41,390 nucleotides of DNA from Candidatus Methanocorpusculum faecipullorum. Lineage in GTDB: Archaea > Halobacteriota > Methanomicrobia > Methanomicrobiales > Methanocorpusculaceae. The translations under genes were made by a program, and so were the position numbers. The notes under the pieces were generated by a model. That model saw nothing but the letters and a program-made list of their open reading frames with translations, was not told the DNA's origin and made no database searches. Location: the NCBI GenBank assembly GCA_018883755.1, contig JAHLFR010000040.1, positions 1 through 41,390 on the forward strand, in the 5' to 3' direction. Positions 1-41,390 of the stretch are shown here, piece by piece (positions within the stretch are counted from its first letter, which is position 1; every line of letters starts with the position of its first letter).

Positions 1-419
<419 letters not shown>

Positions 420-423
420 TTAT

Positions 424-945
424 TCATTCATTTCCACGGGAAACCGCAACTTTTGCGTAGCGGAGAACTTTGTCGTGCATCGTGTAGCCGCGTATTGCTT
501 CGTCAACGACGGTACCTTCCGGCACATCGGACGGGATATGGGCGACTGCTTCATGGCGGTTGGGGTCAAACTGGGATCCTTCGGCGTTCATGGGCTCTAC
601 ACCGTTGCGGGAAAGAACAGACAGATACAGTTTGTGTATCTGTTCAAGTCCTGACCTGAGATCGTCGTCACCGCCTTTGAGTGCACGTTCGAAGTTGTCC
701 AAAACGTCAAGCATGTCGCGGGCAAACTTTTCGTTCGCATAACGAACGGTGTTTTCGGCATCACGCTGGGTGCGTTTTTTGTAATTTTCAAACTCTGCGA
801 CGAGACGGAGATACCGGTCGTTGAGTTCATCATATTTTTTGGTGAGCTCGGCAACCGGATCAACCGGAGTCTCTTCAACGGTAGTCACCGGAGTTTCCTC
901 TGCCGCCGGTTTTTCTTCTGCCGGGGTTTCTGTTTTTTTCTCCAT
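424..945 (-). CDS. grpE: Nucleotide exchange factor GrpE
   Basis: GrpE releases ADP from DnaK and so drives its chaperone cycle. The protein is 173 residues. It has an acidic, low-complexity Glu/Pro/Thr N-terminus (about residues 1-35), then a long coiled-coil helix (LTKKYDELNDRYLRLVAEFE, NYKKRTQRD) and a C-terminal beta domain with the family pattern FDPNRHEAV and GYTMHDKVLRYAKVAVS. The ATG at 943-945 is chosen over the in-frame upstream ATG at 967-969 because it has an AGGT site eight bases upstream and because the predicted transcript starts near 970. It is the first gene of the grpE-dnaK operon; dnaJ is not visible and may lie beyond the left edge. No CIRCE-type inverted repeat was seen in the leader. 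Confidence 0.96.
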   Translation of the reverse strand: MEKKTETPAEEKPAAEETPVTTVEETPVDPVAELTKKYDELNDRYLRLVAEFENYKKRTQRDAENTVRYANEKFARDMLDVLDNFERALKGGDDDLRSGLEQIHKLYLSVLSRNGVEPMNAEGSQFDPNRHEAVAHIPSDVPEGTVVDEAIRGYTMHDKVLRYAKVAVSRGNE

Positions 946-990
946 GGTAATTACCTGATACTTGTACAACTAATTATTTGTATTGCAGTT

Positions 991-1000
991 CTATATAAAT
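991..1000 (-). promoter_or_regulatory. TATA box of the grpE-dnaK operon
   Basis: On the minus strand this reads ATTTATATAG, a good archaeal TATA box. Its centre is about 51 bases upstream of the grpE ATG, so transcription would start near 970 and leave a leader of about 25 bases holding the AGGT ribosome site. The rest of 946-1135 is AT-rich and has no gene. Confidence 0.7.
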
Positions 1001-1135
1001 ATTTGTTTTTATGAGATTTACGGATATTTGTTGTTTTACAAAAACAGGACATTTACAATCGAATTTCCAAAAATTTAGATCAAACTAACAGTTACCAAAG
1101 GTAAGGGAGCGCAGAAAGGATCCGTTCCCCTCTTT

Positions 1136-4100
1136 TTAGAGACTGACAGGTATGATCTTCTCCTCATCCTCCGGGAAGTAGAGATAGCCCTCCGGCCTTT
1201 TCCCAAACAGCTGTTCCACTCCCGCAAGATAGGTGAGAAGCTCGTTGCGGTAGCCTTCCATACGATCGCCGCAGTTTTCCTTGTGACCGGACTTGAAATC
1301 AACAACAACGATCCTGTCCTCATGGACAAGAATCCGGTCAACCCGGCCCCGCACCCAAGTATCGCCCAGCGGGAACTGGAGGGAAAGCTCGGCATAATCC
1401 TCTTTGCATCCCTGATAGAGCGGGGAGGAGAAAAACTCCTCCCGCATTGCAGCAAAGCTTGCTGCATCCTCTAAAGATATCCCGTACCTTTCACAGGCAC
1501 GATTTGGTGACAGACCGGCAAAAACCGCATGAAGAGCAGATCCCCGTATCATAGCCTCCTCACTGCCGGGAGCTGAGGAGGTCTGCATGGAAGGACGGAT
1601 GTACGGGACATCGCTTTTCGTATCCTCACAAAAAACGGTTGGCGTATCGACCCAGTTCTCTAACACATCCTCCGCCGTGTCCCGGGACTCTGCCTCAGGG
1701 ATCGCAGGGATCCGGCATTCACAGGCCCCGCAGGATCGGAGAATGTCTTTGTCAAGAAGAGATAAGAAGGAGTTTTTACTTGCTGAACCGTCCTGGTTCA
1801 TGTAGGTTCCCGAGATGATGAGATGATCTCTTGCTCGGGTAAGGGCAACGTAGAGTTTTCGTTTGATCTCCATCTTTTCTGCGGTGATCTCATCCGGCTT
1901 CAGGTAGTTTTGGACAAATGTTTTGACAGAGACATCTTTGGCGTCAGACTTTCGCACCTGAAGGGAAAACGCAGGACCAAGCTGTTCATCAAAGATCCAG
2001 CTGTCAAGTTCGTCACGTTTCCCATCCCCAGTAAAGGCTGCAATGACGACTGGGTACTCCAGGCCTTTGGCTGCATGAATCGTAAGAATCTGGACACGGT
2101 TTCCAGGAGTCACGTCTCCCTCATCCTCGTTGATCTTCTTATTCAGAATGTTCTCCCGAAGCTGCATTGCTGCATGTATCAGGGAGTCGGTACCTTCCAG
2201 AAGAGAGATGAGTTTCTCCAGATTGACAATAATGAGATCCCCTCCCTGCATGGCGGCATAGGTGGTAAGGATGCCGGACTCTCTGAGAACAGTTCGCAAA
2301 AACCTTCCAATGGGCTGTTGAAGTGAGAGTTTTTGCCAGTGCCGGATGGTCTGCACAACGGACTCAGCCAGAGGACTGTCACGGACATCCTTCCATAAGG
2401 AGAAACGACCGGTCCGCAGACGGCAGAGATCGGCATCGCTGATCCCAAACCAGGGTGACCGGAGAAGACCATACAATGCTGCATCATTTTCCGGATTGAT
2501 GATAACCTCAAGAAGGTTGGAAAAGTCATATGTCTCCTGCTGCTGATAGAGCATGCCGCTTTTGTAGATCAGATACGGTACCGAGAACTTTTGCAGGGCT
2601 GCGGTGAGCTGGGGGAGCGGTGTTCGGGTGTTAAGGAGAACGGCAATGTCACCGTACTCTGCGGGACGGCTTACACCGTCTTTTGTCTTGATGAGGAGGG
2701 TCTGGTTACGGACGGATCCGGCAATCCAGGCTGCAATGTCTTCGCTTTCCCGCATACGGGCGGTGCTTGTGTCCTCCCCCTGTTCTTTTTTCCTGCAAAG
2801 GAGCTGGACAGAACCCGTGTCCTGGGTACGGTTTGCAGATAGAGCATCATACGAGACATCATAGGATCGTGCAGCACCGGTGAAGACCTGGGAGAATACC
2901 GTGTTAACGAGATGAACGATCTCCGGAACCGTCCGGAAACTTACATCAAGACTAACACGGGATGTCGCGGGGAATGCATCAAAGAGTGCGGAATTTTTCC
3001 GGATGTCGGCTCCGCGGAACCGGTAGATGGACTGCTTGAGATCGCCGACGATGAAAAGGCGGTCGGATGCAGCCGGAGAACCGGCAAGACGGAGGATCAG
3101 ATCCGTGAGACGGGGATCATTGTCCTGTACTTCATCAACAAGGATGTATCGGTATCGTTCCCAAAGCTCGCTTAGGACTGCAGGATTCTCGGTGATGAGC
3201 CGGACTGCCCGGTAGATAAGATCGTCAAAATCAAGAAGGTTCAACCGCTGTTTTTCTGCATCAATGCTCTTCGCAGCAGCCCTGAGCACCCGTCCAAAGG
3301 AGATGAGAACCAAACTGATCTCATCAAACGGAGGTTTTCCAGGATCCAGATCCATATTCAGAATCTCATTGATTGGGTCTTTGAAGATCGTCTCATCAAT
3401 TCCGGTAAGACAGATATTACCTTTGTTGGCACCTTTCAAACCCCGCAGAGCTGCAAGAATCTCCGCGGTACTTTCGGCGGCCTTGAGTTTTTGCCAGTTT
3501 TCCGTGACGGTTTCACCGTATTTGGTCTCCCCGACAACCGCGGAGATCTCACCGATTGTCTGACATATTTCCTGATTTTGAACAAGATTATCCCGGACTA
3601 ACACCAAGAAATCTGCACTAGTTGTCTCCCAGAGTTCCCGGACGGCATCAGGGTTCTCCTCCAGCTGCTGGAACCAGGGTTCCGCTTTCCGCCAGTCATC
3701 CAATGCATATGCAAGGAGAGAACTGAGAGTATCGCTCTTCAGATACTGCAGAAGACAGAGAACGTCCTGCCGGAGATCCTCTGGCGGATGAGTGAGAAGA
3801 GCAGTTACTGTTGTATGAACAAGATCCGATTGTGATCCTGCATCCATGATACCAAACGACGGATCAAGACCTGCTTCGACGGCAAATTCCCTGAGAATGG
3901 AGGATGCAAAACTGTGGAAGGTGGTGACGGATGCACGGTAGAACTCATCCTGCATCCGCAAAAGGCCCTGCTGCACAGTTGGATCACTGCACGCACGGAT
4001 ATCTTCCGAAAGATCGGCTGCGATGCGTTCCCGCATCTCGGCTGCGGCTTTCTCGGTAAAGGTAAGAGCAAGAATATTTGCCGGACTAAATTGTTTATTT

Positions 4101-4237
4101 GCATGATTCTGCAAAAGAACAGAACGATAGCGCTGGCTAAGAATGAAGGTCTTGCCGGTACCTGCTCCGGCAGTGACACAAGTACTTTTGGTAACATCAA
4201 GTGCCCGTTTCTGAGAAGGGGTAAGTGTTTCGGGCAT
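1136..4237 (-). CDS. AddA-like UvrD/Rep-family helicase-nuclease
   Basis: Large superfamily 1A helicase fused to a RecB-type nuclease, about 1033 residues, resembling AddA of the bacterial AddAB double-strand-break resection complex. Helicase motifs occur in order: Q motif LTPSQKRALD, Walker A TAGAGTGKT (23-30), motif Ia LTFTEKAAAEM, motif II VDEVQD (368-372), motif III GDLKQSIYRFRGAD, motif IV SFRT, motif V TIHAAKGLEYP and motif VI YVALTRARD. The C-terminus carries RGSALHAVF, GRVDRI and VVDFKSG (D980, K982), the PD-(D/E)XK nuclease core. The start is taken at the ATG at 4235-4237, seven bases after GGAGGTG; a GTG at 4238-4240 is the alternative. It overlaps the stop of the upstream AddB-like gene, so the two are translationally coupled. 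Archaea normally use HerA-NurA with Mre11-Rad50, so transfer from bacteria is likely (inference). Confidence 0.9.
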   Translation of the reverse strand: MPETLTPSQKRALDVTKSTCVTAGAGTGKTFILSQRYRSVLLQNHANKQFSPANILALTFTEKAAAEMRERIAADLSEDIRACSDPTVQQGLLRMQDEFYRASVTTFHSFASSILREFAVEAGLDPSFGIMDAGSQSDLVHTTVTALLTHPPEDLRQDVLCLLQYLKSDTLSSLLAYALDDWRKAEPWFQQLEENPDAVRELWETTSADFLVLVRDNLVQNQEICQTIGEISAVVGETKYGETVTENWQKLKAAESTAEILAALRGLKGANKGNICLTGIDETIFKDPINEILNMDLDPGKPPFDEISLVLISFGRVLRAAAKSIDAEKQRLNLLDFDDLIYRAVRLITENPAVLSELWERYRYILVDEVQDNDPRLTDLILRLAGSPAASDRLFIVGDLKQSIYRFRGADIRKNSALFDAFPATSRVSLDVSFRTVPEIVHLVNTVFSQVFTGAARSYDVSYDALSANRTQDTGSVQLLCRKKEQGEDTSTARMRESEDIAAWIAGSVRNQTLLIKTKDGVSRPAEYGDIAVLLNTRTPLPQLTAALQKFSVPYLIYKSGMLYQQQETYDFSNLLEVIINPENDAALYGLLRSPWFGISDADLCRLRTGRFSLWKDVRDSPLAESVVQTIRHWQKLSLQQPIGRFLRTVLRESGILTTYAAMQGGDLIIVNLEKLISLLEGTDSLIHAAMQLRENILNKKINEDEGDVTPGNRVQILTIHAAKGLEYPVVIAAFTGDGKRDELDSWIFDEQLGPAFSLQVRKSDAKDVSVKTFVQNYLKPDEITAEKMEIKRKLYVALTRARDHLIISGTYMNQDGSASKNSFLSLLDKDILRSCGACECRIPAIPEAESRDTAEDVLENWVDTPTVFCEDTKSDVPYIRPSMQTSSAPGSEEAMIRGSALHAVFAGLSPNRACERYGISLEDAASFAAMREEFFSSPLYQGCKEDYAELSLQFPLGDTWVRGRVDRILVHEDRIVVVDFKSGHKENCGDRMEGYRNELLTYLAGVEQLFGKRPEGYLYFPEDEEKIIPVSL

Positions 4238-7179
4238 CACTCCTCACCTCCCGTAGTTACGCGGCAGACAAATCGCCATGGACAGTATGAACAGTCAGAA
4301 CTGTTCGGATTTGGAGAACAAACGCCGTTCTGCATCCCGGACCGGTAGGATTTGCAGTAGGAGAGGATATCCGGGAGGTGCTTGTAAAGTACATCTTTCG
4401 AAAACCTCTGCAGTTTTACTCCGCGTGGATGGATCTGATAAAATGCGGCAGCACCGGATACACCGGAATCCTCCGCCTCAACCGCAGCAACGTAGAGCGG
4501 AAGCTGAAGCGAGATGCCAGCTTCGAGGCCCTTGACATTGTACTTCGCTGTGCTGATGTCACCTGATTTGTAGTCATAGACGGTGAAGCTGTTGTCCGGG
4601 AAAAAATCGATGCGGTCAGGCCGTCCTGAAATACGCAGAGGGGCGGCATCCGGCACAGATACTGCAGTGGTGTCTGCAAGAGGTTGTTCAAGACGGCGGA
4701 ATGCGGCCGGTTGGTGAATAAGTTTCGGATCTAGTTCCGTATCTATTACGCCAAAGAGCCGGCGGGTGAGGTAGAGATTCTTTTCAGCCTCCCACTCAGG
4801 ACTGGTAAAGCCAGGACGATCAAACTCCTCGGCTGCGATCTCTGTAAGGCATAGCTTTGCATCTTCTTTATTTTCCAGGGTGATCGGATCTGTCCATTCA
4901 GTAAAGAACCGTTCCATGATTCGATGAAGAACAAGACCAAGCATGCTTCTTTCCTCCGAGTGAGAAGACACTGGCGGGATGAGACGGAGGTGTTTTTCGA
5001 GGTACCATTTAAACGGACAGGAGGCATAGGTCTCAAGCATGGTAGGAGCAAAAGTGGTCTGATCATTGTAGGCAGAAGAAAACTGTTCGGCAAGGTCAGG
5101 AAGATCACCAAAACAAACCTGCAAGGTCTCCTGTTTCCGCGGAGGATACGGGGGAAGACCAAACAGATCGGGATGGTCAGCGATGGTATTATTCAAAACA
5201 GCAAGCCCTGCTGTCATCTGATTATCAGTTTGGGAATGGGAAAGGAAATCTGGTGCTTGGGTTTTGTACTGTTCCGGGAACCGGGTAAAAAATGAGGAAG
5301 GGCTAAGGGCCCCGGAGGAGTCGCGTTCAGCACAGGAGAGATGCAGGCTCTCTCCAGCTACAAGGCAGGCTGCGGCAAAGTAGTACTTTTCACGGAGGAT
5401 ATCGGTTTCAAAGGAGGTATTTTTGATTTTTGCAGTCTCTTTGACGGTCAGATACGGAAGAGTAAATTGAATGCGAGGGATGAACTTGTCGGAAAGACCG
5501 AGAATAAAGACGTGATTTGCAGAGGTGAGGGCCGACTCTCTGAGTCCGGTAACGGTGATGGTGTGTTTAGCGGTACGAGGAGAGAGCGGGGCAGGAGTGC
5601 TGCTGCACAGTTCGGAAAGTGTGTCACAGAACTCGGCATGAGTGAGACTGATGGTTTGTGCAACCGGCGATGCAGCAAGACCCGAGATGAGATCATGGAA
5701 CGCTTTCTGCCTGAGCTGCTGTTCTGTTGGCATCTCACACTCAACAGGCTCAAGCAGACCAAGCTTAATAAAAAGATCAAGACAGTCTCTACAGTGCTGC
5801 CTAACAGACTGTTTTTTCTGATTTTTTGGAGTGATTTCCTCAATAAGACTGATAAGACCCTGTTGGAGTTTCTGAAGTTCATCTATCTGTACCTGATAGA
5901 ATTTGGCAGACTGACTGTCCGTACCTGCGTCCTCGATCTTTTGGAGAAGGAACGGAATCCGTTGGTCAGCAATAGTGATCCAGTTGGATTTTCCGCGAGT
6001 GATACCGAGCGTCTGTGAAAGAGAGAACAGTTGTGATGTGTGGATGCCAAACTTTTTCCGGATCTGCGGAAGCGTAAGGAGCTGGAGAAGAGTGGCCAGG
6101 GGATAGTCCGCTACAGGGGCTTTGAGAACTGCGAGAAGTGCTGCCGTTTCCGGATAGTTACTAATCGGCCGTGCGGTTGCAGCGGTGTACGAGATGCGTG
6201 TTCTGGTACCGTCTGGATTCCGGATACTAAAGTCATCAATGATATCATCGATCAGCCGGACAGTCTCCTTTACGGCTGGGCTGAGGATGAGGATATCCTC
6301 TGCACCGACACCATCCTCAAAAAGACCGGATACCTGATCAAGAACCGAGGAAACTTCTGCAGTGGTGTCCGGATAGATGACTGTGGTAAGATTGACCGGA
6401 AGAGATGCAGGAATACGGTGTTCGTGTCCAGCAAACAATCCTTCAGCAAACGCAGCCTTCTCTGGGTCACCGTGAATTGGTTCTCCAGTAAATCCCGGGA
6501 AAATAGCATGGTTATTCACTGCGGGACGCACTTCATGCACACTCTCAGCTGTAGCAATAATAGCGTTGATGAAAGCTTGTTCGTTGGGCTGCAGGGAGTA
6601 CATCCCGTAGATAAAGACCGTCCTGAAAGGAATTTTTCCTGAACCAAGGGCAACCACGGCAGTTTCGTAGACAGTCTCTTTATCTGCAAGATGTTCTTCC
6701 TTTAGTATTCTGGTGTATTCTTGGTGGATTGCAGAGAGTGTTTCTATCTTTCGGGTTGAAGAGTGAATAACAGAGAGATCGGTCAGATTTTGCTCAAGAC
6801 CGGTGATGAGTGTCCGGAGACTGCTGCAAGTGGTGTGGGTGACCTCGCCAAAAAGAGAGGCGGTACTTTTGCGAAGATCAGGGCTTGTGAGTATTCTGCG
6901 GATGAGAAGGTCCTGTTCTCCAGAGCTAAGAATGTAGAGATCCGGATCTGTTTCGCGACAGATGTACTGGGCAAAATCTCTTGCGGTAAGCATGTGATCC
7001 GGGAGGATCAGTCGTTCTTTGGCTATTGGATGGCGGAGGATCACATCAGCAAGATTCCGCGTGGGAAGCACAAACCATGTACCGAACGGGTCACGGGATG
7101 CAGCGTCCTGATAGGCAGCAAAGGTTTCAGTAAGAAGCTCTCCAAAAAGAGCATAACGGATAGTGTGTGATACAGACAT
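4237..7179 (-). CDS. AddB-like PD-(D/E)XK nuclease with iron-sulfur staple
   Basis: About 980 residues, the likely partner of the AddA-like protein that overlaps its stop. The C-terminal nuclease shows LGLVLHRIMERFF, then SGRPDRIDFF, VYDYKSG (D and K of the active site) and LQLPLYVAAVE. It is bracketed by cysteines at 721 (SCPFKWYLE) and 963, 966 and 972 (CSYCPWRFVC). This one-plus-three spacing is that of the [4Fe-4S] staple of AddB nucleases. The N-terminal half looks like a degenerate helicase. Where active AddB proteins have a Walker A motif this one reads FVLPTRNLADVILR, with no GxGKT, so ATP binding by this subunit is doubtful. A similar layout occurs in other AddB-like or RexB-like proteins, so the exact subfamily is open. 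No clear ribosome site precedes the ATG at 7177-7179. Confidence 0.85.
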   Translation of the reverse strand: MSVSHTIRYALFGELLTETFAAYQDAASRDPFGTWFVLPTRNLADVILRHPIAKERLILPDHMLTARDFAQYICRETDPDLYILSSGEQDLLIRRILTSPDLRKSTASLFGEVTHTTCSSLRTLITGLEQNLTDLSVIHSSTRKIETLSAIHQEYTRILKEEHLADKETVYETAVVALGSGKIPFRTVFIYGMYSLQPNEQAFINAIIATAESVHEVRPAVNNHAIFPGFTGEPIHGDPEKAAFAEGLFAGHEHRIPASLPVNLTTVIYPDTTAEVSSVLDQVSGLFEDGVGAEDILILSPAVKETVRLIDDIIDDFSIRNPDGTRTRISYTAATARPISNYPETAALLAVLKAPVADYPLATLLQLLTLPQIRKKFGIHTSQLFSLSQTLGITRGKSNWITIADQRIPFLLQKIEDAGTDSQSAKFYQVQIDELQKLQQGLISLIEEITPKNQKKQSVRQHCRDCLDLFIKLGLLEPVECEMPTEQQLRQKAFHDLISGLAASPVAQTISLTHAEFCDTLSELCSSTPAPLSPRTAKHTITVTGLRESALTSANHVFILGLSDKFIPRIQFTLPYLTVKETAKIKNTSFETDILREKYYFAAACLVAGESLHLSCAERDSSGALSPSSFFTRFPEQYKTQAPDFLSHSQTDNQMTAGLAVLNNTIADHPDLFGLPPYPPRKQETLQVCFGDLPDLAEQFSSAYNDQTTFAPTMLETYASCPFKWYLEKHLRLIPPVSSHSEERSMLGLVLHRIMERFFTEWTDPITLENKEDAKLCLTEIAAEEFDRPGFTSPEWEAEKNLYLTRRLFGVIDTELDPKLIHQPAAFRRLEQPLADTTAVSVPDAAPLRISGRPDRIDFFPDNSFTVYDYKSGDISTAKYNVKGLEAGISLQLPLYVAAVEAEDSGVSGAAAFYQIHPRGVKLQRFSKDVLYKHLPDILSYCKSYRSGMQNGVCSPNPNSSDCSYCPWRFVCRVTTGGEE

Positions 7180-7212
7180 GGTTGTGAAAGATGATGATAT
7201 TCAGGAGGTTGC

Positions 7213-7227
7213 CGGACTATAACAGTC
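7213..7227. promoter_or_regulatory. Inverted repeat over the probable addB-like promoter
   Basis: GGACT-ATAAC-AGTCC is a perfect five-base inverted repeat. Read on the minus strand it contains TTATAG, which would place a transcription start about 15 bases before the ATG at 7179. A repressor bound here would cover the TATA element. It lies in the 223-base divergent region between the AddB-like gene and the acyl-CoA synthetase. Confidence 0.35.
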
Positions 7228-7273
7228 CATTTGTGTAGTTACCGGTACGTTTCACTAACTGATTTGACTCTTG

Positions 7274-7285
7274 TTATTTATATTG
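7274..7285 (+). promoter_or_regulatory. TATA box upstream of the acyl-CoA synthetase
   Basis: TTATTTATATTG is a TATA-like element on the plus strand. Transcription would start near 7300-7310, leaving a leader of roughly 100 bases before the chosen ATG. A second weak element, CTATATGG, sits at 7291-7298. Confidence 0.45.
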
Positions 7286-7402
7286 TACTTCTATATGGTA
7301 GTTTGCCTGGGGACAGGAGAGCCAGCACCACCAGAATACCGGGCAAGATCACCTATCCATCACGAGAGAATTTATCATCTGTCGCGTGCAACATGTGAGC
7401 GC

Positions 7403-9109
7403 ATGACCGAAACGGCATCACACAATATGACAGATTACGAGGAAACCTATTCCACGTTTTCTATTGCCGTGCCGGAGTACTACAACTTCGGATTCGACGT
7501 AGTCGATGCATGGGCGAAGAAAGACAGAAACAAGCTCGCCATGATCTGGACGAATCAGAAAGGGGAGGAGAAGTACTTTACCTTCCGCCACATGATGAAT
7601 CTGTCCAATCAGATTGCAAATATGATGTTCAAGCAGAACATCGGCAAGGGCGACCGGGTAATGATTATGCTGCCGCGGGTTCCGGAATGGTGGACCTTTG
7701 CGATTGCCGCCATTAAGATTGGTGCAGTTTTCTGTCCGTCCCCCTGCATTCTTACTCCGCACGATCTGAAGTACCGTATTAACCAGGGCAAGTTCAAGAT
7801 GATCGTAACGGACATGGAGAACTCCTGGAAGATTGAGGAGATCCTGTCCGAGTGTCCGACTCTGCAGATTAAATTCCTGACAGACGGTGGACTGCCCGGC
7901 TGGATTAACTACCAGACAGAACTCGTTCACCCGGCTCCTGCGTCAACGAAGCTGATTCCGCTGGCACGCAGTGTCCGCACAAAGGCAACCGATCCGATGC
8001 TGATCTTCTTCTCGTCGGGAACGACCGGTGATCCAAAGATGGTGCTGCATACGCACGCTTATCCTCTGGGACACATTGTAACCGGAAGGTTCTGGTATGA
8101 TCTGACGGAAAACGATCTGCATTTCACGGTCGCAGACACCGGATGGGGAAAGTCCTCCTGGGGTAAGTTCTACGGCCCCTGGATGCAGGGTGCCTGTGTG
8201 TTTGTGTACGATTACCGCGGAAAGTTCAATGCAACCGAACTTCTGCCGCTGATTGAACACTACGAGATCACGACGTTCTGTGCTCCGCCGACGATTTACC
8301 GGATGCTGATTCTGGCGGATCTGAAGGCGTTTGACTTCTCGGAACTGCGGCACTGTGTGTCTGCCGGTGAGGCACTGAACCCGGAGGTTACCCGTGTCTG
8401 GGAAGAGGCAACCGGAAAGACGATCTACGAGGCATACGGCCAGACCGAGACTGTGATGGTCATTGGTACCTTCCCCTGTATTCCAAACAAGCCGGGATCC
8501 ATCGGCAAGCCCGCTCCGGGATGGTGTGTGCAGCTGCATGATGAACAGGGTAATGAGGTTCCTGTCGGCGAGGAAGGAAAGATCGCGATCAAGACGAAGG
8601 ATCCAAGTCCGGTTGGTCTCTTTAAGGAGTATCTGGACAACCCCGAGGCCACGTCGGCGGTGTTTGTAAACGGCTGGTATTACACCGGAGATAAAGCAGT
8701 AAAGGATGAGGACGGCTATTTCTGGTTTATGGGACGTGATGATGATATCATCAAGAGTTCCGGCTATCGGATTGGTCCAACTGAGGTGGAGTCGGCACTG
8801 ATCGAGCACCCGGCAGTGAAGGAGTCGGCTGTTGTGGGAAGCCCTGATCCGATCCGCGGTGTGATTGTGAAGGCATTTGTGATTCTGAAGGACGGCTGGA
8901 AGCCGTCGGATGATCTTGTTAAAGAGCTGCAGAATCATGTGAAGAAGACGACCGCACCGTACAAGTACCCGCGTGCGATCGAGTTTGTGGAGGATCTGCC
9001 GAAGACGATCTCCGGCAAGGTCAGAAGAGTTGAGCTTCGTGACCGCGAGATGAAGCGGTATCAGGCTCTGCACCACAATGATCCGGAATCAGACTCCGGA
9101 TCCCAGTAA
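7403..9109 (+). CDS. AMP-forming acyl-CoA synthetase (medium-chain/acetyl type)
   Basis: Activates a short or medium-chain carboxylate with ATP to an acyl-adenylate and then to acyl-CoA. The 568-residue protein has the adenylate-forming motifs in order: FSSGTTGDPK (S204 to K212), AYGQTET, YTGDKAVKDEDGYFWFMGR, DDDIIKSSGYRIGPTEVE and the C-terminal KTISGKVRR with the adenylation lysine at 539. The VADTGWGKSSWGKFYGPW segment fits the medium-chain acyl-CoA synthetase branch also found in Methanosarcina. The real substrate cannot be told from sequence. The ATG at 7403 and that at 7427 (MTDYEETYSTF) are both possible and neither has a good ribosome site. The longer reading back to 7271 gives unrelated sequence and is rejected. 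The gene ends 11 bases from the convergent QueG-like gene. Confidence 0.92.
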   Translation: MTETASHNMTDYEETYSTFSIAVPEYYNFGFDVVDAWAKKDRNKLAMIWTNQKGEEKYFTFRHMMNLSNQIANMMFKQNIGKGDRVMIMLPRVPEWWTFAIAAIKIGAVFCPSPCILTPHDLKYRINQGKFKMIVTDMENSWKIEEILSECPTLQIKFLTDGGLPGWINYQTELVHPAPASTKLIPLARSVRTKATDPMLIFFSSGTTGDPKMVLHTHAYPLGHIVTGRFWYDLTENDLHFTVADTGWGKSSWGKFYGPWMQGACVFVYDYRGKFNATELLPLIEHYEITTFCAPPTIYRMLILADLKAFDFSELRHCVSAGEALNPEVTRVWEEATGKTIYEAYGQTETVMVIGTFPCIPNKPGSIGKPAPGWCVQLHDEQGNEVPVGEEGKIAIKTKDPSPVGLFKEYLDNPEATSAVFVNGWYYTGDKAVKDEDGYFWFMGRDDDIIKSSGYRIGPTEVESALIEHPAVKESAVVGSPDPIRGVIVKAFVILKDGWKPSDDLVKELQNHVKKTTAPYKYPRAIEFVEDLPKTISGKVRRVELRDREMKRYQALHHNDPESDSGSQ

Positions 9110-9120
9110 CTTTTTTCAGA

Positions 9121-9876
9121 TTAAAAGGGGACTGAGTCCCAAAACGAACATGGGACACCAGTAACACACTTCCCGCACACATCACATCCGGGATAACGCG
9201 CTTCATTTTCCATACACACCGCAAAACACCGTTCCCGATCAAAACCCTCCGGTGAAAGTGCTCCAGACGGACAGCGGGAGATACATTTGCCGCATTTTCC
9301 GGATCGTTTGTACAAACAGAACTCCTCAGAGAGTGGCTTATCCGGAGTAACCGGAATATCTGCCGCAAATGAACTCACCCTGCCGCAGCAGCCGGATGCG
9401 GTAAGAAGCATATTGTTCATACCAAACGTTCCAAGACCGGCAAGGACGGCAAAATGGCGATGCGACCACCGGCTTTTCAGAAGAGTACCGGAAAACCCGG
9501 CAGCCGTGCCCGGCAAAGCAGCTCTGCCTCCGTGAAACTGAATAAGATCCACAAGATGATCGTTTAACTCCGCAAACAGTGCATTCGTCTCGGCATACGC
9601 CCGTGCCCAGTCAGGAGAAGCAGCGGTACCGGATCGGTTCGTCTCGGCAAGTTCACGGGTAAACGGCAGGAAGTACACAACCACCACAGTTGCATCCGGA
9701 AGAAGATCCGACGGCATCAGATGATCAGGGGCAACACTCTGTTTCAACCCCTGCACAAGATCCGAGTTCGCATCGCAGAATCCCGCCAGCGGATCTCCCC
9801 ACCGCGTTGCAGTGCCGGGCCGCCTCTCGTATGCTTTCACAAACGCTGAAATCGTTCCGGTGATCAGATCCCGCAT
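9121..9876 (-). CDS. QueG-like 4Fe-4S protein
   Basis: A 251-residue protein of the epoxyqueuosine reductase/reductive dehalogenase-like family. The diagnostic segment HRHFAVLAGLGTFGMNNMLLT (about 139-159) matches the QueG pattern of a cofactor pocket followed by a cluster domain. Then come ten further cysteines: C187, C195, C198 and C202 (CxxCxxxC of a ferredoxin-like fold) and C217, C221, C231, C234, C237 and C243. Cytosolic; no signal peptide. Archaea make archaeosine rather than queuosine, so the name epoxyqueuosine reductase is unsafe and the substrate is unknown. Start options are ATG 9876 (used), ATG 9888 and TTG 9921. A TATA-like TTTTTTATATTC at 9945-9956 would start the message near 9925. 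Confidence 0.78.
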   Translation of the reverse strand: MRDLITGTISAFVKAYERRPGTATRWGDPLAGFCDANSDLVQGLKQSVAPDHLMPSDLLPDATVVVVYFLPFTRELAETNRSGTAASPDWARAYAETNALFAELNDHLVDLIQFHGGRAALPGTAAGFSGTLLKSRWSHRHFAVLAGLGTFGMNNMLLTASGCCGRVSSFAADIPVTPDKPLSEEFCLYKRSGKCGKCISRCPSGALSPEGFDRERCFAVCMENEARYPGCDVCGKCVTGVPCSFWDSVPF

Positions 9877-9959
9877 GATGAAAAACATACAGCGGATAGA
9901 AAAATAAGCATACCGGAACAAAGCAGAGAAGGAACTACTGAAAAAGAATATAAAAAAGA

Positions 9960-11237
9960 TTAGAAGTGGAAGTTCTTCTGCACAATCTTAATTGCACAGT
10001 AGTCACCGCACATCGTACACGCATCCGTGTCCGCAGGCATCCGTGAGTCACGGATCTCCCGTGCCTTCTTTGGATTCAGCGAAACCGCATACTGGCGTTC
10101 CCAGTCAAGATCGCGTCTTGCATGACCCATCTCCAGATCTGCCTCACGGGTCTTTGGAAGCTTCACCATGTCACCCACGTGGGCAGCAATCCGGGAACTG
10201 ATCACTCCTTCGTACACCTCTTCGGGAGTCGGCAGGGCAAGGTGCTCTGCAGGTGTCACATAACAGATAAAGTCAGCACCAGCCGCAGAGGAGACCGAAG
10301 CACCAATAGCCGCAACGCGATCATCGTATCCCGGAGCAATGTCTGTTACCAGCGGACCAAGCATATAGAACGGCTTGTTGTTTGTCACCCGCTTCTCCAG
10401 CTGCACGTTTGCCGCAATCTCATCCAGCGGAATGTGCCCCGGACCTTCCATAATACACTGAACACCCGCCGCATGTGCCTGATCCGCAAGCTCTGCGTTG
10501 ATCAAAAGCTCCTGAATTGCCGCACGATCGGTTGCATCATGGCAGGCACCGGCTCTCATACCGTTTCCGAACGAGAGCGTAACCTCATGCTCCTTTAAAA
10601 TCTCAACCAGATAATCAAACCTGCGGTACAGCGGATTTTCCTGTTCGTTGTGGAGCATCCACGCCGTCATAAACGCACCGCCGCGGGAGACAAGACCGCC
10701 GTGACGTCCCTGGTGCTTCAGCCGCTTCACCGTCTCATAGTTAATACCCGTGTGAATTGCCATAAAGTTCGTACCGAGCTTTGCCTGCTCCTCCGTGATC
10801 TTAAACAGATCATCCTCATCCATAAAGACCACACCTCCCTTCTTGCGTGCGGCCTCAATAAATGCCTGATACAGCGGAACTGATCCCACAGAAAGCGTGG
10901 TTGCCTCAATCACACGGCGGCGGATATCAAGGAAATCACCACCGGTCGAAAGCTCCATCAGCGAGTCTGCACCTGCAAGCTCTGCCTGACGGGCCTTTTC
11001 GATCTCCTCCTCCACATTTACAATACCTGATGACGTACCAATCGACGCATTCACTTTTGTCCGCAGACCAGACCCGATACCGCACAGCTTCACCTTCCGG
11101 TACGGGCTCATCGGAATCACAATATGTCCGCCGGCAATACCGCGACGGATAAAATCCTCGGTCACGCCTTCGGCGGCAGCGACCACTTTCATTTCTTCGG
11201 TGACAAGTCCGCGTTTTGCGTCTTCCACAATAGTCAT
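9960..11237 (-). CDS. thiC: Phosphomethylpyrimidine synthase ThiC, short archaeal form
   Basis: Radical-SAM enzyme that rearranges 5-aminoimidazole ribotide into the hydroxymethylpyrimidine phosphate of thiamine. It has 425 residues, the short form without the N-terminal extension of many bacterial ThiC proteins. Recognisable segments are [71 protein letters not shown] and [13 protein letters not shown]. The C-terminal cluster motif reads CTMCGDYC (C407, C410, C414). This leaves three residues between the last two cysteines, against four in the classic bacterial CX2CX4C. The ATG at 11235-11237 has no ribosome site, but a TATA box lies about 27 bases upstream, so the message is probably leaderless. 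No TPP riboswitch consensus is visible upstream. Confidence 0.96.
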
Positions 11238-11257
11238 GGTTAGTAATCGGAGGGAAA

Positions 11258-11268
11258 CGATATAAACT
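11258..11268 (-). promoter_or_regulatory. TATA box of thiC (leaderless)
   Basis: The minus strand reads AGTTTATATCG. Its centre is about 27 bases upstream of the thiC ATG, the usual distance to an archaeal transcription start, so transcription should begin at or next to the start codon. Confidence 0.65.
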
Positions 11269-11421
11269 ATTTTATTTTTGTTAAATAAAATACAATTTAA
11301 TTTGCGGACCGGACAAGCAGAGATGAACTCAAAACAGATAATTCGGAGTAACCAGAGATCTGCTCCAGAAAAATTGTATTGAAGAGTGGTTTTCTTGGTA
11401 TGCTGACAAGCAGACTTGCGT

Positions 11422-11745
11422 TCAGTGATCCATCATACGTTCAAAAAATCTCGGCGGACGATGATCCTCCCGCACATCCACACGGACATATCCCGGCTCC
11501 GGTGCATCAAATATCGCAGGAACAAGAACCTCCGCAAGCTTTTGGCCTGCAAATTCTCCTGCAACAGTACCGATCATGGTCCCGATGTACTTACCGGTCG
11601 TCTTTCCGATCGGTCGGCCGATCACCGGAACCGCATGTCCGGCAAGACCTCCAATCTGCTTTCCAAGAAATCCGCCAAGTGCCGAACCTGCCGCAGTCGA
11701 AACAATTTTGATCGGAACCGCAAGTTCCGCAGAAAGTTTCTGCAT
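11422..11745 (-). CDS. Small glycine-zipper protein, function unknown
   Basis: A 107-residue protein I do not recognise as a named family. Residues 15-70 are rich in spaced glycines ([20 protein letters not shown], then [18 protein letters not shown]), the pattern of a glycine zipper able to form packed or membrane-inserting helices. The C-terminus is charged and proline-containing. No signal peptide is obvious. A TATA-like element, AATTATATTCGG on the minus strand near 11772-11783, would start transcription about six bases before the ATG. It is a single gene between thiC and the divergent HTH gene. Composition and the well-placed promoter argue that it is real; its role, perhaps membrane association, is a guess. 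Confidence 0.55.
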
Positions 11746-11847
11746 GAGTACTCTCGTGTTTAGGAGCTAACCGAATATAATTTTGCCGGTGAGTGAAAAG
11801 TCGTAAAAACACACCATTAATACTATTCACAGCGAGAATTATTGAAT

Positions 11848-12171
11848 ATGGTAAAAGTACCCTGTCAGGAAATTGTCTGGGACATCATTCCTGCCATGCA
11901 GGCAGCCCTTGCCGCCGAACTTGTCAGCCGCGGCGTCTCCCAGATCAATGTTGCCAAAGCCCTGTCAGTTGCTCCATCCGCCGTATCCCAGTATCTTTCC
12001 GGCAAACGGGGATACCGCATCGTCTTTGACGATGATATCAAAGAACTCATCGGCAGACTTGCCGAAGACATAAACAGCGGGACAATCACCGAAGACAAAC
12101 TCGGAGAACAGTTCTGCATCATCTGCCGACACCTCCGCGGCAGTGAAACATGTGGTGGACAAAATCCATGA
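11848..12171 (+). CDS. XRE-type HTH transcriptional regulator with C-terminal cysteines
   Basis: A 107-residue predicted DNA-binding protein resembling the archaeal COG2522 group. The helix-turn-helix spans about 30-53 (VSQINVAKALSVAPSAVSQYL, SGKRG). The C-terminal tail has C90, C93 and C102 in the pattern CxxC-x8-C, plus C6 near the N-terminus, which could bind a metal or an iron-sulfur cluster. ATG 11848 is used; the reading from TTG 11842 adds two residues. TTAATACTATT lies about 28 bases upstream, so the message may be leaderless. Its stop overlaps the fdhD start as ATGA, so the two are translationally coupled. A sensor for redox, metal or formate-dehydrogenase status is plausible but is inference. 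Confidence 0.8.
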   Translation: MVKVPCQEIVWDIIPAMQAALAAELVSRGVSQINVAKALSVAPSAVSQYLSGKRGYRIVFDDDIKELIGRLAEDINSGTITEDKLGEQFCIICRHLRGSETCGGQNP

Positions 12172-12842
12172 ACACCTTTTCAAACGGCCTCTTGAATGAA
12201 CAGGCATTTGCCCTGACCGTCAACGGCAGAAACCTTCTCTCGGTTCTTATGCTTCCCGACCTGAAGGAAGAGTTTGCCCGCGGGTATCTTGTAACCGAGG
12301 CAATCGTAGCAGCTGATGAAATAGAATCAGTTATGCTTGACGGATCAACAATAGGAGTTCTTACCAGAGATCCCCTCAAGGTTCTTCTCCCCAAACGCTC
12401 CGTTGTTTCCGGCTGCGGCGGCACCGCATCCTACCTCGACCCAGCACGACTGCCGGTCATCTCAGGCGGGATCACACTGCCCAAAGATCTCCTTGCGGTT
12501 CAGTTCCCACAAAATATTCTCACAGCCGGAGGATTCTGCGCAGCAGCAGTTCTATCGGACGGCACCAGTATCACCGCCGAGGATCTCAGCCAGCCGACCG
12601 CAATCGACAAAGCATGCGGCAGTCTCCTCAGGACAGGGCACAAACCAACAGATGCTGCCCTCATCATCTCCGGAAAACCGACCGCAGACACCATACGAAA
12701 AACGCTCAACGCAGGGTTCTCCATTCTCGCAGGCTATCTGCCGCCGACAGTGCTTGCCGTAAAACTCGCTGACTCCGGTAACCTCACTATCGTTGAGGTC
12801 CCGCACAAAAAGATCCACACTCATCCGGAACGGATCAGATAA
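12168..12842 (+). CDS. fdhD: FdhD-like formate dehydrogenase sulfurtransferase
   Basis: FdhD passes sulfur from a cysteine desulfurase to the molybdenum or tungsten cofactor of formate dehydrogenase, making it active. The 224-residue protein shows the family landmarks EQAFALTVNGR, LPDLKEEFARGYLVTEAI, VSGCGG (C83), TAGGFCAAA in place of the usual GGFHxA, and a segment near AIDKACGSLL. The usual CxxC of FdhD is reduced here to a single cysteine in SGCGG, as in some other FdhD proteins. It starts at ATG 12168, which overlaps the stop of the HTH gene by four bases and has GGTGG just upstream. Formate use fits a hydrogen/formate methanogen. No formate dehydrogenase genes are in this window. Confidence 0.88.
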   Translation: MNTFSNGLLNEQAFALTVNGRNLLSVLMLPDLKEEFARGYLVTEAIVAADEIESVMLDGSTIGVLTRDPLKVLLPKRSVVSGCGGTASYLDPARLPVISGGITLPKDLLAVQFPQNILTAGGFCAAAVLSDGTSITAEDLSQPTAIDKACGSLLRTGHKPTDAALIISGKPTADTIRKTLNAGFSILAGYLPPTVLAVKLADSGNLTIVEVPHKKIHTHPERIR

Positions 12843-12848
12843 AAAAAG

Positions 12849-13586
12849 TTAGTAGGTGTAAACAACCGAGACGGTTGCAGTGGTCGTCAGCTCTCCGGAC
12901 TGAATCGTTGTGGGAACGCTTGCTCCCGATGCAGCATCAGCTTTCAGGGCAGCAGTCTCAACCGAGTTGTAAGAGACCGCATATCTGCTCTGATCCACCG
13001 ACACGGTACCAGTGGAGACAATCTTCACACCGAGAGCCGAAGCAACGGAATCGGCATCGGCACGTGCAGCGGCAACCGCTGCGACCAGAGCCTTGTTACG
13101 CTCAGTGATCTGTTTTGCGTCCGAAAGACCAAACTGGAGGCTGTTTACACTGTTTGCTCCGGCACCAACCGCAGCGTCAATGTACTCGCCGGCTTTATCC
13201 ACATCATAGGATGTAATCTGAATCGTGTTTCTGACCTGATAGACTTTGGTACCGTTCGGCCACTCACCCGGATTGTACTCGCTGATGGTGTATGCATAAA
13301 TATTGTATCCGGTTGTCTTCAGATCAGTTTCCGCAATACCTGCACTTTTCAGAGCCGCAACAACTGCTGCCATCTGATCTGCATTCTGCTGCTGTGCAAT
13401 CTTTGCATCCGGGTTGGTTGTTTCAACAGCAAAACTGATCATAACCTTATCTGGAGTCGTCACCGACTCACCATAACCGGATGTAAGGATCACCCGGTCC
13501 GTTTGGGAGTTCTCTGCTGCTGCAGGAAGTGTAAGAAGGGCAAACACTGCAAACAGCACAAGAACTGCGACTGCACTCTTTTTCAT
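12849..13586 (-). CDS. SIMPL-domain (DUF541) exported protein
   Basis: A 245-residue secreted or surface-anchored protein. The N-terminus MKKSAVAVLVLFAVFALLTL, followed by PAAAE, is a clear Sec signal peptide. The mature part carries the SIMPL/DUF541 pattern: ILTSGYGESVTTPDKVMISFAVET, NADQMAAVVAALKSAGIAETDLKTTGYNIY, then YQVRNTIQITSYDVDKAGEYID and a C-terminal TATVSVVYTY. Bacterial relatives such as YggE are linked to oxidative stress or form ring oligomers, but the role in archaea is unknown. ATG 13586 is used; TTG 13595 would add three residues. A TATA-like CTATATGA at about 13619-13626 (minus strand) lies upstream. It converges on fdhD with a six-base gap. Confidence 0.88.
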   Translation of the reverse strand: MKKSAVAVLVLFAVFALLTLPAAAENSQTDRVILTSGYGESVTTPDKVMISFAVETTNPDAKIAQQQNADQMAAVVAALKSAGIAETDLKTTGYNIYAYTISEYNPGEWPNGTKVYQVRNTIQITSYDVDKAGEYIDAAVGAGANSVNSLQFGLSDAKQITERNKALVAAVAAARADADSVASALGVKIVSTGTVSVDQSRYAVSYNSVETAALKADAASGASVPTTIQSGELTTTATVSVVYTY

Positions 13587-13669
13587 CTGTATCAATGGAG
13601 TAATTGCTCCTGAGAATTCATATAGCTATGGTAAACTACCAAAATTTCTGTAGTTTTAAAAAAAGAAAG

Positions 13670-14707
13670 TCAGAGGCCGTGATCCGGCATATTGAGGATC
13701 CGAACCTCCCGCTGGGGGAACGGAATCGAGATGTTTCTTTCACGGAACAGCCGGTCAACCTCACAGTTCACCGCATCGATTGCTGCATAATAATACAGCG
13801 GCTTTGCTGCACAGATTACCAGCTCGAAGTTCAGGCTGGAGTCGCCGAACGACAGGAAGTTTGCCTCCACCGGCTCATCATGGGAAAGATAGGGCGTTGC
13901 AGCAAAGACGTTGTCAACCGCATCCTTCATGGTTTTTTTCACCAGTTCCACATCCGAACCGTAGGCAACCCCGATCTTTAGGCGAATCAGCATGTACTCC
14001 TGCGGTGCGGAGAAGTTGATCACGGCATCGTCTGCGATCTTGGAGTTGGGAATGGTCATCAGTTGGGCGTCCAGTGTTTTGATGCGGGTACTCCGCGGAC
14101 CGATTTGGAGTACTTCACCAAACTGACCACTCACCTTTACCCAGTCACCAACACGGAACGGTGTATCCACATAGAGAACCGCACCGCCGAAGATGTTGCC
14201 AAGAACATCCTGCGCCGCGAGGGCCACGGCAACTCCGGCAATACCAGCACCTGCAAGAAGCGGGGTGATGTTGATCTCGAGCGTGTTGAGAATCATCATC
14301 GCACCAAGACCCCAGATAACGACCCGCAGTATGAACTTCAGAATGGGGCCTACTTTTCCCGGGCCTTGATCCTCCACAGGGAAGAGGTGTTCGACAATGC
14401 TCATGCATATCCGGTACACTGTCCAGACACCAAGGAACACAATCAACGCGGAGTAGTACTTTGCATCGATGTTCAGGAGATCCGGCATATATGTGTGGAA
14501 CGCGATGTAGGTTGTCGTTACAAGGATGTACCCTGCAATTGGATAACCAAAGGAGTTGACAAACAGCCGGGGTATACCGCGATGAAGATAGCGGAGTAAA
14601 ATATGTGTAGCAAGTGCAACACCGATTGTTGCACAGAGGCCGATGAGCAGAATTCCCCCACCCATAAACAGCTCATCCAGTTCAAGCATACTACCTACGT
14701 TCGTCAT
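13670..14707 (-). CDS. MscS-family small-conductance mechanosensitive channel
   Basis: Membrane channel that opens under membrane tension and releases solutes on hypo-osmotic shock. The 345-residue protein has about four hydrophobic segments: residues near 14-36, then YPIAGYILVTTTYIAF, ALIVFLGVWTVYRI and FILRVVIWGLGAMMIL. The pore-lining helix with the Ala/Gly pattern AGIAGVAVALAAQDVLGNIFGG follows. The cytoplasmic beta domain follows with FRVGDWVKVSGQFGEV, STRIKTLDAQLMTIPNSK and a C-terminal alpha/beta domain ending in REVRILNM. ATG 14707 is used, with AAGGT upstream; ATG 14689 (after GTAGGTAGT) and TTG 14737 are alternatives. It is divergent from hypD with only 68 bases between the starts. 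Confidence 0.93.
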   Translation of the reverse strand: MTNVGSMLELDELFMGGGILLIGLCATIGVALATHILLRYLHRGIPRLFVNSFGYPIAGYILVTTTYIAFHTYMPDLLNIDAKYYSALIVFLGVWTVYRICMSIVEHLFPVEDQGPGKVGPILKFILRVVIWGLGAMMILNTLEINITPLLAGAGIAGVAVALAAQDVLGNIFGGAVLYVDTPFRVGDWVKVSGQFGEVLQIGPRSTRIKTLDAQLMTIPNSKIADDAVINFSAPQEYMLIRLKIGVAYGSDVELVKKTMKDAVDNVFAATPYLSHDEPVEANFLSFGDSSLNFELVICAAKPLYYYAAIDAVNCEVDRLFRERNISIPFPQREVRILNMPDHGL

Positions 14708-14775
14708 GAAACAACCTATACCTTCGCAACCGGTCAATGGGTATTTGTGTTGACAGACACAATACTAAGAGGAGT

Positions 14776-15804
14776 ATGACCATCGGAACAGATATGGCAA
14801 AGATGCTTGCCGAGGTGGTTGATCGGGATATCCGGATTATGCATGTGTGCGGAACACATGAGGCAGCAATTGCGAAGTACGGTATCCGGTCGGTTCTGCC
14901 GCCGCAGCTGAAGATCGTGATGGGTCCGGGCTGTCCGGTCTGTATTACACCGCAGGGCGAGATCGACGCAGCCTGTGAACTTGCAGAGCGCGGATGTATT
15001 GTGACAACCTACGGGGATCTGCTGCGTGTTCCCGGGACAAAGACGTCCCTGGAGCATGTATCCGGGGATGTGCGGATTGTGCAGGGAGCGGCAAAGGCAG
15101 TGGAGATTGCCAGGCAGAATCCGGATAAGGAGGTTGTGTTCATCTCAGTCGGGTTTGAGACGACTGTTCCAACCGTTGCTGCGACGCTTCTGACAAATCC
15201 TCCGGAAAACTTCAGTATTCTTGTGTCGCACCGGCTGGTGCCGCCGGCGATGAAGTGGCTTATGGCGCAGGGCGAGGCGTCGTTAGACGGGTTTATTCTG
15301 CCTGGCCATGTGTGTGCGGTTATGGGGTATCATGAGTATGAGGCGTTCCCTGTTCCGCAGGTGGTTGCAGGATTTGAGCCGGAGGATATTCTGCTTTCCC
15401 TCCTGATGATTGCAAGGCAGGTGGAAAACGGTGAGGCAAAAGTGGAGAATGCGTATCCGCGGGTTGTGACCCGTGAAGGAAATGTAAAAGCACAGAGGCT
15501 GATGCAGGAGGTCTTCACGCCGACTGATGTGGAGTGGCGCGGTTTTCCGGTTATTCCGGACTCTGGCCTTGCACTGAAGCCAGAGTTTGAGGCGTTTGAT
15601 GCACAGAAGAAGTTTGATCTGGTGTATGCGAAGGTGACGAAAAACTCCGGCTGTATCTGCGATCGTGTGCTGCGGGGACTTGCTGATCCGTCCGACTGTA
15701 AGTTATACGGTAAAGCCTGTACTCCGCGTGTTCCGGTTGGTCCGTGTATGGTTAGTCATGAAGGAGCATGCCGGATCTGGTATCAGTACCAGCTGCAAAA
15801 ATAA
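14776..15804 (+). CDS. hypD: Hydrogenase maturation protein HypD
   Basis: HypD is a [4Fe-4S] scaffold that, with HypC, carries the Fe(CN)2CO unit for NiFe hydrogenases. The 342-residue protein has the hallmark cysteines in MHVCGTHE (C25) and MGPGCPVCITP (C53, C56), the segment GFETTVPTVAATL, LPGHVCAVMGYHEYE, and the C-terminal cluster region SGCICDRVLRGLADPSDCKLYGKACTPRVPVGPCMVSHEGAC. It is cytosolic. ATG 14776 sits directly after AAGAGGAGT, an unusually tight Shine-Dalgarno spacing; the in-frame ATG at 14737 adds 13 residues that do not look like HypD. It is a single gene here with no other hyp gene nearby, so the rest of the maturation set is elsewhere. Confidence 0.96.
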   Translation: MTIGTDMAKMLAEVVDRDIRIMHVCGTHEAAIAKYGIRSVLPPQLKIVMGPGCPVCITPQGEIDAACELAERGCIVTTYGDLLRVPGTKTSLEHVSGDVRIVQGAAKAVEIARQNPDKEVVFISVGFETTVPTVAATLLTNPPENFSILVSHRLVPPAMKWLMAQGEASLDGFILPGHVCAVMGYHEYEAFPVPQVVAGFEPEDILLSLLMIARQVENGEAKVENAYPRVVTREGNVKAQRLMQEVFTPTDVEWRGFPVIPDSGLALKPEFEAFDAQKKFDLVYAKVTKNSGCICDRVLRGLADPSDCKLYGKACTPRVPVGPCMVSHEGACRIWYQYQLQK

Positions 15805-15867
15805 TTCGAACAGCCTAATTTGGATTACCACACAAAGAAATTACAAAATCATATCGTTACCCTAATG

Positions 15868-15877
15868 TATTTAAAAT
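15868..15877 (+). promoter_or_regulatory. TATA box of the YdjM-like gene (leaderless)
   Basis: TATTTAAAAT is centred about 23 bases before the ATG at 15895, so transcription should start at or within a few bases of the start codon. No ribosome site is present, in agreement. Confidence 0.6.
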
Positions 15878-15894
15878 GTAATTGATTATACAGC

Positions 15895-16572
15895 ATGCGT
15901 GGTGATGATCACATTGGGATTAGTCTTGGGGTTGCATTTCTTATAATATCCCCAATTCTTCTGTCACAACCGCTCATCTCAGTTCTTTTTCTTATGGGTG
16001 TAGTCATCGGGTCCCTACTTCCTGATGCAGATGCATCCGATAGTAAAATGTATTATATGGGTGAGATAATCATTGCATTTGCACTTTTGATGAAACCCAT
16101 TGTTATTCTCACAAGAGTGATTTACAAATTGCTGCATATACCCTATGATTCCAGACACCGGAAAAGCCTTCATACAGTTTTAGGTATTATAATTGCAGTA
16201 AGTATTCTCTCAATTCTGATCAATCTGGCTGTATTCTTCATTGGTTGGTGGACTCCTTATCTGATCCCACTGTGTGTAGGGCTATATGTTGGAAGTATTT
16301 TCCATCTGATAGAGGATTGCTGTACTAAAAGTGGTCTATATCCGCTACTACCATTCAGTGATAGACATTTTTCCGGAAAAATAATTACAGCAACAGGGAA
16401 GGATTTCTCTAATGGAAAGTTAGATTTATACGCAAAAATTCCTCTTCTTATGGGAGGGGGAGTATTAGCCGCAAGTGTTCTTATTAAAGGACTTGACATG
16501 GATCTAGTGTTTTGTGTTACAATCCTCTTGGGATTATTAACATGGCCGATGATGTACTATGCATCTCAATAG
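15895..16572 (+). CDS. YdjM/DUF457-like membrane-bound predicted metal-dependent hydrolase
   Basis: A 225-residue integral membrane protein with about five hydrophobic segments. The family's conserved polar positions are in place: DDHIGISLG near the N-terminus, GSLLPDADA (about 38-46), RHRKSLHT (about 87-94) and GSIFHLIEDCCTKSGLYPL (about 137-155). In related proteins (inner-membrane YdjM, PF04307) these His and Asp residues are proposed to bind a metal. The substrate is unknown. The gene is visibly more AT-rich than its neighbours and uses many A/T-ending codons. That suggests later arrival, perhaps linked to the tRNA-Arg gene that follows; no integrase or att repeat was found to support this. 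Confidence 0.8.
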   Translation: MRGDDHIGISLGVAFLIISPILLSQPLISVLFLMGVVIGSLLPDADASDSKMYYMGEIIIAFALLMKPIVILTRVIYKLLHIPYDSRHRKSLHTVLGIIIAVSILSILINLAVFFIGWWTPYLIPLCVGLYVGSIFHLIEDCCTKSGLYPLLPFSDRHFSGKIITATGKDFSNGKLDLYAKIPLLMGGGVLAASVLIKGLDMDLVFCVTILLGLLTWPMMYYASQ

Positions 16573-16657
16573 CTTGGGAGAGAAGAATATCATCGAGTAG
16601 CATTTCCTTATCTTTTTATACTGACAAAGAGAATATAATAAGGAAATTCCTTTTAAT

Positions 16658-16729
16658 GCACTTGTAGGGTAGCGGATATCCTGGAAGCCTCCGGAGCTTT
16701 CGACCCGGGTTCAAATCCCGGCAGGTGCG
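16658..16729 (+). tRNA. tRNA-Arg (anticodon CCG)
   Basis: The 72-base cloverleaf has acceptor arms GCACTTG/CAGGTGC, D stem GGGT/TCCT with the conserved GG and A21, anticodon stem GAAGC/GCTTT around the loop CTCCGGA, a short CGAC variable loop and T arm CCGGG-TTCAAAT-CCCGG. The discriminator is G and CCA is not encoded. Position 34-36 reads CCG, which decodes CGG (Arg). A TATA-like GAATATAATA at 16631-16640 lies at promoter distance, followed by the near-palindrome AAGGAAATTCCTT at 16640-16652. Confidence 0.9.
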
Positions 16730-16744
16730 CTGTATTTACTTTTC

Positions 16745-18157
16745 TCAGTTCTTTTTCGCAATCTTATCCTTTACCACTACGGAAAGGATCACCACAACCG
16801 CCGAGCAGACCGCACCAAACACACCGGTCATGTGGAAACCCGGCAGAAACGCATCCATCGTCAAAAGACCAACGGCCACGCCGGCCGACCCGGGAACCGC
16901 GAGATTAAACACGAGGGCATACAAAGCAACGCCCACCACCATTCCGCTGTACTGTGAAAGCATCATTACAACCGACCCAGTACCACCCTCTCCTTCAGGA
17001 GCATGTTCAATAATTCGGGCACTGGAAGGACCGCCCGAAATACCAAACGTCAGACCCGACAGCACCATCAGAAGAACAATCCAGAATAACCCGTGTTCCG
17101 GCATCATCACAGCCATAACGCAGCAGAACAAAACCCGCACAACACCCGCAGCAGTCACTAACCAGCGGGCACCAATCCGATCCGACAACGCACCGGAAGG
17201 AAGCCCCATCACCGCTGTAATCACCGAACTTATCAAAAGAACAAATCCTGAAACCGCAGGAGACATTCCCAGAACAATCGACATATAAAACGGAATAATA
17301 TACAAAAATCCCGCATACACCACACTAATCAAAAAGTACGACGACACCACAAACGTAAACGGCCAGGACCGAAACACCCTGACCCGCAGAACCGGCTCTG
17401 CAACACGGAGCTCCCGAATAACAAACAGCACAGCCGACAAAACAAACACCGCACCGCAAACAATCACCTGCGGATTCGTCCAGCCAAGCGGCTCACCGCG
17501 TTCCAGAAGATAGATCAGCGAGGCCATCGCCGTAAAGATCAGCACCGAACCCGCAAGATCAAACCTCATTTTTGGCTGGAGTTCCGCTTTGGGAATAATC
17601 CGAAGACCAAGAACGACCGCCGCAATACCTACCGGGACATTGATAAAGAAACACCAGTGCCATGACAGATACTCAGTCAGTATCCCGCCAAGAACCGGCC
17701 CGAACACCAGCGCAACCGCACCGGCCGTTGCCGCCATCCCCATACCCATTCCCCAGTGCCGGGGAGGCATCAGCCGGACAACCAGAAGCGGGGCCACAAC
17801 CGCAATCATCGAGGCACCCACTCCCTGTACTGCCCGGGCAGCCACCAGCATCAGCAGATCCGGTGCAAAACCACAGACAACGGATCCGATCGTAAACACC
17901 ACAAACCCTGCACAGAACACCTCCTGCAACTTCCCGTGGTCCGCAATTTTTCCAAACAGCGGAATCAGACCCACAAGAAACAAAAAATAGGCCATAATCA
18001 CCCATGCCGCCGTTGACATATCCACGGAAAATCCTTCCGCAATCGTCGGCAGGGCAATATTCACAATCGAACCGTCCAGCGAATCAATAAAAATCGCCAG
18101 AGCTATCACCGCAAGCAGCTTCTTTAGGTGGGACGAATCAGTAACCGTCGTGTACAT
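16745..18157 (-). CDS. MFS drug-exporter family transporter (DHA2/EmrB-type)
   Basis: A 470-residue major facilitator protein with about 14 hydrophobic segments, as in EmrB/QacA proton-driven exporters. The N-terminus shows FIDSLDGSIVNIALPTIAEGF, the DHA2 signature of the first helix. Then come motif A-like FGKIADHGKLQEVF, RAVQGVGASM (motif B) and the antiporter motif C GAVALVFGPVLGGILTEYLSWHWCFFINVPVG. A second motif A copy, GALSDRIGARWLV, begins the C-terminal half. The substrate cannot be predicted. Its ATG directly follows the TAG stop of the upstream TPR gene with no spacer, so it is the second gene of a two-gene operon. Identity as an MFS exporter is firm. Confidence 0.93.
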   Translation of the reverse strand: MYTTVTDSSHLKKLLAVIALAIFIDSLDGSIVNIALPTIAEGFSVDMSTAAWVIMAYFLFLVGLIPLFGKIADHGKLQEVFCAGFVVFTIGSVVCGFAPDLLMLVAARAVQGVGASMIAVVAPLLVVRLMPPRHWGMGMGMAATAGAVALVFGPVLGGILTEYLSWHWCFFINVPVGIAAVVLGLRIIPKAELQPKMRFDLAGSVLIFTAMASLIYLLERGEPLGWTNPQVIVCGAVFVLSAVLFVIRELRVAEPVLRVRVFRSWPFTFVVSSYFLISVVYAGFLYIIPFYMSIVLGMSPAVSGFVLLISSVITAVMGLPSGALSDRIGARWLVTAAGVVRVLFCCVMAVMMPEHGLFWIVLLMVLSGLTFGISGGPSSARIIEHAPEGEGGTGSVVMMLSQYSGMVVGVALYALVFNLAVPGSAGVAVGLLTMDAFLPGFHMTGVFGAVCSAVVVILSVVVKDKIAKKN

Positions 18158-19171
18158 CTAGGAGAACGCCTGATCCAGTGCCTCGGTCTTGTAACTCTTA
18201 TGCAGCTTATCAGCCCACGGAAGTTCCCGCATTGATCCCGTTGCCTTTGCCATCTCGAAAAATGCCCGGGCATCATCCTTTTGGTTCATCATCAGAAGAG
18301 CATAGGCAATACCTGCCCACGCATCACCGTTGATGTTTCTGACCGCAAGTGCCCGGGTGTAAATCCGGATCGCTGCATCGTACATCTTAAACTTCGTCGC
18401 AGACTCCGCAATCTCGGACAGAAGTGAAAAGTTCTCTCCGGAAATCTCAGCGGCAGTTTCATACTCGGCAACCCCTTCGGCAGGTTTTCCGTTCATCACA
18501 CGGGCGGAACCAAGGAACATATGATACTCAGGATTCTCCGGCGCAAGACGGACAGCCGTGGAGTATTCCTCCTCTGCCTCCTGCCACAGTCCGATACGCT
18601 TGTAGGCTGCCGCAAGTTTTGCATAGGATTGTGCATCCGGTGAACGCTCCGCCATCTCTTTTCTGAGCCGGATCTCCTCCAGAATTGTGTTCATCGCATC
18701 GCTGGTTCTACCAAGGTGATGGAGAACTTTCCCTTTGTTGTGCAGAAGATCTGCATTCTCCGGATACTTTGAGGAAAGAAGCGTATAGTAGACCAAAGCC
18801 TCATCATACTTCCCAAGATAGGCAAGCATATCACCCGCCCGGAGCTGATAACGGATATTGTCCTCAAGGGATGCAGCTTTCTCAAACCACAGCTTTGCCT
18901 CCTCATACTCATGCACGGCTGCAAGAGCATCTCCCAGTTCTGCCAGAACTTTCGGATTTTTCGGCTCAAAATTAGCAGCAGTCGTGAACGCATCAATTGC
19001 ATCGTAAAACTGCTGATCCAGCATCAGAACACGGCCAAGGCCGCACCAGAGCCCAGCATCGGTTTTGTTCTCCTCAACCTCCAGAAGGCTCCGATAGACA
19101 TCTGCGGCCTCCGTGAATTTCCGTTCTGCCGTCAGGCGTTCTGCTGTCTGCACTGATACAGGATCTGTCAT
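18158..19171 (-). CDS. Tetratricopeptide-repeat protein
   Basis: A 337-residue soluble protein made almost entirely of TPR helical pairs. Repeat-like units are visible, for example LWCGLGRVLMLDQQFYDAID, VLAELGDALAAVHEYEEAKL, YQLRAGDMLAYLGKYDEAL, DLLHNKGKVLHHLGRTSDA, SYAKLAAAYKRIGLWQEAEE and YHMFLGSARVMNGKPAEGV, about nine in all. TPR arrays act as protein-binding scaffolds; no catalytic domain or signal peptide is seen. It is the first gene of the operon with the MFS exporter, whose start codon abuts this stop. It is divergent from the ACT-domain gene. The binding partner is unknown, and a link to the exporter is only implied by the operon. Confidence 0.9.
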   Translation of the reverse strand: MTDPVSVQTAERLTAERKFTEAADVYRSLLEVEENKTDAGLWCGLGRVLMLDQQFYDAIDAFTTAANFEPKNPKVLAELGDALAAVHEYEEAKLWFEKAASLEDNIRYQLRAGDMLAYLGKYDEALVYYTLLSSKYPENADLLHNKGKVLHHLGRTSDAMNTILEEIRLRKEMAERSPDAQSYAKLAAAYKRIGLWQEAEEEYSTAVRLAPENPEYHMFLGSARVMNGKPAEGVAEYETAAEISGENFSLLSEIAESATKFKMYDAAIRIYTRALAVRNINGDAWAGIAYALLMMNQKDDARAFFEMAKATGSMRELPWADKLHKSYKTEALDQAFS

Positions 19172-19288
19172 AGATCTGTTATTGGCAGGCTGAAGAGAAA
19201 AAGAGTACTGACTGAGACGGGCAACAACCTATTTGACGCGGGAAAGCGAATGAATATACGACATTTGAACCGGTGAGGAATATCGAGG

Positions 19289-19561
19289 ATGACAAAGACC
19301 ATTATTACTGTTGTAGGAAAGGACACGGTGGGAATTATTGCAAAGGTGTGCAGTTACCTTGCTGAAAACAATGTGAACGTTGAGGATATCTCCCAGACCA
19401 TTGTACAGGGCTACTTCAACATGATGATGATCGCCGACGCAACCGCATCACCCAAACCGTTCGGTGAGATGGTGCAGGACCTGGACAAAATCGGCGAAGA
19501 GATCGGCGTGAAGATCCGTTGCCAGCACGAGGATATCTTTACAAAGATGCACCGCATCTGA
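19289..19561 (+). CDS. ACT-domain protein (UPF0237)
   Basis: A 90-residue single ACT domain: [20 protein letters not shown], then [26 protein letters not shown], matching the beta-alpha-beta ACT ligand-binding fold of the GcvR-like UPF0237 family. Such domains bind amino acids or other small molecules and change partner activity. It has a GGTGAGG ribosome site upstream and a TATA-like GAATATACG near 19251. It ends 11 bases before the DUF711 gene, with which it is commonly paired in other genomes, so it probably acts as the sensor for that protein (inference). Confidence 0.92.
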
Positions 19562-19572
19562 AGGAGATCACG

Positions 19573-20937
19573 ATGATCAATATTTTCGAGGTCAATGAGA
19601 CGAACAAGATGATCGAGCAGGAAAAGCTCGATGTCAGAACGATTACGCTCGGCATCAGTCTGCTCGACTGCTGCGATGCGGACCTTGACAGGCTGAATGA
19701 AAAAATCTACGAAAAGATTACACGGGTTGCAAAGAATCTTGTCTCAACCGGTAAGGAAATTGAGCTTGAGTTCGGCATTCCGATCGTCAACAAACGGATC
19801 TCCGTAACCCCGATTGCACTTGTCGGCGGACAGGCATGTAAAACACCTGAGGATTTTGTAACAATTGCAAAGACACTGGATCGTGCCGCAGCAGACACCG
19901 GTGTGAACTTCCTCGGTGGTTACTCGGCTCTTGTCTCTAAAGGCATGACCGCCGCGGATGAGAATCTGATCCGGTCAATTCCCCAGGCACTCGCCCAGAC
20001 AGAGCGGGTATGCAGTTCGGTAAACATCGGTTCAACCAAGACCGGTATTAATATGGATGCGGTAAAGCTGATGGGAGAGATTGTCCTTGAAACAGCTGAA
20101 GCCACAAAGGAGAACGACTCACTCGGTTGTGCAAAACTGGTGGTCTTCTGCAATGCCCCGGATGACAATCCGTTCATGGCAGGAGCATTCCACGGGGTGA
20201 CCGAGGCGGATGCAGTGGTAAACGTCGGTGTAAGCGGACCTGGTGTGGTCAAACATGCACTTGAGTCGGTACGCGGGAAGAACTTTGAAGTCCTTTGTGA
20301 AACGGTAAAGAAGACTGCATTCAAGGTGACGAGAGTGGGTCAGCTTGTTGCACAGGAGGCCTCCGAACGGCTCGGTGTTCCGTTCGGTATCGTGGATCTT
20401 TCTCTTGCACCAACACCTGCAATCGGCGACAGTGTCGCAGAAATTCTTGAAGAGATGGGACTTGAGTCGGTAGGAGCTCCCGGAACGACCGCAGCACTTG
20501 CACTTCTGAACGATCAGGTGAAAAAGGGAGGAGTGATGGCAAGTTCGTTCGTCGGAGGACTTTCCGGGGCATTTATTCCGGTCAGCGAGGATCAGGGCAT
20601 GATCGATGCGGTCAACCGCGGTGCACTGACACTGGAAAAACTTGAGGCAATGACCTGTGTCTGTTCAGTAGGCCTTGACATGATTGCAGTTCCGGGTAGC
20701 ACTCCTGCAACAACGATTGCAGGAATCATCGCAGATGAGGCAGCAATTGGGATGATCAATCAGAAAACAACAGCTGTTCGTCTGATTCCGGTCATCGGAA
20801 AAGATATTGGTGATACGGTGGAGTTCGGCGGTCTTCTCGGCTATGCACCAATTCAGCCGGTCAACCGTTTCTCCTGTGCGGCGTTCGTGAACCGCGGCGG
20901 AAGAATTCCTGCACCGATTCACAGCTTCAAGAATTAA
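19573..20937 (+). CDS. DUF711/UPF0210 family protein
   Basis: A 454-residue cytosolic protein of the DUF711 (PFL-like) family, of unproven function. Family landmarks include [22 protein letters not shown] near the start, [90 protein letters not shown] and [23 protein letters not shown] 19573 is chosen because AAGGAG lies at 19561-19566, seven bases upstream; a longer reading from 19519 overlaps the ACT gene and is rejected. It forms an operon with the ACT protein. Its fold has been related to glycyl-radical-type barrels, but no radical glycine motif is evident. A T-run at 20943-20949 probably ends the transcript. Confidence 0.93.
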
Positions 20938-20980
20938 TTTCTTTTTTTACCCTGGTTTTCTCTGAAAAGATCCTACAGAA

Positions 20981-21472
20981 CTAATCCCAGAGAAACACGG
21001 ATGTACAGCCGCTTTCCGGTGCAAAGTATACGCGTCCGCATTTCTTGCAGCAGATTCGAAGAACGGCACCATCAGGCCCGGCCATCTGATCCCGGGACGG
21101 ATCATCACCGTTCTCCTGATTTGGCACAAGTACCAGAGGATGTTGGCAGAGATCACAGGTATATTGTGGTGTCCAGCACCGATCATCGTGTATAATTGTA
21201 CAGAAAAAACCCACTTTCAGGGTTCTGCACTGCGGGCAGTAGTAAAGTTTCTGACCATAACTCCCGTTCTGTGCAGTATCCGGGACACCGCCGTCCCGAA
21301 GCAGACGATCCGCAGTACGGTACATTGCCGCGGAAAGAAAATCCTTCATCAGCGGCGGATCTGCATGATTCCCGTAAAAGACCCTCTCTGGTGTGTAGTC
21401 AGAACCCATACCTAGAGCAATATATGTCGCCTCTCCACAGTCAGGACAATGATAAACATACCCCGAACCCAT
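20981..21472 (-). CDS. Zinc-ribbon protein with four cysteine pairs
   Basis: I do not recognise this 163-residue protein. It carries four CxxC knuckles: CPDC near the N-terminus, CPQC and CDLC in the middle, and CKKC (within CCKKC) near the C-terminus. These are enough for two zinc ribbons. Between the first two lies a helical stretch (MKDFLSAAMYRTADRLLRDG). The C-terminus ends CTSVFLWD. It is probably a nucleic-acid or protein-binding zinc protein, with no catalytic motif. ATG 21472 is preferred because AGGTGAGG lies about four bases upstream; ATG 21493 would add seven residues. It is convergent with the DUF711 gene. Confidence 0.72.
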   Translation of the reverse strand: MGSGYVYHCPDCGEATYIALGMGSDYTPERVFYGNHADPPLMKDFLSAAMYRTADRLLRDGGVPDTAQNGSYGQKLYYCPQCRTLKVGFFCTIIHDDRCWTPQYTCDLCQHPLVLVPNQENGDDPSRDQMAGPDGAVLRICCKKCGRVYFAPESGCTSVFLWD

Positions 21473-21657
21473 ACACCTCACCTGTGGTATCATATTGATT
21501 AGCAGATGTAGTAAAATGGTTAGATAGTACCACTAAATTGTTGCAGACCCAAACAGATCAACGGTAAAATATCTGTACTGTCCAGATGAAACGCTGAGAT
21601 ATGAGAAAAAACAAACGGCACAAAAACTCGCTCTACAGCTTTCAGGAATACTAACAC

Positions 21658-21696
21658 AAAAAAAGAAGGTTCCAGGGTTTCGGAGGTAAAACCCGG
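21658..21696 (-). terminator. Hairpin plus T-run after the ADP-forming acetyl-CoA synthetase
   Basis: Read on the minus strand, GGGTTT (from 21694) pairs with AAACCC (to 21675) across an eight-base loop, with flanking CC/GG extending the stem after one bulge. Seven T residues follow at 21664-21658. It lies just after the stop of the synthetase at 21715. Confidence 0.55.
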
Positions 21697-21714
21697 ATAT
21701 TTGGCACAGGAGGG

Positions 21715-23781
21715 TTAACGGTCCGCAGTCCAGCTTAAGTGACCAAGTGTTCTGTAAGTAAACTCCAGTTCCTCAAACACCGGGATATTGTGCTGGGTAA
21801 GAAGCGATACACCGGGTTTCATGCAGTCTCCGCCCACCAGAGTTCCAACGAGGAGGTTCTCCGTCTTCTTCGAGTAATCGATCAGAACACGGGCAACCTG
21901 CTCGGGGCTTAACACCTTGTTCGGGAAGTTGACAAGAATTGCCATGTCCCAGAGATCCGGGTTACGGCAGAGCACGTCAAACACACCCCGGAACCGAGCT
22001 TCATCCGCATCGCCCAGAAGATCGATCGGGTTGTTCTTGTTCCAGAACGGCGGGAGGAAGGTGTTCATCTCATCGATCAGTTCTTTGGGAAGGTCGATGA
22101 TCTCAATGCCCCATGTCTCGGCGTAGTCATTGGAGAGCACCGCAAATCCTCCGGCGTTGGTGATAACCACCGCACGACGTCCCTTCGGGGCACGGGTTAC
22201 ATCAGAGAGAATCTTTGCCACCTTGAATGCTCCCGGCAGTGTCTTTACCGGAGTCACACCGCACTTGCGGAACGCTTCCATGTACACCTCGTAGGCACCG
22301 GAGAGAGAGCCGGTATGTGAAGCTGCCGCCGCCTGTCCGCGCTGGGAGGAACCAGCCTTGATTGCCACGATCGGTTTGGTCTTGGTGATCTCCTTTGCCA
22401 TCTCCATGAATGCCACACCGTTTTTGATCTCTTCGATGTAGAGGATGATGGCCTTTGTGTGGGGATCTCTCTGGGCATAGCTCATGTAGTCAAGGAAGTC
22501 AAGGTCAGACTGGTTACCAACCGATACAACCTCCGAGTATCCCATCTCGGATCCTTCCGAGAGCGAGATACCGACGACCGCATTGACAATTGCTCCTGAC
22601 TGGGAGATGAACGCAAGATCTCCCGGCAGAGGAGAGGTGGACACATAGGTCGTATCCAGTTTGTACGGCGGAAGGATCAAACCGAGACAGTTCGGGCCGA
22701 CGATACGGATACCGTAGCTTTTCGCAATCTCCACCATCCGGTTCTCAAGGGCACGGCCGTCCTCGTCCATCTCCTTGAATCCTGCGGTGATAACGACCGC
22801 CATCTTTACACCTTTCTGACCGCACTCTTCCATGATGCCCGGAACAAGCTGTGCCGGAACGGTAATTGCCACCATATCAACAGGACCGGGAATGGCCGAA
22901 AGGGTCGGGTAACATTTCACACCCTGAATCTCGCTGCGTTTGTTGTTGACCGGATAGACTTTGCCGGGGAACTGGAGCAGGTTGTGGAACACCGCATAGC
23001 CCATCTTGGTTTTGTCATCGGATGCACCGATAACGGCAACGGAACGCGGTTTGTAGTAGTCGATCGGCACAATCTTGGATGGATCATAGTGCGGAGGAAG
23101 CTCAACTGGACCGTCCTGCACAATTACGCGTGCGTCAACGGCACAGCCTCCCTTTTCATAGAGACGCAGAGGGTTGATGTCGAACTCAACAACGTTCTCG
23201 TTCTTTTCGAAGAACTCGCAGGCATTCTTTAATGTCTGGAAGAGGAACTCTTCGTCCTTGGGTGCCTCGCCGCGGTAACCGGAGATGAGTTTGTATCCTT
23301 TGATCTGTTTGATTAAGCTGTGAATCTCTTCGTCATTGCACGGGAGAATACGGATGCCGACATCCTTGTGGAACTCAACAAGAGTGCCGCCAAGACCAAA
23401 CGTAATAACGCGACCAAAAGCAGGATCGATCTTTCCGCCGATGATCAGTTCAAGGCCGGGCTTTGCCATCTCTTCAACGATGATTCCCTTAATCTCTGCA
23501 TCGGGGTTGTAGGCCTTCACCGAGGAAATAATGGTATTGTATGCGGTTTTTGCCTCTTCATCCGTTTTAACACCGACGATCACACCTCCTGCATCACTTT
23601 TGTGAATGATCTGGGGGCTGACGATCTTCATAACCACCGGATAGCCGATCTTTGCGGCAGCTGCCGCGGCGGCTTCAGGACTGGTAGTAATCTCGAAGAG
23701 CGGGGCCGGCACGTTGAATCTCCGCAGAAGGTCATACCCGTCTGCTTCGGAGAGCATTTTGGTGTTGGCATGTGTTGACAT
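21715..23781 (-). CDS. ADP-forming acetyl-CoA synthetase, fused beta-alpha
   Basis: Converts acetyl-CoA, ADP and phosphate to acetate, CoA and ATP, or the reverse (ACD). The 688-residue protein has the ATP-grasp beta part first (about 1-230, with IIHKSDAGGVIVGV holding H60, PGLELIIGGKIDPAFGRVI and EFDINPL). The alpha part follows: CoA-binding Rossmann domain (PRSVAVIGASDDKTKMGYAV), succinyl-CoA-ligase-like domain (PGDLAFISQSGAI) and the phosphorylated active-site His in ASHTGSLSGAY (H489). H60 corresponds to the second catalytic His of beta subunits. The beta-alpha order is the reverse of the alpha-beta fusions best known in the family. The ATG at 23779-23781 has GGAG nine bases upstream. Two palindromes occupy its leader. 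Together with the AMP-forming enzyme at 7403 it gives two routes between acids and acyl-CoA. Confidence 0.93.
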   Translation of the reverse strand: MSTHANTKMLSEADGYDLLRRFNVPAPLFEITTSPEAAAAAAAKIGYPVVMKIVSPQIIHKSDAGGVIVGVKTDEEAKTAYNTIISSVKAYNPDAEIKGIIVEEMAKPGLELIIGGKIDPAFGRVITFGLGGTLVEFHKDVGIRILPCNDEEIHSLIKQIKGYKLISGYRGEAPKDEEFLFQTLKNACEFFEKNENVVEFDINPLRLYEKGGCAVDARVIVQDGPVELPPHYDPSKIVPIDYYKPRSVAVIGASDDKTKMGYAVFHNLLQFPGKVYPVNNKRSEIQGVKCYPTLSAIPGPVDMVAITVPAQLVPGIMEECGQKGVKMAVVITAGFKEMDEDGRALENRMVEIAKSYGIRIVGPNCLGLILPPYKLDTTYVSTSPLPGDLAFISQSGAIVNAVVGISLSEGSEMGYSEVVSVGNQSDLDFLDYMSYAQRDPHTKAIILYIEEIKNGVAFMEMAKEITKTKPIVAIKAGSSQRGQAAAASHTGSLSGAYEVYMEAFRKCGVTPVKTLPGAFKVAKILSDVTRAPKGRRAVVITNAGGFAVLSNDYAETWGIEIIDLPKELIDEMNTFLPPFWNKNNPIDLLGDADEARFRGVFDVLCRNPDLWDMAILVNFPNKVLSPEQVARVLIDYSKKTENLLVGTLVGGDCMKPGVSLLTQHNIPVFEELEFTYRTLGHLSWTADR

Positions 23782-23802
23782 AGTTCTGTCTCCATTCGTT
23801 CA

Positions 23803-23836
23803 CGGTTCAAGAACCGCGTTTCCACCATGGTGGAAA
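23803..23836. promoter_or_regulatory. Tandem palindromes upstream of the ADP-forming acetyl-CoA synthetase
   Basis: The first, CGGTTC-AA-GAACCG at 23803-23816, has perfect six-base arms. The second, TTTCCACCATGGTGGAAA at 23819-23836, is a perfect 18-base palindrome. They lie 22-55 bases upstream of the ATG. With the TATA candidates at 23846-23871 the predicted transcription start falls at about 23824-23841. The palindromes therefore sit in the leader or over the start site, where an archaeal repressor would act. The regulator is unknown. Confidence 0.55.
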
Positions 23837-24062
23837 GGATTAACATTATTTATCATGTAGATTTATTAAATACCCTGTGGTCTGAGGGATTGTTCTGTGA
23901 TCGTTAATATGAAGTTCTGCATTTGTCGAAAATAGCAATCCGGCTTTACTGCTGTGATTTTGAGGAAACAACAACAGACTGTGTCCTCCTGAGTATTTCC
24001 ATCGTTTTTCTTCATTCGCGCGTAGAATAAACAACATGATTTGACGGGTTACAGGACACAAT

Positions 24063-24072
24063 CTTAAAATAG
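24063..24072 (+). promoter_or_regulatory. TATA box of the hypothetical gene at 24094 (leaderless)
   Basis: CTTAAAATAG is centred about 27 bases upstream of the ATG at 24094, which has no ribosome site. Transcription should start at the start codon. Confidence 0.6.
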
Positions 24073-24093
24073 CAACCCGTGTAAGTTAGATGC

Positions 24094-24582
24094 ATGGGAT
24101 TTCGGAGCGTATTTGGACACAAACTCGATGAACTCATTGAGGCAGAACAGCAGCATGAAGTGCTCTGCAAAGAGTTCGAGGAGTACATCCTTGAGATCTT
24201 TCCCGATGCGTTTGCGATCGAACGGCCAGACGCTGACGGAGACATCGTTCCAGACTTTTTGGTAACTGATACATCCTCCGGAAAACGATTTGCTGTGGTT
24301 TGTGTATTTCAGCCGAAGTTCAAAACACCCGAAGACGGCTCATGCGACATTCTTGAGTGCGGAACATTTGAACAGGTACGGGCATACAAACAGTTTGCCC
24401 ACTTTGAAAGAATGCCTTTCTTCCTTATCGTTGGGGTCGGCGGTCTTCCGGATCATCCTGAACGTGTGTTTTCGATTCCGGTGGAGGAGATCGGATGCAG
24501 CGAACTACCAAAGGAAGCCTGTCTCATGTACGAGCGACACCCCTCCGAGATCTTTACGTACCGTGAAGACCATCTGGCATAA
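24094..24582 (+). CDS. Conserved-looking hypothetical protein, possible nuclease-like fold
   Basis: A 162-residue soluble protein that I cannot assign. The N-terminal helix is acidic (ELIEAEQQHEVLCKEFEEYI). The centre reads GDIVPDFLV, then a hairpin turn and RFAVVCVFQPKF, and later FEQVRAYKQFAHFERMPFFLIVGVGG. The order helix, PDF strand, hydrophobic strand ending in a QxK-like element and a further helix and strand recalls the PD-(D/E)XK nuclease core, with D54 and K75 as candidate residues. The usual E/Q spacing is not clean, so this is a weak suggestion. Later sequence (VFSIPVEEIGCSELPKE) fits a closing strand-helix. It is a single leaderless gene with an upstream TATA box, which supports it being expressed. 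Confidence 0.65.
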   Translation: MGFRSVFGHKLDELIEAEQQHEVLCKEFEEYILEIFPDAFAIERPDADGDIVPDFLVTDTSSGKRFAVVCVFQPKFKTPEDGSCDILECGTFEQVRAYKQFAHFERMPFFLIVGVGGLPDHPERVFSIPVEEIGCSELPKEACLMYERHPSEIFTYREDHLA

Positions 24583-24764
24583 CCATCTTTTTTCCACAGG
24601 ACACTGCAACAGTGTTACCATTCTATGAGACGACGGCCTATGACAATATGATTGAATTCAGTATGCCGCAGGAAAGGAATATTTGGTGACCCATACCCCG
24701 GGATTACCAGAGAAATATCCTATCCTTTTTTAAGGGTATCATACCAATATATACTGCACCAAGC

Positions 24765-24839
24765 GGGGCAGTAGGGTAGCCTGGTCCATCCTAGAGCGTT
24801 TGGGACGCTTTGACCCCAGTTCGAATCTGGGCTGCCCCA
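24765..24839 (+). tRNA. tRNA-Pro (anticodon TGG)
   Basis: The 75-base cloverleaf has acceptor arms GGGGCAG/CTGCCCC, D arm GGGT...TCCT with GG and A21, anticodon stem GAGCG/CGCTT around the loop TTTGGGA, variable loop TGAC and T arm CCCAG-TTCGAAT-CTGGG. The discriminator is A and CCA is not encoded. The anticodon TGG decodes CCA. A TATA-like CAATATATA at about 24745-24753 lies upstream. The endonuclease III gene starts only eight bases after the tRNA 3' end. Confidence 0.93.
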
Positions 24840-24846
24840 TTCTTTT

Positions 24847-25503
24847 ATGAATACCGTTGAAGCTGTATCTGTTCTTACCGAGTTGAATCGTATCTATCCG
24901 CATACGAGAGAGGACATGAACTTCCTCAAGTTCGAAAATCCCTATCAGATTCTGATCATGACGATTTTGTCAGCACAGACCACTGACGCTACCATCAACG
25001 GTCTGCGGGACGAACTGTTTTCCTGCTATCCGGACCCTCAGACACTCGCCGCAGCCGAGCAGACAGAGGTTGAACGGATCATTCATCCCGCCGGATTCTA
25101 TCACACCAAAGCAAAAAACATCATCGGTACAGCAAAATGCCTCTGCGAAAACTTCGGCGGAGAAGTCCCGCAGACCATTGACGAACTTGTCACGCTGCCG
25201 GGGGTTGGACGTAAGACCGCAAACATTGTGACAAATCATGCGTTCGGCAACCCGGTCGGCATTGCAGTTGATACCCATGTGGGACGTCTGTCACAGCGTA
25301 TCGGATTTTCCGACAACAGCGATCCGAACAAAATCGAACAGGATTTAATGAAACTGTTTCCCAAGACATGGTGGGGAGAACTCAACTATCTCTTAATCAG
25401 CCACGGACGAGCGGTATGTACCGCAAAAAAACCCGCATGTGAACGGTGTGCCATATCTCACCTCTGCAGGTGGCACGGGAAAATGCAGACAAAACAGTCG
25501 TAA
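24847..25503 (+). CDS. nth: Endonuclease III (DNA glycosylase/AP lyase)
   Basis: Removes oxidised pyrimidines and nicks abasic sites in base excision repair. The 218-residue protein, the usual length, has the helix-hairpin-helix LPGVGRKTANIV with the catalytic lysine K123, the catalytic aspartate D142 in VDTHVGRL, and a C-terminal [4Fe-4S] loop C191-x6-C198-x2-C201-x5-C207. All key residues are intact. The ATG at 24847 has no ribosome site and follows the tRNA-Pro end by seven bases. The messenger is therefore probably made from the tRNA promoter and freed by tRNA 3' processing as a leaderless or near-leaderless transcript. The MFS gene follows after five bases. Confidence 0.97.
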   Translation: MNTVEAVSVLTELNRIYPHTREDMNFLKFENPYQILIMTILSAQTTDATINGLRDELFSCYPDPQTLAAAEQTEVERIIHPAGFYHTKAKNIIGTAKCLCENFGGEVPQTIDELVTLPGVGRKTANIVTNHAFGNPVGIAVDTHVGRLSQRIGFSDNSDPNKIEQDLMKLFPKTWWGELNYLLISHGRAVCTAKKPACERCAISHLCRWHGKMQTKQS

Positions 25504-25508
25504 CAGAG

Positions 25509-26894
25509 ATGGACTCACGTACAAAACGGCTGATTTTATTTGCGGCCTCCATCGGCGCATTTTTAAACCCGCTTATCGGATCGATGATTATTCTTGCCAT
25601 GCCCGAGGTTGGTGTGGCATTTGAGGTCTCGGCACGTGATCTCGGCTGGCTATCCACGATCTTTATTCTGGCAAACGCCATCTTTCTGGTGCCGGCATCG
25701 CGCCTGTCGGATCTGATCGGATACAAGCGATCCTATCTGCTTGGTGCAGCAATTGTTGCCGTCGCCTGCGGTCTGTCAGTATTCGCCCCGACCTATACGA
25801 TTCTTCTGCTTCTCCGGGTAATTGCAGCCTGCGGTACATCATTCCTGATGATTACCGGACTCGCCATTCTCTCCTATGTGTATCCGCCGAATGAGCGAGG
25901 GGCAGCGTTTGGCATCAACACCGCGATGGTGTACATCGGAGCATCCGCTGGCCCTATCCTCGGCGGTTTTCTGACTGGGATCTTTGGATGGCGGGCGGTG
26001 TTTCTGGTGATGGTTCCGCTCGCAGTTGCTGCGGCAGTTCCCATGTGGCAGTTCTTCCGTGATGAGATCAAGATACCGTCCGACAGCCCGTTCGATGTTC
26101 GCGGAACGATGTTGTATGCGGTTGCGATGTTTTGTACGATGTATGGTCTTTCCACACTGCCGGATCTGCTCTCGGCTGTGCTGACCGTCATCGGTATTAT
26201 TTTGATGGCAGCATTTGTCTGGTATGAACTGCGGATTCCGTCGCCTGTGCTGCATGTGAAACTGTTCTTTACGAACCAGCGGTTTGCCCGATCCTCGTAT
26301 GCAGCCCTGCTGAACTACGGCTGTACCTACGGGTCGGTCTTCTTCGTGAGTCTGTACCTGCAGTCGGTCGGACAACTTACCGCAGCAGAGGCAGGAATGA
26401 TCCTCTTCTTCCAGCCGCTTATTCAGGCGATCATGACACCGATTGCAGGGAGATTCTCCGACAGGATCGACCCCCGCTACATTGTCACCATCGGTATGAT
26501 ACTCTCCGGAATCGGCGTTCTCCTGCTTGCAGGACTGGACACGGGAACCGATCTGCATTACATTGCAGTCACCCAGGTGTTTATTGGTCTTGGATCAGCG
26601 TTGTTCTCCGCTCCAAACACAAACGCGATTATGGGATCAGTACCGGCAGAGGAGTACAGTACAGCATCAGGAATTGTTGCTGTGATGCGGCAGGCAGGAA
26701 TGATCATCTCGATGGCGGTCTGTATGTCAGCGATTTCGGTGTACGTGGGCGGGACGGATATGCTCGGACCAGAAATGTATCAGGAGTTCTTACAGGCACT
26801 GAAAGTTTCGATGATCTTCTGTGCGGTACTTGCATTTGTGGGAGTACTCTTTTCCTGGTTCCGTGGTAAAGGTACTGTGCCTGATGCAAGCTAA
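25509..26894 (+). CDS. MFS drug-exporter family transporter (14-helix type)
   Basis: A 461-residue membrane exporter with about 14 hydrophobic segments. Landmarks are IGAFLNPLIGSMIILAMPEVGVAF in the first helix, motif A ASRLSDLIGYKRSYLLG, LRVIAACGTSFLM, and motif C GASAGPILGGFLTGIFGWRAVF, the EmrB/QacA antiporter signature. A second motif A, AGRFSDRIDPRYIV, opens the C-terminal half. The substrate is unknown. ATG 25509 is chosen; a longer reading from 25446 overlaps nth and adds non-membrane residues unlike the family. It lies five bases after nth, so it is probably cotranscribed, although a shared function is not obvious. It is distinct in sequence from the exporter at 16745. Confidence 0.92.
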   Translation: MDSRTKRLILFAASIGAFLNPLIGSMIILAMPEVGVAFEVSARDLGWLSTIFILANAIFLVPASRLSDLIGYKRSYLLGAAIVAVACGLSVFAPTYTILLLLRVIAACGTSFLMITGLAILSYVYPPNERGAAFGINTAMVYIGASAGPILGGFLTGIFGWRAVFLVMVPLAVAAAVPMWQFFRDEIKIPSDSPFDVRGTMLYAVAMFCTMYGLSTLPDLLSAVLTVIGIILMAAFVWYELRIPSPVLHVKLFFTNQRFARSSYAALLNYGCTYGSVFFVSLYLQSVGQLTAAEAGMILFFQPLIQAIMTPIAGRFSDRIDPRYIVTIGMILSGIGVLLLAGLDTGTDLHYIAVTQVFIGLGSALFSAPNTNAIMGSVPAEEYSTASGIVAVMRQAGMIISMAVCMSAISVYVGGTDMLGPEMYQEFLQALKVSMIFCAVLAFVGVLFSWFRGKGTVPDAS

Positions 26895-26910
26895 GGATTT
26901 GGGATGTATA

Positions 26911-26928
26911 GTACTGCCTATTCAGTAC
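26911..26928 (+). terminator. Hairpin after the MFS gene
   Basis: GTACTG-CCTATT-CAGTAC forms a perfect six-base stem, 16 bases after the MFS stop. Outer segments GGATTTGGG and CCCTTAATCC extend it imperfectly. No T-run follows directly, so it may instead be a regulatory site upstream of the DJ-1 gene. Confidence 0.35.
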
Positions 26929-26967
26929 CAAACCCTTAATCCCTCGGGAAAACCATAGTAAATACAT

Positions 26968-27480
26968 ATGAAGATTCTTTTCGCAATAGCTCCGGACCGG
27001 TTCTTAGATCAGGAATATACCATACCCAAAGCAGCTTTCGAAGAGAAAGGAATTGAGTGCGTAACAGCCTCCACCATCCGCGGAACGTGCTATGGCATGC
27101 ATGGTGAGATTGTTGAGTCCGATCTCTCCTTTGATGAGGTCAACCCCGCTGATTACGACGGCATTATCATCGTGGGCGGCATTGGCTGTCAGGATTACCT
27201 CTGGAGATCAGAGAAACTCATTGACATTACCAATGCCATGGGTACTGCCGGAAAAATAACCGCAGGCATCTGCCTTGCACCGGTCGTCATCGCCGAGGCC
27301 GGACTTCTTGCAGGAAAGAACGCAACCACGCTTGACACGCCTGCATCACGCCGTGTAATGGAACTCGACAAAGCAGTACTCGTTAATGAACCGGTGGTCG
27401 TCTCCGGAAACATCATCACCGCACGCATGCCGCAGGACGCCAAAGCCTTCGCCGATACCATCCTTCAACACCTCGCCTGA
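26968..27480 (+). CDS. DJ-1/PfpI family protein
   Basis: A 170-residue member of the DJ-1/PfpI/Hsp31 class I glutamine-amidotransferase-like superfamily. The nucleophile elbow reads AGICLAPVV with C102, and E16 (in DQEYTIP) is at the position that pairs with that cysteine in DJ-1. The strand IIIVGGIGCQDYLW and the C-terminal VVSGNIITARMP, with AKAFADTIL, complete the fold. Family members act as deglycases, chaperones or peptidases, and the archaeal activity is not settled. The ATG has no clear ribosome site and is probably near-leaderless. It ends four bases before the TPR-winged-helix gene, so an operon is likely. Confidence 0.92.
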   Translation: MKILFAIAPDRFLDQEYTIPKAAFEEKGIECVTASTIRGTCYGMHGEIVESDLSFDEVNPADYDGIIIVGGIGCQDYLWRSEKLIDITNAMGTAGKITAGICLAPVVIAEAGLLAGKNATTLDTPASRRVMELDKAVLVNEPVVVSGNIITARMPQDAKAFADTILQHLA

Positions 27481-27484
27481 CACA

Positions 27485-29335
27485 ATGACAAACGAATCTT
27501 CCCCAACCACTCCCACACTTGATGAGGCGATGCAGCTCTTTAACGCCGGACAGTTCACCGACGTTATCAGCCTCGTCTCCGGTACCAGCGATCCCGCTCT
27601 CCTTCTTCTCGCTGCCCGGAGTTATGCAGAAACCGGTCAGTACGATACCGCAGGATACCTTCTCCGGGATCTCATACAAGTAATGCCGGGATCATCGTAC
27701 CTGCACAGCTATCTTGCCGACGTCATGGAAAAAACCGGCGATGAGCACGCTGTATCCGAGTATGCAGCCGCACTGATTCTCGACCCGGAGAACCGGCCTG
27801 CTCTCAGGAGCTATGCCCGTCTGCTTCTTGACAAAAATGATCTCCGCGGTGCAATACCCTCACTGCGAACTTTGGTGCGGTTCGGTTCTGACTCTGCCGA
27901 CATCCGCAAACTCATGCATATTTTAACCGAGGTTGGTGAGCCGGAGGAGGCTATTGCCCTGCATGCCCAGAACTTCAGCGAGGATGAGTACTCACCGGAG
28001 TATGTGGAGGCGCTGCTCGCTGCAAAGGAGTATCAGAAAGCAATGAGTGTGTCCCTTCGCGGCTGGAACACTGTTCGTGAGCTGGTCTATCTCCGGCTTG
28101 ACCTTGAAGCCCTTGCAGCTCTTGACCCCGAAGCAGCCGAGAGTGCATACCGTTCAGCTCTTGACAGCTTTGAGGAGGAGGAGATGGACAATGAGGAGGT
28201 TGCCCAGATACGCTTCTCGTTTGTTCTTCTCGAAAAACTGCTCGGTCATTACGATGCAGCACGCTATGAGCTTGGGCTGCTTCTCAACACCCGTACAGAT
28301 CCTGTGTACCGGCTGCTGGAAGCAGAGCTTGCCGCCCGTACAGATCATGGAGAGGAGGCAAACTGTATTTACCGGCAGCTGATCGCAGAAGAGTGCAGCA
28401 AGGATCCGGAGATTGCCGATCCTGCGATGCAGGAGCTGATCATCACGCGGTTCAAGGCATTCCTTGACTCTGTCCGCAGCAAAGAAGAAGTCGCAGGAAT
28501 TATCAGCGTTCTTCTTTCTTCGTATCCGACAGCGGTCTGTTTAACCCAGATTGGGGCTGCATATGAAGAGGCTCAGGCCTGCAGACAGGCACGTGACTGG
28601 TATTACCGGGCATACCGTGCTGACTACATTCACGGCGGTATTGCGTATGCTGCGTTCCTGAAACGTATCGGCGAAGATCGCGAGTGCGAGACAGTCATCC
28701 GTTATATCCTAACCAACATCACCCGTGCATCTGATGTTGAGCTGGTTGCAGAGGAGGTGTTCAACGGTAAAGAAGCAATGTACCGCATTCCAAAGATCAT
28801 GGAGCAGGTGCTTGCCCGCCTTACCTCGGCTTTAGAGAAACTCTCCTCAAACGGAAGAGAAATGCTTGCCATTGGTCTGCTCTATGCCGCGGGAGATGCC
28901 CTGGAGCGGCAGGATTACGAGGAGTGCAAGTGGCACTGTCTGCTCGGTCTCGATGTGATGCCCTGTTATCCGGCAGTCATTAAGGTGGAGGACTTCATGC
29001 AGCTGCTTGCCCAGGCAAAAGGCCGGGCACTCGCCGAACGCCCCGTACTTCTTGAGAAGAATGCCTGGCTGGAGACCGCGACCGAAGCGAGTGCCGAGGA
29101 GCCAACGCCAGTTGCTAATCTGCTTGATCTTGATGAACGTGAACAGCAGGTGGTTGCATTCCTCAAAGAGCACCGCGAAGCAACCGAGATGGATCTCCGC
29201 TCCGTACTCAACACCAGACGGGTAACTGGTATTGTAAACGGTATTTTAACCAAAGCCGCAGAGAAAGGCGTAAAGATCATTGAAAAGCGGGGAGTCGGGA
29301 ACCGCGGAGAGATTTATGGTTACACCGGAGAGTAA
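27485..29335 (+). CDS. TPR protein with C-terminal winged-helix domain
   Basis: A 616-residue soluble protein. Residues about 12-530 form helical TPR-like repeats, for example LLLLAARSYAETGQYDTAGYL, LHSYLADVMEKTGDEHAVSEY and AALRSYARLLL-type units. The last 75 residues (EREQQVVAFLKEHREATEMD, then LRSVLNTRRVTGIVNGILTKAAEKG and KIIEKRGVGNRGEIYGYTGE) look like a winged-helix DNA-binding domain. The start is ATG 27485, four bases after the DJ-1 stop; a reading from 27386 overlaps that gene and is rejected. Its last 20 bases overlap the BrxD-like ATPase gene, giving tight translational coupling. That suggests the two proteins form a complex in which this one supplies DNA binding and a scaffold (inference). 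The precise family is not recognised. Confidence 0.85.
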   Translation: MTNESSPTTPTLDEAMQLFNAGQFTDVISLVSGTSDPALLLLAARSYAETGQYDTAGYLLRDLIQVMPGSSYLHSYLADVMEKTGDEHAVSEYAAALILDPENRPALRSYARLLLDKNDLRGAIPSLRTLVRFGSDSADIRKLMHILTEVGEPEEAIALHAQNFSEDEYSPEYVEALLAAKEYQKAMSVSLRGWNTVRELVYLRLDLEALAALDPEAAESAYRSALDSFEEEEMDNEEVAQIRFSFVLLEKLLGHYDAARYELGLLLNTRTDPVYRLLEAELAARTDHGEEANCIYRQLIAEECSKDPEIADPAMQELIITRFKAFLDSVRSKEEVAGIISVLLSSYPTAVCLTQIGAAYEEAQACRQARDWYYRAYRADYIHGGIAYAAFLKRIGEDRECETVIRYILTNITRASDVELVAEEVFNGKEAMYRIPKIMEQVLARLTSALEKLSSNGREMLAIGLLYAAGDALERQDYEECKWHCLLGLDVMPCYPAVIKVEDFMQLLAQAKGRALAERPVLLEKNAWLETATEASAEEPTPVANLLDLDEREQQVVAFLKEHREATEMDLRSVLNTRRVTGIVNGILTKAAEKGVKIIEKRGVGNRGEIYGYTGE

Positions 29336-30620
29336 CGGAGCCGGGCGGAATGAACGCCAGCTGGAAAGTGTTGCGATCATCAATGCCCTGCGCCGCGGAA
29401 CCGTTCCGGAGTCAGGCCTTGGAAGACTTGCAGTCGGACTGGAGACCGAGGAGAAAGTCATCACCTCGCAGCTGGCATTCGTTGGAACCGGTCATGCCGA
29501 CTGTAAGTTTATCCGCGGCGAGTACGGCTCAGGCAAGACATTTCTCATCTCGCGGGCACTGGAGATCGGTCTTGGCGCGAAGTTTGTAACAAGTCATGTG
29601 GTTATCTCGCCGGATACGCCGCTTCACAAGCTCCAGGCGGTGTATGCAAGAATCTGTGCCGGTCTTACCACGCAAACGGAGGATCATGCCCTCAAAAGCA
29701 TCATCGATACCTGGATCTACGGTATCGAAGACCGGCTGATCAGTACCGGCATCGACGAGAACGATGCAGCACTGGCAGATATGACTGCAAAGGAGATCGA
29801 AGCGGTTCTCACCAGGGTTAGCGGAATAAACTCGGGTCTTGCAGCAGCGCTTCGTACCTACTACAAAGCGAACAACAGCGGTGACTTTGCCACAGCACAG
29901 GCAGCAATCGGCTGGATTTCCGGAGAACAGACCGTGGGAAGATCCTTTAAAGCCCAGGCAGGACTGAAAGGAACGGTCACGGAAGGAGATGCCCTTGCAT
30001 TCCTGAACGGTCTGGTGCATATTATAGTGCAGGCCGGATATGCGGGGCTGCTTGTCAGTTTCGATGAGGTGGAGACTGCTCAGGCATTTGCCAGACCGCA
30101 ACGGGAGAAGGGATACATCAATCTCCGTCAGATCGTGGATATGATCGACCGAAATGAGCTGCCGAACTGTTTCTTCCTGTTTGCCGGAACGCCCGCACTC
30201 TTTGACAGTGCAAAAGGTATTCGATCACTTCCTCCTCTGTATGATCGAATAGGAATGATTGCCGATGACGGATTCTCCAATCCCATGCAGACACAGATTG
30301 TTCTTCCGAAGTTTGACGTGAAAAAACTTGAAGAGGTTTCTCTGCGGGTGATTGACATCTACACCGAAGCATACTCCGAGGTTGACAAAACGCGTGTCTC
30401 CATCCGGTTTATCCGCACAATGATCGATCGGGTAACAGGAAGATTTGGCGGCCGCGTGGATGTGGTGCCGCGCTTGTACCTGCGGGAGTTTGTGGATGTG
30501 TTGGACAAATGTGCACTGTATGACTCCTATAATCCGATGGAGAAGTATGCATTTGTTGCAAAAGAGAACGACACCTCGTTAAAAGAGGAGGAAAAAGCTG
30601 TCATGGAAGTCAGCTGGTGA
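29316..30620 (+). CDS. BrxD-like (DUF2791/BREX-type) P-loop ATPase
   Basis: A 434-residue AAA-like ATPase of the DUF2791 P-loop family, which includes BrxC/BrxD of BREX phage-defence systems. Walker A is GEYGSGKT (68-75), preceded by the family-typical RLAVGLE and CKFIRGEYGSGKT. Walker B is LLVSFDEVE (245-253), and a sensor-1 strand follows in CFFLFAGTPALFD (285-297). The C-terminal part (RFGGRVDVVPRLYLREFVDVLD) matches the end of this family. The ATG at 29316 has GGAGAG upstream and overlaps the TPR-winged-helix gene by 20 bases. No BREX methyltransferase (BrxX/PglX), alkaline-phosphatase-like BrxZ/PglZ, BrxL or helicase is nearby, so this is an orphan or belongs to a different system. Confidence 0.87.
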   Translation: MVTPESNGAGRNERQLESVAIINALRRGTVPESGLGRLAVGLETEEKVITSQLAFVGTGHADCKFIRGEYGSGKTFLISRALEIGLGAKFVTSHVVISPDTPLHKLQAVYARICAGLTTQTEDHALKSIIDTWIYGIEDRLISTGIDENDAALADMTAKEIEAVLTRVSGINSGLAAALRTYYKANNSGDFATAQAAIGWISGEQTVGRSFKAQAGLKGTVTEGDALAFLNGLVHIIVQAGYAGLLVSFDEVETAQAFARPQREKGYINLRQIVDMIDRNELPNCFFLFAGTPALFDSAKGIRSLPPLYDRIGMIADDGFSNPMQTQIVLPKFDVKKLEEVSLRVIDIYTEAYSEVDKTRVSIRFIRTMIDRVTGRFGGRVDVVPRLYLREFVDVLDKCALYDSYNPMEKYAFVAKENDTSLKEEEKAVMEVSW

Positions 30621-30676
30621 GAGATTCCTACAATCCTTTATTTTTTCACTGCCTATAAGTATCCACGGAAGTATCC

Positions 30677-31618
30677 ATGGATAAAAATCTCTATGTAAAA
30701 GATATTACGAACGGATCAGACGTATCGTCTCTTTTCCTCATCAAACGTTCAGATCTCCGCAGTAAACGCGGTGAACAGTTTGTTCACATGACTCTTGCAG
30801 ATCGTACCGGAACAATTGAGTGCAAAGCCTACGGCAATAAAGCAGTGGAGGCTGCACGGGCGGTGAAGACCGGAATGGTGTATGCAATATCAGGTGTCGG
30901 CAAGATCAATCAGAACGGAGAGCTGCATGTCTTTTCGGACTCTCCAGAGACGCTGGATTCACTTCTTGCAGGACCTGTTACCGTGATGCCAGGGCAAGAG
31001 ACCGAGTTCCTGTTCACGCCTGCGGATATCAAAGGGAATGCAGCTGAGATTCAGAAAGTTGTTGCAAGCATTGGAAACAATGATCTCAGGCTGTTTGTTG
31101 CCTGTTGTCTGGATCACCGGTTTTATGAATGCCCGGCAGCAATCCGCCGTCACCATGAATACCTCGGCGGCCTTTGTGAACACTCCCTTGAAACGGTACG
31201 AATAGCGCTGAATCTTGTGGAGACAATGCCCAGAACCGAGATCAACCGTGACATGGTGATTGCCGGTGCGGTGTTGCATGATATTGGAAAGATCTTCTGC
31301 TTTGACAAAGTCGGTTACGGCTATGTGCCCAACGATACCTACAACCTTATCGAGCATATTACGATGGGAATTATGTTTATTGATGAGTACAAGAGTCTCA
31401 TCTCCGAGTCACAGCTTTTACAGCTCCGCCATATTATCCAGTCACATCACGGAATCTACGGTGATGTTGTGCCCCTGACTGCTGAGGCGTGGCTGGTGAA
31501 TCAGGCAGACGGAGCGAGTTCGATGCTCCGCAGCATTGTGGATGATCTGGCAGAGACACCAAAGGGTCAGAAGAAGAAGGGTCTCCGGAGCGAGAAGTTC
31601 CTCTGGAAGGCTGTCTGA
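30677..31618 (+). CDS. YhaM-like OB-fold/HD-domain 3'-5' exonuclease
   Basis: A 313-residue protein with an N-terminal OB-fold (about 1-95: LRSKRGEQFVHMTLADRTGT, IECKAYGN) and a C-terminal HD hydrolase domain. The HD metal ligands are visible as H169 in CEHSLETV, H201-D202 in GAVLHDIGKI, H257-H258 in IQSHHG and D278 in NQADGASS. This is the architecture of YhaM, a manganese-dependent 3'-5' exoribonuclease that can also degrade single-stranded DNA. The ATG has GGAAG six bases upstream and TATA-like elements at 30634-30660. It lies 56 bases after the BrxD-like gene on the same strand. It may be a functional partner of that gene or an independent RNA-decay enzyme. Confidence 0.9.
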   Translation: MDKNLYVKDITNGSDVSSLFLIKRSDLRSKRGEQFVHMTLADRTGTIECKAYGNKAVEAARAVKTGMVYAISGVGKINQNGELHVFSDSPETLDSLLAGPVTVMPGQETEFLFTPADIKGNAAEIQKVVASIGNNDLRLFVACCLDHRFYECPAAIRRHHEYLGGLCEHSLETVRIALNLVETMPRTEINRDMVIAGAVLHDIGKIFCFDKVGYGYVPNDTYNLIEHITMGIMFIDEYKSLISESQLLQLRHIIQSHHGIYGDVVPLTAEAWLVNQADGASSMLRSIVDDLAETPKGQKKKGLRSEKFLWKAV

Positions 31619-31755
31619 TCTCCTTTTCTTTTTCAGGTACATACGGCCTCCATTTTCCGATAAAAACTATTTTTCCGTAGCAGTACTGGTCTGGTACTCC
31701 ATCATTATGCGCTGCATCGGTACTGAATGGCTCGTCCTTATAAGATCACACAACA

Positions 31756-31787
31756 CAAATTATTTTTCTAATATAAATTATAATTTG
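31756..31787. promoter_or_regulatory. Inverted repeat upstream of cbiM, possible metal-regulator operator
   Basis: CAAATTAT (31756-31763) and ATAATTTG (31780-31787) are perfect eight-base inverted arms separated by 16 bases. The right arm lies inside the 12-base palindrome AAATTATAATTT at 31775-31786. The N16 spacing is that of NikR-type nickel-responsive operators. The half-sites do not match the enteric NikR consensus and the region is very AT-rich, so the assignment is tentative. It sits immediately upstream of the cbiM TATA box. Confidence 0.4.
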
Positions 31788-31796
31788 ATTTCATAA

Positions 31797-31806
31797 CATA
31801 TAAATA
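31797..31806 (+). promoter_or_regulatory. TATA box of cbiMN (leaderless)
   Basis: CATATAAATA is centred about 28 bases upstream of the cbiM ATG, and no ribosome site precedes the start, so transcription probably begins at the start codon. A further TATA-like CTTATAAGA at 31737-31745 could serve a longer transcript. The 210-base gap before cbiM holds no gene. Confidence 0.65.
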
Positions 31807-31828
31807 ATAATTAGAACAAGTACACTTT

Positions 31829-32524
31829 ATGCACATTATGGAAGGGTATTTGCCCATCGAATGGTGTGTGCTGTGGGCTGTGCTCTCAGCACCATGTGTC
31901 ATCTACGGCTTGTGGAGGATGAAACAGATGATACAGCAGGACAGACGCGTTCTCCCTCTGATGGCAGTCTGCGGTGCGTTTGTGTTTGTACTTTCCGCAC
32001 TCAAGATTCCGTCAGTGACAGGAAGCTGTTCGCATCCCACCGGAACAGGTCTGTCAGCTTCATTTTTCGGTCCGTGGGTCACCGCAGTTCTTGGAACCAT
32101 TGTATTGTTATTTCAGGCAATTTTACTTGCGCACGGCGGTCTTACCACGCTTGGAGCAAACGTGTTCTCAATGGCAATCGCGGGTCCGTTTGTTGCCTGG
32201 CTGGTCTTTGTCGCACTGCGCCGGTATGCCCATGCAGGCCTCGGCATTGCAGTGTTTGTCACTGCAGCAGTTGCAAACCTGGTAACTTACTCGATAACTT
32301 CCCTGCAGCTCGCCCTTGCATTCCCTGCTGACGGAAGTGTTTTTGCAGCATTTGTTGCATTCGCAGCAATCTTTGCCGTAACCCAGATTCCGCTTGCAGT
32401 CATTGAGGGTATCATCTGCGGTCTTGTTGCAAAGTATATTGTCCGTGTCAAACCTGACATTCTCAAGAAGCTCGGGATCATCGAGGATGCTGAAATTGCA
32501 AAGATTCAGGAGGAGGCAGCATGA
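31829..32524 (+). CDS. cbiM: Cobalt/nickel ECF transporter substrate component CbiM
   Basis: Membrane substrate-binding component of the energy-coupling-factor transporter for Co2+ (or Ni2+, when it is called NikM). The 231-residue protein starts MHIMEG, the conserved N-terminal loop whose Met1, His2 and a further His bind the metal, so the start codon is certain. It has about six to seven hydrophobic segments, including [20 protein letters not shown], followed by CSHPTGTGL and [20 protein letters not shown], all family signatures. It overlaps cbiN by four bases (ATGA). Cobalt is needed for corrinoid in methyl transfer and nickel for F430 and hydrogenases, so either fits a methanogen. Confidence 0.95.
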
Positions 32525-32820
32525 ACCGGGCGACGACGGAGATCATCCTCGGCATTGCCGTGATTGTGATCTTTGTGATTGGGACGCTGTTCCTGATTCC
32601 TTCCGGAGGAGAAGATGGGGAAGGCTGGGGCGGTGCAGACGGAGGAGCCGCCGATCTGATCGACAGCACCGGGTATGTTCCCTGGTTCAACCCAATTTGG
32701 GAACCGCCAAGCGGGGAGATTGAATCACTGTTCTTCTGTGTGCAGACCGCAATCGGTGCAGTGATTGTCGGGTACTTCTTTGGATACTGGAGGGGAGCAA
32801 AAGGCCGCAAAGAAGAGTAA
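32521..32820 (+). CDS. cbiN: Cobalt/nickel ECF transporter component CbiN
   Basis: A 99-residue auxiliary membrane protein with two transmembrane helices ([19 protein letters not shown] and [23 protein letters not shown]). The extracytoplasmic loop contains the family signature [10 protein letters not shown] and [16 protein letters not shown]. It loads metal into CbiM. Its start overlaps the cbiM stop as ATGA. The usual next genes, cbiQ (T component) and cbiO (ATPase), are absent; a terminator-like hairpin and cstA follow. The energising module must therefore be encoded elsewhere, or CbiMN works alone at a basal rate, as reported for bacterial CbiMN. Confidence 0.94.
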
Positions 32821-32838
32821 GTGAGTACACACGTGGAC

Positions 32839-32858
32839 GAAAAGCCGAACGGCTTTTC
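32839..32858 (+). repeat. Perfect 9-base inverted repeat after cbiN
   Basis: GAAAAGCCG-AA-CGGCTTTTC has perfect nine-base arms and only a two-base spacer. It lies 19 bases after the cbiN stop and just before the terminator hairpin. It could be part of the 3' end of the transcript or a protein-binding dyad. Confidence 0.5.
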
Positions 32859-32864
32859 CTACTC

Positions 32865-32891
32865 CGGGGCTGGACACCCCGTCTCTTTTTT
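32865..32891 (+). terminator. Terminator hairpin after cbiMN
   Basis: CGGGG (32865-32869) pairs with CCCCG (32877-32881) across a seven-base loop and is followed by TCTCTTTTTTT. This should end the cbiMN transcript before cstA. Confidence 0.55.
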
Positions 32892-32964
32892 TACAACGAT
32901 GCTCTGAACATCAAAAACAGATCACCTGGTTTATCGTCTCTCAACACCACACATCTTACGAAAC

Positions 32965-34473
32965 ATGATCACTTTCCTTACCGGAATCGCCATTCTGATC
33001 CTCGGCTACTGCATCTGGGGCAAAGTCGCCGAAAAGATCTTTGCTCCCGACGACCGTCTCACCCCCGCACTTGCAAACCCGGACAGTGTAGAACGGGTGC
33101 CACTTTCCAAAAAACGCAACATGCTTTTGCAGCTGCTCAATATTGCCGGCATGGGCCCTATTGTTGGCGTTGCCCTCGGAATGAAGTTCGGCGCAATCGT
33201 CTTTCTTCTGCTCCCCATCGGGAACGTGATCGGTGGTGCAATTCATGACTACTATATCGGCATGATCTCTGCGCGAAATAATGGTGCCGACGTCCCGACG
33301 CTGATGGAGAAGTTCTTCGGCCGGCGGATCAGCGGCCTGTTCCTGGTGCTTGCCACAGTCTGTCTGGTTCTGGTCGTAACCACCTTTACCAATATTCCCG
33401 CCAAGTTTATCCAGACACTGATCCCTCTTGGCTCCTGGGTGCTGACCGCCGCGGTAATTGCCATATTCCTCTACTACATTCTTTCCACCCTGTACCCGAT
33501 CGATAAAATCATCGGCAGAATGTATCCGTTCATTGGCGGTCTTCTGATCCTGATAACCGCTGCGGTCTGCATTGCCTGCATTCCTTACGCAGATCTCATC
33601 CCCGATATTGCCATGACCCCCGAAGGGATCGCTGCTGCGTTCACTGCCCATCCTGAAGGTCAGCCGCTTATCCCGATGCTGTTTATTACGATTGCCTGCG
33701 GTATTCTCTCCGGGTTCCATGCAACCCAGTCTCCAATCGTCTCGAGAACAATGCAGTCCGAAAAGGACGGGCGGAAGATCTTCTACGGCATGATGATTGC
33801 AGAAGGCATTATCGCGATGATCTGGGCTGCGGTAACCTCGATACTGTTTGCCCTTGAGCCAGAGATGCTTGCCTCTTCAAACGGAAATCAGATTATCTCC
33901 ACTGCAGTAGGGGTTGTACTTCCGGCAGCTTTGGCCTCACTTTCCCTCATTGTATTCATCTTCCTTGCGGTTACCAGCGGTGATACGGCACTGCGGGTTC
34001 TCCGGACCTCGGTTGCGGACTTCCTCAAGATCGATCAGACTCCAGCAAAACTCCGTGTTCTCGTACTGCTTCCGCTTGTTCTCCTTATCAGCGGTCTTCT
34101 GATCTGGTCAAACCTGTCGCCTACCGGGTATGCGGTGTTGTGGAACTACTTTGCCTGGTTCAATCAGCTGATCGCTTCCTGTGCCCTGCTGCTTGCCACG
34201 GCATATCTGGCAAGCAGGGCAAAGCCGTATCTTATCACGGCAGTTCCCGGAACACTGATTCTCTTTATGTGCATCAGTTACATTCTGTGGGTGAGTCCGG
34301 AACATCTGGCAGGAGCACCCCTCGGACTGGGTCTGCCGTTAGAGGTATCGTATGTTGTCGCGGCAGTACTGAGCGTGATTCTTTGTGCTGCTGCGGTTCT
34401 CACCGGTCGACGTCTCGGAAACGATCCGGCATTCTCGGCGGATCTGCCTGCAACATATGTGGATGAGTCCTGA
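32965..34473 (+). CDS. cstA: Carbon starvation protein A (CstA family) transporter
   Basis: A 502-residue polytopic membrane protein with many hydrophobic segments and the CstA family signatures: NPDSVERVPLSKKRNMLLQL, LNIAGMGPIVGVALG, PIGNVIGGAIHDYYIGMIS, GFHATQSPIVSRTMQSEKDGRKIFYGMMIAEGIIAMIW and VTSGDTALRVLRTSVADFL. The bacterial relatives take up pyruvate or peptides during starvation. The substrate in methanogens is not known. It is shorter than E. coli CstA, as is usual for the compact archaeal and Gram-positive forms. The ATG at 32965 has no ribosome site; TATA-like GGTTTATCG at 32927-32935 points to a near-leaderless message. Single gene. Confidence 0.93.
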   Translation: MITFLTGIAILILGYCIWGKVAEKIFAPDDRLTPALANPDSVERVPLSKKRNMLLQLLNIAGMGPIVGVALGMKFGAIVFLLLPIGNVIGGAIHDYYIGMISARNNGADVPTLMEKFFGRRISGLFLVLATVCLVLVVTTFTNIPAKFIQTLIPLGSWVLTAAVIAIFLYYILSTLYPIDKIIGRMYPFIGGLLILITAAVCIACIPYADLIPDIAMTPEGIAAAFTAHPEGQPLIPMLFITIACGILSGFHATQSPIVSRTMQSEKDGRKIFYGMMIAEGIIAMIWAAVTSILFALEPEMLASSNGNQIISTAVGVVLPAALASLSLIVFIFLAVTSGDTALRVLRTSVADFLKIDQTPAKLRVLVLLPLVLLISGLLIWSNLSPTGYAVLWNYFAWFNQLIASCALLLATAYLASRAKPYLITAVPGTLILFMCISYILWVSPEHLAGAPLGLGLPLEVSYVVAAVLSVILCAAAVLTGRRLGNDPAFSADLPATYVDES

Positions 34474-34516
34474 TCCCAAACCCTTTTCTTTTTTCTCAGC
34501 GAGATACTGAACAGCA

Positions 34517-35386
34517 ATGTCCCCACGCCTCGTCTCCGAGTTCCGCAGCCGGTTTGCCGCGTCCGGTATGACTGAGGATCTCATCCGCGATTTTCAGAAC
34601 GAAGTGATGGAGTTCTATGAGACCAAAGGACGGCACGATATGGAGTGGAGGCTGCGGTTCGATCCCTATCGCATCGTTGTCTCGGAAGTGATGCTCCAGC
34701 AAACGCAGGTACCACGGGTAGCGGTGATGTATCCGGTCTTTATCGAAAAATTTCCGGATTTTGCCTCACTTGCCGCAGCACCACAGGCGGAACTCCTTGC
34801 AGCCTGGCAGGGAATGGGATACAACCGGCGTGCACTGAATCTTCAGAAACTTGCCGTCCGTGTTCAAGAGGAGTTCGGAGGAATTCTTCCGGAAGATCCA
34901 AAAACCCTTGCAACACTGCCGGGAATCGGCCCTGCTACCTCCTGTTCAATCGCAGCCTTCGCCTTCAACCGGCCGGTGGTATTCATCGAGACCAACATTC
35001 GACGCGTCTTCATTCACTATTTCTTCTCAGACACCGCAGTAGTGGACGACCGTGATCTTTTCCCGCTGGTTGAGGCCTGCCTTTTGCCGGGAAGAACCCG
35101 CGAATGGTACTGGGCACTGATGGATCTCGGAACCGCACTCAAAACCTCTGTCCCCAACCCAAACCGCCGGAGCAGGCAGTATGTAAAGCAGTCCACGTTT
35201 GACGGATCAGACAGGCAGATTCGCGGAGCACTGCTCCGTCTGCTGTTAAACGGGGATGCAGAGGATGCAGAAACACTTGCAAAAGCGGCAGGGGCATCCC
35301 ACGACAGGGTTTCCAGGATACTGGAAGAGATGTGCCGCGAAGGATTTTTTGTACAGGAAGAGGGCGGTGCCTACCGGATACGGTAA
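34517..35386 (+). CDS. MutY-like HhH-GPD DNA glycosylase lacking the iron-sulfur loop
   Basis: A 289-residue member of the MutY/Nth superfamily. MutY hallmarks are SEVMLQQTQVPRV (E57, the MutY catalytic Glu), LAAWQGMGYNRRALNL and the helix-hairpin-helix LPGIGPAT (134-141). Two features are unusual. The position of the catalytic Asp after the hairpin reads FIETNIRRVF, that is Glu158 instead of Asp. The cysteines of the C-terminal [4Fe-4S] loop are absent, replaced by LMDLGTALKTSVPNPNRRSR. Residues about 233-289 look like a winged helix (LLRLLLNGDAEDAETLAKAA, then DRVSRILEEMCREGFF), not the Nudix-like 8-oxoG reader. Substrate A:8-oxoG is therefore only a guess. ATG 34517 is used; ATG 34568 is possible. 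Confidence 0.88.
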   Translation: MSPRLVSEFRSRFAASGMTEDLIRDFQNEVMEFYETKGRHDMEWRLRFDPYRIVVSEVMLQQTQVPRVAVMYPVFIEKFPDFASLAAAPQAELLAAWQGMGYNRRALNLQKLAVRVQEEFGGILPEDPKTLATLPGIGPATSCSIAAFAFNRPVVFIETNIRRVFIHYFFSDTAVVDDRDLFPLVEACLLPGRTREWYWALMDLGTALKTSVPNPNRRSRQYVKQSTFDGSDRQIRGALLRLLLNGDAEDAETLAKAAGASHDRVSRILEEMCREGFFVQEEGGAYRIR

Positions 35387-35407
35387 CCCCGGCACAGCAA
35401 AAAAAGA

Positions 35408-35875
35408 TTAGATGTAGTCTCCGATGTCCATCTCGCGGGAGATGATCGTATCGCAGTACTGACAGCGGAAACCCCTTGGGTGCACAACAAACTTGCTCTG
35501 CGCCGGTTCGCGGGTATTGCTGATACAGTTCGGGTTCGGGCACTTAATCACACCCACAATATCAGACGGAACCTCCACCGGTTTTTTGGCAATCACCTTG
35601 AAATCCCGGATAATACTGATCTTTGCATCCGGAGCAATCAGAGCAATCTTGTCCACCTCGGACTTCACCAGTTCGCGGTTTTCAATCTTTACCATATCCT
35701 TCCTGCCGCCGCGGCTGCTGGTCACGTTTGTCGCAACCGTAAACGTCACATTCGTTCCGTCCTGAATACCAAGAATACGGATAACCGTCAGCCCCTCACC
35801 AGGGGTAATGTGATCGATCACCGTACCATTTTTGATAGGGGAGATCACAATTCCTTCCGAAACCGATCGCTTCAT
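35408..35875 (-). CDS. pyrI: Aspartate carbamoyltransferase regulatory chain
   Basis: Regulatory subunit that binds nucleotides and adjusts aspartate transcarbamoylase, the first committed step of pyrimidine synthesis. The 155-residue protein has the N-terminal effector-binding domain (SPIKNGTVIDHITPGEGLTV) and the C-terminal zinc domain with C112, C117, C138 and C141 (CPNPNC, then CQYC). All zinc ligands are present. Its ATG overlaps the pyrB stop as ATGA, so the two subunits are made in a coupled fashion, the usual pyrBI arrangement. Confidence 0.97.
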   Translation of the reverse strand: MKRSVSEGIVISPIKNGTVIDHITPGEGLTVIRILGIQDGTNVTFTVATNVTSSRGGRKDMVKIENRELVKSEVDKIALIAPDAKISIIRDFKVIAKKPVEVPSDIVGVIKCPNPNCISNTREPAQSKFVVHPRGFRCQYCDTIISREMDIGDYI

Positions 35876-36786
35876 GAACTCATCACCTCATGCAACATTG
35901 CCATTCTCACCGGCACACCGTAATGCGCCTGCTGGAAGTACTTTGCACACGGCAGGCTGTCAACCGCCGGATCGATCTCATCCACCCGGGGAAGCGGATG
36001 AAGAACAATCATCGACGGCTTTGCCCGCTCCAAAAGATCCGGCGTTATCCGGTACGTTGCCGCAAAGTTTGCAAACGCGGCCGGATCCGGGAACCGCTCA
36101 CGCTGCAGCCGGGTAACATACAGCACATCAAGCTCGGGAAGAGCCTCCTCAATGTTTTCATGCACAATAATCTCCATGCCGGCATCGGTGAGATCCTGCT
36201 TCAAATGATTCGGCAGATCAAGGCCTTCCGGAGCAATCGTATGCAGACGGATGTTATTGTACTTTGTCAGCGCATCAGCAAGGGAGTGAACCGTTCTGCC
36301 GTAACGAAGATCGCCCTGAAGCCCGACGTCAATATTTTCGAGCCGCATCGACTTGCGAATCGTAAACAGATCCAGAAGCGTCTGTGAGGGGTGCTGGCCA
36401 GCCCCGTCACCACCGTTTATCACAGGAACCGTTGCTACCTCGCTTGCAAGCCGGGCAGCTCCCTCCTTTGGGTGCCTGAGGACAATGGCGTCCGCATATC
36501 CGGAGATGACGCGGATGGTGTCCGAAAGTGTTTCCCCTTTTGCAATCGATGACGCCTCCACACTGCCAAGATTCAGAATCTTTCCGCCAAGACGCATCAT
36601 CGCCGACGAAAAAGACATTCTGGTCCGGGTACTTGGTTCAAAAAAGAGCACAGCAAGAATTTTTCCATCGAGTTCATGCCCCGTGAACTCACGCTGATCA
36701 AACTTGGCTGCAGCAGTAAGAAGAGCGTCTATCTCTTCGCGGTCCATGTCCCGTACAGACAGGATATTTTTTTGATCATGTGTCAT
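35872..36786 (-). CDS. pyrB: Aspartate carbamoyltransferase catalytic chain
   Basis: Condenses carbamoyl phosphate and aspartate to carbamoyl aspartate. The 304-residue protein shows the carbamoyl-phosphate loop FFEPSTRTRMSF (S52 to R56), the 80s loop SSIAKGETLSDT, HPKEGAARL, HPSQTLLDLFTI and HPLPRVDEID near the C-terminus. ATG 36786 (MTHDQKNILSVRDM) gives the normal family length; the in-frame extension to 36861 adds 25 residues with no family match. TATA-like CATATACAG at about 36815-36823 (minus strand) lies close upstream and no ribosome site is seen, so the leader is very short. It forms an operon with pyrI and is divergent from the RimK-like gene. Confidence 0.97.
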   Translation of the reverse strand: MTHDQKNILSVRDMDREEIDALLTAAAKFDQREFTGHELDGKILAVLFFEPSTRTRMSFSSAMMRLGGKILNLGSVEASSIAKGETLSDTIRVISGYADAIVLRHPKEGAARLASEVATVPVINGGDGAGQHPSQTLLDLFTIRKSMRLENIDVGLQGDLRYGRTVHSLADALTKYNNIRLHTIAPEGLDLPNHLKQDLTDAGMEIIVHENIEEALPELDVLYVTRLQRERFPDPAAFANFAATYRITPDLLERAKPSMIVLHPLPRVDEIDPAVDSLPCAKYFQQAHYGVPVRMAMLHEVMSS

Positions 36787-36902
36787 GTGCGATCGACCAA
36801 CTCTGGTGTATCTGTATATGTCCGGTGAGGGATAAATAATGGTCGTCTCGTACATTCCCAAAAGAAACCCTTATCGTTGTCGCCCTGCATACAGAAGTGA
36901 CA

Positions 36903-37706
36903 ATGATTCATATAATTCCCAAACCGACCGACACGCCGGACGATAACTCAACCGGCATGGTGATGGATGAGCTGCGGCGGATGCAGGTTCCGTTCTCTGT
37001 TCTTGATCTTTCGGCGGTTGATCCGTTCCACCTTCCGGTTGAAGGGGAGACTATCTGGGCATGCGGAATTCGTCAGGACGGAGTACAGTTTGAGCTTCTC
37101 AAAGCCCTGGAACTCTGCAATCATGTGATAAACTCACCGGAAGCGATTGCAACCTGTGCAAGCAAGGTCACCACCACAGCAAAACTGATCCATGCGGGAG
37201 CCCCGAGTCCAGATACCTGTTTTACGAACGATAAGAGGATCGTTGCAGAGTTTCTTGCCGCACATGGGGGCAAAGCCGTCTACAAACCGGTTTACGGATT
37301 CGATGGAAACGGAATCTATCTCTTTAACTCGGTTGATCAGATCACCGAGGCCGCACCATATTATGTACAGGAGTACGTAAGAAACGATCGCGACTACCGC
37401 ACCTTTGTCATAGGAAACAAAGCGGTTGGCGCAATTAAACGGGAGTCGGCACATCTCACCCACAACATTCACCAGGGAGGATCCGGCTGTGCCGTTGAGA
37501 TCTCGCCGGAGATGCGGGAGGCAGCAGAGTCTGCGGCAGAGGCTGTCGGCATTGATTACTGCGGAGTGGACCTTCTGCCGCTGGACGATGGAGGATTTAC
37601 GGTTCTTGAGGTCAACGGAACGCCGAACTGGCACTGCATGAAAGCACCAATCCCACGGCTTTTAGCAGAGTACCTGGTTGAGCAGGAAAAAGAAGGAAGA
37701 AGATAA
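36903..37706 (+). CDS. RimK-family ATP-grasp ligase (MptN/CofF-like)
   Basis: A 267-residue ATP-grasp enzyme that joins an amino acid, usually glutamate, to a carboxyl group. ATP-grasp landmarks are NSPEAIATCASKVTTTAKLI, the K-containing strand KAVYKPVYGFDGNGI, the YVQEYV hinge strand, GAIKRESAHLTHNIHQGG and the metal-binding end CGVDLLPLDDGGFTVLEVNGTPNW, with D, E and N ligands. In methanogens close relatives are MptN (glutamate onto tetrahydromethanopterin to give tetrahydrosarcinapterin) and CofF (glutamate onto F420). Sequence alone does not decide between them. ATG 36903 is used; GTG 36897 adds two residues. The start is divergent from pyrB, with the two promoters packed into 116 bases. 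Confidence 0.88.
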   Translation: MIHIIPKPTDTPDDNSTGMVMDELRRMQVPFSVLDLSAVDPFHLPVEGETIWACGIRQDGVQFELLKALELCNHVINSPEAIATCASKVTTTAKLIHAGAPSPDTCFTNDKRIVAEFLAAHGGKAVYKPVYGFDGNGIYLFNSVDQITEAAPYYVQEYVRNDRDYRTFVIGNKAVGAIKRESAHLTHNIHQGGSGCAVEISPEMREAAESAAEAVGIDYCGVDLLPLDDGGFTVLEVNGTPNWHCMKAPIPRLLAEYLVEQEKEGRR

Positions 37707-37728
37707 TACTACTATTTACTACTATTTT

Positions 37729-38019
37729 TTAGTGTTCGCGTTCTGATTCCATTTCTTTGAGCGTCTTTTCCGCAAGCTCCTTCATGCGTGTTGGAATGCC
37801 GCGGGAAGAGATGGTCTCAAACTCTTTCATGGATGCAGCAAGCTCAGAGCCGAGGATAAAAATTGCGTATTTGTGCTCAAGTTTGCTACGGTTGACCTGA
37901 TCCGGGTGGATCTTCAGGGCAGTGTACTGCGGGAACTTCAGATCCGGATTGATAGACTCAAAGTATTCTTTAATATCATAAAATATCTGGTGCAGTTCGA
38001 TGAGTTCTTCCTTATGCAT
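37729..38019 (-). CDS. UPF0058 family protein
   Basis: A 96-residue, mostly helical cytosolic protein starting MHKEELIELHQIFYDIKEYF and containing YTALKIHPDQVNRSKLEHKYAIFILG, the signature of the archaeal UPF0058 family. The function is unknown. The C-terminal helix is highly charged. TATA-like GCTATACCTC on the minus strand (38036-38045) is about 22 bases upstream of the ATG, so the message is probably leaderless. It is a single gene, convergent with the RimK-like gene and divergent from the pyrophosphatase. Confidence 0.88.
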   Translation of the reverse strand: MHKEELIELHQIFYDIKEYFESINPDLKFPQYTALKIHPDQVNRSKLEHKYAIFILGSELAASMKEFETISSRGIPTRMKELAEKTLKEMESEREH

Positions 38020-38164
38020 TGTGCCATTATGATAAGAGGTATAGCATCATAAGCATTTGCCCGTCATAAAAGTCCGGATGCGGGAGGTAAGATGCAGGAT
38101 TTTCGGGCGTAATACCTATCTTTCAATCCCTCCCATATGTATAGAAGAATAATCAGGAGCAGCT

Positions 38165-39787
38165 GTGAAGTCCATCTATGTTATCGGCCACCGTCACCCG
38201 GATACGGACAGTATCTGCAGTGTGATAGGATATGCCGCCTACCTCAATAAACAGGGATCCGGTCAGTACATCGCCGCCCGCTGCGGGGACCTGAACGCCG
38301 AGTCCCGGTACGCGCTGGAGAAGTTTGGTGTGGAAGCACCAGAGCTGATTCTCAGTGTTGAACCGTCCGTTGCGGATATTCCGTTCACATATCCGCAGAG
38401 TGCAACCGCAAATACGCCGACAATCGATGTGATTGAGGCGATGGATGCAAATGATCTGCGGAATCTGCCGATCACCGACGGTGCAGGAAAGCTGATCGGT
38501 CTGGTGAGCGAGCATGGTCTTGCCCGTGCGTATGTAAGTACAATTAAGCGGGAGAACCTGACGATGTCGCCGATGCCGGTTGATATTCTGGCACGGATTT
38601 TGTCGGCGAAGATCTGTGTGAAAAAGCACGATGTGCTGGAAGGGTCGGTGTACATCTCAATCGATGCACTGCATGTGATACTTTCCCGCATCACAGAAAA
38701 GGATATTGCGATCGTCGGGGATGATGAGCCGACACAACTGGCACTGGTGTCTGCGGGAATTGCGGCACTGATCATCGCAGACTCTGCGCCGGTCGGCGAA
38801 CGGCTGCTCTCCGCTGCGGAGGCACGAGGCGTTACGGTTCTTTCGACGGATGTGGATGCGTTCGGCGTTGCAAAGCTGATTCACCTGACGCTCCCTGCCG
38901 AGATGATCATGGCAACCGATGTTCCCACCGTACATATGAACGATACGCTGGAGTACGTCAAAGAGCTGGTCTCCAACTCCAAGTACCGTACCGCCTGTGT
39001 TGTTGACGATAATGGAATGCTTATCAGTACCATCTCCCGCAACTCGCTGATGGAAGAGATCGCAAAGTCGGTGATTCTGCTGGATCACAATGAGTACAGC
39101 CAGGCGGTTGAGGGAATTGAGACGGCAGATATTATCGAGATCATCGATCATCACCGCCTGGGAGCAATGGCAACGCTGCGGCCGATCCGGTTTGATATGG
39201 AACCGGTGGGATCCACCTCGACGATTGTGACACGCCGGTTTATGGAGTCCGGGATTCGGCCGGAGAAGGGAGTTGCCGGAACACTGCTTTCCGGTATTCT
39301 TTCCGATACGCTCGGCCTTAAGATGTCAACAACGACAAAACTGGATGAAGAGGCGGTCTCATTCCTTGCAGAGATCGCGGAGGTGGATCCTGTTGCCTAT
39401 GCCCAGGAGCTGATTGCAGAAGGAATGTCCCTTTCAGGGGTTTCCCAAAAAGAGCTGCTTGACCGCGATACAAAAGAGTACACACTTTCTGGGAAACGTG
39501 TGGTTGTTGCGCAGATTCTGACACCGTCCTATGAGTATGCACGTTCGGCAGTGGACGACATTTATGCAGCGCTTCGGGAGAAGATGCAGGAACCAAACGC
39601 TCCGGATATGTATATTGCACTGTATACGAGCGTGGCGGAGATGGGATCAGATATGTTTGCGGTGGCGGATGAGGCAACAATGATGAAGATGCACTGGGGA
39701 AAAGAGCCGCTGCATCTTGAGGGAGTTGTTTCAAGAAAGAAGGATTTTGTTCCGCACTTCGGCAGAATTCTGGCAAATATTTTGTAA
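38165..39787 (+). CDS. ppaC: Manganese-dependent inorganic pyrophosphatase with CBS and DRTGG domains
   Basis: Family II pyrophosphatase that splits PPi to two phosphates and so pulls biosynthetic reactions forward. The 540-residue protein has the DHH phosphoesterase split by a regulatory insert. The N-terminal metal site is GHRHPDTDS (H9, D13, D15); then come a first CBS motif (about 70-125), a DRTGG-like domain (about 180-245), and a second CBS motif (about 250-305). The DHH part returns with IIDHHRLG (D328 to H330), and the DHHA2 domain ends SRKKDFVPHFG (523-533). CBS/DRTGG inserts bind adenine nucleotides and diadenosine polyphosphates and inhibit or activate the enzyme. The start is GTG 38165, five bases after AGGAG. 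Confidence 0.95.
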   Translation: MKSIYVIGHRHPDTDSICSVIGYAAYLNKQGSGQYIAARCGDLNAESRYALEKFGVEAPELILSVEPSVADIPFTYPQSATANTPTIDVIEAMDANDLRNLPITDGAGKLIGLVSEHGLARAYVSTIKRENLTMSPMPVDILARILSAKICVKKHDVLEGSVYISIDALHVILSRITEKDIAIVGDDEPTQLALVSAGIAALIIADSAPVGERLLSAAEARGVTVLSTDVDAFGVAKLIHLTLPAEMIMATDVPTVHMNDTLEYVKELVSNSKYRTACVVDDNGMLISTISRNSLMEEIAKSVILLDHNEYSQAVEGIETADIIEIIDHHRLGAMATLRPIRFDMEPVGSTSTIVTRRFMESGIRPEKGVAGTLLSGILSDTLGLKMSTTTKLDEEAVSFLAEIAEVDPVAYAQELIAEGMSLSGVSQKELLDRDTKEYTLSGKRVVVAQILTPSYEYARSAVDDIYAALREKMQEPNAPDMYIALYTSVAEMGSDMFAVADEATMMKMHWGKEPLHLEGVVSRKKDFVPHFGRILANIL

Positions 39788-39853
39788 ACCCTTTTTTTGT
39801 TTGGTTTTATCCCCACCCGAATCTTTATCCCTTTTGCGGTGAACTATTCATCT

Positions 39854-40432
39854 ATGCCCGACAAAGCCGAGATACGGAACCAGCTCAAATCCGTTCGCGA
39901 CGCTTTGACCCTCGAGGAACGCCGCGAAAAAAGCTATTATGTTACCAAGCATCTCAAAAAATTTCTTGAGCCGTACCAGACGGTCTTTGCATATGTCTCA
40001 AAGGAACCGGAGGTGGAGTCACTCGTTATCATCAATAGTCTTTTGGAGGATGGTAAAACCGTGATCGTTCCGATTATCCAGACGGAGACGAAAACACTAC
40101 GGCTTTCCTATCTGAAAAACGTGGCTGATCTTGAGCCGGGGACGTTCCGTGTTCCAGAACCGCTTTCAACGGAGAGTCCCGCGGATGCCGAGACGATTGA
40201 GATTGCACTGATGCCTCTGGTCGGGTTTGATCGCAGCGGGAACAGGCTTGGATACGGAGCGGGATATTATGATAGATTCTTTGAGGCTTACCCGGATATT
40301 CCCCGCATCGGTTTAGCCTATGCGTGCCAGGAAGCACCCGCAATTCCTGCCGATCCGTTTGACCACAAAATGGACTGGATTGTTACTGAAAACGGATTTA
40401 TCACCTGCAATCCTGCGCGCCCAATACTTTGA
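39854..40432 (+). CDS. 5-formyltetrahydrofolate cyclo-ligase family protein
   Basis: A 192-residue protein of the MTHF-synthetase family, which closes 5-formyl-tetrahydrofolate to the methenyl form with ATP. The family pattern is clear: N-terminal KAEIRNQLKSVRDALTLEER, FAYVSKEPEVESL, VIVPIIQ, and the nucleotide/substrate loop MPLVGFDRSGNRLGYGAGYYDRFF, then IGLAYACQE and KMDWIVTENG. Methanogens rely mainly on methanopterin, so the pterin used here is uncertain. ATG 39854 is chosen; an earlier frame start at 39797 adds residues that do not fit. GGTGA lies 11 bases upstream and TATA-like CTTTATCCC around 39822-39832. Confidence 0.92.
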   Translation: MPDKAEIRNQLKSVRDALTLEERREKSYYVTKHLKKFLEPYQTVFAYVSKEPEVESLVIINSLLEDGKTVIVPIIQTETKTLRLSYLKNVADLEPGTFRVPEPLSTESPADAETIEIALMPLVGFDRSGNRLGYGAGYYDRFFEAYPDIPRIGLAYACQEAPAIPADPFDHKMDWIVTENGFITCNPARPIL

Positions 40433-40489
40433 CGTATTGTGGTTCTATAAATCTCTTTTTAGAAGCCCCGATTTTTTGCCCACACAAAT

Positions 40490-40500
40490 AATTTAAATAC
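40490..40500 (+). promoter_or_regulatory. TATA box of the Cdc48/VAT gene
   Basis: AATTTAAATAC is centred about 54 bases before the ATG at 40549. Transcription should start near 40520, leaving a leader of about 28 bases that contains the AGGTGAT ribosome site at 40535-40541. Confidence 0.65.
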
Positions 40501-40548
40501 CAGATAATGCTTACATAGAGTAAAGAAGAAATTACAGGTGATATATTC

Positions 40549-41390
40549 ATGACAGATCCAATAACTCTTCCATTAATAGTACAGGAGGCAGACAGCAGCG
40601 ATGTCGGTCGCGGATACGCAAGAATCAATAATGATGTCATGGCCAAACTCGGTGTTGACTCTGGTGATTTTGTCAAGATCACCGGAAAGCGTACCGGCGT
40701 TGCAAAGGTCATGCGGTCCAGTGTTTCCGGGTCGGGCGGAATTGCAATAGATGGTGACACCCGGCGTGCAGCAGGGGCTGGTATCGGTGACACCGTCATG
40801 GTGGAAAAGACTGAGCCGCAGACCGCATCCAAGATCACGATCCAGCCGGCATCCCAGAGTATTAAACTCGACAGCCGTCAGCTGGAGCAGTTTATCGTAC
40901 AGCAGTATGCCGGAAAACCGGTTGCCAAAGGGCAGGTCATCCAGATTCCGCTTGCAACCCAGACACGCAATGAGGATCCGTTCTTCTCCGGATGGGGAGG
41001 ATTCTCCAGCTACAGCACTGAATACTATGCATTCGTGATCTCCGATGTCTCTCCGGGCGACATTGCCATCATCGGTTCGCAGACCTCCGTTCACTATAAA
41101 GACTCGGTCTATAAAGGTGAGGATGCGCCGAAAGGAAAATCCGCCGGAAACATCCACTACGAGGATATTGGCGGTCTGGGACGTGAACTTTCCCAGGTCC
41201 GGGAGATGATTGAGTACCCGCTTCGTCACCCCGAGGTGTTTGAGAAGCTCGGCATTGAGCCGCCAAAGGGAGTGCTGCTCTACGGCCCGCCGGGAACCGG
41301 CAAGACACTGATTGCCCGTGCGGTCGCAAACGAGGCAGGCGCCTACTTTGACACAATCTCAGGTCCTGAAATTGTGTCGAAGTACTATGG
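40549..41390 (+). CDS. Cdc48/VAT-type AAA ATPase, N-terminal part only
   Basis: Hexameric unfoldase that feeds proteins to the proteasome and remodels complexes, the archaeal counterpart of p97/Cdc48. About 280 residues are visible before the right edge. The N-terminal double-psi barrel domain ([37 protein letters not shown]) is followed by the beta-clam part. The latter carries a Gly/Ser/aromatic loop ([19 protein letters not shown], 142-160). The first AAA domain starts with [34 protein letters not shown], and Walker A GPPGTGKT (246-253). The second AAA domain is off the window. The start ATG has AGGTGAT seven bases upstream. Identity is firm. Confidence 0.96.

Follow-up and report, generated by a model that had tools for sequence, protein, structure and literature searches.

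A BrxD-type ATPase with a TPR-winged-helix neighbour in three Methanomicrobiales families, possibly one half of a split BrxD-BrxHI dyad

The closest described systems to the gene pair considered here are BREX type 2 and Shango. BREX type 2 includes the BrxD-BrxHI dyad; the roles of BrxD and BrxHI in BREX are described as uncharacterised, and this type is reported to be absent from archaea (PMC12839542, in the accessible part of the article). Shango comprises the TerB-domain protein SngA, the ATPase SngB and the helicase SngC, a set reported in the available portion of the source to reduce phage plating (PMC10250203). In the eight plasmid loci used here as BREX references, a BrxHI-type helicase gene lies directly downstream of the BrxD gene and PglZ is annotated in five, with an alkaline-phosphatase-domain protein instead in one; the other two records are unannotated, and their BREX label was assigned by us. 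The other PF10923 ATPases of the phylum are encoded between an upstream partner and a helicase, the partner being either SngA (Shango, with a SngC/BrxHI-type helicase) or an unnamed protein (clusters c35 and c75), as judged from one member of each gene cluster scanned for domains.

The locus described here lies in a window of 41,390 nucleotides, the whole stretch of DNA analysed, from Candidatus Methanocorpusculum faecipullorum. Like Shango, it belongs to a set made up of an upstream partner, a PF10923 ATPase and an Lhr-like helicase, but the neighbour of the ATPase is a TPR-winged-helix protein rather than a TerB-domain SngA. The same upstream partner distinguishes it from BREX type 2, as does the BrxHI-like gene, which is unlinked to the BrxD-type gene. 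Searches of the open-access literature found no paper on archaeal BrxD with TPR, on DUF2791 with tetratricopeptide, or on a Methanocorpusculum helicase with tetratricopeptide and ATPase. The accessible main text of PMC12839542 contains no word starting with "TPR" or "Methano", and the accessible part of PMC10609329 contains nothing on the TPR-ATPase pair.

The gene pair and its distribution

The original prediction, made from the sequence of the window, was of a TPR protein (616 residues, winged-helix tail) whose gene overlaps by 20 bases that of an ATPase with intact Walker motifs, and the open reading frames bear out this arrangement (Table 1). Both genes run from an ATG to a stop codon and overlap at positions 29316-29335; the longest frame of the ATPase gene begins further upstream, with a TTG at 29280. 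The TPR assignment comes from a single Pfam match and the predicted model, in which helix pairs are followed by a linker (residues 519-542, pLDDT below 50) and then by the winged helix, which may bind DNA. A sequence search against solved structures returned generic TPR proteins. The Ski3 and Paf1-complex TPR proteins, which were matched by the model in Foldseek, were discarded as a functional clue, since many other TPR superhelices match it too.

Table 1. Coordinates of the gene pair, its predicted domains and its closest neighbours in the window
Feature	Position	Strand	Evidence
TPR-winged-helix protein, 616 aa	27485..29335	+	ORF; TPR_19 E 1.6e-7; model with mean pLDDT 87; adjacency in 55 genomes
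Helical-repeat (TPR) superhelix, residues 10-517	27512..29035	+	Predicted model
Winged-helix tail, residues ~551-613	29135..29323	+	Predicted model; conserved stretch in 16 orthologues
BrxD-type ORC-like AAA+ ATPase, 434 aa, 20-base overlap with TPR gene	29316..30620	+	
Walker A GEYGSGKT, residues 68-75 of ATPase	29517..29540	+	16 orthologues
Walker B acidic pair D250-E251 of ATPase	30063..30068	+	Invariant in 16 orthologues
OB-HD protein (YhaM-like architecture), neighbour and non-member	30677..31618	+	HD and OB matches; distribution unlike that of the pair
DJ-1/PfpI protein, stop 4 bases before TPR gene	26968..27480	+	PF01965 E 3.9e-37

A scan of named records with the ATPase, which reaches close relatives only, yielded 11 loci (73-95% identity), mostly from Methanocorpusculum and with M. 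petauri first; the scan of the phylum covered 392 genomes. At an E value of 1e-10 or better, the ATPase had matches in 73 of these genomes, 55 of which scored 583-823 bits, the next best match scoring 246. At the same threshold, the TPR-winged-helix protein was found in exactly these 55 carriers (308-982 bits); five of these genomes also contained a further match of generic TPR character, at 42-56 bits. A comparison of coordinates placed the TPR gene directly upstream of the ATPase gene, on the same strand, in all 55 genomes, and no linked BREX genes were present in the neighbourhoods examined. The adjacency of the two genes without other BREX genes, proposed as a check on the original prediction, was thus borne out within these genomes and neighbourhoods. 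The distance from the TPR stop codon to the first ATPase-like codon ranged from -35 to +22 bases in 55 fetched regions, a set that overlaps with but differs from the 55 genomes; the regions of G015 and G001, with their broken or truncated frames, are excepted from this range.

Across the order, 138 of the 232 genomes scanned contained the ATPase, each with a single match; the non-matching genomes are named in part, and this count does not mean that all genomes of family f6 carry the gene. The carriers listed all belong to three Methanomicrobiales families (f1, f4 and f6), and at least 23 sampled genomes from families f2, f3 and f5 of the same order lack the ATPase, the TPR protein and the helicase described below, three of them having distant ATPase matches only. 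The f1 genomes without an ATPase match in the order scan (G005, G015, G021 and G024) are 71-78% complete. The helicase but not the ATPase was found in G021 and G024, and neither the ATPase nor a helicase of the carrier type was found in the incomplete genome G005. The ATPase gene of G015 is present in broken frames. In this metagenome-assembled genome of Candidatus Methanorbis basalitermitum (loci L052 and L267), the ATPase, TPR, OB-HD and aLhr1 genes are interrupted, and the DJ-1 gene and several others are intact. A coordinated decay of the set was considered for G015 and rejected: aLhr1 is also broken, so the frame breaks are not specific to the set, and they reflect either assembly noise or genome decay.

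Family identity of the ATPase and of an unlinked helicase

The ATPase matches PF10923 (BrxC_BrxD; E 1.8e-125), passes the cut-off of the NCBIfam equivalog model BREX_BrxD (NF033438; 395.2 bits, cut-off 350) and scores 401 bits with the BrxD model of PADLOC and 144 bits with that for SngB. An alignment of 16 orthologues shows no variation at residues G68, G71, G73, K74, T75, D250 and E251, in agreement with the Walker A and B motifs originally read as intact. In a phylogeny of 40 ATPases, the 14 carrier proteins formed one clade joined to the BrxD proteins of BREX loci (support 99/97), together with one Deinococcus protein. Ten Shango-type ATPases fell apart from this clade, although one of those labelled as such (L129) has an upstream protein that does not cluster with SngA.

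The best structural alignment of the ATPase model was with ORC, and its predicted fold and Walker motifs fit an ORC/Cdc6-type AAA+ protein, with 15% identity to these initiators. This resemblance is consistent with the suggestion, made at the outset, of an ATPase of the loading type. In ORC, the winged helix belongs to the same chain as the ATPase, whereas here it is carried by the partner protein. With Foldseek alone, the model had no match in the PDB at an E value of 0.001 or better, and a sequence search of solved structures with the ATPase gave nothing useful. No match was obtained in phage sequences searched with the ATPase, or in plasmid sequences searched with the TPR-winged-helix protein.

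The ATPase had been described as an orphan, with no BrxX, BrxZ, BrxL or helicase present. This holds for the annotated neighbourhood but fails, as regards a helicase, for the genome (G000), where the gene of a BrxHI-like helicase lies on contig C22, cut short at the start of the contig (645 residues). Some match to the PADLOC BrxHI model at an E value of 1e-20 was found in 41 of 41 relatives. Matches of 459-550 bits and about 700-780 residues were restricted to 23 of 25 f1 genomes and all three genomes each of f4 and f6, whereas ten f2, f3 and f5 genomes reached at most 367 bits, and most of the proteins concerned were of aLhr1 size, about 900-930 residues. The f1 exceptions, both incomplete assemblies, were G005, with a Shango-linked helicase only, and G015, with a broken frame. 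An alignment of 13 helicases run over the 392 genomes scored 495-1227 bits in exactly the 55 carriers of the pair, followed by three dyads of family f12 at 460 bits and all others below 380. Because a BrxHI-like helicase is encoded in the same 55 genomes, the ATPase is better described as half of a BrxD-BrxHI dyad than as an orphan. In these carriers, the helicase gene lies on another contig or from tens of kilobases to more than 1 Mb away from the pair, the smallest distance seen being about 18 kb in G002, outside the 55-carrier sample.

The helicase shares its SF2 core and Lhr winged helix with archaeal aLhr1 and aLhr2, but it scores far higher with the BrxHI model, and its length of about 710 residues differs from that of the aLhr1 open frames (904-1016 residues). 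According to the accessible part of PMC8301817, aLhr2 is absent from Methanomicrobiales. Motifs II (D155, E156, H158), III (S191-A192-T193) and VI (Q332, R333, R336, R339) are invariant in the 13 aligned helicases, and Walker A is nearly invariant up to the lysine, one row being truncated at its start. In a tree of 43 helicases rooted on aLhr1, the carrier proteins joined the BrxHI of BREX loci, apart from those of Shango; the SH-aLRT value of this branch, 91 by a quick method, is below the tool's own mark of support. Both the ATPase and the helicase thus share a clade with proteins of the BREX dyad, separately from SngB and SngC.

A search of 18 carriers for PglZ gave nothing in 14, G000 (80% complete) among them; of the other four, two have clear PglZ proteins and two have marginal matches. 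The PF10923 gene is single in G000, and likewise in G014 and G016, both of which are 98% complete and assembled as one contig, so there is no BrxC in these genomes. No helicase of the Shango or dyad kind was seen beside the ATPase in the neighbourhoods of the pair examined, and comparison by hhalign gave nothing for a homology of the TPR-winged-helix protein to the upstream partners SngA (c22), c35 and c75. Elsewhere in the phylum, the f12 loci L125-L127 (G065, G074 and G082) encode a BrxD-like ATPase and a BrxHI-like helicase behind a 258-residue protein without a Pfam match, possibly another variant of the ATPase-helicase engine. Loci L051, L140, L141 and L142 combine a protein of 280 to 309 residues (one member scanned, no Pfam match) with a short helicase of about 530-550 residues and with divergent PF10923-like ATPases, one or two per locus.

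Genes around the pair and around the helicase

The OB-HD gene downstream of the pair encodes an HD domain (E 4.6e-10) and an OB domain (E 5.2e-7), and its HD residues are invariant in nine relatives, as expected from the same-strand gene with intact HD ligands that was first predicted. The order of the two domains recalls the 3'-5' exoribonuclease YhaM, but the protein scores 77.8 bits with the YhaM model, far under the equivalog cut-off of 460. It lies within 300 bases after the pair in 19 of the 55 regions; even within the genus, it sometimes lies at a distance of 0.4-2.5 kb or was not detected in the region fetched. Among 30 chosen genomes, it was present in all ten f1 and f4 carriers, in none of eight f6 carriers, in six of ten genomes of the same order without the pair and in neither of two outgroups. 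The membership of this nuclease in a module with the pair, as originally proposed, is contradicted for the order by this distribution.

In 35 of the 55 regions, a DJ-1/PfpI gene lies upstream with the same orientation, within 300 bases in 21; it is a frequent neighbour and at most a candidate member of the set. In f6, f4 and f1g14, the surroundings of the pair often include genes for CTP synthase, GMP synthase, a thioesterase and histidinol dehydrogenase. In ten f6 regions, a protein of about 175 residues (c17; one member scanned, no Pfam match) is encoded directly downstream of the ATPase (for example, L044:10404-10934). In the window, the region lies between an endonuclease III-like gene and another that blast shows to be related to it (24847-25503 and 34517-35386); among the fetched regions, both occur around the pair in G004 only. 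The window also contains, at 1136-7179 on the reverse strand, overlapping genes for a UvrD-type helicase (1034 residues) and a PD-(D/E)XK nuclease protein (980 residues), a pair resembling the AddAB/RecBC type; homologues of these two genes adjoin Shango loci in G032 (L031) and G371 (L130).

The unlinked helicase was picked out by motif in 36 of 40 fetched regions, and its recurrent neighbours encode thioredoxin, an amidotransferase-domain protein, a pterin dehydratase and SepF. In several f1 genomes (L146, L147, L157, L195, L196 and L214), a DNA methylase gene (N6_N4_Mtase, assigned from one member scanned) lies on the opposite strand a few genes away from the helicase.

Co-occurrence, rate covariation and possible roles

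In an RNA polymerase tree (1353 columns, 30 genomes), the lacking families f2, f3 and f5 formed one clade (87/86). However, with RpoB as the single marker, f5 came out next to the carriers. Neither dataset rejects a tree in which all carriers lie on one side of a branch (p-AU 0.20 for RpoB and 0.48 for the 1353 columns), and we therefore make no claim of multiple losses of the set. With the lacking families in one clade, the co-distribution of the trio amounts to one or two evolutionary events rather than 55, and the f1, f4 and f6 pattern could be common to many unrelated genes.

Evolutionary rates provide a second line of evidence, with conclusions drawn from 16 genomes after the fast-evolving G174 and G400 were dropped. 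The residual distances of the ATPase and the helicase were correlated (r 0.65 with RpoB removed; 0 of 2000 permutations as high), and the value was still 0.65 after aLhr1 had also been removed, with controls of 0.24 (ATPase-aLhr1) and 0.23 (helicase-aLhr1). For the controls CTP synthase and HisD, the values were 0.25-0.55, obtained with 11- and 14-genome sets. The pairs of the TPR protein with the ATPase and the helicase gave 0.31 and 0.39 (range 0.27-0.39), no better than its control with aLhr1 (0.37), and the test is therefore uninformative for the TPR protein. With all 18 genomes, the trio reached 0.81-0.92, but the aLhr1 control rose to 0.71-0.75, driven by G174 and G400. The ATPase is thus tied to the helicase by rate covariation and to the TPR protein by gene adjacency.

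We propose that the pair is the BrxD half of a split BrxD-BrxHI dyad, single-copy in three Methanomicrobiales families, in which the ATPase and its TPR-winged-helix partner serve as helicase loader, a reading that we consider evenly poised between right and wrong. The most likely function of the ATPase would be to load or activate the helicase, with the TPR protein as an adaptor. The winged-helix tail would recognise DNA and the superhelix would hold partner proteins; the ORC/Cdc6-like ATPase, in its ATP-bound state, would assemble on this scaffold into a physical complex and load or switch on the Lhr/Ski2-type helicase, which may then unwind or remodel DNA or DNA-RNA structures. We infer that such a system would act in genome maintenance or standing surveillance rather than in BREX immunity.

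In its more specific form, the proposal describes a core chromosomal machine of Methanomicrobiales for genome maintenance, in which the adaptor recruits the ORC-like ATPase and, through it, the Ski2/Lhr-type helicase, with an engine shared with BREX and Shango; we put this forward tentatively, as possible but short of probable. The same three proteins might instead recognise and attack foreign DNA, as a standing antiviral system that is not mobile and passes down vertically in the manner of core genes. The closeness of the ATPase and helicase to BREX parts, and the phage phenotype of the related three-gene Shango set (PMC10250203, accessible part), speak for this reading, and the ordinary neighbours of the pair and the helicase are compatible with a defence role too. 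However, no nuclease, methylase or PglZ gene is constantly found beside the pair, most of the carriers searched yielded no PglZ, and the pair occurs as one copy per genome among ordinary genes, so we regard a dedicated antiviral role as rather doubtful.

STAND regulators combine TPR and HTH parts in a single chain, and the pair could be a two-piece transcription regulator, with the TPR-winged-helix protein bound to promoters, the ATPase as a signal switch and the helicase unrelated. The close link between a winged-helix protein and an ATPase fits this description, as does a TPR-helicase covariation at control level. Against it, the ATPase falls with BrxD in the tree, ORC gives the best alignment with its model, and its covariation with the helicase exceeds that of the controls; we consider such a regulator unlikely. 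A three-gene module including the OB-HD nuclease has in its favour the proximity of this gene in 19 of the regions and its presence in every f1 and f4 carrier tested, but the eight f6 carriers tested lack it and six of ten same-order genomes without the pair possess it; we consider this highly improbable. The view least compatible with the data, to which we attach almost no credence, is that of a decaying BREX remnant without present function. An ATPase and a helicase of BREX type, unaccompanied by PglZ in most of the carriers examined, would suit it, but the three genes are kept in the same 55 genomes across several genera, the listed matches contain no internal stop, and the motifs are intact in 16 ATPases and 13 helicases (one truncated row aside for Walker A).

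These results carry a warning for annotation: the NCBI BrxD model scores above its cut-off with a gene whose genome yielded neither PglZ nor BrxC, and surveys by gene neighbourhood alone overlook split dyads. The carrier lineage, mostly without PglZ and with a constant TPR partner, offers a minimal setting for asking whether BrxD loads BrxHI. On the tentative reading of a core chromosomal machine, the ATPase-helicase engine would act as a general module, with the choice between immunity and housekeeping made by the upstream partner (PglZ, a TerB protein or a TPR-winged-helix protein), and the Methanomicrobiales carriers would display a domesticated, or ancestral, form of this engine.
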